From Hyphomicrobiaceae bacterium (GTDB lineage Bacteria; Pseudomonadota; Alphaproteobacteria; Rhizobiales; Ancalomicrobiaceae): a DNA stretch of 64,000 nucleotides. A program made the translations under genes and the position numbers. A model generated the notes under the pieces. That model was not told the origin of the DNA. It was given only the letters and a program-made list of their open reading frames with translations, and ran no database searches. Positions 1 to 64,000 of the stretch are shown here, in pieces. Position 1 is the stretch's first letter; each line of letters begins with the position of its first letter. The DNA is taken from contig JAEULV010000048.1 of NCBI GenBank assembly GCA_016793065.1, forward strand, positions 1 through 64,000. The letters run 5' to 3'.

Positions 1-454
1 AGACGAACGAGCCGCCCAGGCACAGGAAGATCGCGAGCGGGCTGCCGCCGATGCGCGGCTCGCCCGCGGCGACCCAGATGCCGAAGAAGGCCAGCGCCAT
101 GCCGAGCCAGCGCCGCCAGCCCGGATAGTCCTTGTAGAGGACCGCGCCGATGAGCGTGGCGAAGGGCGCCTGGCTCTGCGCCACGATCGAGGCGAAGCCC
201 GGGTCGAGGCCCGAAAGGCCGGTGAAGAACATGCTGAAATGCACGCAGCCCAGCGTCAGCGACAGCAGGAAGATGCCGCGCAGGTGGCCCCGCGGCACGC
301 GCACGAACGGGACGAGCATCAGGGCGAGCAGCCCGAAGCGGCACGCGATCGCGAAGATCGGCGGCAGTTCGACCACGGCCCACTTGCCGAAGACGAAATT
401 GAGCCCCCAGAAGAACATCACGCCGAGGACGAGGGCGATGTCGACCGGCTTCAT
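1..454 (-). CDS. EamA/DMT-family inner-membrane transporter (3' end cut off by window edge)
   Basis: Reading from the ATG at 454 gives at least 151 residues of a very hydrophobic protein. The first helix begins at about residue 5 (VMFFWGLNFVFGKW), and Gly/Trp-rich helices follow with the short loops of the drug/metabolite transporter (EamA) family. The N-terminal FWGLNFVFGKWAV pattern is typical. The family exports or imports small metabolites, and no substrate can be inferred here. The start codon overlaps the stop of the upstream DnaJ-domain gene by 4 bp (ATGA), so the two are probably translationally coupled. The gene runs off the left edge, so the second EamA repeat is not visible. Confidence 0.85.
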   Translation of the reverse strand, partial: MKPVDIALVLGVMFFWGLNFVFGKWAVVELPPIFAIACRFGLLALMLVPFVRVPRGHLRGIFLLSLTLGCVHFSMFFTGLSGLDPGFASIVAQSQAPFATLIGAVLYKDYPGWRRWLGMALAFFGIWVAAGEPRIGGSPLAIFLCLGGSFV

Positions 455-1179
455 TTCCAGCCCTTCAGCTTGCGCAGGCGGTCCCACGCCGCGTTGATGA
501 CGGCAAGGCGCTCGTTGGCGAGCGCCACGAATTCGGCCGGCATGCCCTGCCCGGTAAGCAGGTCGGGATGGTGCGTGCGCACGAGTTCGCGCCAGGCGGC
601 GCGCGCGCGGTCCTCCCCGGCATCCGGCGCCACGCCGAGGACCCGCCACGGATCCGCGGCGTCGCCGCCGCGCTGGGCCTCGCGCAGCGCCTCGAAATCC
701 CGTGCGTCGATGCCGAAGAGGCGCGCGACCTCGGCGAGATACGCGGTCTCCTCGGCGGTGACCTCGCCGTTGGATTCGGCGATGTGGAACAGGCAGTCGA
801 GCAGTTCCTCGAGCGCCGGCGCGCCCGGCGGGAACATGCCGGCAACCTGCCGCGCATACGCCTCGAAGCCGGCGGTCGAGCGCGTTGCGAGGTCGAAGAC
901 CCGCTCGACATTGCGCCGCTCAGTCTCGTCGAACCTGAACAGGCGCGCGAACGCGGCCTTCTCGCGCGCGCAGACCTGCCCGTCGGCCTTGGCCATCTTC
1001 GCGGCGAGCGCCACGGTCGCGATCGTGAAGGCGACCTGCTTCTCGGCGACCTCGTCCTCGGGCTTCCGGAATGCGGCGCGCGCGATCGCGTGCCCGGCCG
1101 CGGCACCGATCAGGGCGCCGAGCGGCCCGCCGAGCGCGTAGCCGGCCGTACCGCCGAGCAGACTTCCCCAGATCGACAT
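451..1179 (-). CDS. DjlA-like protein with TerB and DnaJ domains
   Basis: This is a 242-aa protein. The N-terminus is Gly/Ala-rich and hydrophobic (residues 1-35), like the membrane-anchoring Gly-rich segment of DjlA. It is followed by a TerB-like helical domain (about 45-165) and a C-terminal J-domain with the HPD motif (RTHHPDLL, about residue 205). J-domain proteins stimulate the ATPase of DnaK, and DjlA types act at the inner membrane. The length is close to other alphaproteobacterial TerB-DnaJ proteins. The stop codon overlaps the start of the EamA gene. It is divergent from the dehydrogenase gene at 1272. The client protein is unknown. Confidence 0.85.
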   Translation of the reverse strand: MSIWGSLLGGTAGYALGGPLGALIGAAAGHAIARAAFRKPEDEVAEKQVAFTIATVALAAKMAKADGQVCAREKAAFARLFRFDETERRNVERVFDLATRSTAGFEAYARQVAGMFPPGAPALEELLDCLFHIAESNGEVTAEETAYLAEVARLFGIDARDFEALREAQRGGDAADPWRVLGVAPDAGEDRARAAWRELVRTHHPDLLTGQGMPAEFVALANERLAVINAAWDRLRKLKGWK

Positions 1180-1271
1180 TTGGTCGCCTACCCCCGATCC
1201 CTACCGGCCGCCGTCGATTTCGTATATCAGAGTCCGCGTCCGCCGAGGCAACGCAAGAAGAGGCATCTCCC

Positions 1272-2345
1272 ATGAAGCGTCACCGCATCGCCGCGATCCC
1301 GGGCGACGGCATCGGCAAGGAGGTCGTGCCGGCCGGCCTGCGCGTTCTCGAGGCGCTCGCCGCGCGCGAGGGCTTCGCGCTCGAGGCGACGGTTTTCGAC
1401 TGGGGCAGCGACTACTACCGGCGCCACGGCCGGATGATGCCCGAGGACGGGCTGGCGCAGCTGAAGCCGTTCGACGCGATCTATTTCGGCGCCGTCGGCA
1501 TGCCCGACGTGCCCGACCACGTGACGCTGTGGGGCCTGCGCCTCGCGATCTGCCAGCCCTTCGACCAGTACGCGAACGTGCGGCCGACGCGCATCCTGCC
1601 CGGCATTTCCTCGCCGCTCGCCGGCGTGACGGCCAAGGATCTCGACTGGATCATCGTGCGCGAGAATTCCGAGGGCGAGTATGCCGGACAGGGCGGGCGC
1701 ACGCATCGCGGCCTGCCCGAGGAGTTCGCGACCGAGACGTCGATCTTCACGCGCGCCGGCGTGGCGCGCATCCTGCGCTTCGCCTTCGCGCTCGCCCGCT
1801 CGCGCCCCCGGCGCAAACTCACCGTCGTCACCAAGTCGAACGCGCAGCGCCACGGGATGGTGCTGTGGGACGAGATCGCCGCCGAGACCGCGCGCGAATT
1901 CCCCGACGTCGCGTGGGACAAGGAACTGGTCGACGCGATGACCGTGCGCATGGTGCGCCGGCCCGCCTCGCTCGACACGATCGTCGCGACGAACCTGCAT
2001 GCCGACATCCTCTCCGATCTCGCGGCCGCACTCGCCGGCTCGATCGGCATCGCGCCGACCGCGAACCTCAACCCCGAGCGGAAATTTCCCTCGATGTTCG
2101 AGCCGATCCACGGCTCGGCCTTCGACATCATGGGCAAGGGCATCGCCAATCCGGTCGGCACATTCTGGTCGGCGGTGATGATGCTCGAGCATCTGGGCGA
2201 GCCTGCCGCCGCCGCGCGCCTGATGGCGGCGGTCGAACGGGTGACGGCCGATCCGCGCTTCCGCACCGCCGATCTCGGCGGCACCGCCGACACGAAGACG
2301 GTGACCGACGCGGTCGCCGACGCCGTGCGTACGGGCAACGCCTGA
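1272..2345 (+). CDS. Tartrate dehydrogenase/decarboxylase-type NAD-dependent beta-decarboxylating dehydrogenase
   Basis: The 357-aa product belongs to the isocitrate/isopropylmalate dehydrogenase superfamily and most resembles the TtuC (tartrate dehydrogenase) branch. It has the N-terminal IPGDGIGKEV motif, the substrate-arginine region (YANVRPTRI), the RENSEGEYAG segment, the metal-binding NLHADILSDLAA segment and the NAD-binding EPIHGSAFDIMGKGIANP segment. These enzymes oxidise tartrate or malate-like 2-hydroxy acids. The start at 1272 follows an AAGAAGAGG Shine-Dalgarno, and a longer in-frame opening from 1071 overlaps the divergent gene and is not needed. Exact substrate (tartrate, D-malate or another hydroxy acid) is not resolved by sequence alone. 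There is no obvious operon partner. Confidence 0.85.
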   Translation: MKRHRIAAIPGDGIGKEVVPAGLRVLEALAAREGFALEATVFDWGSDYYRRHGRMMPEDGLAQLKPFDAIYFGAVGMPDVPDHVTLWGLRLAICQPFDQYANVRPTRILPGISSPLAGVTAKDLDWIIVRENSEGEYAGQGGRTHRGLPEEFATETSIFTRAGVARILRFAFALARSRPRRKLTVVTKSNAQRHGMVLWDEIAAETAREFPDVAWDKELVDAMTVRMVRRPASLDTIVATNLHADILSDLAAALAGSIGIAPTANLNPERKFPSMFEPIHGSAFDIMGKGIANPVGTFWSAVMMLEHLGEPAAAARLMAAVERVTADPRFRTADLGGTADTKTVTDAVADAVRTGNA

Positions 2346-2475
2346 AGGCTGGAAACGCGCCGGGTCCCGTGATAGGCAGGGTCTTAAATTAAAAAAAGCG
2401 AGGTGCCGGGCATCGTTCCCGGGCATCCGGATCAGGACAGGACGCCCAATCCGGGCAAAGGTTCGAGGAAACGCC

Positions 2476-3500
<1,025 letters not shown>

Positions 3501-3504
<4 letters not shown>

Positions 3505-4511
3505 GCGCCGCCCTTGCAGAAAAGACCGCCCCGGCCAAGGTCGCGGGTGTCCAGACGGTGCTCGAGGCCCGCGATCTGGTGCGCTATTACGAAGTGCAGC
3601 GCGGCCTGTTCGGCGGCAAGGGGCTGGTCAAGGCGCTGGATGGCGTCTCGTTCAGCCTCGAGGCCGGCAAGACGCTGGCGATCGTCGGCGAATCCGGCTG
3701 CGGCAAGTCGACCCTGGCTCGGCTGCTCACCCTGATCGAACTGCCGACCGAGGGGCGGCTGCTGATCGACGGCATCGACGTCACCGGCGCCCATGGCGCC
3801 CAGTTGAAGGCACTGCGCCGGCGGGTGCAGATGGTGTTCCAGAATCCCTACGGCTCGCTCAATCCGCGCCAGACCATCGGCTCGACGCTGGAGGAGCCGT
3901 TGCTGGTCAATACCGATACGCCGGCGGAGGAACGGCGGGTGGCTGCGATGGCGATGCTGGCCAAGGTCGGCCTGCGGCCGGAACACCACGGGCGCTATCC
4001 GCACATGTTCTCGGGCGGGCAGCGGCAGCGCATCGCCATCGCGCGGGCGCTGATGCTCAATCCGAAGATCCTGGTGCTGGACGAGCCGGTGTCGGCGCTC
4101 GACGTCTCGGTGCGGGCGCAGGTGCTGAACCTGCTCGCCGACTTGCAGGACGAGTTCGGGCTGGCCTATGTGTTCGTCAGCCACGACCTGTCGGTGGTGC
4201 GCCACATCGCCGACGATGTGGCGGTGATGTATCTGGGGCGGGCGGTGGAGCACGGGACGGCGGAGGCGATCTTTGCCAAGCCGCGCCATCCCTATACCCG
4301 GGCGCTGTTGTCGGCGACGCCGATGGCCGATCCGACGCGGCAGAAGCAGCGGATCATCCTCACCGGCGACCTGCCGTCGCCGTTCGCTCCGCCGCCGGGC
4401 TGCACCTTCCACCCGCGTTGCCCGATCGCCGACCAGGAGCGCTGCCGGGCCGAGGTGCCGGTGCTGAGGGATGTCGACGGGGCGCTGACGGCCTGCCATC
4501 TCGCGGTGTGA
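3501..4511 (+). CDS. dppF: Dipeptide/oligopeptide ABC transporter ATP-binding protein (DppF/OppF type)
   Basis: The 336-aa ATPase has Walker A GESGCGKS at 63-70, Q-loop MVFQNPYGSLNP, signature FSGGQRQR and Walker B ILVLDEPVSALD. A C-terminal cysteine-containing oligo_HPY segment (PPGCTFHPRCP) follows. It is the usual partner of DppD; together they power peptide import. The ATG at 3501 overlaps the dppD stop (ATGA). A strong bidirectional terminator follows at 4531. No cognate permease genes are visible, so the ATPases must either serve permeases encoded elsewhere or be remnants of a rearranged operon. Confidence 0.9.
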
Positions 4512-4530
4512 GCATAGGCGCGGACGCATG

Positions 4531-4561
4531 AAAACCCCGGTCTCGCGAGAGCCGGGGTTTT
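4531..4561. terminator. Bidirectional rho-independent terminator between dppF and the chemoreceptor gene
   Basis: The inverted repeat AAAACCCCGG / CCGGGGTTTT flanks the self-complementary core TCTCGCGAGA, with one bulged G. The A-tract on one side and T-tract on the other let it stop both dppF (+) and the convergent chemoreceptor gene (-). Confidence 0.85.
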
Positions 4562-4581
4562 CGGTGCCGAGGTGCGATGGG

Positions 4582-6597
4582 TCAGGCGGCGCGGGCCCGG
4601 GCGGGACCGCTCCCGGAGTTCGCTTCGACATCGGTCAGGAAGGTCGAGACCGCATCGGTCAGCAGCCGGGTCACGTCGGTCAGTTCGCTGGCGACCATGG
4701 TGACGGAGCCGGCGCCCTGATGGGCTTCGTTCATCACCGAGGACAGCTTGTCGACGTCGGTCGACACCTGATGCGAACCGCCGGCGGCGCGGGAGATCGA
4801 CTCGGCGATGTCGCGGGTCGCGGCTTCCTGCTGTTCGACGGCGGCGGCAATGGCGCCGGTCAGTCCCTCGATCTCGCGGATGGTGCCGACGATGATGCCG
4901 ATGGCGGCGACGGCCTTCGAGGTCGACGACTGGATGCCGCCGATCTGGGTGGAGATTTCCTCCGTCGCCTTCGCCGTCTGGCTGGCCAGGGTCTTCACCT
5001 CGGCGGCGACCACGGCGAAGCCCTTGCCGGCCTCGCCGGCGCGTGCGGCCTCGATGGTGGCGTTGAGGGCGAGCAGGTTGGTCTGCTCGGCGATGTCGCG
5101 AATGAGGCCGACGACGGCGCCGATGCGTTCGGCGGCCTGGGCGAGGGTGCCGACATCGGCATCGGTGGCGCGGGCAACGTCGGTGGCGCGGGTAACGACC
5201 TGGCTGGTCTTCTGCGCCTGGCTGGCGATCTCGCGGATCGAAGCGGTGAACTCCTCGGTCGCCGCGGCGACCGACTGGACGCTGGTCGAGGCAACCGTCG
5301 AGGCCGAGCGGGCGGAGGCGGCGCCGTCGCGGGCGGTCGAGGAAACCCGGGTGAGGTCCTGGGCGGTGGCGCCCATGGTGCGCATCTGCAGGTTCAGCGC
5401 GTTGAGCACGGCGGTAACGCCGGACTGGAACCGCGCGATCGAGTCCTCCAGCTCGGCCTTGCGCTGACGTTCGCGCTCGGCATCGCGGGCGGCGGCGCGC
5501 GACAGGGCGTCGCGTTCGGACGCGCTGCCGTGATAGTCGATCGCCGCCTGCAACAGAACGCCGATCTCGTCCTTGCTTTCGACGCGCGGCAATTCAATGT
5601 CGAATTCGCCGCGACCGATCCGGGCCATGCCCTTGGCGATCTCGCCGATCGGACCGGTGATCGAGCGGACGATGACGTAGGCGAGGCCGATCAACGCCAA
5701 AAGGACGAGCAGGACGCCGACGAGGGTGGTGGTGTGAACGCGGGTGGCGATGGTCTCGGCCTCGGAGGTCAGCATGGCCTCGCGCGCCTGAGCGAGTTGC
5801 GAAATCCGGGTCAAGGTCGGGGTGATGTCGACGCCGAGGGCGAAGAGCTTCTGGGTCTGGGCGTTGAGCTGCTTGCGTCCGTCTGTCCAGGCGAAGAAGT
5901 CGCGGGTGTAGTCCTCAAGGCGCGCCATCATCGTCTTCTTGATGTCCTCGGAGACGCGAACGTCGTAGACCTTGAACTCAAACTCGGTGGTGCGGGTCTT
6001 GAACTCCTGAATGTACTTGTCGCTGCCGCGCAGCATGAAGTCCTTCTCGTGCCGGCGCAGCATCAGCATCTTGACGCGCAGCGGGTCGAGGTCGCCGACC
6101 TGAAGCTTCTCGCGCTCGGTGTCCTCGATCAGCGTCTCGATTTCGTGCACGGCCTTGCGCAAGCGGCCGTTGAGGCCGGTGTTCTCGTCGAAGCCGAGTT
6201 GTGTCTGGACTTCGATGGTCTTGTTCAACGCCAGCTTCATGTCGGCGAGCGCCTTGCCGGCGGTATCGACCTCGGCGGGAATGCCGGCGATTTCGGAGCG
6301 GGACAACTGGTCGACGAGGTCGGTGGCCTGGGCCAGCCGCGCCTGGGCCTGCTGGGCCAGCTCATTGCCGGGCTTGGCGACGAAACGGGACAGGGCGAGG
6401 GAAGCGGCCTCGATATTGGCCTGCAGTTCGCGGGCCCGCATCGCGCTGTCGGTCGCGGCGAGGCCGGCGCGGAATCCGGTCTCGATCTTCCACTGACCGT
6501 AGGATGAAATGCCGGCAAGGCCGGCGAGACCAACCAGGCTGGCAGCAACCAGGATTCCCATCTTCGTCCGCAGGCCGAGGCGACGCATCAAAGTCAT
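4582..6597 (-). CDS. Methyl-accepting chemotaxis protein with HBM sensor domain
   Basis: This is a 671-aa chemoreceptor. It has a TM helix at about 13-32, a long periplasmic helical domain carrying the [11 protein letters not shown] motif characteristic of helical bimodular (HBM) sensor domains (as in McpS), and TM2 at about 290-312. A HAMP domain and a cytoplasmic signalling domain follow, with the conserved hairpin tip ([20 protein letters not shown]). HBM receptors bind small organic acids; the ligand here is unknown. The receptor feeds the CheA/CheY pathway that controls the flagellum encoded elsewhere in the window. A CtrA-box-like site lies 44-59 bp upstream of the ATG. The C-terminus ends in Ala/Arg residues with no obvious CheR pentapeptide. 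Confidence 0.93.
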
Positions 6598-6640
6598 GGC
6601 TCAAACTCCGTGAATTTGATGTGATTAATTGTTGTGCAGG

Positions 6641-6656
6641 TTACTGCCGCGTTAAC
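6641..6656 (+). promoter_or_regulatory. CtrA-box-like site upstream of the chemoreceptor gene
   Basis: TTAC-N7-TTAAC, one mismatch from the CtrA consensus TTAA-N7-TTAAC, lies 44-59 bp before the chemoreceptor start. Motility genes are standard CtrA targets in alphaproteobacteria. The match is seen; binding is inferred. Confidence 0.45.
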
Positions 6657-6804
6657 CAAACGAATTATGACAGAAAAACAGTCACCGATTGCATTTCGAG
6701 GTCCGACAAGCCCGGCCGGGCCGGTAGCGTCCAGTTTGGGCACAAACTGGACTGCGACTCTTCGTCGGTATGACAGGGTGGCAATTGCAAGATCCACAAA
6801 CAAA

Positions 6805-6826
6805 AACCCCGGCTTGCGCCGGGGTT
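6805..6826 (-). terminator. Rho-independent terminator of rpmE
   Basis: A 9-bp stem AACCCCGGC / GCCGGGGTT with a 4-nt loop is followed on the minus strand by a T-run (GGTTTTTG). It sits about 30 bp past the rpmE stop. Confidence 0.85.
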
Positions 6827-6857
6827 CTAGGAAACGGTCGTCCACAGGGACCGGCAA

Positions 6858-7079
6858 TCACATGCCAAAGCCCTTGAACTTGTCCTTGAACTTGGAAATG
6901 CGGCCGCCGCGGTCGAGGATCTGCTGGTTGCCGCCGGTCCAGGCCGGGTGGGTGTTCGGATCGATGTCGAGGTTCAGCGTGTCGCCGTCCTTGCCATAGG
7001 TCGAACGGGTCCAATACTCGGTGCCGTCGGTGAGAACGACCTTGATCTTGTGGTAGTCGGGATGAATGTTCGGCTTCAT
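6858..7079 (-). CDS. rpmE: 50S ribosomal protein L31
   Basis: The 73-aa protein begins [19 protein letters not shown] and contains the TRSTYGK and [11 protein letters not shown] blocks diagnostic of bacterial L31. It has no cysteines, so it is the zinc-free (C-minus) form usual in alphaproteobacteria. It binds the 50S central protuberance and bridges to the 30S subunit. The start at 7079 gives the standard L31 N-terminus; an upstream in-frame ATG at 7103 would add eight unconserved residues. A terminator follows at 6805-6826. Confidence 0.96.
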
Positions 7080-7470
7080 GACAGGTTCCCCGGCGGGTTT
7101 CATCCGCCTCAGACTTCAGGCACCCGCAGGCACCTCGCATTGATTGACTGTCACCCTGGTTCCATGGTCGCGCGGGCGAAGCCCACCGACCAAAAGGACG
7201 GGCCGCATCGAGTGGACGCGGCCCGGGCGTTGGCGGTGCTCATACACGACGCGAGAGGCCAATACAAGCGACAGCGCGCTATTCCGCACTTGAACTCTTT
7301 AAAAACATCGGCACAAAGCAGGTCTGTGATAGGAAGGCGGAAATGACGCTGCCCGATCGCGGGCCAGGCGGCGACGGCTGTTCGGCGACGGACCTGCCGG
7401 CAGTGGGATCGGACAGGGAAAACCGCTGTCCGCAGGGTGCCTGCACCCGCCAAGAACGAGAGATGGAACC
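7080..7470. other. Intergenic region between rpmE and the divergent ABC exporter gene
   Basis: About 390 bp contain no supported gene. The stretch must hold the rpmE promoter (minus) and the promoter of the exporter gene (plus). A less GC-rich patch lies at about 7285-7340. I could not define a convincing -35/-10 pair. Short open frames here are GC-driven. Confidence 0.5.
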
Positions 7471-9294
7471 GTGGCGCGACGCCGAGCAACGACTGAAACC
7501 GACGAGACGGCAAACGCCGCCCAACGCCGCTCGCTGCGTCCGCTCTCGGCGCTGCTGCCCTATGTCGGGCGCTACCGGGGCCATGTGTTCGCCGCGTTCA
7601 TCGCGCTGCTGGCGGCGACCGGCGCGACGCTGGCGGTGCCGCTGGCGGTACGCCGGATGATCGATTTCGGCTTCGGGGCGGAAAACAGCGCCGATCCGAG
7701 CCTGATCAACAGCTATTTCCTGATGCTGATCCTAGTCGCCGGCGCGCTGGCGATCGCCTCGGCGTCGCGCTTCTACATCGTGACCTGGCTCGGCGAGCGG
7801 ATCGTCTGCGACCTGCGCACCGACGTCTTCGCCAAGCTGACGACGCTTTCGCACGGGTTTTTCGACAAGTCGCAGTCGGGCGAACTGGTGTCGCGACTGA
7901 CGGCCGACACGACGCAGGTGAAGGCCGCCGTCGGCGCCTCGGCGTCGGTGGCGTTGCGCAACCTGTTCCTGTTTCTCGGGGCGGCGGCGCTGATGGTGTG
8001 GACCAGCCCGCGATTGTCGCTGCTGGTGCTGGCGGCGATCCCGTTCATCGTCGTGCCACTGATCGTGTTCGGGCGCAGCGTACGGGCAAAGTCGCGGCTG
8101 GCGCAGGATACGCTCGCCGGGGCTTCGGCCTATGCCACCGAGGCGATCGGGGCGGTGCGGGTGGTGCAGGCCTACACTTACGAATCAAGCGCCAGCGCCC
8201 GGTTCGGGGCGGCGGTGGACAAGGCCTTCGCGGCGGCGCGCTCGTCGATGCTGGCGCGGGCGGTGCTGACGGCGATCGGCATCTTCATGGTGTTCGGCAG
8301 CGTCGTCGTGGTGCTGTGGATCGGCGCCACCGACGTGCTGAAGGGCACGCTGTCGGCCGGGGCACTGTCGCAGTTCGTGCTCTATTCGGTGTTTGCCGCC
8401 GGGGCGCTGGGGGAACTGTCGCAGGTCTGGGGCGAGGTGGCGCAGGCCTCCGGTGCGGCCGAGCGATTGTCGGAACTGCTGCGCGAGGAACCGGCGATTC
8501 GGGCGCCGGCCAATCCGGTGGCGATGCCGGAGCCGGCGCGGGGAGCGCTGGCGTTCGAGGATGTCGGCTTTGCCTATCCGACGGCGCCGGACCGGCGGGT
8601 GCTCGACGGGTTCTCGATCGCGGTCAAGCCGGGCGAGACGGTGGCGGTGGTCGGGCCCTCGGGCGCCGGCAAGTCGACGCTGTTCCATCTGATGCTGCGG
8701 TTCTACGACCCGCTTGCCGGCCGCGTCCGCATGGACGGCGTCGACGCGCGCGATACCGACCCACTGGCGTGGCGGCGGCGGATCGCGATCGTGCCGCAGG
8801 ATACGGTGATCTTCGCGGCGTCGATCCTCGACAATATCCGCTTCGGCCGGCCGGATGCCTCGGACGCCGAGGTGATCGAGGTGGCGAAGCTGGCGCTGGT
8901 CGACGAATTCGTGCGCGACCTGCCGGAGGCCTATGGGACAATCGTCGGCGAGCGCGGCATCACCCTGTCGGGCGGGCAGCGGCAGCGGATCGCCATTGCC
9001 CGGGCGATCCTGAAGAACGCGCCGGTGCTGCTCCTCGACGAGGCGACCAGTTCGCTCGATGCCGAGAGCGAAACGGTGGTGCAGACGGCGCTCGAGCGGT
9101 TGATGCAGGGGCGGACGACGCTGGTGATCGCCCACCGGCTGGCGACGGTGCTGAAGGCCGACCGCATCCTGGTGCTCGACGGCGGCAAGGTGGTCGAGGA
9201 AGGCACCCATGCCGAGCTGGTGGCGCAAGGCGGGCTCTATGCCAAGCTGGCGCGGCTGCAGTTCGAACTGGGGGCGGCGGCACTGGACGGCTGA
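7471..9294 (+). CDS. ABC half-transporter, exporter type (fused transmembrane and ATPase domains)
   Basis: The 607-aa protein has an N-terminal six-helix ABC_membrane domain (about 30-320) fused to an ATPase domain. The ATPase carries Walker A GPSGAGKS, Q-loop IVPQDTVIF, signature LSGGQRQR, Walker B VLLLDEATSSLD and H-loop AHR. This MsbA/HlyB-like architecture works as a homodimer and exports lipids, peptides or drugs from the inner membrane. The start is GTG at 7471, the only reasonable start after the preceding in-frame stop. It stands alone; the convergent kinase gene is 113 bp downstream. The substrate is unknown. Confidence 0.9.
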   Translation: MARRRATTETDETANAAQRRSLRPLSALLPYVGRYRGHVFAAFIALLAATGATLAVPLAVRRMIDFGFGAENSADPSLINSYFLMLILVAGALAIASASRFYIVTWLGERIVCDLRTDVFAKLTTLSHGFFDKSQSGELVSRLTADTTQVKAAVGASASVALRNLFLFLGAAALMVWTSPRLSLLVLAAIPFIVVPLIVFGRSVRAKSRLAQDTLAGASAYATEAIGAVRVVQAYTYESSASARFGAAVDKAFAAARSSMLARAVLTAIGIFMVFGSVVVVLWIGATDVLKGTLSAGALSQFVLYSVFAAGALGELSQVWGEVAQASGAAERLSELLREEPAIRAPANPVAMPEPARGALAFEDVGFAYPTAPDRRVLDGFSIAVKPGETVAVVGPSGAGKSTLFHLMLRFYDPLAGRVRMDGVDARDTDPLAWRRRIAIVPQDTVIFAASILDNIRFGRPDASDAEVIEVAKLALVDEFVRDLPEAYGTIVGERGITLSGGQRQRIAIARAILKNAPVLLLDEATSSLDAESETVVQTALERLMQGRTTLVIAHRLATVLKADRILVLDGGKVVEEGTHAELVAQGGLYAKLARLQFELGAAALDG

Positions 9295-9388
9295 CGGGCG
9301 GACGGCGCTCAAGCGATATCCGATCACACTGATCCGGGTAGCGCTCTCATCCCTTTGTTTTCGCAGACCTTGTCCCTCAAGTGGTATC

Positions 9389-9414
9389 TACTTGCGGGGA
9401 CCTTGCCCTAGCCG
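9389..9414. repeat. Imperfect inverted repeat between convergent genes
   Basis: CCCTCAAGTGG and CTACTTGCGGGG form a near-complementary stem in the 113-bp gap between the exporter (+) and the kinase (-) genes. It could act as a weak bidirectional stop; there is no clear T-tract. Confidence 0.3.
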
Positions 9415-10295
9415 ACCCAGCCTTCGGCGATGGCCTCGGCCCAGCCGAGGCAGGTGGCGGCGTAGGCGTTCGGCTCACCGTCCTCGCGGACCATCGACCA
9501 CAGCGCGCCGACCAGCGCGACCGCCAGTTTGGCGGCGCGCATCTGGCTGGCATAGAAGCTCTTGCTGCCATAGGCCTTGATCAGGGCGGCTTCCTCGCTG
9601 ACGGCGAGGCCGGCATGCAGGATGAAATAGGCCAGATCCCAGGTGGGCGAGGCGAGCGCGGCGTATTCCCAATCGATGAAGACGACGCCGGCGGGGGAGA
9701 CCAGCAGGTTTTCCGGCACGGGATCGCCGTGGCTCGGCACCGTCTTGACGTGGTCGGCGAGTTGCTCGGCGCGAAACAGCGCGGCTTTCAGTTGCGGGGT
9801 CAACGGATCGCGGCTGCCCAGCCGGGCGCGGTAGTCGCGGATCAGGGCAAAGGGGTCGAAGCGGCGCTCGATCGGAAGTTTCGACCGGTGCAGCTTGCCG
9901 AGCGCCTTGCCGACGCGGACGACGTCGGCTCGGGTGGCGGCGGCGGCATCGTCGACGAAGCGTGACAGGATCAGGCCGTTCTCGGCGTCGCTGGCATGGA
10001 GCGCGGGGGCGAAGCCGGCCTTGGCGGCGGCGGCGGTGACGCGGATTTCGTCGGCGCGGTCAAGGATATAGCCGGCGGGGTCGGGACGCGGCACGCGCAG
10101 GACGAAGGCGCCGGCCGGCGTGTCGAGGCGCCAGTTGTCGTTGGAGAGGCCGCCAAGGGGCTTGGCCTGGATATTGGTGAGGCCGCGCGCCACCAGCCAC
10201 GGGAAGGCGCGGGTGAGGCGCTGCTGATCGGCCGGCAGGTCGTCAGGGGTGGCGGGAGCGGCGGGCCGCGGCCGGGCGGCGGTCGGGTCGGTCAT
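9408..10295 (-). CDS. Phosphotransferase/choline-kinase-like protein (APH family)
   Basis: The 295-aa protein has the aminoglycoside phosphotransferase/choline kinase fold motifs: the nucleotide-loop region LGGLSNDNWRL, the catalytic SHGDPVPENLL (Brenner motif HxDxxxxN), and the metal-binding FIDWEYA. FIDWEYA favours the choline/ethanolamine or thiamine kinase branch over antibiotic kinases. It would phosphorylate a small alcohol in the cytoplasm. Its ATG overlaps the sbcC stop by 4 bp, so it is translationally coupled to the sbcDC nuclease genes, an unexpected pairing. The N-terminal 25 residues are Pro/Ala-rich and probably disordered. Confidence 0.82.
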   Translation of the reverse strand: MTDPTAARPRPAAPATPDDLPADQQRLTRAFPWLVARGLTNIQAKPLGGLSNDNWRLDTPAGAFVLRVPRPDPAGYILDRADEIRVTAAAAKAGFAPALHASDAENGLILSRFVDDAAAATRADVVRVGKALGKLHRSKLPIERRFDPFALIRDYRARLGSRDPLTPQLKAALFRAEQLADHVKTVPSHGDPVPENLLVSPAGVVFIDWEYAALASPTWDLAYFILHAGLAVSEEAALIKAYGSKSFYASQMRAAKLAVALVGALWSMVREDGEPNAYAATCLGWAEAIAEGWVG

Positions 10296-13200
10296 GGCTG
10301 GCTGGCCTCAAGGCGAACGACGGAGCGGCCACCGCCGCGCTTTTCGACAATGACACGAACGGGGATCCGCTCCTGCATCGCCTCGACATGGCTGATGACG
10401 CCGACCTTGCGGCCGGTGGTGCGCAGCCGTTCCAGCGCATCGAGGGCCACGTCGAGCGTGTCGGCATCGAGACTGCCGAAACCCTCGTCGATGAACAGGG
10501 TATCGACGAAACCGTCCTTGCCCTCAAGCCCCGACAGCGCCAGCGCCAGCGCCAGGGAGACAAGAAAGCGTTCGCCGCCGGACAGACTGGAGGTGGGGCG
10601 GCGTTCGTCGGCGAGGTCGCGGTCGACGACGACCAGCGACAGCGAGCCGACGACGCCCCGTTCCAGCCGGTAGCGCGGGGCGATGGTGACGAGGTGGAGG
10701 TTGGCGGCTTCGACCAGGTGATGCAACGTGATCGACTGGGCGAAGCGCTGGAACCTGGCGCCGGTCGCCTGGCCGATGGCGTCGTCGATTTCGGCCCAGA
10801 CGCGCTCCTCGGCGCGGGCGGCGTCGAGCGTGGCGGCGAGCGCGGCGTCGCGGCGATGGGCGTCGTCGTCGCGGTCGAGCGCGGCCTTGATGGCGGCGAG
10901 CCGGGCGATGAAGGCTTCGATCTCGGTGTCCAGCGTGGCGATCGCCGCGTCGAAGCCGGCCTCGGGGATGGTCTCGGGCGCATCGAGACGGGCGCGGTCG
11001 AGGTCGCCGATCCGGGTGGCGCGGGCGTTGGCGGCATCGCGCACGGCCTCGTCAACGGCGCGGCAGGTCTCGGCGATGGCGGCTTCGGCGGCGGCGTCGA
11101 TGGCGAGGAGGCGGGCGATGGCCTCGGCAGGCAGGTCGAGCGCGGCTTCGGCGGCGGCGAGGGCGGCTTGGCCTGCGTCGTGGGTCGCGATGGCGCTGTC
11201 GTGGGCGGTGGCCGCGTGGTCGAGGTTGGCGCGGGCGGCGGTTTCGGCCAGGCGGGCGCCTTGCAAGGTGGCGTCGGCAGTCCGCAGGCGTTCGCGGGCG
11301 GTGGTGAGGGCGGCCTCGTGGCGGCGGCGATGGGGAAGGGTGGCCTCGCCGTCGAGCAGCAGCTGGCGGCGCTCGCCGACTTGCTCCAGCGCGTCGCGGC
11401 GGCCGGCGAGGGCGGCGCGGGCTTCGTCGCGGGCGGTCTGGATCTCGACCAGCGTGCCGGCGCGGGTGGCGAGCGCCTGGGCCAGCGCGGTCGTCCGCGC
11501 CTGCAGGCGGGTCTCCTCGGCGAGGTCGGCGGTGAGGGTCTTCGCCAGGTTCTCCAGCCGGCGATGGCAGCCGGCGGCGTCGCGGTCGAGATCGGCGATG
11601 GCGATGTCGGCGGCGGCGTAGAGGCTGGCCCATTCGCGATCGATGGAGCCGATGCGGTCGTCGAGATTGGCGATGGTGGCGGCGGCGAGGGCGGCGTCGC
11701 GGTCGCTGTCGGCGCGGGCGGTCGTGGCGGCGCGATGTTCGGCGTCGCGTTCGGCGCGCTCGGCGACGAGGCGGTCGAGCAGTGTGCGGCCGGCATCGAT
11801 TTCGCCACGGAGCTGGGTGAGGGCGGCAAGGCGGGTGCGGGTGTCGACGCGGATGGCGTCGATGGCGGCGGCGAGTTCGGCAAGGACGGTCGCCGTCGCA
11901 TCGGCGTCGATCGCCTCGGGCGGCAGCGACAGGGCGAGGGCCTCCGCCGGGGCGGCGAGGTCGACGCGGGCGCGGTTCCAGTCGTGGCGCGCCGCCGTAC
12001 CGGCGGCTTCGGCAGCGGCGAGCTGGCGGGCAGCTTCGCGGTAGCTGGCGGCGGCGGCGGCGCGGGTGGCGGTCGCGGTGTCGATGCGGGTGGCTTCGGC
12101 GGCGATGCGCGTGTCGAGAGCGGCGCGGCGGGTGCGGATGGCGTCGACGAGGGCGGCGGTGGCGGGGTCGGCGTGGTGGTGGTCGCGGGCGCCGCAGACC
12201 GGGCAGGGTTCGCCGTCGATGAGGCTGGCGCGCAGGTCGATCGCGGCGGCCGACAGCGTGGCGTCGGCCAGCTCGAACAGGGATTGCTGGTCGGCGCGCT
12301 CGGCGCGGGCGGCGGCGATGGCGGTTTCGGCGGCGGTCAGTTCGGCGGCGGCGGCCTTGCCCGCCGCCTCGGTGGCGTCGCGCTCGCGGCTGGCGCGGGC
12401 GGCATTGGCGGTGGCGTCGACATGGGCGGCATGGGCGGTGCCGAGGCGGGCGGCGGCACCGGCGGCGATGAGAGCGGCGTCGGCGCGGGACCGCTCGCTT
12501 GCCTCGTCGCCGGCGGCAAGGGCATCGGCGCGGGTCTGCTGCCGGGCGGTCGCGTCGGCGATGCGGGGCGCGAGCGCCGCGATGCGTTGGGCGAGGCTCG
12601 CCAGTGTGGCTTCAAGGCGGGCGATGGTGTCGGCCGCTGTCGCGGCGCGCGTGGTCGCGGCCTGGCGATCGGCGCGGAAGTGCTGACGCTTGGCGAGATG
12701 CTCGGCGATGTCCGTCCAGCGATCGGCGAGGGGACGCAATCCAGCGCGGGTCGCGAGCGACTGGCGCAGCCGCGCCAGCGTGGTGTCGGTTTCGCTGGCG
12801 GCGAGGCGGTCGGCGCGCTCGCCGTCGCTCGCCTTGGCGAGGCGGGCCTCGGCGGCCTCGACGGCAAGCCGGGCGGCCTCGGTCTCTTTGCGGGCGGCGG
12901 CGATGGCGGCGTCGAGTTCGGCGGCGGCCTCCCACAGCGGCGCCCAATGGGTAATGGCCGCCTCGGCGGCGGCGCAGGCACTGGCGGCGTCAGTTGCCGT
13001 CGCGGTGGCGGCGGCGAGGGCAAGGCCAGTGTCGGTGATGGCGGATCGGCTGACGGCGTGAGCGGTCTCGGCGGCGGCGACCGCCGCGCCGGCGCGGGTC
13101 GCCTCGACGGCGAGCGGGCGTAGCGGCGCGACGCGGGCGAGCAGGTCGCGCTCGGCGAAGCGGTCCGCTGCCTCGGCGCGGGCCGCCTCGGCGGCGACGA

Positions 13201-14053
13201 CGGCGGCGTCGGCATCGACCAACCGGGCCTCGGCCTCGGTGACGCGGGCAAGGCGGGTGCGGGCGAGGTCGAGTTCGGCTCGCGCGGCGCCGGCGCGCCG
13301 GCGGGCGTCGGCGTGGGCGGTGTGCTCGGCCTCAAGCGCCTGGCGTTCGTCGGCGGAGAGGAGGCCGACCTCGGCGCGGCGGGTTTCCAGCAGACGCACC
13401 GCCTCGCGCGCGGCCATGGCGCGGGCATAGGCGCGCTTCGACAGTTCGGCATAGATGCCGGTATTGGTGATCTTGTCGAGCAGGGCGGCGCGTTCGTTGT
13501 CGCTTGCCTCGAGGAAGGCGGCGAAGCGCCCCTGCGCCAGGATGACGGTGCGGCCGAACTGGTCGAGGGTGAGGCCGGTCAGGCGCTCGATCGCCGCCTT
13601 GACGTCGCGGGCCTTGTCGAGCAGCCCCTGCCAGCCGCCGCCGTCGGGGGTGCGTTGCTCCAAGGTGTGGTCGTGCTGTTGCAGGTTGCCGGTCGGCCGG
13701 TTGCGGGCGCGGCGGACGGCCCAGCGGGCGCGGTAGCGGCCGCCGTCATTGCCGATGAACTCGACGACAGCCTCGCCGGCGGCGGCGCCACGCGACAGGA
13801 TGGTCTTGGCATCGCGGGCCTTGATGGTCTGGCCGGACGGGTCGGGGACATCGAAATCGGTGATGTCCTCCAGCCGGGGAAAGGTGCCGTAGAGCGCCAG
13901 CGTGATGGCATCGAGCAGGGTCGACTTGCCGGCGCCGGTCGGGCCGATGATGGCGAACAGGCCGGCGCTGGCGAGCGGCTCGGCATCGAGGTCGAGATCG
14001 AACGGATGCACGAGGCTGGCGAGGCCGTGGCCGGAGACGCGGGTGATCCTCAT
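10292..14053 (-). CDS. sbcC: Exonuclease subunit SbcC (SMC-like ATPase)
   Basis: The 1253-aa protein has the Rad50/SbcC layout: N-terminal Walker A (IIGPTGAGKSTLLDAI, about residue 36), and long Ala/Arg/Glu-rich coiled coils interrupted by the zinc-hook motif CPVCG near residue 617. The C-terminal half-site has the signature LSGGERFLVSLALALALSG and Walker B (TLFIDEGFGSLD). With SbcD it cleaves DNA hairpins and processes blocked or palindromic ends. The ATG at 14053 overlaps the sbcD stop by 4 bp. The coiled coil is extremely alanine-rich, reflecting the high-GC genome, which also produces long antisense open frames that are not genes. Confidence 0.95.
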   Translation of the reverse strand: MRITRVSGHGLASLVHPFDLDLDAEPLASAGLFAIIGPTGAGKSTLLDAITLALYGTFPRLEDITDFDVPDPSGQTIKARDAKTILSRGAAAGEAVVEFIGNDGGRYRARWAVRRARNRPTGNLQQHDHTLEQRTPDGGGWQGLLDKARDVKAAIERLTGLTLDQFGRTVILAQGRFAAFLEASDNERAALLDKITNTGIYAELSKRAYARAMAAREAVRLLETRRAEVGLLSADERQALEAEHTAHADARRRAGAARAELDLARTRLARVTEAEARLVDADAAVVAAEAARAEAADRFAERDLLARVAPLRPLAVEATRAGAAVAAAETAHAVSRSAITDTGLALAAATATATDAASACAAAEAAITHWAPLWEAAAELDAAIAAARKETEAARLAVEAAEARLAKASDGERADRLAASETDTTLARLRQSLATRAGLRPLADRWTDIAEHLAKRQHFRADRQAATTRAATAADTIARLEATLASLAQRIAALAPRIADATARQQTRADALAAGDEASERSRADAALIAAGAAARLGTAHAAHVDATANAARASRERDATEAAGKAAAAELTAAETAIAAARAERADQQSLFELADATLSAAAIDLRASLIDGEPCPVCGARDHHHADPATAALVDAIRTRRAALDTRIAAEATRIDTATATRAAAAASYREAARQLAAAEAAGTAARHDWNRARVDLAAPAEALALSLPPEAIDADATATVLAELAAAIDAIRVDTRTRLAALTQLRGEIDAGRTLLDRLVAERAERDAEHRAATTARADSDRDAALAAATIANLDDRIGSIDREWASLYAAADIAIADLDRDAAGCHRRLENLAKTLTADLAEETRLQARTTALAQALATRAGTLVEIQTARDEARAALAGRRDALEQVGERRQLLLDGEATLPHRRRHEAALTTARERLRTADATLQGARLAETAARANLDHAATAHDSAIATHDAGQAALAAAEAALDLPAEAIARLLAIDAAAEAAIAETCRAVDEAVRDAANARATRIGDLDRARLDAPETIPEAGFDAAIATLDTEIEAFIARLAAIKAALDRDDDAHRRDAALAATLDAARAEERVWAEIDDAIGQATGARFQRFAQSITLHHLVEAANLHLVTIAPRYRLERGVVGSLSLVVVDRDLADERRPTSSLSGGERFLVSLALALALSGLEGKDGFVDTLFIDEGFGSLDADTLDVALDALERLRTTGRKVGVISHVEAMQERIPVRVIVEKRGGGRSVVRLEASQP

Positions 14054-15285
14054 GCGGACGCGTCCCCGGCGACGAGTTGGCGGAACGCCTGTTCATGGGC
14101 GTCGCCGGGCGGCGTGCCGTGGCGCAGCTCGAAGGCGGCGCGGAACAATTCGACCGGATCGATCTCGGCGAGCCGGCGCATCGGCGCGGCAGCGGCGAGG
14201 GTCTCGGTCGGGGCGGGGCGGACGAATTCGGGCCGGCTGGCGAGGCGGACGGGGAAGCGCTCGACGATGGCCTCGATCTCGGCGAGGAGCCCGGTGGCGG
14301 GGCCGTCGACGCCGACGACGATGTGGACGAACGGGCGTCGGTCGAGCGGCAGGTCGGGGCTGAGATCGAGGCCGGCGAGGGCGGCTTCGACCTCGGCGAC
14401 GGCCAGCGTGCCCCGGGCGGGCAGGCGCAGGAACGGCACGGGGCGCGGCAATTCGAGGTGGGTGTGGACGACGCGGCCGGCGTCGATGTCGAGGCGGGTG
14501 ACGCCGTGGCGATAGTCGCGCTCGGCGGCCGACAGCGGGAACAGCGAGCCGGAATAGCGGACATTGGCGCGGCCGGCGGCTTGCGGCTTGTGCAGGTGGC
14601 CGAGGGCGACATAGGCGACATCGGCCGGGAAGACATCATGGGGCACGGCGTTCTCGCCGCCGATCATGATCATCCGTTCGGAGCCGGGGCTTTCCTCGCC
14701 GCCGGCGACGGTGAGATGGCCGGTGAGGATGAGCGGGCCATCGCCGATCCGGGCACGGGCGGCGGCGACGGCATCGGCATAGAGGGCGCGGACGGCGGCG
14801 ATGCGCGGGTTCGAACCGTCGGCGAGGGGGGCGAGGCCGGCCGGCAGGTCGGACGGGCGCGGATAGGGCAGCGCCAGGACATGGCCGGCATCGGCGCCGG
14901 CGCCGATCGCGATCAGGTGATGGTCGAGATCGATGCCGCCATCGGCGCGGTGGACGGTGCCGACGACGCGGACGCCGGCGCGGCGATAGAGCGGACCGGG
15001 GGCTTCAAGCTGGGCGGCGTGATCGTGATTGCCGGCGACGACGACGGTGACCAGTTGCGGCCGCAGCCGCGAAAGGCGATCGAGGGTGTCGAAGAACAGC
15101 GCCCTCGCCTCGGCGGGGGGATTGGCGGTGTCGAACACGTCGCCGGCGACGATCAGGGCGTCGATTGCGTCGCGCTCGACGATCGCGGCGAGGGCATCGA
15201 ACGCGGCGCGATGTTCCGCCAGCCGCGACCAGCCGTTCAGCACATGGCCCAGATGCCAATCGGCGGTGTGGAGGATGCGGAGCAT
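14050..15285 (-). CDS. sbcD: Exonuclease subunit SbcD (Mre11-like nuclease)
   Basis: The 411-aa protein has the calcineurin-type phosphoesterase motifs of Mre11/SbcD in order: HTADWHLGH near the N-terminus, GDVFD at about 48-52, GNHDH at about 84-88, and GHLHKPQ at about 234. These coordinate two Mn ions. It is the nuclease half of SbcCD and is usually co-transcribed with sbcC, as here with a 4-bp overlap. It is the first gene of an apparent sbcD-sbcC-kinase operon. About 280 bp separate it from the rcdA-like gene upstream, which ends in its own terminator. Confidence 0.95.
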   Translation of the reverse strand: MLRILHTADWHLGHVLNGWSRLAEHRAAFDALAAIVERDAIDALIVAGDVFDTANPPAEARALFFDTLDRLSRLRPQLVTVVVAGNHDHAAQLEAPGPLYRRAGVRVVGTVHRADGGIDLDHHLIAIGAGADAGHVLALPYPRPSDLPAGLAPLADGSNPRIAAVRALYADAVAAARARIGDGPLILTGHLTVAGGEESPGSERMIMIGGENAVPHDVFPADVAYVALGHLHKPQAAGRANVRYSGSLFPLSAAERDYRHGVTRLDIDAGRVVHTHLELPRPVPFLRLPARGTLAVAEVEAALAGLDLSPDLPLDRRPFVHIVVGVDGPATGLLAEIEAIVERFPVRLASRPEFVRPAPTETLAAAAPMRRLAEIDPVELFRAAFELRHGTPPGDAHEQAFRQLVAGDASA

Positions 15286-15463
15286 GACGGCGAATCCGGA
15301 GCGGCGACGCGAATTCGCACTCTAGAGCGGGGAAGCACGGGAGGGAATCGGAACCGCGCGGCGGCTTGACCGTCCGGCAAGGTTTTTCGGCGCACCGGCG
15401 GCAGGCGCGGTTGGGGGGGGCGTTTTTTGAGGGGAGGGCGCGCGAGGCGGGCCGGTGGAGACG

Positions 15464-15497
15464 AAAATGCCATGGCGGGAGGTCCCGGCCATGGCAT
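15464..15497 (-). terminator. Rho-independent terminator of the rcdA-like gene
   Basis: A 10-bp perfect stem ATGCCATGGC / GCCATGGCAT, with an 11-nt loop, is followed on the minus strand by TTTT. It lies about 30 bp beyond the stop codon at 15529. Confidence 0.75.
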
Positions 15498-15528
15498 GAC
15501 GACTTCGGCGTTGCCGGCGTCTGGCGGC

Positions 15529-16068
15529 TCAGCGGCCGCCGAAGGCCTGTTTCAGCAGGTCGAGCTGGTTGGCGACCGGGTTCTCGGCGGCGGCCTTGGC
15601 GGCTTCCTCGCGCTTTTGATAGATGGCGTCGTCGAGGCGCTTGATGCGCTCGGCGAGGCGGATCGAGCGTTCGATAAGGCCGGTGAGCGACTGCGGCAGG
15701 CCGTCCCAGCCGGGACCCTGACGGGAGGTCGACAGGGTGTCGAGCTTGACCTTGGTCTTTTCGAGGCCGGCCTGTTCCTGGCTCATCTCGCCTTCGTTGA
15801 CGGCGCGCTGCAGCAACAGCCAGGACGCCAGCTGCATCAGCCGGGTGGTGAGGCGCATGGACTCGGTGGCATAGGTGAGCGAGGCGGCACGGGAGAGGTC
15901 GCGCGACTGGGCGCGGCCGTCGCCATCGAGATAGGCGGCGGTCTCCTCGACCAGGGCCATGCCTTCGCGGAACAGCGTCTTGAAGCTCTCGGAGCCGGCC
16001 AGACGCTGCGAGAAGTCGACCGTCCGGTCGCCGCCAAGTTCCAGATCGCCCCAGGTCTCGTCGGTCAT
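15529..16068 (-). CDS. rcdA: DUF1465 family protein, RcdA-like (regulator of CtrA degradation)
   Basis: The protein of about 179 aa is all-helical, with the block TVDFSQRLAGSESFKTLFREG followed by AAYLDGDGRAQSRDL. This matches my knowledge of the DUF1465/RcdA family. In Caulobacter RcdA is an adaptor that, with CpdR and PopA, brings CtrA to the ClpXP protease. Whether this orthologue does so in Hyphomicrobiales is inference, but ctrA itself lies at 22499. I chose the ATG at 16068 because GAGG lies 8 nt upstream; the in-frame ATG at 16074 has only 2 nt spacing. The C-terminus (QKREEAAKAAAENP...) is flexible. A terminator follows. Confidence 0.78.
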   Translation of the reverse strand: MTDETWGDLELGGDRTVDFSQRLAGSESFKTLFREGMALVEETAAYLDGDGRAQSRDLSRAASLTYATESMRLTTRLMQLASWLLLQRAVNEGEMSQEQAGLEKTKVKLDTLSTSRQGPGWDGLPQSLTGLIERSIRLAERIKRLDDAIYQKREEAAKAAAENPVANQLDLLKQAFGGR

Positions 16069-16375
16069 ACGCATTACCTCACGTCCGCCTGTCGGTCGTC
16101 GAACCCCGATGGTTCATGGTCGGCCGACCTGCCCATTTCGTCAATACACTGCAGGCGCGGTGCCAAGATGAGCAGGAAAGGCGATCCTACACCACGCATT
16201 GGCACGACGCGGTTAACGCCGAGGCCTTTTTGCGCGCGATCCCCGCTTTTCTGGTTATCCCGCCCGGCCGTCGCGTTCCTGCCGCCCGCGGCCCCCTTCA
16301 ACCACGCCGACATGGCCAAGTCGTTGTCGGAAAAGCTAGAATTTAGCGAAGTTCGATTGCTCGAATGCACGCGGA

Positions 16376-16470
16376 CACAAAAAAAGAGCCGCGGAGGGCG
16401 GCTCTGAAGTGAATAACAGGGAGGCGTCGGAGCGACGAAACGTCGCTCGAAATCCAGATGACTGGACACC
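16376..16470 (-). ncRNA. Candidate small RNA with two CCUCC motifs and an intrinsic terminator
   Basis: Read on the minus strand, the stretch has a hairpin GAGCGACG-TTT-CGTCGCTC (16448-16430). An unpaired segment containing GCCTCCC comes next. The end is a strong terminator, AGAGCCGC-CCTCC-GCGGCTCT followed by TTTTTTT (16405-16378). No open frame ends before the terminator, and the next upstream minus gene has its own terminator at 16611-16647. Unpaired CCUCC segments can pair with Shine-Dalgarno sequences and recall alphaproteobacterial sRNAs of the alpha-r14/CuckooRNA type. The 5' end (about 16460-16470) is guessed from the CtrA-box-like site at 16491. Confidence 0.5.
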
Positions 16471-16490
16471 ATGTTAATAGCGCGGAAAGC

Positions 16491-16505
16491 TTAATGAAGA
16501 CTTAA
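16491..16505 (-). promoter_or_regulatory. CtrA-box-like site upstream of the candidate small RNA
   Basis: On the minus strand TTAA-N7-TTAAG, one mismatch from the CtrA consensus. It lies 20-40 nt before the inferred 5' end of the small RNA, where an activator would sit. Confidence 0.4.
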
Positions 16506-16610
16506 TCCAGATCAAGAAATCGCGCGATGTGGGCCGATATCGGACGAGTACGGGCCATTTTGGCACAATGAAAGAGGCGGATTCGCCGTTCAAATGTTGT
16601 TGAACACATG

Positions 16611-16647
16611 AAAAACGCCCGCCGGTCGGTGAACCGGGCGGGCGTTT
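16611..16647 (-). terminator. Rho-independent terminator of the 86-aa hypothetical gene
   Basis: An 11-bp perfect stem AAACGCCCGCC / GGCGGGCGTTT with a 13-nt loop is followed on the minus strand by a T-run. It is about 95 bp past the stop at 16743. Confidence 0.8.
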
Positions 16648-16742
16648 CAATGAGGCCCCGGCTGGTCAGGTCGGGGGAGAGTACGCTTCACCCACGCGCC
16701 GTTGGTCTTGGGCGCGTTTCAAGGAAGCGGGTGCGGTCGCGA

Positions 16743-17003
16743 TCAGGCGGCGAAACGATCGACCAGGGCGGTGATGGCGGCGTCGCGCGCAGCGGTGGAG
16801 GTGTAGGTCTCGCGATCGAAGCGATCGGCGAAGAACTCGACCTTGTAGCCGGCGTTGAACTCGACGACGACTTCGCCATTGCCGAGCGAGGCGACCGAGG
16901 CAACCTTCGGCGCGGCGGCAAACTTCGAGGCCAGCAGGTCGCCCATCTGGCGAACGGTCATGGCCGACGTCGGAACCTCAGTTTGAACGATCTCGAAATC
17001 CAT
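16743..17003 (-). CDS. Small hypothetical protein (86 aa)
   Basis: I do not recognise this family. The product begins MDFEIVQTEVPTSAMTVRQ, is acidic-to-neutral, and has no signal peptide or membrane segment. The alternating hydrophobic stretch EVVVEFNAGYKVEFFADRF suggests beta strands between two helices. The start at 17003 has AAGGA 5 nt upstream; two upstream in-frame ATGs (17009, 17018) would put the ribosome site inside or against the start. A clear terminator downstream and a good ribosome site argue that it is a real single-gene transcript. Confidence 0.7.
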   Translation of the reverse strand: MDFEIVQTEVPTSAMTVRQMGDLLASKFAAAPKVASVASLGNGEVVVEFNAGYKVEFFADRFDRETYTSTAARDAAITALVDRFAA

Positions 17004-17474
17004 TGTCATCCTTCCCATCCCGAACCATTTCGTGAGTTCGAAAGTGACACAACTCGTCTTGCAGCCGGGTTAAGCCAGGATCTCCGGCATCAACGGCACA
17101 GCGGCGACAGGCTCCAGAAGGGCGCCGATCATGGCCGCAGCATGGCGATCCTGGCCGGAGCGGCGGGGGTTTTCGGCGGGATCGGCCGTCTTTGGCCGCG
17201 GCAGGGCGGCGAGGGCCAGCTTGTGGCGGAATGCCGAAACTCAGAAAATATTGTTTAAAATCAAATGTTTATTTTAGGGGTTCGGATGCGGCGCCAGCGA
17301 TCCGCCTGGCAGCGCGAGCCGTCGCAGGGAATTGTTAACCCTCGATTCGGATCGCCCGCTTTTCCACCGGCCGGCCCGGCACGGCCGGCGGGAGGATATC
17401 GATCGCGATGAATGATGCCGCCGCGCGGGGGCGAGGCGGCGTTGACGGTTGGACTGTGCGGGGCGACGGCCGGC
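17004..17474. other. Intergenic region without a supported gene
   Basis: About 470 bp separate the 86-aa gene from the GH19 gene. There is an AT-rich patch at about 17240-17280 (ATATTGTTTAAAATC). A lone GTTAAC half-site lies near 17333. It must contain the promoter of the 86-aa gene. I see no RNA gene or repeat. Confidence 0.45.
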
Positions 17475-18323
17475 CTACAGGGCGAGGGCCTCGGCGAGAT
17501 CCGGGGTGATCTTGGCGAGGTCGGTCTGCTTGGGCAGGCCGCGAGCGGCGCGGAAGTCCATGATCGCCTGGCGGGTGCGGATGCCAATGACGCCATCGGG
17601 CTTGCCGCAATCGAAGCCGGCGGCGTTGAGGGCGACCTGGACGCGGTATTCGATGGTCTTCTCGACCGAGCCGCCATCCTTGACGAGCGGCCAGATGCGG
17701 CCGAACCAGGCCCGACGATCGGCGATGCCGTTCTGGCCACCGTTGATCTTCTGCGTCACCAGTTCGATGTCGTTCTGATCGGCGGCGTCATTGCACTTCG
17801 ACAGTTTCCATTCGGCAAGCGCCGGCTTCAGGGCATGGTCGGGATGGAAGATGAGGTCGGGATCGCCGACGAAATCGACGCCGAAGTAGTTGGCGAACTT
17901 GGTGTAGTGCTCGCGTCCGGTGGTCTGCATCAGGCCGCGGCCGCGATATTTCCAGCCGTCGCCGGACGAGGCGGGGCCATTGCCCATGCGCTTGCCATAG
18001 ACGATGTTGAACAGGGCCTCGCCGCCGTCGATCTTGCACTGGGCAGCCATGGCGACGCAGGCGGCGCGATTGGGGAAATACTTGTGCCAGTTGCCGTCAT
18101 CCCAGGTCTTGCCGAGATTTTTGGCCGTGTAGTTGCCGCTTTCGACGAAGATCCGCAACGCGCCGCTCTCGTGCATGACCTGCGCCATGAAATGGGCCAG
18201 GCGCAGCTTGGTATTGACTTCATACTCGGCAAGCAGCGCTTCGCCGTTGCGGAATGCCTCGACATAATTGGGATGGGCCTTCGAGGCGAGTTTCGTCACA
18301 ATATCGATCGCTGGAATGGGCAT
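17475..18323 (-). CDS. GH19-type lysozyme/endolysin with C-terminal peptidoglycan-binding domain
   Basis: The 282-aa protein has a GH19 catalytic domain (about 1-205): the catalytic-Glu region VMHESGALRIF (E52), and YRGRGLMQTTGREHYTKFANYF, which matches the family's YRGRGLIQLTGR block. A peptidoglycan_binding_1 domain (about 215-275) follows, with QVALNAAGFDCGKPDGVIGIRTRQAI. It should cleave glycan strands of peptidoglycan. There is no signal peptide, as in phage endolysins that need a holin, but no phage gene is adjacent. The start is well supported by GGAGG 7 nt upstream. It may be a domesticated endolysin or part of a tailocin/gene-transfer system encoded elsewhere. Confidence 0.85.
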   Translation of the reverse strand: MPIPAIDIVTKLASKAHPNYVEAFRNGEALLAEYEVNTKLRLAHFMAQVMHESGALRIFVESGNYTAKNLGKTWDDGNWHKYFPNRAACVAMAAQCKIDGGEALFNIVYGKRMGNGPASSGDGWKYRGRGLMQTTGREHYTKFANYFGVDFVGDPDLIFHPDHALKPALAEWKLSKCNDAADQNDIELVTQKINGGQNGIADRRAWFGRIWPLVKDGGSVEKTIEYRVQVALNAAGFDCGKPDGVIGIRTRQAIMDFRAARGLPKQTDLAKITPDLAEALAL

Positions 18324-18763
18324 CGGGCAACCTCCAAAGGAATGTTTGAGGTGGCTTCAGCTTGGCATGTCCTGACGGAAATGCAACCAATAAGTCAATT
18401 GAATAATTTATATTACAAATACGCGAAATTTCTTCTTCCGCGGCAGTGGGCGGCTTTTCAATTCAATCAGGTTGAAGTGCATTCCAGGAAAAACATTGAT
18501 CCTGTCGCGCTTTGAACGAGGACGGAAAGCCTACGCGAAAGACCTGTTCTGTCAATTGTCGGTCGCGATTCCGTTCAGGCATATCGCGACTCGACACGAG
18601 ACTTGCGTGAGCGGATCGGGGGCGTTTCGAAGCGAGCCAGCGCTAGCCGGGGACATCGGCAAGGGCGGCAGCGTACTGCAATGTCCGGCGGCGTGATCGG
18701 ACAATCTTCGACCGGCGAGCCGGAATGGCGCGGTGCCTCGGCGCGGGAGGATCGAGCCGGGGC
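18324..18763. other. Intergenic region with AT-rich patch upstream of the GH19 gene
   Basis: About 440 bp lie between the GH19 gene and the lipoprotein pair, both on the minus strand. Positions about 18390-18435 are unusually AT-rich for this genome and probably contain the GH19 promoter. No gene, repeat or terminator could be supported. Confidence 0.45.
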
Positions 18764-19387
18764 TCAATAGCGCATCTGCACGCCGATGTGGACAGCGGCG
18801 GCGGCCTTCTCGGCATAGCGGTCGATGACGGGACGCTTGTCGTCCTTGTCGTCGGAAAGACCGAATCTCGCCGCCGGCTGGCCGAGCTCCCTGTTGGTCA
18901 GCATGAAGCTGCGGGGGGCGACGATCGTGTCGCGGGGCGCGACGTCGACCATCAGGACGGCGGTGACGTCCTCGAGCTTGCCGACCATGGCGGTGGTGGT
19001 GACCAGCGGCGTATAGCCGGCCGGCTTGCGGCCGCCGTAATAGATCGGCGCGCCGCCGGTGGTGACAACCTGTTCCGAGGAGGTGGCGATACCATCCTCG
19101 CGAATGCGAAATTCGACGACGCGGACGGTGACGACCGCGCCTTTCGGGTCGCGGCGGGGAATGAGATCGGGGTTGGCGAAGGTGGCGCGCAGCGCATTGG
19201 CGAAGCCGCCGAGGGAGGCCTTGGCGGCGGTGCCGGAGGTCACGGTTGTCGCCGTATCGATCACATAGGCGGAAACCGGGATCTGCGACAATTGTCGCCG
19301 CTCGGTTGGCGACAGCGTGGCGACGCAAGCGGCGGCGGGCAGCGTCAGGGCAAGGACGGCGAAAGCGATCAGCCGGCGGCGGTGCAT
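18764..19387 (-). CDS. Putative lipoprotein, second of a tandem pair
   Basis: The 207-aa protein has a signal peptide ending LPAAAC (about residues 14-21), so lipidation at this cysteine is likely, although the -3 residue is not ideal. The mature part repeats beta-type segments (AVVTVRVVEFRIRED, TSSEQVVTTGGAPIYY) and ends EKAAAAVHIGVQMRY. I do not assign a named family. It starts 5 nt after the stop of the preceding lipoprotein gene, so both are one transcript. A periplasm-facing envelope role is inferred only from export and pairing. The start was chosen at the ATG directly before the basic signal-peptide residues (MHRRR). Confidence 0.75.
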   Translation of the reverse strand: MHRRRLIAFAVLALTLPAAACVATLSPTERRQLSQIPVSAYVIDTATTVTSGTAAKASLGGFANALRATFANPDLIPRRDPKGAVVTVRVVEFRIREDGIATSSEQVVTTGGAPIYYGGRKPAGYTPLVTTTAMVGKLEDVTAVLMVDVAPRDTIVAPRSFMLTNRELGQPAARFGLSDDKDDKRPVIDRYAEKAAAAVHIGVQMRY

Positions 19388-19392
19388 CGGGC

Positions 19393-19959
19393 TCACTCCG
19401 TGGTGACGGCGCGCAGGGTATCGGCGGCGAAGACGTCGGCGAGGGCTTCGAGGCCGTCGGGGCGAGTGGCGGCGACGATCAGTGTCTGGGCGATAAGGCC
19501 GACGGGGATGCCGTTGACGGTCGAGCCGTTGATGCCTCCGCCACGGATGAAGGCCGTCACCGGATAGACGGCGGTGGGGGCCTTGGCATCGTCGAGGTAG
19601 AGTTCGGTCAAGCCCTCGAGCGGACCGCCGCCGAAGCCGAAGCTGGCGGCGGTGCCGTCGGGAATGTCGATGCGGATCAGCTTGACGTGCAGGCGGGCAT
19701 TGCCGGTGGGGCTGAGGCGGCTGGCGAAGGCGGCGTCGAGCTTGGCCTTGACCTTGGGGCCGATGTCGGCCTGGCGCGGCTGGTCGGAGATGTCCATCAG
19801 GCTGAGCTTGCCGGTGTCGACAGTGATGGCGGCGATCTTCAACTGGTCGATCTGGGCGCGGGTGAGGACGTTGGTCCGCTGGGCGGTGGCACAACCGGCA
19901 AGGGTCAGCGCGGCCAGCAGGACGCCGAAAACAAGTCGAACGGACGCAAGACGAGCCAT
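19393..19959 (-). CDS. Putative lipoprotein, first of a tandem pair
   Basis: The 188-aa protein has a textbook lipoprotein signal: MARLASVRLVFGVLLAAL followed by lipobox LAGC at about residue 22. The mature domain has mixed alpha/beta features (TRAQIDQLKIAAITVDTG, ARLHVKLIRIDIPDG) and a Gly-rich centre (SFGFGGGPLEG). The family was not recognised. It is co-transcribed with the lipoprotein gene that begins 5 nt downstream, and the two may form an outer-membrane or periplasmic complex. The ATG at 19959 gives a proper signal peptide; the longer in-frame opening to 20022 runs into the interspersed repeat at 19976-20104. Confidence 0.78.
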   Translation of the reverse strand: MARLASVRLVFGVLLAALTLAGCATAQRTNVLTRAQIDQLKIAAITVDTGKLSLMDISDQPRQADIGPKVKAKLDAAFASRLSPTGNARLHVKLIRIDIPDGTAASFGFGGGPLEGLTELYLDDAKAPTAVYPVTAFIRGGGINGSTVNGIPVGLIAQTLIVAATRPDGLEALADVFAADTLRAVTTE

Positions 19960-19975
19960 GGCCTGGAACCCTGGT

Positions 19976-20104
19976 TGATGCCTGAGGCCGAGAACGCTGG
20001 CGCGCCCGTCCTCCGGGGACACGCGAATTTCTCACCTCTATCAGCGGCAAGAGAAATTCGCGTCAGGATGACCATCGGGAACTTTCAATCCCAGATGGTA
20101 TGAG
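19976..20104 (+). repeat. Interspersed repeat of about 128 bp, copy A
   Basis: It aligns over its whole length with 33661-33788, starting TGATGCC and ending near GGTATGAG. The core is a stem of about 13 bp (ACGCGAATTTCTC paired with GAGAAATTCGCGT) around a 16-17-nt loop containing ATCAGCGG. It lies 17 bp upstream of the lipoprotein start. It resembles in kind the palindromic intergenic elements (RIME/REP-like) of Rhizobiales; identity with a named family was not tested. Confidence 0.75.
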
Positions 20105-20243
20105 TTTCCAAACCGGTTAAAGCGTCGCGGCGGCGCGGTCCATCCCCGAATTCCCGGGGGATCGGGTCAAATCGGCGCATGGTTGCACGGATGCAACGCT
20201 GCCCGATCCGGCTGTCGCCGATCGGGCGGGCGAGCGCAAAGGC

Positions 20244-20276
20244 GACGGGCCCGGGACTGTGCGGCCCGGGCCCGGT
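20244..20276 (-). terminator. Strong GC hairpin downstream of fliJ
   Basis: CGGGCCCGGG / CCCGGGCCCG forms a 10-bp stem about 25 bp beyond the fliJ stop. It lacks a T-tract, so it may be a weak or rho-assisted terminator. Confidence 0.45.
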
Positions 20277-20300
20277 CAGATCGGATCGATGGTGTCGCGG

Positions 20301-20711
20301 TCAGCGCCAGGCGTGCCGGCGCGAAGCCATCTCGTCCATGGCTTCCTGCTCGCGGGCGTCACGGACATCGCGTTCGCGGCCCTGATCGCGCTCGTCGAGA
20401 AGTTCGACCTTCTTCAGATCCTCGACCGCTTCCGACAGACCGTCGCGGGCAGCGGCGAGCTGGGCTTCGAGGCCTTGGATCGAGACCTTGAGATTGTCAC
20501 GACGGGTCATCGCCGCCTTGGCAAAGGTCGGATAGGCATAGTGTGTCACGTCGTGGATGCCGACGCGGTTTTGCTCGCTGACGATCTGGTCGTCCAAGTC
20601 CTTGGCCATGCGGACCATTTCGGCGATCATCGATTCGATCGACGTGACTTGGCGACGCTTCTCGTCCACTTGGAAGCGCTTGAGACGGATAAGCGATTCA
20701 CGGGACTTCAT
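20301..20711 (-). CDS. fliJ: Flagellar export protein FliJ
   Basis: The 136-aa protein is almost wholly coiled coil, beginning MKSRESLIRLKRFQVDEKRRQ, the usual FliJ opening. FliJ is the central stalk-like cytoplasmic component of the flagellar type III export ATPase. It docks in the FliI hexamer and contacts FlhA. It lies 58 bp downstream of fliI in the same direction, as in related genomes. The C-terminus is rich in charged residues (RDAREQEAMDEMASRR). A hairpin follows the stop. Confidence 0.88.
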   Translation of the reverse strand: MKSRESLIRLKRFQVDEKRRQVTSIESMIAEMVRMAKDLDDQIVSEQNRVGIHDVTHYAYPTFAKAAMTRRDNLKVSIQGLEAQLAAARDGLSEAVEDLKKVELLDERDQGRERDVRDAREQEAMDEMASRRHAWR

Positions 20712-20769
20712 AACGCAGTACTCCCCCAGGAACCTTGGCTAACCATACCGACCAACCCTTGCTGAAAGG

Positions 20770-22089
20770 TCACCGAAGCGTTGACAGAAGCTTACCAAGC
20801 TCGACAAAGCCGTCATCGAGCCCGGTTCTTTCGTCTTTCATCTGATTGAGGAACGCTTCCAGCCCCGGATTGAGGCGGATGGCTTCGTCGACCTCCGGAT
20901 TGGAACCGAGGCGATAGGCGCCGAGGCGGATCAGGTCTTCCATGTCGCCGAAGGTGGCCATCAGCTTCTTGGCGGCGCGGACGGTGTCGCGCCATGCCGG
21001 CGGCGTCGAGCGCGGCATGGTGCGCGAGACCGATTTCAGCACGTTGATCGCCGGGTAGCGGCCACGCTCGGCGATCTGGCGCTCCATGACGATATGGCCG
21101 TCGAGAATGCCGCGCACCGCGTCGGCGACGGGTTCGTTGTGGTTGTCGCCCTCGACCAGCACGGTGAACAGGCCGGTGATCGAGCCCTCGCCGACGCGGC
21201 CGGGGCCGGCGCGTTCCAGCAACTTCGGCAGTTCGGTGAAGACGGTGGGGGTGTAGCCCTTGGAGGTGGGCGGCTCGCCGGCGGCAAGCCCGATCTCGCG
21301 CTGGGCCATGGCGAAGCGGGTGACCGAGTCCATCAGGCAGAGCACGTCCTTGCCCTGGTCGCGGAAGTGTTCGGCGATGGTGAGCGTCAGATAGGCGGCC
21401 TGGCGGCGCTTCAGCGCCGGTTCGTCGGAGGTGGCGACGACGACGACCGAGCGGGCAAGGCCTTCCTCGCCGAGGTCGTCCTCGATGAACTCCTGCACCT
21501 CGCGGCCGCGCTCGCCGATCAGGCCGATGATGGCGACGTCGCAGGCGGTGTAGCGGGCGAGCATCGACAGCAGCACCGACTTGCCGACGCCGGAGCCGGC
21601 GAAGATGCCCATGCGCTGGCCGCGACAACATGTCGCGAAGGTGTTGAGGGCGCGCACGCCGAGGTCGATCGGTTCACCGACGCGGGCGCGCTCGGCGGCG
21701 GCCGGCGGGCCGGCGCGGACGGGGCGGGGCTGCGAGCCGGAGGGGATCGGCCCCTTGCCGTCGATCGGCGCGCCCATGGCATCGATCACCCGGCCGAGCC
21801 AGCGATCGGTCGGGCGGACGGTGGCATCCGGTGCGGCAATCACGGCCCGACAACCCATGCGGACGCCGTCGGTCTGGGCAAAAGGTAAACAGAGGGCGCG
21901 GTCGGCGTCGAAACCGACCACTTCGACGTCGATGTGCCGCTCGGCAGAAATCTCGATGGCCAGATGGCTGCCGACGCTCATCGCATGCAGTGGGCCGGCG
22001 ATTTCGATCATCAATCCACGCACGCCGACGACCCGTCCATAGGTCTCCATCGGCGGGATTTCGGCGATTTCGCTGAGCAGCGCGTCCAT
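20770..22089 (-). CDS. fliI: Flagellum-specific ATP synthase/export ATPase FliI
   Basis: The 439-aa protein is homologous to F1-beta: Walker A GSGVGKS at 165-171, catalytic segment [13 protein letters not shown], Walker B region [21 protein letters not shown], and the export-ATPase signature [12 protein letters not shown]. It energises unfolding and export of flagellar subunits at the base of the type III apparatus. It is followed by fliJ and divergent from ctrA across a 409-bp regulatory region, a gene order common in alphaproteobacteria. A CtrA-box-like site at 22154 lies about 65-80 bp upstream of its start. Confidence 0.95.
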
Positions 22090-22153
22090 GTGGCAACCCG
22101 TCGCGGCGATCGTTTCCGAATCATCTCATTTTCCGTGCGCAACGATGGCAACG

Positions 22154-22169
22154 GTAACTGCTTGTTAAC
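22154..22169 (+). promoter_or_regulatory. CtrA-box-like site in the fliI-ctrA intergenic region
   Basis: GTAA-N7-TTAAC, one mismatch from the CtrA consensus. It is close enough to serve fliI (start 22089) and could allow CtrA feedback on its own upstream region. Confidence 0.5.
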
Positions 22170-22248
22170 GCCGCTCGTCAATCATGATGAACGAAACGTG
22201 CGATGTGGGGTCGCGCGGCGGAATTCCCGAAGCCGATGGGCGACAGCT

Positions 22249-22420
22249 GAGTCGCAAGAGTCGGTTGGAAGCGTTTCTTAAAGTGACGCTTTAACTCGTG
22301 GGAGCCCTGATTCAGTCAGGAATCTCAACGCGTTCGAGGTTTTTTGCTGTCCCTCGCCTTGCCGTCTTGAAAACCCGAATCATGATCTGTTAACTATTTT
22401 GCGTTAACACTTCCTGAGTC
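22249..22420. promoter_or_regulatory. GANTC (CcrM-type) methylation-site cluster in the ctrA promoter region
   Basis: GANTC occurs at 22249, 22258, 22309, 22320, 22377 and 22416, with a seventh at 22118. One such site is expected per 256 bp in balanced sequence, so six in 172 bp is dense. The stretch also contains an inverted repeat TTAAAG-N5-CTTTAA (about 22279-22295) and two GTTAAC sites at 22389 and 22403, 79-110 bp before the ctrA start. In Caulobacter hemimethylated GANTC controls ctrA P1, so methylation-timed transcription is likely. Confidence 0.6.
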
Positions 22421-22498
22421 GGGTCACCCAGGTCCTTCGCGGCACCAGTTGTCCGCGGCGCCGCTAAAGCCCAGGATGGGCGACACGAGGGGATTGGC

Positions 22499-23200
<702 letters not shown>

Positions 23201-23236
23201 TCGACAGATTTCAGCGGACCGCCAATCCCGCCGTGG

Positions 23237-23262
23237 AAGCCTCGCGAAATGCGAGGCTTTTT
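23237..23262 (+). terminator. Rho-independent terminator of ctrA
   Basis: A 9-bp stem AAGCCTCGC / GCGAGGCTT with a 5-nt loop is followed by TTTTTG, 37 bp after the ctrA stop. Confidence 0.9.
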
Positions 23263-23307
23263 GCGTTTTTGGCCCCGCCGGTCGGGTTGGGCGGGGGGCG
23301 AGCCTGT

Positions 23308-23955
23308 TCAGCGCTTGGCGTATCTGGCGATGAAGCTGTCGCAGTCGAGGGCGCGGATGTCGGGCAGGGCGGCCTTGAGGGCATCGCGCGGCCAGTCCCA
23401 CCAGGCGATGGCCATCAGCGCCTCGGCCTGTTCCGGCGTGAAGCGGCGCCGGATGAGCCTTGCCGGCACGCCGCCGACGATGGTGTAGGGCTCGACATCC
23501 CTGGAGACGACGGCGCCGGCGCCGATGACCGCGCCGGTGCCGATGGTGACGCCGGCGAGCACGGTGACGCCATGGCCGATCCAGACATCGTGGCCGATGG
23601 TCACCCAGTCGTCGCGGCGCCAGTCGAAGAAGGCGGCGTCATCGTCGCCAAGGCCGAAGGCGGCGGCGCGATAGGTCCAGTGATGCTGCGACACCCGCCA
23701 GGTCGGGTGATTGCCGGGATTGATGCGGACATCGCGGGCGATGGAGCAGAACTTGCCGATGGTGGTCCAGACGACGTGGCCGTTCTCGACGATGTAGGAA
23801 TAGTCGCCCATGGTCGTCTGCATCAGCGTGGTGTCGTGGCCGACCTCGGTCCAGGCGCCGAGCTCGCACCCGACGACGCGGGCGGTCGGATGGATGTTCG
23901 GGCTGTCGGAGAGCTCGGGCTTCTGCGCCGGGCTGGCGCGGTGTTCGCTGGTCAT
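23308..23955 (-). CDS. Left-handed beta-helix (hexapeptide-repeat) acetyltransferase, phosphonate-cluster type
   Basis: The 215-aa protein has hexapeptide repeats of the CatB/xenobiotic acetyltransferase class: [41 protein letters not shown] (catalytic His region), then [56 protein letters not shown]. The sequence closely fits the transferase family usually found beside phn C-P lyase genes, but no phosphonate gene is near. It would transfer an acetyl group from acetyl-CoA to a small acceptor as a trimer. The start at 23955 gives a compact N-terminus; the frame stays open to 24171 but has no better start. It is convergent with ctrA. Confidence 0.82.
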
Positions 23956-24093
23956 GACGGCACGGTCCTGTCGACGGGCAAATGGTCGCCAGCCGGTACG
24001 CAGGGCGAATGACAGGGCGATGACGGGCGGATGAAGCGGTCGTGTCCGCATCCGCCCCTTTGCAACGATCATATGACGCGCTATATCCCTTCC

Positions 24094-24195
24094 TGTCTCA
24101 CGGGGTGCCCGCGCGCGGGCTGAGAGGTGGTGCGTTACGGCCATCGACCCGACGAACCTGATCCGGGTCATGCCGGCGGAGGGATTGAGCAGTGC
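24094..24195 (+). promoter_or_regulatory. TPP (thiamine pyrophosphate) riboswitch
   Basis: All THI-element hallmarks are present in order: GGGGTGCCC at 24102-24110, a short GC stem, GGGCTGAGA at 24117-24125, ACCCGACGAACCTGATCCGGGT at 24147-24168 with the conserved GAACCTGATC core, and CATGCCGGCGGAGGGA closing the aptamer. It lies about 100 nt before the thiB start, so high TPP should switch off thiBPQ. The expression platform lies at 24195-24289; its mechanism was not resolved. Confidence 0.95.
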
Positions 24196-24289
24196 AGCAG
24201 CTCCAAGCCTTTTCGCATCGTCTTGACGCGCCCTCGGGCGCGGACCCGGTCTTTTGGCTCATCCGACAGGACCCCGAAAGGACCGTGGA

Positions 24290-25312
24290 ATGATCACACG
24301 TCGTAGCATCGCCTCGCTCGCCGCCGGCTTTCTCGCCGGCGCCCTCGCGCTCGCCAGCCCGGCCCTTGCCGAGGGCAAGCCGAAGCTGACCGTCTATTCC
24401 TACAAGTCGTTCACCGGCAAATACGGCCCCGGCAAGACCGTCAAGGAGCGGTTCGAGGCGGTGTGCGGGTGCGAGCTGGAATGGGTCGCCGCCGACGATA
24501 CCGGGGCGCTGGCCGGGCGGCTGAAGCTCGAGGGCACCGCCACCAAGGCCGATGTGGTGCTGGGGCTCGACATGAACCTCGCCGAGGAGGCGCGCGCCAC
24601 CGGGTTGTTCGCGCCGCACGGCCAGTCGCTCGACGGGCTGAGCCTGCCGGTCGAATGGACCGATGCCGACTTCGTGCCGTTCGACTACGGCCATCTGGCG
24701 TTCATCTATGACGCGACCAAGCTGAAGGCGGTGCCGGCGTCGCTGAAGGAGCTGGTCGACAATCCGAACGGGCCGAAGCTGGTGATCGAGGATCCGCGCA
24801 CCTCGGCGCCGGGGCTCGGCTTCCTGTTGTGGATGCGCAAGGTTTATGGCGCCGACGCCGACGCGGCATGGGCGAAGCTGAAGCCGCGCGTCGTCACCTT
24901 CACCAAGGGCTGGTCGGAGGCCTACGAGCTGTTCCTGAAGGGCGAGGCCGACATGGTGATGAGCTATGTCACCTCGCCGGCCTACCATATCGGCGTCGAG
25001 AACGAGACGAAGTACAAGGCGGCGGCGTTCACCGAGGGCCACTACCTGCATATCGAGATCGCCGGGATGACCCGGACCTCGAAGCAGCCGGCCCTGGCCA
25101 AGCAGTTCCTCGGCTTCGTGCTGTCGGACGGGTTCCAGTCGGCGATGCCGGAGGGCAACTGGATGGTGCCGGTGCGGCTGCCGAAGGACGGCCTGCCGAA
25201 GTCGTTCGAAACGCTGGTGAAGCCGGCGACGACGCTGCTGTTCAGCCCGGCCGAGGTCAACGCCAATCGCCGCGCCTTCATCGACGGCTGGCTGGCCGCC
25301 ACGAGCAAGTGA
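24290..25312 (+). CDS. thiB: Thiamine ABC transporter substrate-binding protein
   Basis: The 340-aa periplasmic protein begins with a signal peptide (MITRRSIASL...), probably cleaved after ALA at about residue 27. Characteristic ThiB/TbpA motifs are LTVYSYKSFTGKYGPGKTVKERFEA, DFVPFDYGHLAFIYD and MSYVTSPAYHI. It captures thiamine or TPP for import through ThiPQ. It is controlled by the upstream TPP riboswitch, which independently supports the assignment. The start at 24290 has AGGA 7-8 nt upstream; an in-frame opening from 24254 is unnecessary. The stop codon lies within the first unit of a 14-bp tandem repeat. Confidence 0.95.
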   Translation: MITRRSIASLAAGFLAGALALASPALAEGKPKLTVYSYKSFTGKYGPGKTVKERFEAVCGCELEWVAADDTGALAGRLKLEGTATKADVVLGLDMNLAEEARATGLFAPHGQSLDGLSLPVEWTDADFVPFDYGHLAFIYDATKLKAVPASLKELVDNPNGPKLVIEDPRTSAPGLGFLLWMRKVYGADADAAWAKLKPRVVTFTKGWSEAYELFLKGEADMVMSYVTSPAYHIGVENETKYKAAAFTEGHYLHIEIAGMTRTSKQPALAKQFLGFVLSDGFQSAMPEGNWMVPVRLPKDGLPKSFETLVKPATTLLFSPAEVNANRRAFIDGWLAATSK

Positions 25313-25378
25313 AGCTTGGCAAGTGAAGCCTGGCAAGTGAAGCTTGGCAAATGAGACGGGGCAAGTGAAACGGGCGCG
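25309..25378 (+). repeat. 14-bp tandem repeat (about four and a half units) in the thiB-thiP gap
   Basis: The unit GTGAAGCTTGGCAA recurs at 25309, 25323 (one change) and 25337 (exact). A diverged unit follows at 25351 and a partial one at 25365. The thiB stop is in the first unit, and each unit carries TGA preceded by RT. It fills most of the 72-bp gap before thiP. Confidence 0.9.
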
Positions 25379-25384
25379 CGGGAC

Positions 25385-27004
25385 GTGGCCAGCGAGGCGG
25401 AGCGCATGAGGCGGGGGATGCCGCATCCCGGCACGATCGCGGCGGCGACGATCGCCGCGCTCGTTGTCGTGGCGCTCGGCGGCCTCGTCGCGGCCGGCGG
25501 CGATTTCAGCGATCTCGCCGGCCGCGCGCCGTATCTGGTCGCGATCGTCGCAAGCGCGACGCGGCAGGCGGCGCTGTCGACGCTGGCGTCGCTCTTGCTC
25601 GGCACGGCGCTGGCGCTGGCGCTGGAGCGGCGGGCGCGGTTTCCCGGCCGGTCGTTGCTGGTGGCGCTGATCGGCACGGCGACGGTGGCGCCGACGATCG
25701 TGGTGGTGTTCGGGCTGATCGCGGTCTATGGCCGGGCCGGGCCGGTGCAGGCGGCACTGGCGGCGCTGGGGCTGCCGCCCTTGCCGCCGATCTACGGGCT
25801 TTCCGGCATCCTTCTGGCGCATGTGGCGATGAACGCACCATTCGTGGCGCGGGTGATGCTCGGGGCGCTGGGGCGGGTGCCGGACGAGCAGCTGCGACTG
25901 GCGACGGCGCTGCGGTTCGGCGTGCTCGATACGTTGCGGCATTGCGACGGGCCGGTGATCCGGCGCGAGGCGCCGGCGCTGGCGGCGTTCGTGTTCCTGC
26001 TGTGCTTCACCAGCTTCGCCGTGGTGCTGTCGCTCGGCGGCGGGCCGGCGAACGCGACGCTGGAGGTGGCGATCTACGAGGCGCTGCGCATCGACGTCGA
26101 CTTCGCCCGCGCCGCGATGCTGGCAGGGCTGCAGATCGTGCTCGGCCTCGGGTTCGTCGGCGCGCTCGGGCTCGCCGGGGTGTCGCTGCCGGAGGCGACC
26201 GGGGCGGAACGGCCGCATCCGCGGCCGGACGGCGACAACCGGGCATTGAAGCTCGTCGATGCCGGCGTCATCACGCTGGCGGTGGCGGCGATGGCGCCGC
26301 CGGTGCTGGGGGTGATCGGCGGGGTGGCGCATCTGCCGGTGCTGGCCGATGCCGAGATCGGGCGGGCGCTGGCGACCAGCCTGGCGCTGGCGGCGCTGGC
26401 GGCGCTCGTTTGCGTCGTGCTGGCGGTGCTGATGGCGGCGAGCGCCTATCGCACCACGGATGGCCGGCCGGCACCCCGGCGCGGGCGGGCGATGGATCTT
26501 GCCTCGCTCGCCATTCTCGGACTGCCGCCCTATGCATTCGTCGCCGGGCTTTATGTGGTGCTGCGGCGCTTCGCCGATCCGGAGACGATCGGGCTGATGC
26601 TGGTGCCGCTGGTCAACGCGTTGATGGCCTTGCCGTTTGCCTATCGGCTGATCGCGCCGGCGGTTGCCCTCGGCGCCGCCCGTCACGGCCGGCTGGCGGC
26701 GTCGCTGCGGATCGCCGGGCTCGACCGGCTGCGCCTCGTCGACGCGCCGCTGTTGCGGGGGCCGGTGCTGGCGGCGGCGGGCATGGCGGCGGCGCTGTCG
26801 CTGGGGGATTTCGGCGTCATCGCCCTGTTCGGCGGCGGCGATCTGGTGACGCTGCCCTATGTGCTGGCCGACCGGATGGGGGCCTATCGGATGAACGAGG
26901 CGGCGGCGATCGCGCTGGTGATGGTGGGGCTCGCCGCCGGGCTGGGGCTCGCCGCCGAGCGGCTGGCGCGGGCGCCGGGCGAGGCGAGGAACGGCTCGAC
27001 ATGA
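25385..27004 (+). CDS. thiP: Thiamine ABC transporter permease
   Basis: The protein of up to 539 aa has about twelve hydrophobic helices forming two fused BPD_transp_1 domains (about 55-260 and 330-525), the size and two-fold layout of ThiP. EAA-like loops occur in each half, such as the RIAGLDRLRLVDAPLLRGPVLAA segment in the second. It forms the membrane channel for thiamine with ThiB and ThiQ. The start is uncertain: GTG 25385, ATG 25406 (GGAG 3 nt upstream) or ATG 25418 (GAGG 6 nt upstream) are all possible. It overlaps thiQ by 4 bp. It is extremely Ala/Leu-rich, consistent with the genome's GC content. Confidence 0.92.
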   Translation: MASEAERMRRGMPHPGTIAAATIAALVVVALGGLVAAGGDFSDLAGRAPYLVAIVASATRQAALSTLASLLLGTALALALERRARFPGRSLLVALIGTATVAPTIVVVFGLIAVYGRAGPVQAALAALGLPPLPPIYGLSGILLAHVAMNAPFVARVMLGALGRVPDEQLRLATALRFGVLDTLRHCDGPVIRREAPALAAFVFLLCFTSFAVVLSLGGGPANATLEVAIYEALRIDVDFARAAMLAGLQIVLGLGFVGALGLAGVSLPEATGAERPHPRPDGDNRALKLVDAGVITLAVAAMAPPVLGVIGGVAHLPVLADAEIGRALATSLALAALAALVCVVLAVLMAASAYRTTDGRPAPRRGRAMDLASLAILGLPPYAFVAGLYVVLRRFADPETIGLMLVPLVNALMALPFAYRLIAPAVALGAARHGRLAASLRIAGLDRLRLVDAPLLRGPVLAAAGMAAALSLGDFGVIALFGGGDLVTLPYVLADRMGAYRMNEAAAIALVMVGLAAGLGLAAERLARAPGEARNGST

Positions 27005-27699
27005 CGCTGGCGCTCGACCAACTCACCGTGACCTATCCGGATTTCACCGGCGACTACAGCGCGACGATCGCGACCGGGGCGGTTGCCGCCGTGGTCGGGC
27101 CGTCGGGTGGCGGCAAGACGACGCTGCTGCATGCCATCGCCGGGTTCGAGCCGGTCACCGCCGGGCGGGTGAGCCTCAATGGGCGCGACCTGACAGGGCT
27201 TGCGCCGGGGGACCGGCCGGTGGCGATCCTGTTTCAGGACAACAACCTGTTCGCGCATCTGTCGGCGCGGGCCAATGTCGGCCTCGGCCTGCGGCCGGGT
27301 CTGCGCCTCGGCCCGGCGGAATGGGCCGAGGTGGACGCGGCGCTCACGGCGGTCGAACTCGGGGCGGAGGCGGAGCGCCGGCCGGCGGAGCTGTCGGGCG
27401 GTCAGCGCCAGCGGGTGGCGCTGGCGCGGGCACTGGTGATGGCGCGGCCGCTGTTGCTGCTCGACGAGCCGTTCGGGGCGCTGGACCCGGGGCTGCGCAA
27501 GGGGATGATCCGGCTGGTCGAGCGTCTGGCGCGGCAGCGCGGCCTCACCGTGCTGATGACGATCCATACGCCCGAGGACATCCGCGCCATCGCCGACCAG
27601 GTGCTGTTCGTCGCCGACGGCCGCATCGCCGACCAGGGCGCCCCGGACGAGGTGCTGCGCCCCGCCCGCTCGCCCGCGATGGCGGCATTCCTGGGGTGA
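27001..27699 (+). CDS. thiQ: Thiamine ABC transporter ATP-binding protein
   Basis: The 232-aa ATPase has Walker A GPSGGGKT at 33-40, Q-loop ILFQDNNLFAHLS, signature LSGGQRQR, Walker B LLLLDEPFGALD and H-loop TIHT. The NNLF Q-loop and small size are typical of ThiQ. It powers thiamine uptake through ThiP. The ATG overlaps the thiP stop by 4 bp. It is the last gene of the TPP-riboswitch operon thiBPQ; no clear terminator was found before the convergent pepF gene 58 bp away. Confidence 0.95.
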   Translation: MTLALDQLTVTYPDFTGDYSATIATGAVAAVVGPSGGGKTTLLHAIAGFEPVTAGRVSLNGRDLTGLAPGDRPVAILFQDNNLFAHLSARANVGLGLRPGLRLGPAEWAEVDAALTAVELGAEAERRPAELSGGQRQRVALARALVMARPLLLLDEPFGALDPGLRKGMIRLVERLARQRGLTVLMTIHTPEDIRAIADQVLFVADGRIADQGAPDEVLRPARSPAMAAFLG

Positions 27700-27757
27700 T
27701 CAGGCGAGGGCCGTTCGGCGGGCGGGGGCGGCTGGCGGGAGCCAAGGGGTCGGCGCC

Positions 27758-29584
27758 TCAGGCCGCTTCCATTGCCTCGAGTTCGGCGATCATGCCCTCG
27801 ACGACGCCGAGGCCGAGGGACCAGAAGCCGGGGTCGCCGGCGTCGAGGCCGAAGGGGGCGAGGAGCTCGGAATGGTGGCGGGTGCCGCCGGCCTTGAGCA
27901 GGTTGAAGTACTTGTCCTGGAAGCCGGATTCGGCCTTTTCATAGACGGCGTAGAGCGAGTTCACCAGGCAGTCGCCGAAGGCATAGGCATAGACATAGAA
28001 CGGCGAATGGACGAAGTGGGGGATATAGGCCCAATAAGTCTCGTAGCCCTCGCCGAGCTCGATCGACGGCCCCAGGCTTTCGCCCTGCACGTCCATCCAG
28101 AACTGGCAGAACTGATCGGCGGTCAGTTCGCCTTCCTTGCGGGCGGTGTGGACCTTGCGCTCAAAGGTGTAGAAGGCGATCTGGCGGACGACGGTGTTGA
28201 TCATGTCCTCGACCTTCGAGGCCAGCATCGACTTGCGTTCCGCCGGGGTGGCGGCGCGGGCCAGAAGCTTCTTGAAGGTCAACATCTCGCCGAAGACCGA
28301 GGCGGTTTCGGCCAGCGTCAGCGGCGTCGGTGCCATCAGGGCGCCGTTCGGGGCGGCGAGCACCTGATGCACGCCATGGCCGAGCTCGTGGGCAAGCGTC
28401 ATCACGTCGCGGGTCTTGCCCTGGTAGTTGAGCAGCACATAGGGGTGCGACGACGGAACGGTCGGATGGGCGAAGGCGCCCGGCGCCTTGCCGGGGCGGA
28501 CCGGGGCGTCGATCCAGTTGTTGTCGAAAAAGCCCCTGGCGATCGAGGCCATGTCGCCGGAAAAGTCGCCATAGGCCGACAGCACGGTGTCGCGCGCCTC
28601 GTCCCACGGGATCACCCGGCTCTCGGCCCTGGGCAAGGGGGCGTTGCGGTCCCAGTGCATCAGCTTGTCCTTGCCGAACCACTTGGCCTTGAGCTTGTAG
28701 TAGCGATGGGACAGGCGGGGGAAGGCCTCGCGGGCGGCGGCGACGAGGGCATCGACGACCTCGCGCTCGACCCGGTTCGACAGGTGGCGGCTGTCGGCGA
28801 CGTCGACGAAGCCGCGCCAGCGGTCGCTAATCTCCTTGTCCTTGGCGAGGACGTTGGTGATCAGCGCGAAGGTGCGCATGTTGGCCTTCAGCGTCTCGCC
28901 GACGGCATTGGCGGCGTCGCGGCGCCTGGTTTCGTCGGTGTCCTGCAACAGGTTCAGCGTCGGCTCGATCGCCAGTTCCTCGCCGCGCACCTTGAAGCGC
29001 AAGGAGGCGATGGTGTCGTCGAACAGCCGGTTCCAGGCGGAGCGGCCGGTCACCGACTTCTCGTGGAACAGCCGCTCGACGTCGTCGGCGAGCTGGAACG
29101 GCTTTTCCTTGCGGATGTCGAGGATCCACGGGCGATAGTGGCCGAGCACCTCGTCGGCCATGGCGGCCTCGAGCGCGGCCTCGTCGAGGCGGTTGAGTTC
29201 GAGCTCGAAGAACAACAGGCTGGAGGAGGCGGTGGTGATCTTTTCCTGGACGTCGCCATAGAACTTGGCGCGCTGCGGATCGGTGGTGTCGCCGGAATAG
29301 ACCAGCCCGGCGAAGGACATCAACCGGCCGAGCAGATCCTGCAATTCCTCGTATTCGCGTACCAGCGCGCCAAGCGCGCGGCCGTCAAGCCCGGCGAGCT
29401 TGCCCTTGGCCTTGTCGGCGAAGGCCTGGGCCCAGGCGATCGAATGGTCGAGATCGGCCCCAACCTCGGGCGCGTCCATGGCGGAATAGAGATCGGCCAG
29501 GTTCCATTCGGGCAAGGCGCCCAGATCCGGAGCCGCCTTGGCGGCGGAAGCGGGGGTGGGGCTGTGGAGCGGCGCGAAACGCAT
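27758..29584 (-). CDS. pepF: Oligoendopeptidase F (M3 family zinc metallopeptidase)
   Basis: The 608-aa cytosolic peptidase has the zinc-binding HELGHGVH motif at about residue 397 and the downstream TLAETASVFGEM segment that supplies the third ligand. The C-terminal substrate-binding motif region is YETYWAYIPHFVHSPFYVYAYAFGDCLV. It degrades oligopeptides of roughly 7-17 residues. The start is ATG at 29584, 9 nt after GAGG; a TTG at 29605 is in frame but poorer. Length agrees with the PepF clade of about 600 aa. It is transcribed alone, divergent from the sigma-54 regulator. Confidence 0.95.
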   Translation of the reverse strand: MRFAPLHSPTPASAAKAAPDLGALPEWNLADLYSAMDAPEVGADLDHSIAWAQAFADKAKGKLAGLDGRALGALVREYEELQDLLGRLMSFAGLVYSGDTTDPQRAKFYGDVQEKITTASSSLLFFELELNRLDEAALEAAMADEVLGHYRPWILDIRKEKPFQLADDVERLFHEKSVTGRSAWNRLFDDTIASLRFKVRGEELAIEPTLNLLQDTDETRRRDAANAVGETLKANMRTFALITNVLAKDKEISDRWRGFVDVADSRHLSNRVEREVVDALVAAAREAFPRLSHRYYKLKAKWFGKDKLMHWDRNAPLPRAESRVIPWDEARDTVLSAYGDFSGDMASIARGFFDNNWIDAPVRPGKAPGAFAHPTVPSSHPYVLLNYQGKTRDVMTLAHELGHGVHQVLAAPNGALMAPTPLTLAETASVFGEMLTFKKLLARAATPAERKSMLASKVEDMINTVVRQIAFYTFERKVHTARKEGELTADQFCQFWMDVQGESLGPSIELGEGYETYWAYIPHFVHSPFYVYAYAFGDCLVNSLYAVYEKAESGFQDKYFNLLKAGGTRHHSELLAPFGLDAGDPGFWSLGLGVVEGMIAELEAMEAA

Positions 29585-29730
29585 GGTCGAATGCCTCGAT
29601 TGCAAAACAAGGCCGGCAGCGACGCAGCCGGACGAACGATTGCATGTGAATATCGGGTTTTGGCGGGGAAGTTCAACCTCCCTGCGGGTTGGTCCCGGAT
29701 TTCACATGGGTAACGGATCGGAACCCAGTC

Positions 29731-29746
29731 TTAAGGCCTCGTTAAC
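29731..29746 (+). promoter_or_regulatory. Perfect CtrA-box consensus upstream of the sigma-54 response regulator
   Basis: TTAA-N7-TTAAC matches the CtrA consensus exactly, oriented toward the regulator gene and ending 84 bp before its start. A GATTC (CcrM-type) site lies at about 29784 between the box and the gene. Confidence 0.6.
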
Positions 29747-29829
29747 CCGCGGGCGCCAATGATGACCCGAAATGAAACACGCGATTCCCGGGTTTGAAAC
29801 CGGTTCGCCCCTTGCCCCGGAGTTTGCGC

Positions 29830-31386
29830 ATGTTGCCGCGTCTTCTCGTTGTCGACGATGATCCCGTGCAGCGCAGGCTTCTTGAAGCGTGCGTCACGCG
29901 GCTCGGCTACCCGTCGCGGGTGATCGACAACGGCGCGGAGGCGGTGCGGATCCTGACGTCGGCGGAGGGCGCGGATTTCGCGCTGGTGATCCTCGATCTG
30001 GTGATGCCGGATCTCGACGGCATGGGCGTGCTGTCGCGGCTGCGCGACGCGCAGGTCAATGTGCCGGTGATCGTGCAGACGGCCAATGGCGGCGTCGATG
30101 TCGCCGTCAATGCCATGCGCGCCGGGGCGTTCGACTTCGTCGTCAAGCCGGTGTCGCCGGAGCGGCTGCAGGTTTCCATCGCCAACGCGCTGAAGGTCGC
30201 CTCGCTCGAAGGCGAGATCACCCGCATCCGCCGCTCGGCGGAAGGGACGCTGACGTTTCGCGATATCGTCACCAAGAGCCATGCGATGGATCGGGTGATC
30301 CGGCTCGGCGAGCGCGCCGCCGGCTCCAACATCCCGATCCTGATCGAGGGCGAGAGCGGCGTCGGCAAGGAGCTGATCGCGCGGGCGATCCAGGGGGCGT
30401 CGGATCGGCGGTCGCGGCCGTTCGTGACGGTGAACTGCGGGGCGATCCCGGACAATCTGGTGGAGTCGATCCTGTTCGGCCACGAGAAGGGCGCCTTTAC
30501 CGGCGCGGTCGACAAGCATGTCGGCAAGTTCCAGGAAGCCCATGGCGGCACGCTGTTTCTCGACGAGGTCGGCGAACTGCCGCTGGCGGTGCAGGCCAAG
30601 CTGTTGCGGGCGCTGCAGGAGGGCGAGATCGATCCGGTGGGGGCGCGCAAGCCGGCGCGGGTCGACTTCCGGCTGATCTCGGCGACGAACCGGTCGCTGA
30701 TCGACATGGTCAAGGAAGGACGCTTCCGCGAGGACCTCTATTACCGCCTCAACGTCTTCCCGATCGGCATTCCGACGCTGCGCGACCGCAAGGACGACAT
30801 TCCCGAGCTGGTGCGGCACTTCATCGTGCGGTTCGCGGCGGAAGAAAAGAAGCGCAACGTCGTCGGCATCACGCCGGAAGCGATGGCGCTGTTGATGGCC
30901 TATGACTGGCCCGGCAATATCCGCCAGCTGGAAAACGCGGTGTTCCGCGCCGTGGTGCTGGCGGACGAGGCCTATCTCGGCGCCGACGAGTTCCCGCAGA
31001 TCCAGGCGCAGGTCGGCATGCTGCCGCCGCTCATCGGCAACAACGAGCCGATGATCGCGGTGCTCAATCCGCGCCAGTCGGGCGATGGACGGGCGGCCGC
31101 GTCGACCAACGCCGTGGCGGGCGGGCGCACCGGCTATTCGCCGGGACCGTCTGGTTTCTCGGCATCGGATCCGGCGCCGTTCGGCTTCATGCGCTCGCTC
31201 GACGACAAGGGACACGTGCGCGAGCTGGTGTCGATCGAGGCGGAGATGATCAAGCTGGCGATCGACCATTACGGCGGGCGGATGTCGGAAGTGGCGCGAC
31301 GCCTGGGGATTGGCCGGTCAACGCTTTATCGCAAGCTGAAGGACTATGGCCTGGAAGACACGGCGGCGATCGAAGCCGCCGAGTGA
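29830..31386 (+). CDS. Sigma-54-dependent response regulator (NtrC/DctD type)
   Basis: The 518-aa activator has a receiver domain (1-120) with D9-D11 acidic residues and phospho-acceptor D56 (LVILDLVMPDLDG), and an AAA+ sigma-54 interaction domain (about 145-380) with Walker A GESGVGKE near 174 and GAFTGA near 221. A C-terminal Fis-type helix-turn-helix (RMSEVARRLGIGRSTLYRKLKDYGLED) follows. A low-complexity Gly/Ser/Pro linker separates the last two domains. The start is ATG 29830 with GGAG 7 nt upstream. No sensor kinase is adjacent. A perfect CtrA box lies upstream, and L,D-transpeptidase and DUF882 genes follow, suggesting an envelope role. Confidence 0.92.
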   Translation: MLPRLLVVDDDPVQRRLLEACVTRLGYPSRVIDNGAEAVRILTSAEGADFALVILDLVMPDLDGMGVLSRLRDAQVNVPVIVQTANGGVDVAVNAMRAGAFDFVVKPVSPERLQVSIANALKVASLEGEITRIRRSAEGTLTFRDIVTKSHAMDRVIRLGERAAGSNIPILIEGESGVGKELIARAIQGASDRRSRPFVTVNCGAIPDNLVESILFGHEKGAFTGAVDKHVGKFQEAHGGTLFLDEVGELPLAVQAKLLRALQEGEIDPVGARKPARVDFRLISATNRSLIDMVKEGRFREDLYYRLNVFPIGIPTLRDRKDDIPELVRHFIVRFAAEEKKRNVVGITPEAMALLMAYDWPGNIRQLENAVFRAVVLADEAYLGADEFPQIQAQVGMLPPLIGNNEPMIAVLNPRQSGDGRAAASTNAVAGGRTGYSPGPSGFSASDPAPFGFMRSLDDKGHVRELVSIEAEMIKLAIDHYGGRMSEVARRLGIGRSTLYRKLKDYGLEDTAAIEAAE

Positions 31387-31524
31387 CGATTTTTTGAACC
31401 CCGCTTCCCTTGCGTGCGACCAAGTTTTGCGGTCGTAGTGACGGCCTGCTTGACTTGATCGCCTGGTGCGTTTTCGCGACCCGCTGTTTCTCGCGCGGGT
31501 TTGCTGTCGCCTTTGACGATCGCC

Positions 31525-33663
31525 ATGGGTGCCGAGATGCGAATTGGACAGATGTCGTTGCGAGTGTCGATGCAGGCGAGCACGCTGGTGCTGGCCCTGA
31601 TGCTGGCCGGCGCGGCACGGGCCGAGGAGGCCGTTGCCGGTTCGACATCGCCGGCTGCGCCCATGGTGTCGGCGCCGGCCGAACTGGCGCCGGCGGCGGC
31701 GTTGGACACGCCGACGACGGTGGGCGAGCGGGCCGAGCCGGCGCCGATCGCAGTGCTTCCGACAGCCGAGATCCCGCCGCTTCCACCTCTTGAAGTCGCA
31801 ATCGAAACCGCGCCGGAGGCCGTCGAGCTGCTGCCGGTCCTGGGTGAGCTGCCGCCGATCTCGAACCCGATCGAGGGCACGCCGGCGGTCGGATCGACGG
31901 AAAGCCAGCCGGAAACCGGCGTTGCGACCGCGCCTGCGGCGCCAAACGTCGGAGCGGATCAGGCGGCCGGCATTGCGCCCAAGGCGCCCGATGTCGCGAT
32001 CGGGGTAGCGTCGGCGCAGCCGGCAATGCCTGATGTGGCGGCTGGCGTCGCACCGTCCTTGCCGGATGCGCCGCCGGCGGCGGCGGTGGCGCGCGTCGAT
32101 CTCGCCGGGCTTGGCCGGGCGCTGGAACTGGCGCTGGCGACGCCGCGCGGGGCGATTGCCCGGCTGAGCGAGACCGAGCGCGGCGCGCTTGCCGGGTTCT
32201 ATCGCGAGCGGAACTGGGCGGCGCTGTTCGTTGACGACAACGGCCTGACGGCGTCGGCGCGTCGCGGCGCCGAGCGGATGATGAAGGCCGCCTATGACGG
32301 CCTGGAACCGCGCACCTATGTGCTGGCGCTGCCGCAGGACGCGACCGACGGCGACACGCTGGCGCGGACGGAGCTGGAGCTCGTCGGCACGCTGATGCGC
32401 TATGCCCGTGACGCGTCGCAGGGGCGGATCGACCCGCAGCGCATTTCGGCCAGCATCACGGTGGAACGCCGGCCGCTGGCGCCGGCCGAGGTGCTGACGC
32501 GGCTGGCGACCGGTGGCGACATCGCCACGGTGATCGATGGTTTCAACCCGCCGCATCCGGGGTTCCTGGCGCTGAAGCGCAGGCTGGCCGAGGCGCTCGA
32601 CGGCGCCGTCGACATGGCGGAAAAGCCGCGCGCCGACGCGCCGGTGGCGATTCCGCCGGGACCGGCGTTGAAGGTTGGGGCGCGGGACACGCGCGTGGCG
32701 CTCTTGCGCAGCCGGCTGGGGCTGGTGGACAGCGGTACCGTCAGTGATGCCGAGGTGTTCGACGCCGATGTCGCCCAGGCGCTGAAGGCGTTTCAGCGCG
32801 ACAACGGCCTCAACCCGACGGGGACGCTGGGGCCACAGACGATCGAGCGGCTGAATGCCGGGCTCGACCCGGCGACGACGGCCTCGGTCGGGGCGGACCG
32901 GGCGCTGATCGGCGATCTCGTCGCCAACATGGAGCGCTGGCGCTGGCTGCCGCGCGAGCTCGGCCGGCAGCATGTGTTCGTCAATGTCGCGGATTTCTCG
33001 CTGGTGATCCGGCGCGACGGCCAGATCGCCCACCGGGCCAAGACCATCGTCGGCAAGGTGGCGCCGGAACGGCAGACGCCGATCTTCTCGCAGAACATGG
33101 ACCATATCGTCGTCAATCCCTACTGGAACGTGCCGCCGAACATCGTCAAGAAGGAGATGATGTCGAAGATCGTTTCGACCGGCGGCGGGTCTGTCGCCAG
33201 CGGGGCGTGGGAAGTCTATGTCGGAAACCGGCAGGTCGATCCGCGCTCGGTCGACTGGGCCTCGACCTCGCCGAACGCGGTGAGCATCCGGCAAAAGCCG
33301 GGTCCGTCGAATGCGCTCGGCAACATCAAGTTCATGTTCCCGAACACTCACTCGGTCTATATCCACGACACCTCGTCGCGCGGGCTGTTCGCCCAGGACT
33401 TTCGGGCGATGTCGCACGGGTGCGTGCGGGTGCACGAGCCGTTCGAGTTCGCCAATGCGCTGCTGGCGGAGGAGCCGAACGTCTCCGGCGAGGGACTGCG
33501 CAAGATGGTCGGCAATGGCGGCGAGCGCTACATCCGGCTGGCGTCGCCGATCCCGGTGCACATCACCTATTTCACCCGGTTCTTCGACGAGGGCGGCAAT
33601 CTCGTCACCCGCCAGGACATCTATGGCCACAATGCCCGGCTGAAGGCGGCGCTGGGGCTCTGA
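31525..33663 (+). CDS. L,D-transpeptidase (YkuD domain) with peptidoglycan-binding domain
   Basis: The protein of about 712 aa is exported: a signal peptide at the N-terminus (MQASTLVLALMLAGAARAEE) is followed by a Pro/Ala-rich linker of about 150 residues. A YcbB-like N-terminal domain, a PG_binding_1 domain (near 391-445, LNPTGTLGPQTIERLN) and a YkuD catalytic domain follow. The catalytic domain has YIHDTSSRGLFAQDFRAMSHGCVRV, with the active Cys near 633. It forms 3-3 cross-links in peptidoglycan or anchors proteins to it. Possible starts are 31501 (TTG), 31525, 31537 and 31552; none has a strong ribosome site. The stop codon is the first triplet of interspersed repeat copy B. Confidence 0.92.
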   Translation: MGAEMRIGQMSLRVSMQASTLVLALMLAGAARAEEAVAGSTSPAAPMVSAPAELAPAAALDTPTTVGERAEPAPIAVLPTAEIPPLPPLEVAIETAPEAVELLPVLGELPPISNPIEGTPAVGSTESQPETGVATAPAAPNVGADQAAGIAPKAPDVAIGVASAQPAMPDVAAGVAPSLPDAPPAAAVARVDLAGLGRALELALATPRGAIARLSETERGALAGFYRERNWAALFVDDNGLTASARRGAERMMKAAYDGLEPRTYVLALPQDATDGDTLARTELELVGTLMRYARDASQGRIDPQRISASITVERRPLAPAEVLTRLATGGDIATVIDGFNPPHPGFLALKRRLAEALDGAVDMAEKPRADAPVAIPPGPALKVGARDTRVALLRSRLGLVDSGTVSDAEVFDADVAQALKAFQRDNGLNPTGTLGPQTIERLNAGLDPATTASVGADRALIGDLVANMERWRWLPRELGRQHVFVNVADFSLVIRRDGQIAHRAKTIVGKVAPERQTPIFSQNMDHIVVNPYWNVPPNIVKKEMMSKIVSTGGGSVASGAWEVYVGNRQVDPRSVDWASTSPNAVSIRQKPGPSNALGNIKFMFPNTHSVYIHDTSSRGLFAQDFRAMSHGCVRVHEPFEFANALLAEEPNVSGEGLRKMVGNGGERYIRLASPIPVHITYFTRFFDEGGNLVTRQDIYGHNARLKAALGL

Positions 33664-33788
33664 TGCCAGAGGCCGAAGGCGCTGCCGCGCCCGGCCCCCG
33701 AGGACGCGCGAATGTCTCATCCGCATCAGCGGCACGGGAAATCCGCGTCAGCAATATCATCGACCATTTTCAATACCCGCGGCATGAG
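33661..33788 (+). repeat. Interspersed repeat of about 128 bp, copy B
   Basis: It is homologous over its full length to 19976-20104. It starts at the stop codon of the transpeptidase gene (TGATGCC). It keeps the CGCGAAT...ATCAGCGGCA...GAAAT.CGCGTCAG layout, with changes in the stem and a small internal CCGC-ATCA-GCGG hairpin. Both copies face the same way. Confidence 0.75.
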
Positions 33789-33956
33789 CCGGCGATTTAC
33801 CCGGCATTAACGCCGATGCACGGCTAACGGTTATCGCCGGCCATCGACCATCCGCGACCATGATTTCACCGCAGTCGGACGCTTGGGTGCGGCCTGATCG
33901 ATCGTTCCATGACGAAAATCGGCGCGTCGACAGCTGCTCGCCGGGGGCAAATCATG

Positions 33957-33972
33957 GTAAAAGGGCTTTAAC
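33957..33972 (+). promoter_or_regulatory. CtrA-box-like site upstream of the DUF882 gene
   Basis: GTAA-N7-TTAAC, one mismatch from consensus and identical in pattern to the sites at 22154 and 49001. It is only 20 bp before the annotated GTG, which hints that translation may start further in. Confidence 0.45.
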
Positions 33973-33992
33973 CATATCACTCTAGTCTGCGA

Positions 33993-35909
33993 GTGGTTGG
34001 TTCCCGGTCGGGATCCTCACGCGCGACGGTGGGCCGAAGGGCTCAAGCGGCGCGCCTGGTCGGATTGGTGTTCTTGGCTTTGGCTCGTTTTTCTCGCACC
34101 CTCCTTACGCGCGCTCCCGCGTCGGCATCGCCGGCGATGCTCGCGGTTGCCGCCTTTCTGGTCGTCGCGGGCGCCAGCCTGCCGGCGGCGGCGCAGACGC
34201 GGTCGCTGAAGCTGTTCAATACCCACACGGGTGAATCCGCCACGGTGGTGTTCAAGCGCAACGGCCAGTTCGACGCCGCCGGGCTGAAACAGCTCAGCCA
34301 CATGCTGCGCGACTGGCGCCGCGACGAACCAACCCGGATGGCGCCGGAACTGTTCGATCTGATCTACGAGGTCTATGCCGAAGTCGGGGCGAGCGAGCCG
34401 ATCCATATCGTCTCGGGCTATCGCTCGCCGGTGACCAACAACATGCTGCGGTCGCGCTCGCGCGGCGTCGCCAAGCTGTCGCAGCACATGCTGGGCAAGG
34501 CGATGGATTTCTTCATTCCGGGCGTGCCGCTGGCCAAGCTGCGCGAGACGGGCCTGCGCAAGCAGTTCGGCGGCGTCGGCTTCTATCCGACGTCCGGCAG
34601 TCCGTTCGTGCACATGGATGTCGGCAGCGTGCGGCATTGGCCGCGGATGACCCGCGACCAGCTGGCCCGCGTCTTCCCCAATGGCAAGACCGTGCATCTG
34701 CCCGCCGATGGCCCGCCGCTGTCGCGCTACCAGGAAGCGCTGGCCGAGGTCGAACGCTACAAGGGCCGCAATGCGGTGCCGAGCAGCGGCGACGACGATG
34801 ACGATGCGCCGAGCGGCAACCGGCGCGGCGACGATACGGCCGGCGGCGATGGCGGCCTGCTGGCCGGCCTGTTCGGCTGGGGCAAGAAATCCGACGAGGC
34901 CAAGCCGCCGGCGCAGGTGGCGGCGCGGATGCAGCCGCAGCCGCAGCCGCGCGCCAGCGCCCAGCCGATCGACGACGATACCCCGCCGGGCCTGGCGCCG
35001 CAGCCGCCGCGTCAGCAGGTCGCCAGCCTGCCGGCGCCGGCCGAACCGCTGCCGATCCCGACCGCGCGTCCGACCGTGCCGGCACAGGTGACGATGCAGC
35101 CGGCGCCGGGCGCGATCCTGGCCTTGCCGCAGGCCCGTCCGGCCGATGCGGCGACGCGGCCGACGGCTGGCGCCAATGGCGCCGATGCCGGTCAACCGGT
35201 TGGCTGGATGGTCGGACCGCAGCCGGTCGCGCCGCCGGCCCAGGCTCCCGAGCCGATGGCGATGCCGGCGCAGCCGGCCTATCAGGTCGCGACCGGCATG
35301 CCGATGCCGCGCCCGCGTCCGGGCTTGCCGCCGCCGCTGCAGGCGGTCGCGGCGGTGAATTCCGCCGCCGGCGATCCGGGTGGTCCGGTCGAGCCGTCGT
35401 CGGCGCTTGGCTATGCCGCGCCGGGCCTGCCGATCCCGAATGCCCGTCCGGCGGCGCCTGACGAGCCTGCCCCGGCACAGACGGCCTTGCCGCCGCCGCT
35501 GGCGCCGCTGCCGTCGGCGGTTCCGGTTCCCGCCGGCCGGCCGCAACAGGTCGCCTCGCTCGGCTCGGGGGCGACGACACTTTCGCCGCCGCCGGCACCG
35601 GCGAAGAGCGGCACGCCGGGACGCGAAGGTCGCCCGGCGACCGTGGCGCGCGGCGGCGATGCGCTGTATCGGCTGATCAACCGGGTTGCGGCGATCCCGC
35701 CGGCGCGGTTGCTCGACGGCAATGCGACGATGCGGCAGAAGAGCTTTGCCCGCCTCAATCACCCGGATCAGGAAGGCCTGCCGCAGCTGATCGGCAAGCC
35801 GAAGGCGGCGATCGCCTATGGCTTCGGCCGCGAGATCAACGGCGGCTTGCGCACGGACAGCTTCTCCGGGCAAGCGATCGGCCGGTTGCCCGTCGTCAAG
35901 GTGGAGTGA
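33993..35909 (+). CDS. Exported DUF882 / peptidase M15-like protein with long Pro-rich tail
   Basis: The protein of up to 638 aa has a hydrophobic export segment (MLAVAAFLVVAGASLPAAAQ, residues 49-68 if GTG 33993 is used). A DUF882 (YcbK, M15-like) domain follows, with IVSGYRSPVTNNMLR, SQHMLGKAMDFF and FVHMDVG, which supply the His/Asp/His zinc ligands. The C-terminal 370 residues are Pro/Ala/Gln-rich and probably span the periplasm or wall. Predicted role: peptidoglycan endopeptidase or binding protein, in line with the neighbouring L,D-transpeptidase. The start is doubtful because the CtrA-like box is very close; GTG 34068 or ATG 34137 are alternatives. A hairpin overlaps the stop. Confidence 0.82.
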   Translation: MVGSRSGSSRATVGRRAQAARLVGLVFLALARFSRTLLTRAPASASPAMLAVAAFLVVAGASLPAAAQTRSLKLFNTHTGESATVVFKRNGQFDAAGLKQLSHMLRDWRRDEPTRMAPELFDLIYEVYAEVGASEPIHIVSGYRSPVTNNMLRSRSRGVAKLSQHMLGKAMDFFIPGVPLAKLRETGLRKQFGGVGFYPTSGSPFVHMDVGSVRHWPRMTRDQLARVFPNGKTVHLPADGPPLSRYQEALAEVERYKGRNAVPSSGDDDDDAPSGNRRGDDTAGGDGGLLAGLFGWGKKSDEAKPPAQVAARMQPQPQPRASAQPIDDDTPPGLAPQPPRQQVASLPAPAEPLPIPTARPTVPAQVTMQPAPGAILALPQARPADAATRPTAGANGADAGQPVGWMVGPQPVAPPAQAPEPMAMPAQPAYQVATGMPMPRPRPGLPPPLQAVAAVNSAAGDPGGPVEPSSALGYAAPGLPIPNARPAAPDEPAPAQTALPPPLAPLPSAVPVPAGRPQQVASLGSGATTLSPPPAPAKSGTPGREGRPATVARGGDALYRLINRVAAIPPARLLDGNATMRQKSFARLNHPDQEGLPQLIGKPKAAIAYGFGREINGGLRTDSFSGQAIGRLPVVKVE

Positions 35910-35930
35910 ACCGGCGGCAGTGCCGGTTCA
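35907..35930 (+). terminator. Hairpin overlapping the stop codon of the DUF882 gene
   Basis: A 9-bp perfect stem TGAACCGGC / GCCGGTTCA has the stop codon TGA as its first three bases. There is no T-tract, so it may act as an mRNA 3' stabiliser or weak terminator. Confidence 0.4.
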
Positions 35931-35985
35931 TGGCGCGGAGCGTCGGTCGGGAGCGTGTGCCCCCCCCCCCTTCCCCCTTGCGGAA

Positions 35986-36258
35986 TCAACCGCCGGCGCC
36001 GGGCAGGTTCATGCCGAGGGCGTCGAGGTAGAGTTCCAGGATCGCTTCCATTTCCTCGCGTTCGGCCTTGTCCTGCTTGCGCAGGCTGACGACCTTGCGC
36101 AACACCTTGACATCGAAGCCATTGGCCTTGGCTTCGCCGTAGACGTCCTTGATGTCGTCGGCGATGGCCTTCTTTTCCTCTTCAAGGCGCTCGATACGCT
36201 CGACGAAGGCCTTAAGCTGGTCCGGAGCGACGGCATCGATCGAAGTGGTCTGGTTCAT
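35986..36258 (-). CDS. gapR: GapR family DNA-binding protein (DUF2312)
   Basis: The 90-aa protein is nearly all helical, with the family core [49 protein letters not shown]. In Caulobacter GapR is a nucleoid-associated protein that clamps overtwisted AT-rich DNA ahead of replication and transcription and is essential for normal growth. Length and sequence agree closely with that family. It is convergent with the DUF882 gene, separated by a tract of 11 cytosines (35960-35970), and divergent from the acyl-CoA ligase gene. Confidence 0.93.
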
Positions 36259-36429
36259 CGGGATCTCCTGAACTCGGCTGGCGCGGAAACGCGCGCGATT
36301 TGACCGAACCGGTGCCCGATCGACCGGCCCGGGTCAAGGCTCCGCCGGCGGCTATCCCCGGCTTCCTGCATCGCGACGTCGCATTGAGGGCACTGGACAA
36401 GCCGGGGGCGGGGCGGGCAAAACCAGCCG

Positions 36430-37947
36430 ATGCGCCAGATCCCGCCGAAATCGTTCAACCTCGCCCGTCATGCCCTCGCCCATGCCGCCGTCGCGCCGGA
36501 GGCGGAGGCACTGCTGGTCACCGACAGCGCGGCCGGGCATGTGATCGAGCGCTGGCGCTATGGCGACATCGACGCGGCGGTGCGGGCGGTGGCCGGCGGC
36601 CTGCGCGAGACCGGGCTCGGCGCGGGCGAGCGGGTGGTGCTGCGGATCGGCAATACGTCGGATTTCCCGATCCTGTTCTTCGGCGTCATTGCCGCCGGGC
36701 TGGTGGCGGTGCCGACATCGACGCAGCTGACGACGGCGGAGGTGGAGTATGTCCTCGCCGACAGCGGCGCCCGGCTGGTTCTCGACGATGGATCCGGCGC
36801 GGCGGCGAATGTTTCCGGCCGGGCACGGCGGTTCGATGCGGGCGAGATCGCGGCGCTGAAGCGGGCGAAGGCGATCGACTTTGCCGCGACCGAGAGCGAG
36901 GACCCGGCGCAACTGGTCTACACCTCCGGCACCAGCGGCCGGCCGAAGGGCGTGCTGCATGCGCAGCGGGTGATCCTCGGGCGGGCACCGATGGCGCGCG
37001 GCTGGCTGGGCATCGGACCGGGCGACCGGCTGCTGCACGCCGGTGCCTTCAACTGGACCTACACGATGGGCGTCGGGCTGATGGACCCGTGGGTGGCGGG
37101 GGCGACGTCGATCGTGCATGTGGGCGGGCGCGAGCCGGAGATCTGGCCGGGGCTGATCGAGGGGGCGGAGGCGACGCTGTTCGCGGCGGTGCCGAGCCTT
37201 TACCGGCGGATGCTGAAATATGGCGCGATGAGCCCGGCGCGCATGCCGAACCTGCGGCACGGATTGACCGCCGGCGAGGCGCTGCGGGCCGAGCTGCACG
37301 CCGAATGGATCGCCCGCACCGGCCGGCCGCTCTACGAGGCGCTGGGGATGTCGGAAGTGTCGACCTATGTGTCGTCGGGGCCGGATGTGCCGACGCGGCC
37401 GGGGTCGCCAGGAAAGCCGCAGGCCGGGCGACGGGTGGCGGTGCTGATGCCCGATGGCGGCGAGGCGCCGGCGCCGGTCGGCGTCACCGGGCCGCTGGCG
37501 GTACACCGCGACGATCCGGGACTGATGCTTGGCTACTGGAACCTGCCGGAGGAGACCGCGCGGGTGCAGCGGGGGCCGTGGTTCCTGACCGGCGATCTGG
37601 CCCGCGCCGATGCCGACGGCTATCTCTGGTATGAGGGCCGCGACGACGACCAGATGAATGCCTTCGGCTACCGGGTGGCGCCGGAGGAAGTCGAGGCGGC
37701 GCTGTCGGCGCATCCCGACATCGCCGAGGTGGCGGCGGTGGAAACCCGCGAGCGCGATGTGTCGCTGATCACCGCATTCGTCGTCGGTCGCGAGGGGGCG
37801 GCCCTCGATCTCGACGCGCTGGCGACATTCGCCGCCGGGCGGCTCGCCGACTACAAGCGCCCGCGTCGCTACGTGGTGCTCGACCATCTGCCGCGCACGC
37901 CGACCGGCAAGACCCTGCGCCGGGCGCTGCGGGATCATGCCGGGTAA
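36430..37947 (+). CDS. AMP-dependent acyl-CoA synthetase/ligase
   Basis: The 505-aa adenylating enzyme has the P-loop-like YTSGTSGRPKG (about 163-173), the A5 region YEALGMSEVSTYVSSG, the hinge TGDLARADADGYLWYEGRDDD and the C-terminal catalytic-lysine motif PTGKTLRRALRD. It resembles benzoate-CoA/short-aryl ligases more than long-chain fatty acid ligases, but substrate choice cannot be read reliably. It activates a carboxylic acid to its CoA thioester. It has no operon partner here. The start is ATG 36430; no strong ribosome site is visible. Confidence 0.88.
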   Translation: MRQIPPKSFNLARHALAHAAVAPEAEALLVTDSAAGHVIERWRYGDIDAAVRAVAGGLRETGLGAGERVVLRIGNTSDFPILFFGVIAAGLVAVPTSTQLTTAEVEYVLADSGARLVLDDGSGAAANVSGRARRFDAGEIAALKRAKAIDFAATESEDPAQLVYTSGTSGRPKGVLHAQRVILGRAPMARGWLGIGPGDRLLHAGAFNWTYTMGVGLMDPWVAGATSIVHVGGREPEIWPGLIEGAEATLFAAVPSLYRRMLKYGAMSPARMPNLRHGLTAGEALRAELHAEWIARTGRPLYEALGMSEVSTYVSSGPDVPTRPGSPGKPQAGRRVAVLMPDGGEAPAPVGVTGPLAVHRDDPGLMLGYWNLPEETARVQRGPWFLTGDLARADADGYLWYEGRDDDQMNAFGYRVAPEEVEAALSAHPDIAEVAAVETRERDVSLITAFVVGREGAALDLDALATFAAGRLADYKRPRRYVVLDHLPRTPTGKTLRRALRDHAG

Positions 37948-38341
37948 GGGTGGGCGTGGGGTTGAAGGAAGCCGGGGGCGATGGCTGGCGTGGGCGTGAG
38001 AGTCGCCCTGTGAAATTCCCGTGCTTGCTTTGGCGGGGCTGCTATGGTGTGGTTCGAGTGGCGACAATCTGGTTTTGTCGTTTTCGCCCCGCCCTCGGGC
38101 GATCCGTTGAATATTCAAATTTCGCTTGGCGCGAGCCAATTGCAATGCATGCCGGTCAGTCCCGGCGATGGCTCCTGGATGAAGGCTCGCGGTTGGCGCG
38201 GGCCGTTTTGAGCCGAATCGCCCGCCGCCCGGTATCGTGCGCTTGAGCCCGCGCCTGTTGTTGAAACCGCTTGGCGGTGACGTTTTCAGCCGGGACGCCG
38301 ACCGCGCCCGTGCCTCATGCGATCCCGCCCTGGAGCTTTCC
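37948..38341. other. Intergenic region upstream of the NYN-LOTUS gene
   Basis: About 390 bp have no supported gene. The region contains a possible terminator at 38062-38084 and an AT-richer patch at about 38108-38150 (AATATTCAAATTTCG), where the promoter of the next gene may lie. Confidence 0.45.
38062..38084 (+). terminator. Possible terminator of the acyl-CoA ligase gene
   Basis: A 6-bp stem CGACAA / TTGTCG with a 7-nt loop is followed by TTTT. It is short and about 115 bp past the stop. Confidence 0.4.
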
Positions 38342-40345
38342 ATGGCTGAGAAACTGAAGTCGGTTCTGTTTGTTGATTTCGACAATATCGCGCTGTCGAT
38401 CCGGGATGCCGACCGGGATGCCGCCCGCGCCTTCGTCTCCAAGCCGCTGTCGTGGATCAACGCCATCGAGTCCGGCGAACTGGTCGAGCAGGAGGACGGC
38501 GAGACGCGCGGACGGCGCATCCTGATGCGGCGCTGCTATGCCAATCCGAAGCTGCTCGGCGACTATCGCGCCGCCTTCACCCGCACCGGCTTTCAGATCA
38601 TCGATTGCCCGCCGCTGACCGGGCACGGCAAGAATTCCGCCGATATCTACATGGTGATGGATATCATCGACGCGCTGGCGCATCCGACGCGGTTCGATGA
38701 GTTCATCATCCTGTCGTCGGACGCGGACTTCACCCCGGTGCTGACGCGGCTGCGGGCGTTCGACCGGCGTAGCGTGATCTATTCCAACGCGGTGACGGCG
38801 GCGGCCTACCGGTCGCTGTGCGACGGGCAGATCACCGACGCGTCGATCATCGACCTGTTGGGCGCCACCGAGGCGGAAGCCGAGCGGCGGCGGCCGCGGG
38901 CGATCCGGCAGCCGCAGGCGTCGGCCGGTGCGGCGGCGACCTCGAACGGCATTGGCAACGGCCCTCCTGCCCGCGTGGCGGCGCCGGTCGCGCCGCCGGC
39001 CGCAGCGACGACGGAGGCCGCCGCGCCGCGCGATCCGGAACTCAACGTCCGGCTGGCGGAGGCGGTGATCGACGGTGTGGTGCGCGCGGTGGTCAATTCG
39101 GAAAAGCCGGTGGTGCTGTCGCAGCTTGCCAATGATGCGCGCGAGGCGATCGGCAAGGACCTGATCGACGAGACCCGCTGGGCCGGGTTCGGCTCGTTCC
39201 GGGCGCTGCTGGATGAGCGGTTGCCGGCCGGCTACACGGTCGGCGGGCGGCAGCCGGGCTATCTCTACGACATGTCCCGGCATGAACTCGAGCCGTCGGA
39301 CACGCCGCGCCCCGCCGAGACGGTCAATACCGACGAGCCGGCGATTGCCGCGTCGGTGCTGCCGGAGGGCATCGCCAAGTTCGCCGCGCAGATCAGCGAA
39401 GTCACCGGGGTGCCCTATCTGACGCCGGAGACCTATGCAGCGCTGTTCATGATGCTGTGCCAGGAGATCCGGCTGCACGGGTTCAGCCTCAACCGGGTGG
39501 TCAAGGCGGTCGCGACGCAGTTGGCGGCGCAGGGGCACCGGGTTTCGGGCAATGCCATCGCCTTTGTGGTGCGCGGCATCACCATGACGCAGCACCGCTT
39601 CGGCGACAACGACACGCCGGAGAGCCTGGCGAAGGCGTTCCAGAAGCAGGTCTATCATCTGGTGCGTCGCAATGGTCGCAATCTCAATGACGAGGAGCGC
39701 AAGCAGATCGGCTGGTGGCTGCGCAGCCGGCTGCGCGCCGGGGCGCCGGGCACGGTCGACGCGGCGGTCGAGGTGATCAGCGCCGCCGCCGGCGACGACG
39801 AGATGCATGGCGGGCGGGACGATCGCGCGCCGGCGCGGCTGGCGGACGCGGCCGAGGCCGACGCGGCGGCCGGGCATGACGCCGGCGCGGTCGACGGCGC
39901 CGGCGATACGGCCGACGAGGCCGAGGTCGGTGTCGATGCGACCGAGACGGTCGGCGGCAGCGGCGCGGTGGCGGAGCCGGCGGCGGCAATCGGCGACGAT
40001 GTCGAGACCGACCCGGCGGCCGATCTCTACGCCGCCGATCCGTCGGATCTGACGCCGGCCGACGAGGCCGATCCGTTCGGGCCGGTTCCCGGCGGCGACG
40101 ATGCCGACACGGCGGACATGGACGAAGCCAAGGCCGAGGTCGACGCGGCGGCGCTGGACGACGTCGCCGACGAGGCCGAGGACGACGAAGTCGCTGATGA
40201 CGGCGCCGGGCTCGATCTCGACGATCCGAACGGCGAGGTCGTCAGCAAGCCGAAGCCCGAGGATGCGCCGGGTCAGCCGCCGGTCGCCGCCTGGGACGAG
40301 GTGTTCGACACGCTGCTCGACCAGCTGAAGCATGGCGGGCGGTAA
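38342..40345 (+). CDS. NYN-domain (PIN-like) putative ribonuclease with LOTUS/OST-HTH domain
   Basis: The 667-aa protein has an N-terminal NYN/LabA-like PIN domain (about 5-155). Its acidic residues are in the expected places: VDFDN (D12, D14), SADIYMVMD (D101) and LSSDADF (D127, D129). A LOTUS/OST-HTH-like RNA-binding domain spans about 230-310, and a second helical region about 340-470. The last 150 residues are an Asp/Ala/Glu-rich, highly acidic, probably disordered tail. NYN proteins cleave RNA and LOTUS domains bind RNA, so a role in RNA processing or silencing is inferred. The start at 38342 follows GAGC about 8 nt upstream. The stop is in the first unit of a tandem repeat. Confidence 0.85.
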   Translation: MAEKLKSVLFVDFDNIALSIRDADRDAARAFVSKPLSWINAIESGELVEQEDGETRGRRILMRRCYANPKLLGDYRAAFTRTGFQIIDCPPLTGHGKNSADIYMVMDIIDALAHPTRFDEFIILSSDADFTPVLTRLRAFDRRSVIYSNAVTAAAYRSLCDGQITDASIIDLLGATEAEAERRRPRAIRQPQASAGAAATSNGIGNGPPARVAAPVAPPAAATTEAAAPRDPELNVRLAEAVIDGVVRAVVNSEKPVVLSQLANDAREAIGKDLIDETRWAGFGSFRALLDERLPAGYTVGGRQPGYLYDMSRHELEPSDTPRPAETVNTDEPAIAASVLPEGIAKFAAQISEVTGVPYLTPETYAALFMMLCQEIRLHGFSLNRVVKAVATQLAAQGHRVSGNAIAFVVRGITMTQHRFGDNDTPESLAKAFQKQVYHLVRRNGRNLNDEERKQIGWWLRSRLRAGAPGTVDAAVEVISAAAGDDEMHGGRDDRAPARLADAAEADAAAGHDAGAVDGAGDTADEAEVGVDATETVGGSGAVAEPAAAIGDDVETDPAADLYAADPSDLTPADEADPFGPVPGGDDADTADMDEAKAEVDAAALDDVADEAEDDEVADDGAGLDLDDPNGEVVSKPKPEDAPGQPPVAAWDEVFDTLLDQLKHGGR

Positions 40346-40386
40346 TAGGGGCGGGCGGTAATCCGGGCGGGCGGTAAGCGGGCGGG
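40334..40386 (+). repeat. 16-bp tandem repeat beginning at the stop codon of the NYN gene
   Basis: GGCGGGCGGTAA recurs with a 16-bp period (GGGCGGTAA at 40337, 40353 and 40369), plus a partial fourth unit. The first TAA is the stop codon of the NYN-LOTUS gene. Confidence 0.85.
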
Positions 40387-40435
40387 CGCCAGCGGCGCGG
40401 ACGACATGGCCGGCGGGGCGTCTCCGGCGGCGTCG

Positions 40436-42523
40436 TCAGCGTCCCTCGCGCCACCACATGGCGGAAATCGCCAGCACCAACAGGGCGAGGCCGAGAAGGC
40501 CGGCAAACAGCGGCAGGCGGTCGACGCCTTTCAGCACGGTGGCGTCGGACAGCCTGAGGCCGACCCAGTCGGAACCGCCGAGGGCGTTGCCGGCGCGGGT
40601 GGCGATGACCCTCGGCAACGCCACCGACCCGGCATCGGCGATGCGGTGGACGGTGCCGCCGCTTGCCCGCGCGATGGAACGGGTCGGCTCGGTGGTTGAA
40701 AGCACGTCCTGCCATTCGCGCGGATTGACCGGGCCGACATTGATCAGGGCGGTCCGGGTGCCGTCGGTGGCACGCCAGAGTCCGAGTTCGGCGGCGGCGA
40801 CGTCGGCCCGCCACAGGCCGGCGCCGGCGTCGGCAAGCGTCAGCGTGCGTCGCTGGCCGGAGGGCGAGGTCAGATCGACCGGCTCGACCTTGTCGCCGAG
40901 GGTCTGACGCTCGATGCCGAGTTCGCGGCCGCGCAGCGACAGGCGCAGGGCTTCCTCCTCCAGTTCCGGCTCCTGCATCAGCCAGTGCGACAGCCGCCGC
41001 AGCACGCTCAGATGCGGGCCGCCGCCGTCATAGCCGCGCGCCCACAGCCAGACATGGTCGCTGGTCATCAGGCCGACGCGGCCCTTGCCCTCGCGGGCGA
41101 GGATGAGGAGCGGCCGGCCGCCGGCGCCGTTCATCACCACCGAGCCGCCGCTGGGCGTGACCTCGGCCATGCGGAAGAAGCGGCTCCAGCGCGGCGGATC
41201 GAAGCCGGCGCCGGGCAGGTCGCGGGTGACCGGGTGGCGGTTGCCGAGGGCGGAGACGCGGGGGAAGAACGGTTCCTCGATCACCTTGCCGGTCGGCTCG
41301 GCCGGCAACACCGAGGCGAGCGGGGTGCGGGCGATGCTGCCATTGGCGGCGAGGTCGGGGCCGGAGGCGATCAGCACGGCGCCGCCATCGCGGACGTAAC
41401 GGGCGATGTTGTCGAAATAGACCGAGGGCAGGATCGAGCGGCGCTGGTAGCGGTCGAAGATGATCAGGTCGAATTCGCCGATCTTCTCCTGGAACAGCTC
41501 GCGCACCGGAAAGGCGATCAGCGACAGTTCGTTGATCGGGGTGGAGTCCATCTTTTCCGGCGGCCGCAGGATGGTGAAATGCACCAGATCGACCGAGGCG
41601 TCGGATTTCAGCAGGTTGCGCCAGGTCCGCTCGCCCGGGTTCGGCTCGCCGGAGATCAGCAGCACGCGCAGGTTTTCGCGGATGCCCTCGATCGAGGCGA
41701 CGGCGCGGTTGTTGAGGGCGGTCAGTTCGCCGTCGATCGGCTCGGCCTCGAGTTCGACGATGTTGTCGCCGCCATGGGCGATCCTGATCGAGACCGAGGC
41801 CTTTTCGCCGGTGGGAACGACGAGGGTGGCGATCTGCTCGCCGTCGCGGCGGACGACGACGCGAGTGCGGCGGATGCTGTTCGCCGGCAGCGCGCCCTGA
41901 TCCAGCACCCGGAAACTCAGGACCTGTTCGGAATTGACGAGGCCGAAGCGTGGAACGGCATCGACGACGATCCGCCGGTCGTATTCGCTCGACTGACCGG
42001 TGACCAGCGCATGCACCGGCGCCGACAGGCCAAGGGCGGCAACGTCGCGGGGGACATCGTGGACCTGGCCGTCGGTGACGAGAATGGCGCCGGCGACCCG
42101 GTCCGGCGGCACATCGCCGAGGGCGCGGGCCAGGGCATCGAACAGGCGGGTGCCGTCGCTGGTGCTGGTCTCGGCATTGGCGCTGACGGTCACCTCGCGC
42201 AATTCGATGCCGTTCAGCTGGGCGATCTCGCGGATGAGCGCCTCGCGGGCGGCGTCGGTTTCCCGGACGCGGTCGCCGAGGGTCTGGCTTTGCGAGCGGT
42301 CGACCACCAAGGCGGCGACGCTGGTCAGCGGTTCGCGGTTTTCGCGGGTGACGATCGGGTTGGCGAGCGCGGCGGCGACCGCGACCACGGCCAACAGCCG
42401 CAGCGGCGCGCCGCGCAGGCCGAGCCACAGGCCATAGCCGGCGAGGGCGAGGCCGATCGTCGCCAGGATCGCCAGGGCGCTCCACGGCAGCAACGGCTCG
42501 AATGTCACCGACCAGGCACTCAC
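40436..42523 (-). CDS. Membrane-anchored VWA/glutamine-amidotransferase-like protein, last gene of the moxR cluster
   Basis: The 695-aa protein has two N-terminal TM helices (about 15-33 and 38-58) and a VWA-like extracytoplasmic part (VAALVVDRSQSQ, a degenerate DxSxS). A class I amidotransferase-like domain (LISGEPNPGERTWRNLLKSD, LIIFDRYQRR, GGAVLIASGPDL) and a C-terminal TM helix follow. It is conserved in this position of alphaproteobacterial MoxR-DUF58-DUF4159 operons, but its function is unknown. The start is GTG 42523 with an excellent AGGAGG 7 nt upstream. It is 22 bp from DUF4159. Confidence 0.82.
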   Translation of the reverse strand: MSAWSVTFEPLLPWSALAILATIGLALAGYGLWLGLRGAPLRLLAVVAVAAALANPIVTRENREPLTSVAALVVDRSQSQTLGDRVRETDAAREALIREIAQLNGIELREVTVSANAETSTSDGTRLFDALARALGDVPPDRVAGAILVTDGQVHDVPRDVAALGLSAPVHALVTGQSSEYDRRIVVDAVPRFGLVNSEQVLSFRVLDQGALPANSIRRTRVVVRRDGEQIATLVVPTGEKASVSIRIAHGGDNIVELEAEPIDGELTALNNRAVASIEGIRENLRVLLISGEPNPGERTWRNLLKSDASVDLVHFTILRPPEKMDSTPINELSLIAFPVRELFQEKIGEFDLIIFDRYQRRSILPSVYFDNIARYVRDGGAVLIASGPDLAANGSIARTPLASVLPAEPTGKVIEEPFFPRVSALGNRHPVTRDLPGAGFDPPRWSRFFRMAEVTPSGGSVVMNGAGGRPLLILAREGKGRVGLMTSDHVWLWARGYDGGGPHLSVLRRLSHWLMQEPELEEEALRLSLRGRELGIERQTLGDKVEPVDLTSPSGQRRTLTLADAGAGLWRADVAAAELGLWRATDGTRTALINVGPVNPREWQDVLSTTEPTRSIARASGGTVHRIADAGSVALPRVIATRAGNALGGSDWVGLRLSDATVLKGVDRLPLFAGLLGLALLVLAISAMWWREGR

Positions 42524-42545
42524 GCGTCCACCTCCTGTTGCGCCG

Positions 42546-45341
42546 TCACTGGCCGATGCGTTCGAGCAGGGCCGGCACGTGCACCTGATCGGCCTTGTAG
42601 TTGCCGGTATAGGCGTACATGACGATATTGACGCCGACGCGATAGGCCATTTCGCGCTGGCGCGCGTCCGGCGGTACGGTCGGCAGCAGATAGTCGCCGC
42701 GATCGTTGATCGCCCAGGCGGCGGCGAGGTCGTTCGTGGTGATCAGGATCGGCGAGACGCCATCGCCGGCGCGCACCGGGCGCCCCTCGTCCGCCGGGGT
42801 CGGCGGCAAGGCCTCGACCCAGAGCTGGCCACCGGCATAGCGGCCGGGGAACTCCTCGAGCAGATAGAAGGCGCGCGACACGACATGATCGACGGGGGCC
42901 GGCTCCAGCGCCGGCACGTCGAGCGTCGCGAGGATCTCGCGCAGCTTGGCATTGGCGGGCGAGGAGCGGCCGAAGCCGCTCGGCGCCGAGGTCAGCTGGT
43001 CGCGGGTGTCGAACAGCACGGTGCCGCCATTCTTCATGAATGCGTCGATCCGCGCCATCGCCGCCGGGCTCGGCTTCGGCTGGGCCTGGGTGACCGGCCA
43101 GTAGAGCAGGGGGAAGAACGCCAGCTCGTCGCGGGCGATATCGATGCCGATCGGTTCGCCGGGTTCGAGCGCGGTGCGATCGGAGAGGATGCGGGTCAGA
43201 CCGGCGAGGCCACGGCGGGAAATCTCGTCGACCTGGGCATCGCCGGTGCGGACATAGGCAAGGCTGTTGGAGCCGGCGGCGCTCCGGTCGAACTGTCCCG
43301 GCTCCGGCGATTGGGCGGATGCCGGGGACGGGACGGCGGCGAGGCCGGCGGCAATCGTCAGGACGATCGCTGCCGCGGCGCGGGCGATCCGTAGCCGGCC
43401 GCCGAGCCACAGGACGGCGAGGATGTCGAGGATCAGCAGCAGCAGCGTCGCGGTGAGCAGATGCGGCTTCAGCGACGCCGGCGCGGCGATCGACAGCGGT
43501 TGGATCCGGGCGCGGGTGAGCGACGAGACGTCGAGCCGGGCGATGACGTCGGTGGGGCCGAGGGTGTTGATCGCCACGAATGCGTCCTCGCTGCCATAGA
43601 GTCCGGCGGGGTGTTCGCGTCCGGCCGGGGTCGAGCGCGCGGTCTGCTGCTCCAGCGGGCGGACCTCCGGGCCGGGGGGGCCGGCGCTGCCGGCGCCGTC
43701 AAGCACCCGCAGCGGCGGCAGCACGACGGTTTCGCCGTTGGCGCCGCCGGCGTCGCCCGCCCCCATCGACTGCGAGACGGCGACAAGCCGGCGCAGCATT
43801 TCGACGAAGGAGCCCGACAGGGGCAGGTTCGACCAGCTTGTGTCGGCGGTGACATGCACCAGCACCAGGAAGCCGGCGCCGATCCGCTGGCCGGTGACCA
43901 GCGGCGTGCCGTCGGCGAGGCTTGCCCAGGTGCGGTTGGCCAGATCGCCGTCCGGCTCGGCCAGCACCTGCCGCGTGACGGTGACGTCGCCGGGCGCCTG
44001 CATGCCGGCAAACGGACCGAGCGCCGGGAATGCCCCGAGCCCCTGCGGCTGCTGCCAGGACAGCGTGCCGCCGAGGGTGCGGCTGCCCTGGCGGATGCGC
44101 ACCGGCAGCAAGCCGCCATCCTCGGCATTGGCGAGACGCTTGCCGGCGAAGCGGACGACGACGCCGCCACGACCGAGAAAATCGCGCAGCAGGCGTTCGG
44201 TCTCGCGGTCGAAGGTGCCGATGTCGGCCGACATGATCACCGAGACATTGGCGTTTATCAGTTCGGGTACGCCGCGCACGACGTCGGGCGAACGCGGCTC
44301 GCGGATGTCGGCGAAGGGCTGCAGCGCCTTGGCGATGTAGTTCAGCGGCGACAGCAGCGGCTGGTCCTGATCGGCGGTCGAGCCGGAGAGGAGGCCGACG
44401 ACGCGGCGGCGGTAGCGTTCGTCGACGAGGCGGACGCCGCCGGCCGAGCCGGCGCCGTCGATTTCGATGCGGGCGATGTCGTTGCGCAGTTCGACCGGCA
44501 GGACGAACTTGGCGACGGCCTCGGCTTCGCCGCGGGCGAAGGTGGCGCTCGCCTCGCCGATGATGCGGCCGCGCTGGTCGAGGGCACGCAATTGCGCGCC
44601 GGCGTGGCTGTCGCCATCGGCGCGGGTGACGACGACGCCGAGGGCATCGGCGCTGTTCTGCGTTGCCTTGAGCCCGAGGGGCAAGGGGCCGTCGCCCTGA
44701 TAGAGGGTCAGCGCGGCCGCCTGGATCGTCGCCAGGAACGCGACGAAATCGGCGCCGTCGTCGTGGGCGAGGCGGTCGTTGATGAAGATTATCTCGCCGG
44801 GGGCGTTGGTTTCGAAGGCGCGACGCAATGGGGCGATCAGCGTGGCGCGCGTGCTCGGATAGGCGCGGGCGGCCATTGCCGCCAGGCGGCGACGGGCCTC
44901 GTCGGGCGAACCGGGATCGAACGACTGGGCAAGACCGTCGGCGGTGGCGAGGATGGTGATCGGGCGGGCGGTGTCAGCGGCGCGGGCGATGATGCGCTCG
45001 GCGACGGCGCGGCGCTGGTCCCAGTCGGGGGCGGCGGACCAGCCGTTGTCGACGATCAGGTAGATCGGCCCGGTGGCGGTCGCGGCGGTGAAATCCGGGC
45101 GCAGCACCGGGCCGGCCATGGCGAGGATGATGGCGGCGGCGAGCGCCAGCCGCAGCGTGGTGAGCCACCACGGGCTGTGCGCCGGGGTTTCGTCCTGGCG
45201 GATGATCCGCCGCAGGATGCGCAGCGGCGGGAACATCTCCTCGCGCGGCTTCGGCGGCGTCAGGCGCAGCAGCCACCAGATCGCCGGCAGCAGGATCAGC
45301 GCGCCGAGCACGAGGGGCGAGGCAAAGCCGAGCTGGATCAT
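42546..45341 (-). CDS. BatA-N/DUF4159 membrane protein
   Basis: The 931-aa protein opens with the BatA-type N-terminal segment (FASPLVLGALILLPAIWWLLRLTPPKP, then a second TM near 65-80). A large extracytoplasmic region has a VWA-like start (YLIVDNGWSAAPDW). A TM helix lies near 657-675, and a C-terminal DUF4159 domain begins about residue 705 (LAYVRTGDAQVDEISRRGLAGL). DUF4159 resembles a glutamine-amidotransferase fold. It overlaps the DUF58 gene by 4 bp, so it is part of the MoxR operon. By analogy with MoxR-VWA systems it may help assemble or activate envelope or metal-containing proteins; this is inference. Confidence 0.88.
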   Translation of the reverse strand: MIQLGFASPLVLGALILLPAIWWLLRLTPPKPREEMFPPLRILRRIIRQDETPAHSPWWLTTLRLALAAAIILAMAGPVLRPDFTAATATGPIYLIVDNGWSAAPDWDQRRAVAERIIARAADTARPITILATADGLAQSFDPGSPDEARRRLAAMAARAYPSTRATLIAPLRRAFETNAPGEIIFINDRLAHDDGADFVAFLATIQAAALTLYQGDGPLPLGLKATQNSADALGVVVTRADGDSHAGAQLRALDQRGRIIGEASATFARGEAEAVAKFVLPVELRNDIARIEIDGAGSAGGVRLVDERYRRRVVGLLSGSTADQDQPLLSPLNYIAKALQPFADIREPRSPDVVRGVPELINANVSVIMSADIGTFDRETERLLRDFLGRGGVVVRFAGKRLANAEDGGLLPVRIRQGSRTLGGTLSWQQPQGLGAFPALGPFAGMQAPGDVTVTRQVLAEPDGDLANRTWASLADGTPLVTGQRIGAGFLVLVHVTADTSWSNLPLSGSFVEMLRRLVAVSQSMGAGDAGGANGETVVLPPLRVLDGAGSAGPPGPEVRPLEQQTARSTPAGREHPAGLYGSEDAFVAINTLGPTDVIARLDVSSLTRARIQPLSIAAPASLKPHLLTATLLLLILDILAVLWLGGRLRIARAAAAIVLTIAAGLAAVPSPASAQSPEPGQFDRSAAGSNSLAYVRTGDAQVDEISRRGLAGLTRILSDRTALEPGEPIGIDIARDELAFFPLLYWPVTQAQPKPSPAAMARIDAFMKNGGTVLFDTRDQLTSAPSGFGRSSPANAKLREILATLDVPALEPAPVDHVVSRAFYLLEEFPGRYAGGQLWVEALPPTPADEGRPVRAGDGVSPILITTNDLAAAWAINDRGDYLLPTVPPDARQREMAYRVGVNIVMYAYTGNYKADQVHVPALLERIGQ

Positions 45342-46276
45342 GGGCGGCCTCCCGCGTCGGCGATTCGGACGCCGCCGGCATTGCCAGCGCCGTTGAGGCG
45401 GGCGTGCAGCGCCAGCAACGGCTCGGCCGCCGGCCGGTCGGTGTGATGGACGAGGAAGCTCCAGCCGATGCGGCGGGTGAGGTCGCGCAGGGCGTCGCGG
45501 TGGGCGCTGAGCTCGGCGCGATAGGCATCGCGCCAGCTCTCGGCCCGGCCGGTGGTCAGGCGATCACCGGATTCGGGGTCGTGGAACTCGGTGCGGCCGA
45601 GATAGGGGAAGGTTTCCTCGGAGGGGTCGAGGATCTGCACCAGATGGCCGCGCGCGCCGGAGGCGGCGATCTGCTGCAGCTGCGCCGCGACGTCCTCGAA
45701 CGGGTCGAGGAAATCGCCGAAGACGATCACGTCGGAGAAGCGGCGGATCGGCTGGGGCTGCGGGAAGCCCGTGGTCTCGGCGATCAGGGGCAGGGTTGCC
45801 GCGACCCGCTCGGTCGCCTGGCGATGGGCGGTCGGTTTCAGATAGCCCGGCAGGCCGATGCGTTCGCCGGAGCGGGCGAGCAGGTCGCCGATGGCCAGCA
45901 TCAGCACCACGGCGCGATCGCGCTTGGTGACGGCGGACAATTTCGAGCGATAGCGCATCGACGCCGACAGGTCGGCCCACAGCCACAGCGTATGGGCGGC
46001 ATCCCACTCGCGTTCGCGCACATAGAGCTGTTCGTCGCGGGCGGAGCGGCGCCAGTCGACGCGGGTGCTGCTTTCGCCGGCGGTGAAGGGGCGGAACTGC
46101 CAGAACGTCTCGCCGGTGCCGGCCTGGCGGCGACCGTGCCAGCCGGCGGCCACCGTCAGCGCCACGCGGCGGGCCTCGACCAGCAGCTCGGGCAGGCTCG
46201 CCGCCAGGCTCTTGGCCTGGGTGAGCCCGCCGGCGAAGCCGGTCGGGGCAGGATCGCGGGGCGCCGGATGGGCCAT
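45338..46276 (-). CDS. DUF58 domain protein (MoxR-associated)
   Basis: The 312-aa protein has the DUF58 signature GRRQAGTGETFWQFRPFTAGESSTRVDWRRSARDEQLYVREREWD. A VWA-like domain (LWADLSASMRY, with a MIDAS-like DxSxS) follows and extends through DVIVFGDFLDP. DUF58 proteins are universal partners of MoxR AAA+ ATPases. It lies 62 bp downstream of moxR and overlaps DUF4159 by 4 bp. There are no TM segments, so it is probably cytosolic, bridging MoxR to the membrane proteins of the same operon. Confidence 0.9.
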   Translation of the reverse strand: MAHPAPRDPAPTGFAGGLTQAKSLAASLPELLVEARRVALTVAAGWHGRRQAGTGETFWQFRPFTAGESSTRVDWRRSARDEQLYVREREWDAAHTLWLWADLSASMRYRSKLSAVTKRDRAVVLMLAIGDLLARSGERIGLPGYLKPTAHRQATERVAATLPLIAETTGFPQPQPIRRFSDVIVFGDFLDPFEDVAAQLQQIAASGARGHLVQILDPSEETFPYLGRTEFHDPESGDRLTTGRAESWRDAYRAELSAHRDALRDLTRRIGWSFLVHHTDRPAAEPLLALHARLNGAGNAGGVRIADAGGRP

Positions 46277-46338
46277 GGTCGGGTCAGCACTCCCTCAAGC
46301 GGCGGTGAAGCCGGGAAACGGTGGCGGCGGGCGGACGA

Positions 46339-47343
<1,005 letters not shown>

Positions 47344-47656
47344 GCGTTTCCGTCTCCCCGCGTCCGCCATCGGTCCGGTCGGAAAGTCCCGCCGGCAAGG
47401 CTTGATGATTCTCGCCGTCGAGTGTGGCACATCGACGGCAGCGGCAAATCTCGCATGGCTTTCCCGGTAAACCTATCGCCATGTTGGCGAATGTCCAATC
47501 GGATTGAAAAATGCCGCGCGGTGGCGCAGGCTTCGGACCCGGGGCGTCCATGCGGCGACGACGGCGATTGCGGCGGCGGCCGCGGCGCCCTACATGCGAT
47601 GAGAGGCCTGAAACGTCGCCCCGTCCCGGCCAGCCCACGAGAGGATGCATCCGTCC
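47344..47656. other. Divergent promoter region between moxR and DUF1285
   Basis: About 310 bp have no gene. The region is GC-rich with a milder patch near 47440-47515. It must carry promoters for both directions, but I could not place them with confidence. Confidence 0.45.
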
Positions 47657-48292
47657 ATGACGTCGGTTCGTCACGATGAAGTGATCGCCCCGGTCGCCGA
47701 TGCGGGCCCGGCCCCGGTCGCGGCGGGGCTGGAGGCGCTGGTTCGCCGGGCCGGCGCGATCAAGGGCGTGCCGCCGGTCGAGAAGTGGCATCCGCCCTAT
47801 TGCGGCGATCTCGACATCCGCATCAAGGCCGACGGCACCTGGTTCTATCTCGGCACGCCGATCGGGCGCGAGCCGCTCGTGCGGCTGTTTGCATCGGTGC
47901 TGCGCAAGGACGAGGACGGCCGGACCTATCTGGTGACGCCGGTGGAGAAGATCGGCATCAGCGTCGACGACGCGCCGTTCGTCGCGGTGGAACTGCATTG
48001 CGAGGGCGAGGGCGAAATGGCGCGCATGACGTTGCGCACCAATGTCGGCGACGTGGTGGAGGCCGGCGAGGCGCATCCGTTCCGCTTCGTCGTCGATCCG
48101 GCCAATGGCGGGCTGAAGCCCTATGTCCACGTTCGCGGCCGGCTGGAGGCGCGGCTCACCCGGGCGGTGATGTATGACCTCGTCTCGCATGGCTCGGAGG
48201 CCGATGTCGACGGCGTCACCTGGTTCGGCGTCTGGAGCGCCGGCTGGTTCTTCCCGATCTGCGCCGCCGCCGAACTGGAGCGGCTGGCATGA
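47657..48292 (+). CDS. DUF1285 domain protein
   Basis: The 211-aa protein matches DUF1285: VEKWHPPYCGDLDIRIKADGTWFYLGTPIGREPLVRLFASVLRKDEDG followed by YLVTPVEKIGISVDDAPFVAVEL. The function is unknown. The gene is usually found with a nudix hydrolase in alphaproteobacteria, as here with a 4-bp overlap. ATG 47657 was chosen over ATG 47645, which abuts the GAGAGG ribosome site with no spacer; neither is ideal. It is divergent from moxR. Confidence 0.88.
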   Translation: MTSVRHDEVIAPVADAGPAPVAAGLEALVRRAGAIKGVPPVEKWHPPYCGDLDIRIKADGTWFYLGTPIGREPLVRLFASVLRKDEDGRTYLVTPVEKIGISVDDAPFVAVELHCEGEGEMARMTLRTNVGDVVEAGEAHPFRFVVDPANGGLKPYVHVRGRLEARLTRAVMYDLVSHGSEADVDGVTWFGVWSAGWFFPICAAAELERLA

Positions 48293-48918
48293 GCTATTCG
48301 CCGCAAGCGGCGCGGGCGCGGCTGTCGGCGATCGCGGCGCCGAGCCTCGAGGCCGTCGCGGCGCGGGCGCCGGCGGGCGACCATGTGCTCAATCCGACGC
48401 TGGAGTGGGGGGCGGACGCGACGCTGAAGGACGCGGCGGTGCTGATCCCGGTGGTGCTGCGGCAGCCGGAGGTGACGGTGCTGCTGACGACGCGCACGGC
48501 GCATCTGTCGAGCCATGCCGGGCAGGTGGCGTTTCCGGGCGGGCGGGTCGATGCCGGGGATGCCTCGCCGATCGCGGCGGCGCTGCGGGAGGCCGACGAG
48601 GAGATCGGGCTCGGCGCCGACCATATCGAGCCACTCGGCTATCTCGACCTCTACCTGAGCAATTCCGGCTATCGCATCGCTCCGGTGATCGCGCTGGTGC
48701 GGCCGGGATTTTCGCTGACGCCGAATCCGGACGAGGTCGAGAACACGTTCGAGGTGCCGCTGTCGTTCCTGATGAACCCGGCGAACCACGTGATGACCAG
48801 CCGGTTCTGGAAGGGCCTCGACCGGCACTATTACGAGATGCCCTATGACGGCCACCGGATCTGGGGCGTCACCGCCGGCATCATCCGCCGGTTCTGGGAG
48901 CGGATGCAGCAGGGCTGA
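48289..48918 (+). CDS. CoA pyrophosphatase-type NUDIX hydrolase (NudL-like)
   Basis: The 209-aa protein has a nudix box GGRVDAGD...AALREADEEIGL, preceded by the CoA-pyrophosphatase pattern LTTRTAHLSSHAGQVAFPGG, which is the UPF0035/NudL signature. It would hydrolyse CoA or oxidised CoA to adenosine bisphosphate and phosphopantetheine. The position normally held by Glu in G-x5-E is Asp here. It is coupled to DUF1285 by a 4-bp overlap. In many relatives the CCA-adding enzyme gene follows; here flhA does. Confidence 0.88.
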   Translation: MSYSPQAARARLSAIAAPSLEAVAARAPAGDHVLNPTLEWGADATLKDAAVLIPVVLRQPEVTVLLTTRTAHLSSHAGQVAFPGGRVDAGDASPIAAALREADEEIGLGADHIEPLGYLDLYLSNSGYRIAPVIALVRPGFSLTPNPDEVENTFEVPLSFLMNPANHVMTSRFWKGLDRHYYEMPYDGHRIWGVTAGIIRRFWERMQQG

Positions 48919-49000
48919 GTGATCCGGGGCGGCGGCGTTGAGGTTTCAGCAACAGGTGTTGCGGAAAGCTTGACGTCGCGACCGGAAATCCGACAGGGCG

Positions 49001-49016
49001 GTAACCATTCCTTAAC
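49001..49016 (+). promoter_or_regulatory. CtrA-box-like site upstream of flhA
   Basis: GTAA-N7-TTAAC, one mismatch from consensus, oriented toward flhA and ending 127 bp before its start. Class II flagellar genes such as flhA are known CtrA targets in Caulobacter. Confidence 0.5.
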
Positions 49017-49142
49017 CACGTACCCGGCAAATTTTGCCCAGTCGAGACGGGTCGTGCTTCGCCCGCCATCGGCCGGAGGGTGCCCCACACCCCGCCGGCG
49101 CGGCGGCGGGCGAAGCGGCCGATCGCTTCACGCAGGGGCCCC

Positions 49143-51266
49143 ATGAGCGACGTGCCGGCACGACCCACCACGAACGGACTGCGGCTGCCGACGCTCGCCG
49201 ATCTCAACGCCCTGATCCGGCGCGGCGATCTGGCTCTGGCCATCGGGGTGATGACGATCCTGGTGGTGCTGATCATCCCGCTGCCGGCGTGGATGCTCGA
49301 CATCTTCCTCGCCTTCTCGATCATCCTGTCGGTGCTCATCCTGATGACATCGCTGTTCATCCAGAAGGCGCTGGAATTCTCGTCGTTCCCGACCGTGCTG
49401 CTGATCGCCACCATGCTGCGGCTGGCGCTCAATCTCGCCTCGACCCGGTTGATCCTCGCCAACGGCCATACCGGCACCGGCGCGGCCGGTCACGTGATCG
49501 AGGCGTTCGGCGAATTCGTGATGGGCGGCAATTTCGTCATCGGCATCATCGTCTTCGCCATCCTGATCATCGTCAACTTCATGGTGATCACCAAGGGTTC
49601 CGGCCGCATCGCCGAAGTCGCCGCGCGCTTCACCCTCGACGCAATGCCCGGCAAGCAGATGGCGATCGACGCCGATCTGTCGGCCGGGCTGATCGACGAG
49701 AAGGACGCCAAGTTGCGCCGGCGCGAGCTGGAGGACGAGAGCTCGTTCTACGGCGCGATGGACGGCGCGTCGAAATTCGTCAAGGGCGACGCCATCGCCG
49801 GCCTGTTGATCACCTTCATCAACGTCATCGGCGGCATCCTGATCGGCGTGCTGCAGCAGGGCGTCACCTTTGCGCAGGCGGCGCATTCCTACACGGTGCT
49901 GACGGTCGGCGACGGGCTTGTCTCGCAGGTGCCGGCGCTGATCGTGTCGACGGCGGCCGGCCTTCTGGTCTCGAAGGCGGGCGTGTCGGGCGCCGCCGAC
50001 CAGGCGCTGATCCGGCAATTGTCGGGCTATCCGAAGGCGCTCGGCATGTCGTCGGCGGTGATGCTGGTGCTGGCGACGCTGCCGGGCATGCCGGCGATCC
50101 CGTTCATGCTGCTGGCGGGCGGCGCCGGCTGGCTCGCCTTCACCACCGGCCGGCAGCAACAGAAGATCCTCGACGACGTCGCGGCCGAAAACGCCGCGAT
50201 CGCGGCGGAAAAGGCGCCGAAGCCGACGGAGGAGCCGATCCAGACGGCGCTGAAGATGGACGACCTGCGCATCGAGCTCGGCTATGCGCTGGTGCCGCTG
50301 ATCCAGGCTTCCGATGGCGGCGACCGGCTGACCGAGCAGATCAAGGCGCTGCGGCGGGCGCTCGCCGGCGATCTCGGCTTCGTCATGCCGTCGTGCCGGA
50401 TCCTCGACAACGTCCAACTGATGCCGAACGAATACGTGATCAAGGTGAAGGAGGTCGAGGCCGGGCGCGGCACCGCCTATGCCAGCCAGTTCATGGTGAT
50501 GGACCCGAACGGCCGGCAGATCGACCTGCCGGGAACGCACACGATCGAGCCGACCTTCGGCCTGCCGGCGACGTGGATCGAGGCGAGCCTGCGCGAGGAA
50601 GCGGCGGTGCGCGGCTATACGGTCGTCGACCCGGCGACGGTGCTGTCGACCCACCTCACCGAGGTGCTGAAGGCCAATGTCGCCGATCTCCTGTCCTATG
50701 GCGATGTCAGCAAGCTGATCGCCGACCTGCCGAAGGAAATGCAGAAGCTGGTCGAGGATATCGTGCCGTCGCAGATCAACATGTCGGGGGTGCAGCGGGT
50801 GTTGCAGTCGCTGCTGAACGAACGGATCTCGATCCGCGATCTCGGCACGATCCTCGAGGGCATCGCCGAGGCGGTCGGCTTCACCCGCAACGTCCAGACC
50901 ATCACCGAGCATGTGCGCGCCCGGCTCGCCCGGCAGATCTGCGCCCAGCATCAGGCGCCGGGCGGCTATCTGCCGATCGTGTCGATGTCGCCGCAATGGG
51001 AAGCGGCGTTCGCCGAAAGCCTGATCGGCGACGGCGAGGAGAAGCAGCTGGCGATGGCGCCGTCGAAGCTCGGCGAGTTCGTCACCTCGGTGCGCGACGC
51101 GTTCGAGCGGGCGGCCAACCTCGGCGAAATGCCGGTGCTGGTGACGTCGCCGGGCACGCGGCCCTATGTCCGCTCGATCGTCGAGCGGTTTCGCGCCCAC
51201 ACGACGGTGATGAGCCAGGCGGAGATCCACCCGCGAGCCCGGCTGAAGACGGTGGCGAGCGTTTGA
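49143..51266 (+). CDS. flhA: Flagellar biosynthesis protein FlhA
   Basis: The 707-aa protein has eight N-terminal TM helices (about 30-325), including the FHIPEP-family block MVITKGSGRIAEVAARFTLDAMPGKQMAIDADL and the charged loop RRRELEDESSFYGAMDGASKFVKGDAIAG. A linker and a C-terminal cytoplasmic domain (about 365-705) bind FliI/FliJ and chaperones. It forms the nonameric gate of the flagellar type III export apparatus. The start at 49143 gives the normal N-terminus; the in-frame opening from 49080 adds an Arg-rich stretch not expected in FlhA. A CtrA-like box lies upstream. It is convergent with flbD. Confidence 0.96.
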   Translation: MSDVPARPTTNGLRLPTLADLNALIRRGDLALAIGVMTILVVLIIPLPAWMLDIFLAFSIILSVLILMTSLFIQKALEFSSFPTVLLIATMLRLALNLASTRLILANGHTGTGAAGHVIEAFGEFVMGGNFVIGIIVFAILIIVNFMVITKGSGRIAEVAARFTLDAMPGKQMAIDADLSAGLIDEKDAKLRRRELEDESSFYGAMDGASKFVKGDAIAGLLITFINVIGGILIGVLQQGVTFAQAAHSYTVLTVGDGLVSQVPALIVSTAAGLLVSKAGVSGAADQALIRQLSGYPKALGMSSAVMLVLATLPGMPAIPFMLLAGGAGWLAFTTGRQQQKILDDVAAENAAIAAEKAPKPTEEPIQTALKMDDLRIELGYALVPLIQASDGGDRLTEQIKALRRALAGDLGFVMPSCRILDNVQLMPNEYVIKVKEVEAGRGTAYASQFMVMDPNGRQIDLPGTHTIEPTFGLPATWIEASLREEAAVRGYTVVDPATVLSTHLTEVLKANVADLLSYGDVSKLIADLPKEMQKLVEDIVPSQINMSGVQRVLQSLLNERISIRDLGTILEGIAEAVGFTRNVQTITEHVRARLARQICAQHQAPGGYLPIVSMSPQWEAAFAESLIGDGEEKQLAMAPSKLGEFVTSVRDAFERAANLGEMPVLVTSPGTRPYVRSIVERFRAHTTVMSQAEIHPRARLKTVASV

Positions 51267-51348
51267 GGCGGGCGAGCGCGGGCGCCGGGGGAGCTCCGGC
51301 GTGATGCTTGCAAAGTTTCTCTAAAATCAATGTCTTGCCGTGCCGCCG

Positions 51349-51408
51349 CCCTCATCCGTCCCTTCGGGACACCTTCTCCCACGCCCATGGCGCGGGAGAA
51401 GGGAGAGG
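51349..51408. repeat. Palindromic intergenic element between flhA and flbD
   Basis: Two hairpins lie in tandem. The first is GTCCC-TTC-GGGAC (51358-51370). The second is a long one, CTTCTCCC / GGGAGAAG (51373-51401), with an inner CGCC-CAT-GGCG. The text CCCTCATCCGTCCCTTCGGG...CACCTTCTCCC is of a type I know to be scattered in many proteobacterial genomes. It may stop transcription from both convergent genes. Confidence 0.7.
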
Positions 51409-51510
51409 TGGCGGCGGGGCGGGGCCTTGCGACGGACGCGGGCGGCATGCGAGCGGACCGGCGCGCGAGGGCACTGTTGCGGCGATCTCGCGCGGTCGAA
51501 CCGGGATCGG

Positions 51511-52941
<1,431 letters not shown>

Positions 52942-52969
52942 GGGAATATCCTTCGGTGCCCGCGGCGGA

Positions 52970-53314
52970 TCAGCGGTCGGTCTTGATGATTTCGGTCATG
53001 GTCACGCCCAGCCGGTCGTCGACCAGAACGACCTCGCCGCGCGCCACCAGCCGGTTGTTGACATAGATGTCGATGGCCTCGCCGACCTTGCGATCGAGTT
53101 CGAGCACGGTGCCGGTGGTCATCTTGAGGAGTTCCTGCACCTGCATCCGCGCCTGACCGAGGATGGCGGAGACGCGGACCGGCACGTCGAACACCGCCTC
53201 GAGATCGGCGGCGGCCTTGGCGGAGCGGTCTTCCTCGTCGATGCCGGAGCGATGGCGCGGGGCGTCCATTTCGGAGAGCGACATCGAGCGGTCGGGGGTG
53301 TCACCGGTGGCCAT
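52970..53314 (-). CDS. fliN: Flagellar motor switch protein FliN
   Basis: The 114-aa protein has a charged N-terminal segment (1-40) and a SpoA (surface presentation of antigens) domain: VFDVPVRVSAILGQARMQVQELLKMTTGTVLELDRKVGEAIDIYVNNRLVARGEVVLVDDRLGVTMTEI. It forms the lower C-ring of the motor with FliG and FliM. The start is ATG 53314 with GAGAGG 7 nt upstream; a TTG two codons earlier is unlikely. It sits 2 nt after the fliH stop. Confidence 0.93.
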   Translation of the reverse strand: MATGDTPDRSMSLSEMDAPRHRSGIDEEDRSAKAAADLEAVFDVPVRVSAILGQARMQVQELLKMTTGTVLELDRKVGEAIDIYVNNRLVARGEVVLVDDRLGVTMTEIIKTDR

Positions 53315-53316
53315 GA

Positions 53317-54003
53317 TCAATCCTCTCGACCGGCATCGGCGAGTTCGCCGGCACGGGCATCCATGTAGCGGGAAATGGCGGCAACGATCTCGGCCTCGAC
53401 GGCGGCGCGATCACGGGTGATGCCGCCGTCGGTCCATTCGATGCGGCAGTCGCCAACGGCGATGTCAGGTTCGCCGATCAGCATCAGCCGGCCGGAGAAG
53501 CCGGTCTGGCGGGCATAGTCGTCGAGCGCCGGGCGCAGCGCCTCGACGTGCTCGGGCGTCAGCCGCACCACCAGATGCGGGGTCCTGGCCAGCGGCCGCA
53601 GGCACTCGCGCAGCAGTTCGGTGATCTCGGCCAGCGGCTCGCGGGCAATCAGCGCCGGCGCCAGCTTGCGGGCGGCGAGCAGCGCCACGTCGATTGCCTC
53701 GCGCTCGATGCGCAGGCGGTCCTGGTCGAGCACGGCGAGGATCGAGCGGGCCGAGGCGGCGAGGCGGGCGGCTTCCTCGGCGATGCGCTCGGCGGCGCGG
53801 GCCTCGGCGGCGGCGCGGCCGGCGCGATAGCCCTCGTCAAAGCCGTCCTGGCGGGCAACCGCCGACATGGCGGCGAGGATCGTCTCGTGCTCGGCGACGT
53901 CGATGCGCGGCACCTCCGGCACCGGCGGCGCGGGCGGGGCCGGCGGCGGCGGGGGCGGCGCGGCGAAGTCGCGGTCGAACAGGAAACGGGCGGGAGCGGC
54001 CAT
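53317..54003 (-). CDS. fliH: Flagellar assembly protein FliH (FlbE)
   Basis: The 228-aa protein has a Pro-rich N-terminus (APPPPPPAPPAPP) and a long Ala/Glu/Arg helix rich in small residues (GYRAGRAAAEARAAERIAEEAARLAAS, the FliH GxxxG-like zone). A C-terminal domain with VVRLTPEHVEALRP and GDCRIEWTDGGITRDR is typical of FliH. It regulates FliI ATPase and tethers it to FliN. Position between fliG and fliN equals flbE of Caulobacter. Start ATG 54003; 25 bp after fliG. Confidence 0.88.
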   Translation of the reverse strand: MAAPARFLFDRDFAAPPPPPPAPPAPPVPEVPRIDVAEHETILAAMSAVARQDGFDEGYRAGRAAAEARAAERIAEEAARLAASARSILAVLDQDRLRIEREAIDVALLAARKLAPALIAREPLAEITELLRECLRPLARTPHLVVRLTPEHVEALRPALDDYARQTGFSGRLMLIGEPDIAVGDCRIEWTDGGITRDRAAVEAEIVAAISRYMDARAGELADAGRED

Positions 54004-54028
54004 GAGTGGTTCCTTGCTTGCCGACTGG

Positions 54029-55120
54029 TCAGAACACCAGTTCGTCCTCGCCCTTGGATTTGGTGATCATGATCTCGCCCTTGGCCGCCAGGTCCTTGGC
54101 GACGTTGACCATCATGCCCTGCGCATCGTCGACGTCGCGCAGGCGCACCGGACCGAGCGCCTCCATGTCGTCCTTGAGCATCGCCGCGGCGCGGGTCGAC
54201 ATGTTGGAGAAGAAGAAATTGCGCACGGTCTCGCTGGCGCCCTTGAGGGCGATGCCGAGCCGGTCCTTCTCGACATTGCGCAACAGCGTCTGCACCGAGC
54301 CGGCGTCGAGCTTGCCGAGGTCCTCGAAGGTGAACATCAGCGCCTTGATCTTCTCGGCGGCGTCGCGGTTGTCCTCCTCGAGCGAGGCGAGGAAGCGGGC
54401 CTCGGTCTGGCGGTCGAACGAGTTGAAGATCTCTGCCATCAGCTCGTGGGCATCGCGGCGGGTGGTGGTCGACAGGTTGGACATGAACTCGATGCGCAGG
54501 GTCTGCTCGACCTTGTCGAGCACTTCCTTCTGCACCGCCTCCATGCGCAGCATGCGGTTGATCACCTCGAGGGCGAAGTCCTCCTGCAGGATCGACAGGA
54601 CGCGGGCGGCATGGTCGGAGCGGATCTTCGACAGCACCAGCGCGACGGTCTGCGGGTATTCGTTCTTCAGGTAGTTGGCGAGGACGTTTTCCTGAACGTT
54701 GGAGAGCTTTTCCCACATGTTGCGGCCGGCGGGACCGCGGATTTCCTCCATGATCTGGGAAACGCGCTCGGGCGGCAGCATCGAGGCGAGGATGCGTTCG
54801 GTCGAGTCGATATTGCCGGTCAGCGAGCCCTTGGCGGTGATGCGGGTGACGAACTCGACCAGCAGATCCTCGAGCATCTGCGGCGAGATCGGGCCGAGCC
54901 TGGCCATGGCGAGCGACACCGCCTTGATCTCCAGCTCGTCGAGCTGCTTCCAGATGTCGCGACCGTGTTCCTCGCCGAGCGCCAGCAGCATCACGGCGGC
55001 GCGCTCAGGGCCGGCGAGCTCGCGATAGGCTTCCGTCGTCGAGACCGTCAGCTTGGCCGACTGCCCGCCGCGACCGGCGGCGGCCTGGCTGGACTGACTG
55101 GGTACGGGCGCTCGGGACAT
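54029..55120 (-). CDS. fliG: Flagellar motor switch protein FliG
   Basis: The 363-aa protein has the three FliG domains: N-terminal ([26 protein letters not shown]), middle ([30 protein letters not shown], the FliM-binding EHPQ region here in the form EYPQ), and a C-terminal torque domain with the charged ridge near the end ([46 protein letters not shown]). It couples the stator to rotor rotation. The start at 55120 has GAGG 6 nt upstream; the GTG at 55150 overlaps the fliF end and is less likely. Confidence 0.95.
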
Positions 55121-55128
55121 GGATTTCC

Positions 55129-56829
55129 TCAACCTGACTCGTTGATCCACATGCGGATCGCCATGGCGGCTTCATTGGGGTTTTCCTTGACCAGGTTGCC
55201 GACGCGGGCGATCGACGAGGCGTGCATTTCGCCGAGCGCCTTGGCTTCCTCGATCTTGGTCGGCGACAGGGCGCCGGGAATGGTGATGCCGCCGACGACG
55301 ATGCTGGAGCCTTCCTGCTGCACGGCGAGGGCCCCGTCGCCGGAGGCGCCGGTGGAACCCTCGGCGCGGGCGAGCGCGCCCTGCAGGCCGTCGGCGCCGC
55401 CATCCTCGCCGGCGGCGGCCGCGGCGGCGCGCTTTTCTTCCTCGCTCGGGCCGAAGGCGCGCTTCATCATCGGGCGGACGACCAGCAGCACCACCAGCAG
55501 GGTGACGAGCAGCATCACGCCCCACTCGACCAGCTTGATGATGTCGTCGCGGGTGAAATCGAGCAGGCCGTTGCCGGATTCGGTCGGCAGCTGGTTCGGC
55601 CCGGCGGCGAAGCGGAGGTTGACGATCTCGACCTTGTCGCCGCGCGCCTGATCGAAGCCGACCGACGAGCGCACCAGCGCGGCGATGCGGTCGAGTTCCT
55701 CCTGCGGCCGGGCGGCATAGGCGAGTTCACCGTTCTGGCCGGGGGTATAGACACCGTCGACCAGCACGGCGACCGACAGGCGCTTGACGCGGCCGGCCTC
55801 GATCACCTCGGTGCGGGTGGTCTTGGAGATCTCGTAGTTGATGACCTCCTCGGTGTTGTTGCTGGCGTCCTTGGTCGAGGAACCGGCCTGGTCCTGACCG
55901 CCGGCGGGAACCTGATTGCCGACGGTGACCGACTTGTCCTGGTTCTGCGAGTTGGAGCTTTCCTCCTTCGACTGGGTGGAGCGGACCACCTGGCCGTTGG
56001 GGTCGAAGGTGTCGGAGGTCTGGGTGACGCGGTTGAAGTCGAGCTCGGCGGCGACCTGCACCCGGGTGCGGCCGGGGCCGACGACGGAGGCGACGATCTC
56101 CTCGACCTGATTGCGCAGGCGCTGTTCGTAGCTGATCGACTTTTCCTGCAGCGTCGCCGACAGGGCGCCGACGTCGTCCTCGGTGCCGTTGCCGGAGGCG
56201 AGCAGGCGGCCGGTTTCGTCGACGATCGAGACGTGATTGGGCTTCAGGCCCTCGACGGCGGCGGCGACCAGATGCTGGATGGCGCGGGTCTGGGCCGGCT
56301 CGAGCTGGCCGCGCAGCTTCAGCACGATCGAGGCGGTCGGATCGCGGCGCTCGCGCTGGAACAGCGCCCGCTCCGGGATGACCAGGTGCACCCGCGCCGA
56401 CTGCACCCGGCCGATGGAGCGGATGGTGCGGGCAAGCTCGCCCTCCAGCGCCCGCAGGTGGTTGATGTTCTGGACGAAGCTGGTGGTGCCGAGGGTGTCC
56501 TGCTTGTCGAAGATCTCGTAGCCGATGGAGCCGCCGGTCGGCATGCCCTTCTCGGCAAGGCGCATGCGGATGCGCAGCACGTCGTCGCGCGGCACCAGGA
56601 TCTGGGCGCCTTCGTTCTTCAGCTCGAAGCGGACGCCGGTCGTCTCGAGTTCCTTGGCGATGGCCGAGCTGTCCTCGAACGCCAGATCGGAATAGAGCGG
56701 GGCCATCTCGACCCGGGTGGCGCGCATGCCGATATAGACGAAGAACCCCAGCAACACGGCCACGACCATGCCCATGGCCGCCAGACGTTGCGGTCCGAGT
56801 TTCTTGAGGAGTTCGAGAACGCCCTGCAC
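55129..56829 (-). CDS. fliF: Flagellar MS-ring protein FliF
   Basis: The 566-aa protein has TM helices near 20-40 and 455-480, periplasmic YscJ/FliF and FliF_C domains ([45 protein letters not shown]..., [23 protein letters not shown]), and a C-terminal cytoplasmic FliG-binding tail ([26 protein letters not shown]). It builds the MS ring and is first in its operon. The start is GTG 56829, which gives the expected [20 protein letters not shown] opening; the frame remains open to 57126 but upstream residues are unlike FliF. Confidence 0.94.
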
Positions 56830-57228
56830 GTGCCAACCCGCCGTTCGATTTGCCGAAGCTCGCGAAGCAGTTTCCAAGGGAAGACCGCTGGGCAAAAATT
56901 GCCGGGTTGGTGGTAAACGAGAAGTTAACAGGTCGCGTTTTGACGGCGCCTCTTGTGAAATTGTTAAGAGATTGTTGTCGGGGTGGGACGAAAATGCCGA
57001 TGTTTCGTCAGGAGCGTCGTTAGGCGCGCGCGGCAGGGGCACCGGCGGGCACAACGCCAGAAGGCCCGAAGGGTTTCCCCATCGAGCCTGCTGTTGGAGT
57101 TTCCGGTCGGTCTGTCGATACGTCACGACGGGACGCGCGCGGGCTTTTCGCCCGGCGAGGCGTATTGACGGATCGACCGCGAAAGCGCCAATGACCGGGG
57201 ACCGGTTATCGGACGTCCTTCCCGAGAA
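56830..57228. other. fliF upstream region and sciP downstream region
   Basis: About 400 bp have no gene. A CtrA-box-like site at 56914-56929 lies 85-100 bp before fliF. A second TTAAG half-site lies at about 56963. There is no clear terminator for sciP. Confidence 0.5.
56914..56929 (+). promoter_or_regulatory. CtrA-box-like site upstream of fliF
   Basis: TAAA-N7-TTAAC, one mismatch from consensus, lies 85-100 bp before the fliF GTG. In Caulobacter the fliF operon is CtrA-activated. Confidence 0.45.
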
Positions 57229-57504
57229 TCAATTCCGGTAGTGTTGAATGCGGGTCGTGCGAAGCCCGGCGAGGCCGTGGCGATCGATCGACTGCTGCCA
57301 GTTCAACAACTCCTCGGTGGTCAGCGTGTAACGCGAGCAGGCTTCCTCAAGCGAGAGGAGCCCGCCGCGCACGGCGGCAACCACTTCAGCTTTCCGCCGA
57401 ATGACCCAACGCTGGGTCTCCGGCGGCGGCAAATCCGCAATCGTCAGGGGGCTGCCGTCGGGCCCGATGACGTACTTGACGCGCGGACGAACTTGATCGG
57501 TCAT
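57229..57504 (-). CDS. sciP: CtrA inhibitor SciP (DUF1153)
   Basis: The 91-aa protein matches the DUF1153/SciP family: VRPRVKYVIGPDGSPLTIADLPPPETQRWVIRRKAEVVAAVRGGLLSLEEACSRYTLTTEELLNWQQSIDRHGLAGLRTTR, a helix-turn-helix fold. In Caulobacter SciP binds CtrA at promoters in G1/swarmer cells and blocks RNA polymerase recruitment. Length (about 90 aa) and sequence agree well. The start at 57504 gives the usual MTDQ opening; the in-frame extension to 57549 lacks support. It stands alone between fliF and flgD operons. Confidence 0.94.
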   Translation of the reverse strand: MTDQVRPRVKYVIGPDGSPLTIADLPPPETQRWVIRRKAEVVAAVRGGLLSLEEACSRYTLTTEELLNWQQSIDRHGLAGLRTTRIQHYRN

Positions 57505-57723
57505 CGTACTCACTACTCTCACACTCGACATGACCATCGAGGGAGACACTAGCGCGTCGGCCCTAAGAAATGCCTAAATCATGGTCAACACTTTATTCAT
57601 TCGCGTTTACGTTCGTAAACGAAGGTTATGAATTGACGAATATTTGGCGATTATTTGCAGTCGAAGCCGTGAAAAAGCGCGGAAATGCGTGACGGCGGGG
57701 CGGCGGCGGATCCGGCGGCGGCG

Positions 57724-57763
57724 GAAAAAATAAATCGGCGGCGTCATAAAAAAGACGCCGCCG
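57724..57763 (-). terminator. Rho-independent terminator after flgD
   Basis: A 10-bp perfect stem CGGCGGCGTC / GACGCCGCCG with an 8-nt A/T loop is followed on the minus strand by ATTTATTTTTT. It ends the fliK-flgD transcript 34 bp past the flgD stop. Confidence 0.9.
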
Positions 57764-57797
57764 TCACAATCCGGATTTTTGTTGATCGTCCAGAAGC

Positions 57798-58463
57798 TTA
57801 CGAACCGCTGACCGTCTCGATCGATGTCACCGGCACGCGGATGGTGCCGATCTTGAGGATGGCGGGGCTTTCAGTCATGTCGACGCTGGATACCACGCCG
57901 CTGATGCGGGTCGATACCGGCACTGCCTTGGCGGCGGAGTCGGTGGCGGTGACCGAGATCTGGTAGGTGCCGTCCGGCGCGGTGCCGCCGGAGCTGGTCT
58001 TGCCGTCCCAGGCGTATTGGAATTCCTTGCCGCTGGCATCGACCGTCTCGCGATAGACCTCGGCGCCGGCGGAGTTCTTGATGACGATCGTGGCGCGGGC
58101 AATCTCGGAATCGGCCGTGAGCTTCCAGGTGGCGGCACCGTCCTTCAGTTGGGTCTGCGCTCCGGCGGCGGTGACGGTGGCGCCGATGTAGTTGACGAGG
58201 CTGACGGCGCCTTGCGATTCAAAGATCGACTTCATGTCCTCGAGGCTGGCATTCATCTGGATCTGCTGCTCGATGCCGGAATACTGCACCAGCTGCGAGG
58301 TGAACTTGTCGGCGTCCATCGGCTCGAGCGGATTCTGGTTCTGCAACTGCGTGGTCAGCAGCTTCAGGAACATCTCGTAGTTCTGGCTCAGGCGGTTCTG
58401 CGACGACGTCGAGGCGGAATTGTTCGCCGAAGTCGCGGTGTTGGCGGTCGTCACGGTGGCCAT
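57798..58463 (-). CDS. flgD: Flagellar basal-body rod modification/hook-cap protein FlgD
   Basis: The 221-aa protein has the FlgD N-terminal signature FLKLLTTQLQNQNPLEPMDADKFTSQLVQYSGIEQQIQMN and a C-terminal FlgD Ig-like/Tudor region (FQYAWDGKTSSGGTAPDGTYQISVTATD). It caps the growing hook and is exported through the flagellar apparatus. The Ser/Thr/Asn-rich first 25 residues are the unstructured export signal. It follows fliK by 87 bp, a common pairing, and ends in a strong terminator. Confidence 0.95.
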   Translation of the reverse strand: MATVTTANTATSANNSASTSSQNRLSQNYEMFLKLLTTQLQNQNPLEPMDADKFTSQLVQYSGIEQQIQMNASLEDMKSIFESQGAVSLVNYIGATVTAAGAQTQLKDGAATWKLTADSEIARATIVIKNSAGAEVYRETVDASGKEFQYAWDGKTSSGGTAPDGTYQISVTATDSAAKAVPVSTRISGVVSSVDMTESPAILKIGTIRVPVTSIETVSGS

Positions 58464-58550
58464 TACTCAAACTCCCTGCCTTGTCATGAGCGACCATCCC
58501 GTTTGGACGTCGCGCCAATTGCTGTTCAACTGCCGCTTTCGCGGCCAAGA

Positions 58551-61058
58551 CTAAACCCGCAGATCGACCCCGCCGGGACGCCGGCCGGCGAGCGCGGCGG
58601 CGGCGACTTCCATCTCGGTGTCGACGACGGGCGGCGCGATGTCGGCACGCCGCTCGGTGCCATAGGATTTCCATGCCTCGCGGGAAAACTGCCCCTGGGC
58701 GCCGGAGCCGTCCTGGCGCAGCGAGAACTGCAGGTCGGCCTGGTCGGCGCGGAAGCCGGCCTGTTCCAGCGTCTTTTCCAGATTGCGGCGGTCGGCCAGC
58801 ATCAGGTCGAGGGTATCCTTGCGCTCGACGATCAGATGGGCGCGGACCTCGCCGGCCTCGGACACGTCGAGCTTGACCTGCACCTTGCCGAGATCGGGCG
58901 GATCGAGGCGGATCTCGAAGCTGCGGCCGCTGGCCTTGGCCTGGCGGGCGATTTCGGCGCCAAGCTCGGGAACGGTGACCTGGGGCGCGTCGGCGCGGCT
59001 GTTGACGGTGGCAGCCGGTGTCGCCGGGGCCTCGGCATCAGGCATGGCGGCCGGAGCGGCGATGGCGGCAAGGGTCGGCTCGCCCGACACGGTCTCGGCG
59101 GCGGTCTCGGCCCGCAGCCGTTCGGCAAAGGCGAGGGCGGCGGTCATGACGCCGGCGGCATGGGTGTGACGATGGGCCGGGTGCCGGGTCGCTGCCGGGC
59201 GGTCGTCGATGGCGAGTGCCGGTTCGTCGTCGGGGGTGTCCTTGGCCGTGTCGCTGGCCGGGGCGGTCGCCTCGGTCGCGACCGGCGCGGCGGCGGCTGT
59301 CGGCTCAGTGACGGCAGCGGACCGGGGCGGAGCGTTCGCGGCCTGCGGCGCGGTGGCGGACTGGACCGCCGGGGCGGATCGGGAGGTGGTGTCGACGGTG
59401 GCCGGCGCGGCGTTGGACGGCGCCGCCTCGGGATCTGGCGTCGCCTGAGCGGACACGGCGGCGGGTGCTTCCTCTGGCGGCGTCGACGGGGAAGCGGCGA
59501 CCGTCGGGCGTTCGGTGGCAACCGGCACCGGATTGGTGGCGGCTTGCGGCGCGGCGGGCGCGGTCGTCGCCGAACGGGTGCGGGCCGACGTGGCGGCGGT
59601 CGGCTGGGGTTGCGGCGGCGCGTCTGCGGCATCGGCGGCCGGATCGGTCGCGTCAGCGGTCGTCACCGGCCGAGCGGCGGCCGGCGAGGCGGATTGGAGT
59701 GCGGCCACGGTGGCGGGCACGGTCGGGTCGGCGGGCGCGGCCGTGGCGGCGGCGGGCAGCGGGGTAGGGTTAGCCAGCGGGGGGGCATCAGCCGCGTTAG
59801 CAGAAACCGGTATTGCCGGAGGCGCGACGGCGGGCGTCGCGGAGTCGGTTGCGGCTGCTTTTGTCGGGGCCGGGGCCGCCGAGGTGGCGGATGTCGACGG
59901 CGCCGGCTGGGTTGGTGCGAGACGGCTGGCGGCGATTCCGCGCGGCTCCGCCGTCGTCGGGGTAACGGCGGCGTTGGTGCGGGAGGCCGGTTCGATCGAG
60001 GTCCGGGCGGTCGGTTCGGTTGCGGCCGGTGTCGTCGCTGCGTTGGTCGCGGCAGTGCTCGATTCCGACGCGGCGGCCTCGGGCCTGGCGACGACGGTCG
60101 GCGATGCGGAACGCGCGGTCGGAAGGGGCCGGGTCGCGGACTGGCCGGTCGGGCTGACCGGCGGGCGCGGTCGGGTGTCGACAGTCGGCCCGGCGGTTGC
60201 CGCGACAGGCACTGTCGCGTCCGGCACGATGGCGTCGGATGATCCGGAGACGGTGGTCGTCGTCGCAACCGGGATCTTGGCGGCGGCTGTGGTCGCGACC
60301 GAGGCGCTGGTAGAGGTCGCAGCGGTAGTGTCCTGCCGGGGGGCGGCTACGTTCGTCGCGGCAGTGGCCGGAGCGTCGGCACGGGGCGACGTGGGCGCCG
60401 GCATCGCGACCGTTACGGCCGCGGCCAGCGCGGAGCGGCTCGCGTCAGGGGACGGGGTTGATGTGTTGGCGGTCGTCGGCGCGGCCGGGGCGTTGGCCGT
60501 CGCGGCAGCCGTCGCGGCAATGGTCGGGGCAGCGGCCGGCGCGTTGGCAGACTCGGACGGAGCTTCGCCCGAGGCGGCGGCCGGGCGAGCGGGCGTGGCT
60601 GGCGTTGCGGCGTCGATGCCGTCGCCCGCCGGCGCGGTCGCGGCGTTGTCGCCATCCGTCGCGGCGGCGCCGGCAGCAGCGAGGGCGGGGGCGGGCGTGA
60701 CGGGAGTTGCCGGCGGCGGGATGACGACCAGCGACGGGTCGACCTGCGGGACGGTCGCATCGGCCGGCAGGTCGGTCGCGGCGGTTTCGGCATTGGCGCC
60801 GTCGTCGAGGGTTGCCGCCATCAGGGCGACGAATTCGGCGGTGGTAGCGTGGGGTTGGGTCGAAACCGGGGCGGCCGGATCGCCGGGCTCGGCGGACGCG
60901 ACCGGCGCGAACATCGCCATCAGTGCGGCAAAGCCGGTTGCCGGCTGCGAGGCGGCAAGCCCGGCGGCACCGGCGGCGGTGGCTGGCGCGAAGGCGGTCG
61001 GGGCGACGGCACCCTGGGTCACGGCACTGGGCAAACTCTTCCCCTTGTCGGCGGACAT
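58551..61058 (-). CDS. fliK: Flagellar hook-length control protein FliK
   Basis: The 835-aa protein has an extremely Ala/Thr/Pro-rich central region (about 60-660), consistent with a disordered molecular ruler. Its conserved C-terminal Flg_hook domain (about 690-790) has SFEIRLDPPDLGKVQVKLDVSEAGEVRAHLIVERKDTLDLMLADRRNLEKTLEQAGFRADQADLQFSLRQDG. FliK measures hook length and triggers the export switch via FlhB. It is longer than enterobacterial FliK (about 400 aa), mainly through the low-complexity region. It is co-directional with flgD. Several long antisense frames across it are composition artefacts. Confidence 0.9.
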   Translation of the reverse strand: MSADKGKSLPSAVTQGAVAPTAFAPATAAGAAGLAASQPATGFAALMAMFAPVASAEPGDPAAPVSTQPHATTAEFVALMAATLDDGANAETAATDLPADATVPQVDPSLVVIPPPATPVTPAPALAAAGAAATDGDNAATAPAGDGIDAATPATPARPAAASGEAPSESANAPAAAPTIAATAAATANAPAAPTTANTSTPSPDASRSALAAAVTVAMPAPTSPRADAPATAATNVAAPRQDTTAATSTSASVATTAAAKIPVATTTTVSGSSDAIVPDATVPVAATAGPTVDTRPRPPVSPTGQSATRPLPTARSASPTVVARPEAAASESSTAATNAATTPAATEPTARTSIEPASRTNAAVTPTTAEPRGIAASRLAPTQPAPSTSATSAAPAPTKAAATDSATPAVAPPAIPVSANAADAPPLANPTPLPAAATAAPADPTVPATVAALQSASPAAARPVTTADATDPAADAADAPPQPQPTAATSARTRSATTAPAAPQAATNPVPVATERPTVAASPSTPPEEAPAAVSAQATPDPEAAPSNAAPATVDTTSRSAPAVQSATAPQAANAPPRSAAVTEPTAAAAPVATEATAPASDTAKDTPDDEPALAIDDRPAATRHPAHRHTHAAGVMTAALAFAERLRAETAAETVSGEPTLAAIAAPAAMPDAEAPATPAATVNSRADAPQVTVPELGAEIARQAKASGRSFEIRLDPPDLGKVQVKLDVSEAGEVRAHLIVERKDTLDLMLADRRNLEKTLEQAGFRADQADLQFSLRQDGSGAQGQFSREAWKSYGTERRADIAPPVVDTEMEVAAAALAGRRPGGVDLRV

Positions 61059-61380
61059 GCGAGCATGGTTCCGCCATCCGTCGCAACCTTCATGCCGGAG
61101 TGGCGGGAGGGCGCCGTCCGTTCAGTCGTTCGGGGGAAATGTCTTTTTAGCCATGTGGTTAGACGTGGTCGCGCGACCCGCCGACGGTCGAACCCGCGCA
61201 TTCAGTCCAATGCCGGCCGGCAGAACTTGCCGGGTCGGCCCGGTTGCCGCCGGCGTCGATCGGCGGCAGGTGCGCCAGTCGGCGGGGGAGCGCGACATTG
61301 CCGGGGAAGGCCCCCTACATTTCCACGAAATTCGCGCTATATACGTTACTTCCTGTCCCTGACGCCGGTTCCGCCCACCC
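61059..61380. other. Divergent region between fliK and mnmA
   Basis: About 320 bp without a gene. A TATATACG-like patch at about 61336-61346, 35-45 bp before mnmA, may include its -10 element. I found no CtrA-like box for fliK here. Confidence 0.45.
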
Positions 61381-62559
61381 ATGCCGACGCCCATTGCGCT
61401 CAACAGTCTCGATCTGCCGAAGTCTCCGGCCGAAACCCGCGTCGTCGTGGCGATGTCGGGCGGCGTCGACTCGTCGGTGGTGGCCGGCCTCCTGAAGCAG
61501 GAGGGCTATGACGTCGTCGGGGTGACGCTGCAGCTTTACGACCACGGTGCCGCGACCCATCGCAAGGGGGCGTGTTGCGCCGGGCAGGACATCCAGGATG
61601 CCCGCCGGGTGGCGGAGGCGCTGGAGATTCCGCATTACGTCCTCGACTACGAGGACCGGTTCCGCACCTCGGTGATCGAGGCGTTCGCCGACAGCTACCT
61701 TGCCGGCGAGACGCCGATCCCCTGCGTCGCCTGCAACCAGACCGTCAAGTTCTCCGACCTGATGGAAACGGCGCGGGATCTCGGCGCCGATTGCCTGGCG
61801 ACGGGGCATTATGTCGAGACGCGCCGGCTCGAAAGCGGTCATCGCGGGCTGTTCCGGCCGGTCGATCTCGATCGCGACCAGAGCTATTTCCTCTATGCGA
61901 CGACGCAGGCGCAGCTGGATTTCCTGCGGTTTCCGCTCGGCCGGCTGACCAAGCCGCGCACGCGCGACATCGCCCGCGACCTGGGGCTGGTGGTTGCCGA
62001 GAAGCATGACAGCCAGGACATCTGCTTCGTGCCGTCGGGCAAGTATGCCGATGTGATCGAGCGGCTGCGGCCGAGTGCGGTCGAGCCGGGGGAGATCGTG
62101 CATGTGGACGGGCGGGTGCTGGGGCGGCACGACGGCATCATCCACTTCACCGTCGGCCAGCGGCGCGGGCTGGGGGTGGCGTCGGGCGAGCCGCTCTATG
62201 TGGTGCGGGTCGAGGCGGAGCATCGCCGGGTGGTCGTCGGGCCGCGCGAGGCGCTGGCGACGACGTCGCTTGATCTGCGCGACGTCAACTGGCTTGGGCC
62301 GTCGCTCGATGGCTGCGGCGAGGCCGGGCTCGACATCTTCGCCAAGGTGCGCTCGACCCGGCCGCCGGCGCCGGCGGCGATCCGCTGGCGCGACGGTCGG
62401 GCGGTGGTGGAGCTGGCGCAGGGCGAACTCGGCGTGGCGCCGGGGCAGGCCTGCGTGATCTATGACGGCGTCGAGGCCGGCGCCCGGGTGCTCGGCGGCG
62501 GCATCATCAACCGGCCGGCCAGTGCCGCCGGCCCGGTGCAGGGCATTGCGGCGGAGTGA
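61381..62559 (+). CDS. mnmA: tRNA-specific 2-thiouridylase MnmA
   Basis: The 392-aa enzyme has the PP-loop SGGVDSS (26-32), the catalytic [11 protein letters not shown] segment (nucleophile Cys118), and the second catalytic cysteine in [10 protein letters not shown] (Cys215). The C-terminal domain has [18 protein letters not shown]. It thiolates U34 of tRNA-Lys, -Glu and -Gln using ATP and a sulfur relay. The length is usual for alphaproteobacteria. Start ATG 61381. It stands alone. Confidence 0.96.
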
Positions 62560-62735
62560 CGGTTTTGCGATAGCGATGGCGTTTTTCGATGCCGGCGTTT
62601 CAGTTTCCGGCCGATCGATGTCGCCTGTAATCAAGAAATCGTCGTATTCATGGAATTCATGGGTGCGGGAGAAAGCGGCTTGCGCTAAATCGGTCGGACG
62701 ACAGCCGACCGTGCCGGCTTGATCCGGAGACCCGC

Positions 62736-63407
62736 ATGAGCCAGACCCCTGCCCAATCCGCCGATCGCGACGATCTTGATGAAACCACGGTGCTGAGCGC
62801 CTATCGGCGCTGGGCACCGGTCTATGACGCGGTGTTCGGCGGCAAGTTCTTCATCGGGGCGCTGTTCGGCATCGGCCGGCGAGCGGTGGTGGAGGCGGTC
62901 AACCGGCTCGAGGGCAAGGTGCTGGAACTCGGCGTCGGCACCGGCCTGTCATTGCCCGCCTATGACCGGCGGCTGCGGCTCACCGGCATCGACCTGTGCC
63001 CGCACATGCTGGGGGTGGCGCGGGAACGGGTGGCGCGCGAGCAGCTGCCGCATGTCGACGGGCTGCATCAGATGGATGCCGGGGCGTTGACGTTTGCCGA
63101 CCGCAGCTTCGACGCGGTGGCGGTGATGTTCGTCATCACCGTGGTGCCGCATCCCGAACAGGTGATGGCCGAGATCGCCCGCGTCGTCCGCCCGGGCGGC
63201 GAGGTGGTGATCGTGTCGCATTTCGCCGCCGATGGCGGATTGCGCGGGCTGGTGGAGCGGCTGATCGTGCCGGTCACGCGCAAGCTCGGCTGGCGCTCGG
63301 ACTTCCCGGCGGCGCGGGTTCTCGGCCATGACGAGTTCGAGGCGGTGGAAGTGCGGCCGTTGCGGCCGTTCGGGCTGTTCACCCTGATCCGGCTGCGGCG
63401 GCGGTGA
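62736..63407 (+). CDS. pmtA: Class I SAM methyltransferase, phosphatidylethanolamine N-methyltransferase (PmtA)-like
   Basis: The 223-aa methyltransferase has motif I VLELGVGTGLSLPAY (about 63-77), acidic loop GIDLCPHML, and motif post-I region MFVITVVPHPEQVMAEIARVVRPGGEVVIVSH. The N-terminal AYRRWAPVYDAVFGGKF...IGRRAVVEAVN pattern is that of the Rhodobacter-type PmtA, which methylates phosphatidylethanolamine three times to phosphatidylcholine at the inner face of the membrane. A role on another substrate (for example a quinone) is possible but less likely. About 175 bp after mnmA. Confidence 0.8.
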   Translation: MSQTPAQSADRDDLDETTVLSAYRRWAPVYDAVFGGKFFIGALFGIGRRAVVEAVNRLEGKVLELGVGTGLSLPAYDRRLRLTGIDLCPHMLGVARERVAREQLPHVDGLHQMDAGALTFADRSFDAVAVMFVITVVPHPEQVMAEIARVVRPGGEVVIVSHFAADGGLRGLVERLIVPVTRKLGWRSDFPAARVLGHDEFEAVEVRPLRPFGLFTLIRLRRR

Positions 63408-63512
63408 GGGCGTCGGGCCGGCCGGCGCGCCCAAGCGCCCGTCAGCGGTCGATCGCACCGCGACGTTTCGGGCCACAAGAGGCGCGGGCGGCGATGCTAT
63501 CCACAAGGACGC

Positions 63513-63541
63513 TTGACACCATAAGCCCGAGGTTCCTATAA
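63513..63541 (+). promoter_or_regulatory. Housekeeping sigma factor promoter of tRNA-Met
   Basis: TTGACA (63513-63518), 17-bp spacer, CTATAA (63536-63541). The predicted start is near 63548, about 34 nt before the mature tRNA. Confidence 0.8.
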
Positions 63542-63581
63542 GCGCGACCGATGAAGCTTGCTTGACAGGCCTCATCGAAGT

Positions 63582-63658
63582 GGCTGGGTAGCTCAGATGG
63601 TTAGAGCGGAGGATTCATAACCCTCAGGTCGGCGGTTCGATCCCGCCCCCCGCCACCA
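63582..63658 (+). tRNA. tRNA-Met (anticodon CAT), elongator type
   Basis: The 77-nt cloverleaf includes an encoded CCA end. D-arm GCTC-loop-GAGC, anticodon loop TTCATAA, variable loop, T-arm GGCGG-TTCGATC-CCGCC and acceptor GGCTGGG / CCCCGCC are all seen. G1-C72 pairing excludes the initiator tRNA. Two non-pairs are present: T4 with C69 in the acceptor stem and A31 with C39 in the anticodon stem. A good promoter precedes it and a hairpin follows. Confidence 0.92.
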
Positions 63659-63692
63659 CTTCTCCCCTTTCCGGATCGGCGATCGATCTCAT

Positions 63693-63724
63693 ACCGCCTT
63701 GGCGATGGCCACGGGCGGTTTTGT
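63693..63724 (+). terminator. Probable terminator of the tRNA-Met transcript
   Basis: ACCGCC / GGCGGT stem with an internal GGC/GCC extension is followed by TTTTGTTG, 35 bp after the tRNA. Confidence 0.6.
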
Positions 63725-64000
63725 TGTCTGCGGGTGCTTGGTCGCGGGTGACGATCGCCGTGGATGGTTCCTGCCGGCGGCCAAATCGCTGATCGACAGC
63801 AACGGCACGTGCGTTCTTGGCGTGAGGTTGCGGGCGGGATCGGCGTCGTCGTGGCGGCTAACCTTGGTTTCCCGCTGGCTGCGGTCGTGATGGACGTCGA
63901 TGCCAATTTCGGGCGAAAATTCGGGTGAACGCGCGGCGCCGGAAGATAGCGTTAACGGGATTTAAGAAATTCCTCCCAATTCTCGTCTTATCTTTCACTG
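63725..64000. other. Right-edge intergenic sequence
   Basis: No gene is supported in the last 276 bp. GTTAACGGGATTTAAG at 63951-63966 is TTAA-N6-TTAA, one base short of a CtrA box, and the last 50 bp become AT-rich, so a promoter for a gene beyond the edge is likely. Confidence 0.4.

Follow-up and report, generated by a model that had tools for sequence, protein, structure and literature searches.

A BjrC1505-family small RNA gene with a conserved CtrA-type promoter box upstream of rcdA in a Hyphomicrobiaceae bacterium

The minus strand of the window (the whole 64-kb stretch of DNA that was analysed) carries, just upstream of rcdA, a member of the BjrC1505 family of small RNAs, which is probably an independently transcribed sRNA, activated by CtrA, that blocks Shine-Dalgarno sequences. 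This is the reading that we favour; it builds on the family membership of the element, its structure, the conservation of its promoter box, the synteny with rcdA and the retention of that box where rcdA is not nearby. The Rfam model RF02356 (BjrC1505) matches the minus strand at 16512–16379 over its full length (model positions 1–140) with 67.4 bits and an E-value of 1.8e-10, the gathering cut-off being 50 bits, and a genome-wide search gives a single clear copy. Since the score is above the cut-off, the element adds a member to a known sRNA family and is not an orphan, contrary to the first-pass annotation, which had described an unknown and unannotated small RNA. The notion of a discrete sRNA gene, on the other hand, is backed by both the Rfam match and the conservation described below, and we regard it as confirmed, at the level of sequence analysis, that the element is a genuine small regulatory RNA gene of a catalogued family. 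The literature that we searched names BjrC1505 only in a list, and we found in it no function for the family and no description of either the CtrA box or the linkage to rcdA.

The first 45 bases of the RF02356 match are read as promoter and not as RNA, because the 5' part of the model contains TTAA-N7-TTAA: the Rfam model has a promoter box at its own 5' end, with the consensus UUuAC-ggccuAU-Uaac. The predicted sRNA is then about 89 nt long (16379–16467, minus strand), which agrees with the 85–95 nt previously proposed; its 5' end was placed from the box, a -10-like element and the first hairpin. Our own covariance model R1, which describes the transcript only and includes no promoter, matches 16380–16468 with 72.6 bits, and the 89-nt predicted RNA folds with a z-score of -5.8, none of 200 shuffled sequences being equally stable. 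It had also been claimed that no open frame exists here. Mechanically, a 132-aa minus-strand frame (16074–16472) and a plus-strand frame across the element can be listed, but neither is backed by alignment: the family alignment is indel-rich and RNA-like, so both frames are unsupported.

The predicted RNA consists of two hairpins, a C-rich core and a terminator. In hairpin 1 (16452–16467; GUCCAG-UCAU-CUGGAU), the five modelled pairs all change on both sides in the family and 97% of the cells are paired. Hairpin 2 (16430–16448; GAGCGACG-UUU-CGUCGCUC) has five of its six modelled pairs changed on both sides; its commonest loop in relatives is GCUCCUGUC, and CUCC occurs in the hairpin-2 region of 108 of 166 relatives, but the member in the window has lost the CUCC loop. 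The core, GACG-CCUCCC-UGUU (16415–16428), is presumed to be the Shine-Dalgarno-pairing loop of a weak hairpin. GCCTCCC is present in 165 of 166 loci, although GACGCCTCC served as the extraction anchor, which accounts for part of its invariance; where a locus was retrieved by Rfam alone, the core also occurs as GATGCCTCCCTG, as GACGCCTCACTG and once in a more diverged form. The intrinsic terminator (16378–16405; AGAGCCGC-CCUCC-GCGGCUCU followed by a U7 run) is found both by a terminator scan and by folding, and six of its eight modelled pairs change on both sides.

These features largely bear out the first-pass annotation. The terminator that it placed at 16376–16405 is recovered as an 8-bp stem at 16405–16385 with its T-run, and so are the GAGCGACG hairpin (16448–16430) and the GCCUCCC segment, described as unpaired, within an RNA whose fold is significantly stable. 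A second CCUCC is indeed displayed in the terminator loop, as had been noticed, but the importance attached to it is unsupported: among 101 representative family members, the one from this genome is alone in having it, so that it is not a family feature. As for the suggestion to check whether the CCUCC loops are conserved in related genomes, the core copy is (with the reservation about the anchor made above) and the terminator-loop copy is not.

The family set comprises 173 loci, collected by the Rfam search in relatives and in the class and, for named genomes, with a pattern of the core alone; 59 diverse transcripts were aligned to build the transcript-only covariance model. In 99 matches from 97 loci, 94.8% of the cells are paired and 17 of the 24 pairs show changes on both sides, a level which is reached by none of 500 shuffles. 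The cells changed on both sides number 161, against 24 in shuffles and 11–39 in slid controls. It is important to note that the alignment was fitted to its own model, which biases these values favourably; the margin is nonetheless large. Within the order, our model detects the RNA in 342 of 397 genomes, representing 125 of 141 genera; in the class, 65 of 385 genomes give a match. The closest named relative is an Ancalomicrobiaceae genome, whose locus on contig JARLIT010000097 (L128) includes 1 kb of the G010 locus without a single difference, G010 being of the same taxonomic family as the window. The weak class-wide matches lie on the same strand as rcdA and 0.2–6 kb from it (for example in G067, G153, G166, G178, G188, G270 and G297), and this placement supports both the matches themselves and an ancestral linkage to rcdA. 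In two loci (L054 and L055, in genomes G418 and G250) the sRNA is duplicated in tandem, the copies being 200 nt apart and preceding a diverged rcdA.

The promoter box, TTAA-GTCTTCA-TTAA (16491–16505, minus strand), is an exact TTAA-N7-TTAA, as had been claimed for a TTAA-N7-TTAA(G) site at 16491, and it is conserved as a CtrA-like promoter box in the family. Exact sites of this kind occur twice in the window, where dinucleotide shuffles predict 0.00. When one mismatch is allowed, the box precedes the core by 50–100 nt in 159 of the 166 loci (about 96%), compared with 1.3% in control windows of 50 nt taken farther upstream and 5% after mononucleotide shuffling; flanking controls as a whole give 1.3–1.6%. 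It is found in 111 of the 114 loci that were retrieved by the core alone, that is, where the box was not used in the retrieval, and in 95 of 101 non-redundant representatives. The 7-bp spacer is specific: when spacers of 3 to 13 are compared, it is seen in 111 loci and the next best in 52. Anchored on the box, the family logo reads TT(A/T)AC-N6-(A/G)TTAAGCTTTC, then a -10-like TTATNA that lies 14–15 nt after the start of the second TTAA, then hairpin 1, which begins 28–30 nt after that same point. In the window the -10-like element is TATTAA (16474–16479, minus strand), which may function as such. The family has, near -35, the conserved TTAA-N7-TTAA by which a CtrA-regulated promoter is recognised, and from this consensus we infer that CtrA would bind the box.

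The other exact TTAA-N7-TTAA of the window, at 29731–29745 on the plus strand, lies about 100 nt upstream of a gene (29830–31386, plus strand) for an NtrC-family, sigma-54-type response regulator. It is a possible second CtrA target, and by analogy the regulator might be functionally reminiscent of Caulobacter TacA. The window also contains a TPP riboswitch at 24091–24202 on the plus strand (68.5 bits).

Upstream of the box, on the same strand, a 91-aa gene (16743–17018) gives no family match in profile searches; it had been described as encoding 86 aa, which would hold only if an inner start were used. A terminator at 16611–16647 separates this gene from the sRNA: it is missing from a simple terminator scan, but it is supported by folding (-27 kcal/mol, z-score -6.0), in agreement with the earlier proposal. 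The outcome that the first-pass annotation had named as fatal to its idea, namely that the element represents no more than the terminated 3' end of the mRNA of the upstream gene, draws on the common strand and on the two terminators being 206 bp apart. We consider it very improbable. The terminator at 16611–16647 is strong and stands between gene and element, the conserved promoter box sits between that terminator and the RNA, and the upstream gene, which is not conserved beside the sRNA, is present in only 2 of 173 family loci; a conserved box next to an unconserved gene argues against the element belonging to the upstream mRNA.

Downstream, the same strand encodes rcdA (15529–16074; 181 aa), identified by NCBIfam NF051867 (227 bits), Pfam DUF1465 and the RcdA structure PDB 3ctw. 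RcdA is a ClpXP adaptor which helps to destroy CtrA. The linkage, overlooked in the first-pass annotation, is a property of the family: rcdA is the same-strand downstream neighbour in about 150 of the 173 loci, and of the approximately 23 others, about 8 end at a sequence edge. The gap between the terminator and rcdA ranges from 50 to 540 nt. In the window it contains a sigma-54-like promoter, TGGCACCGCGCCTGCA (16150–16165, minus strand; score 10 of 12), 91 nt before the rcdA start. A sigma-54-like score of at least 9 is reached in 41% of 145 sRNA–rcdA gaps, against 3.5% of shuffles and 5.6% of upstream controls, and a further CtrA-like box is found in 38 of these 145 gaps, against 3.4% in the control. 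The presence of a sigma-54-like promoter before rcdA in about 40% of the loci also suggests that rcdA is RpoN-dependent in many Rhizobiales.

The position of the element raises the alternative that it is the 5' leader of rcdA, in which case a CtrA-driven transcript would meet a conditional terminator (an attenuator) and the control of rcdA would be exerted in cis. That rcdA lies on the same strand within a few hundred bases in most loci is in favour of this idea, as are the control of rcdA by CtrA in Caulobacter (PMC8865702) and the several start sites of rcdA in three agrobacteria (PMC10469942). We nevertheless consider a leader unlikely. Fifteen loci without a nearby rcdA keep the box (15 of 15; 8 exact, 7 with one mismatch), the core and the terminator, even though the stems have diverged in several of them, and in three genomes (G081, G208 and G305) the rcdA homolog is 41–45 kb from the sRNA. 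The persistence of box and core in these loci argues for an independent trans-acting sRNA over an rcdA leader, and the unlinked copies speak against a leader function as the sole role. Moreover, the terminator is strong, no conserved antiterminator partner is seen, the length of the gap varies widely, and many rcdA genes have their own sigma-54-like or CtrA-like promoter past the terminator, which makes two transcription units likelier than one attenuated leader. Pairing of the sRNA core with the rcdA start was considered and discarded, the complements being mostly 4–7 nt.

A different alternative retains a trans-acting sRNA and supposes that it mainly titrates a protein, for instance a small RNA-binding protein that recognises motifs of the CCUCC type, instead of pairing with mRNAs. 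In its favour, the short single-stranded motif is invariant while the stems vary freely, and CCUCC-bearing sRNAs of alphaproteobacteria are reported to be linked to the RNA-binding protein CcaF1 (PMC10253847). However, most members clearly carry the motif only once, while RNAs that act by titration generally have it several times, and we find this possibility quite doubtful. What we retain is activation by CtrA together with repression by pairing to Shine-Dalgarno sequences, which is favoured because CCUCCC is similar to the anti-Shine-Dalgarno motifs found in AbcR and NfeR1. CtrA would bind the TTAA-N7-TTAA, which overlaps the -35 region, and transcription would start from about 16467; the RNA would end at its own terminator, at about 16379; and the weakly structured CCUCCC would pair with the purine-rich Shine-Dalgarno sequence of target mRNAs and lower their translation. 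The expression of the sRNA, its activation by CtrA, its mode of pairing and its targets are thus deductions. The gene would ancestrally lie beside rcdA, which in many relatives is separately promoted, so that the sRNA arm activated by CtrA would be encoded beside the adaptor for CtrA's own destruction. Of the overall interpretation proposed in the first-pass annotation, the sRNA gene, the unpaired or weakly looped CCUCCC and the CtrA-like box stand; the unknown RNA, the ar14 type (see below) and the role of the terminator-loop CCUCC do not.

Regarding targets, the start of ptsP in this genome (L245, G000:C50:44724-44740) has CAGGGAGGCGTCA just before the start codon, which is perfectly complementary to the sRNA core over 13 nt, and ptsP may therefore be a lineage-specific candidate target. 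In 29 relatives the ptsP start has at most 8 contiguous complementary bases; the 13-nt complement is confined to this genome, and ptsP was rejected as a target of the whole family. Genes for solute-binding proteins are common behind ACAGGGAGG, but they are equally common behind CAAGGGAGG, a permuted control (inspection of the protein starts by eye gives about 7 of 25 versus 9 of 26), so that this frequency reflects genes with strong Shine-Dalgarno sequences in general and transporter binding proteins were not kept as specific targets. Among the ptsP starts and the genes with Shine-Dalgarno complements that were tried, no conserved family-wide target was found.

The published data on CtrA can be read in this light. 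With rcdA as the anchor, a record labelled as a Sinorhizobium meliloti plasmid shows a diverged homolog just upstream of that gene. The homolog scores 38 bits with our own model, short of the Rfam cut-off, and has an exact TTAA-N7-TTAA, a UUUUUCUCCCUGUUUU core and a terminator as in the family; homologs upstream of rcdA are also found in Shinella and Methylobacterium. (The S. meliloti record, CP090106.1 (L463), is labelled as pSymB; at 3.7 Mb it is chromosome-sized and carries rcdA, and it is probably mislabelled.) ChIP-seq in S. meliloti places CtrA at the rcdA promoter region, while CtrA depletion leaves the expression of rcdA unchanged (PMC4433202), as expected if part of the site serves the sRNA. 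We suggest that some of this ChIP signal may come from the sRNA promoter; it is important to note that in S. meliloti, as in Shinella, another exact CtrA-type box lies nearer rcdA, in the gap that follows the sRNA, so that the signal need not stem from the sRNA promoter. In the three agrobacteria, rcdA has several start sites and its predicted CtrA box is further upstream than in Caulobacter (PMC10469942), which is also in favour of our reading. We found no paper, in the literature searched, that describes a CtrA-controlled sRNA upstream of rcdA.

A broader proposal, for and against which we see about equal weight, is that BjrC1505 is an sRNA activated by CtrA and widespread in the Rhizobiales/Hyphomicrobiales (present in 86% of the genomes sampled, with class-wide traces), ancestrally paired with rcdA, and forms a post-transcriptional output arm of CtrA beside the gene of its own adaptor, which would help to explain why CtrA binds at rcdA without affecting its expression. 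If this is true, a widespread sRNA becomes part of the bacterial cell-cycle circuit that has been studied best, both in symbionts and in free-living relatives, and its promoter bears on what the CtrA-bound sites next to rcdA do when rcdA does not respond.

Several known sRNAs resemble the one described here in part. The AbcR/mmgR RNAs (suhB, RF00519) block ribosome-binding sites via CU-rich motifs (PMC7143759), and they share with the window sRNA the layout CCUCCCU, ACUU, G+C-rich terminator; RF00519 aligns over the same bases with 21.1 bits, which is below its cut-off of 41, and the 5' part, the gene neighbourhood and the promoter all differ. NfeR1, which pairs at the start of ntrB and thereby silences it (PMC10746234), and the related ar14/cuckoo RNAs likewise display an anti-Shine-Dalgarno motif in loops, but they are multicopy and have three hairpins, each with CCUCCUCCC, whereas the window sRNA has one CCUCCC core and a non-conserved CCUCC. 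The first-pass annotation had pointed to this type by suggesting a covariance search with its models; the ar14 Rfam model gives no match at E-values up to 1 and the triple CCUCCUCCC is absent, so we rejected this membership.

Two other sRNAs are connected with the cell cycle. CcnA of Caulobacter is a presumed CtrA-activated sRNA whose C-rich loop pairs with cell-cycle mRNAs and which is not clearly found in symbionts and free-living relatives (PMC8959179). Unlike the window sRNA, it is located at the replication origin and has a CCCC loop; conversely, RF02356 has no match in Caulobacter vibrioides, though rcdA is present. EcpR1 of Sinorhizobium is a conserved rhizobial sRNA that acts on cell-cycle mRNAs (PMC4414408). 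It lies by divK-pleD, with the loop motif UCCGCCGCAUCU and a stationary-phase sigma-70 promoter; UCCGCCGCAUCU is absent from the 89-nt RNA, whose neighbour is rcdA. The closest comparison remains BjrC1505 itself, with which the window member has the hairpins, the CCUCCC core and the terminator in common, while differing from its relatives in a hairpin-2 loop that lacks GCUCCUGUC, in a G+C-rich hairpin 2 and in the CCUCC of the terminator loop. The family was already known; what goes beyond its Rfam entry is the conserved CtrA-type box and the linkage to rcdA.
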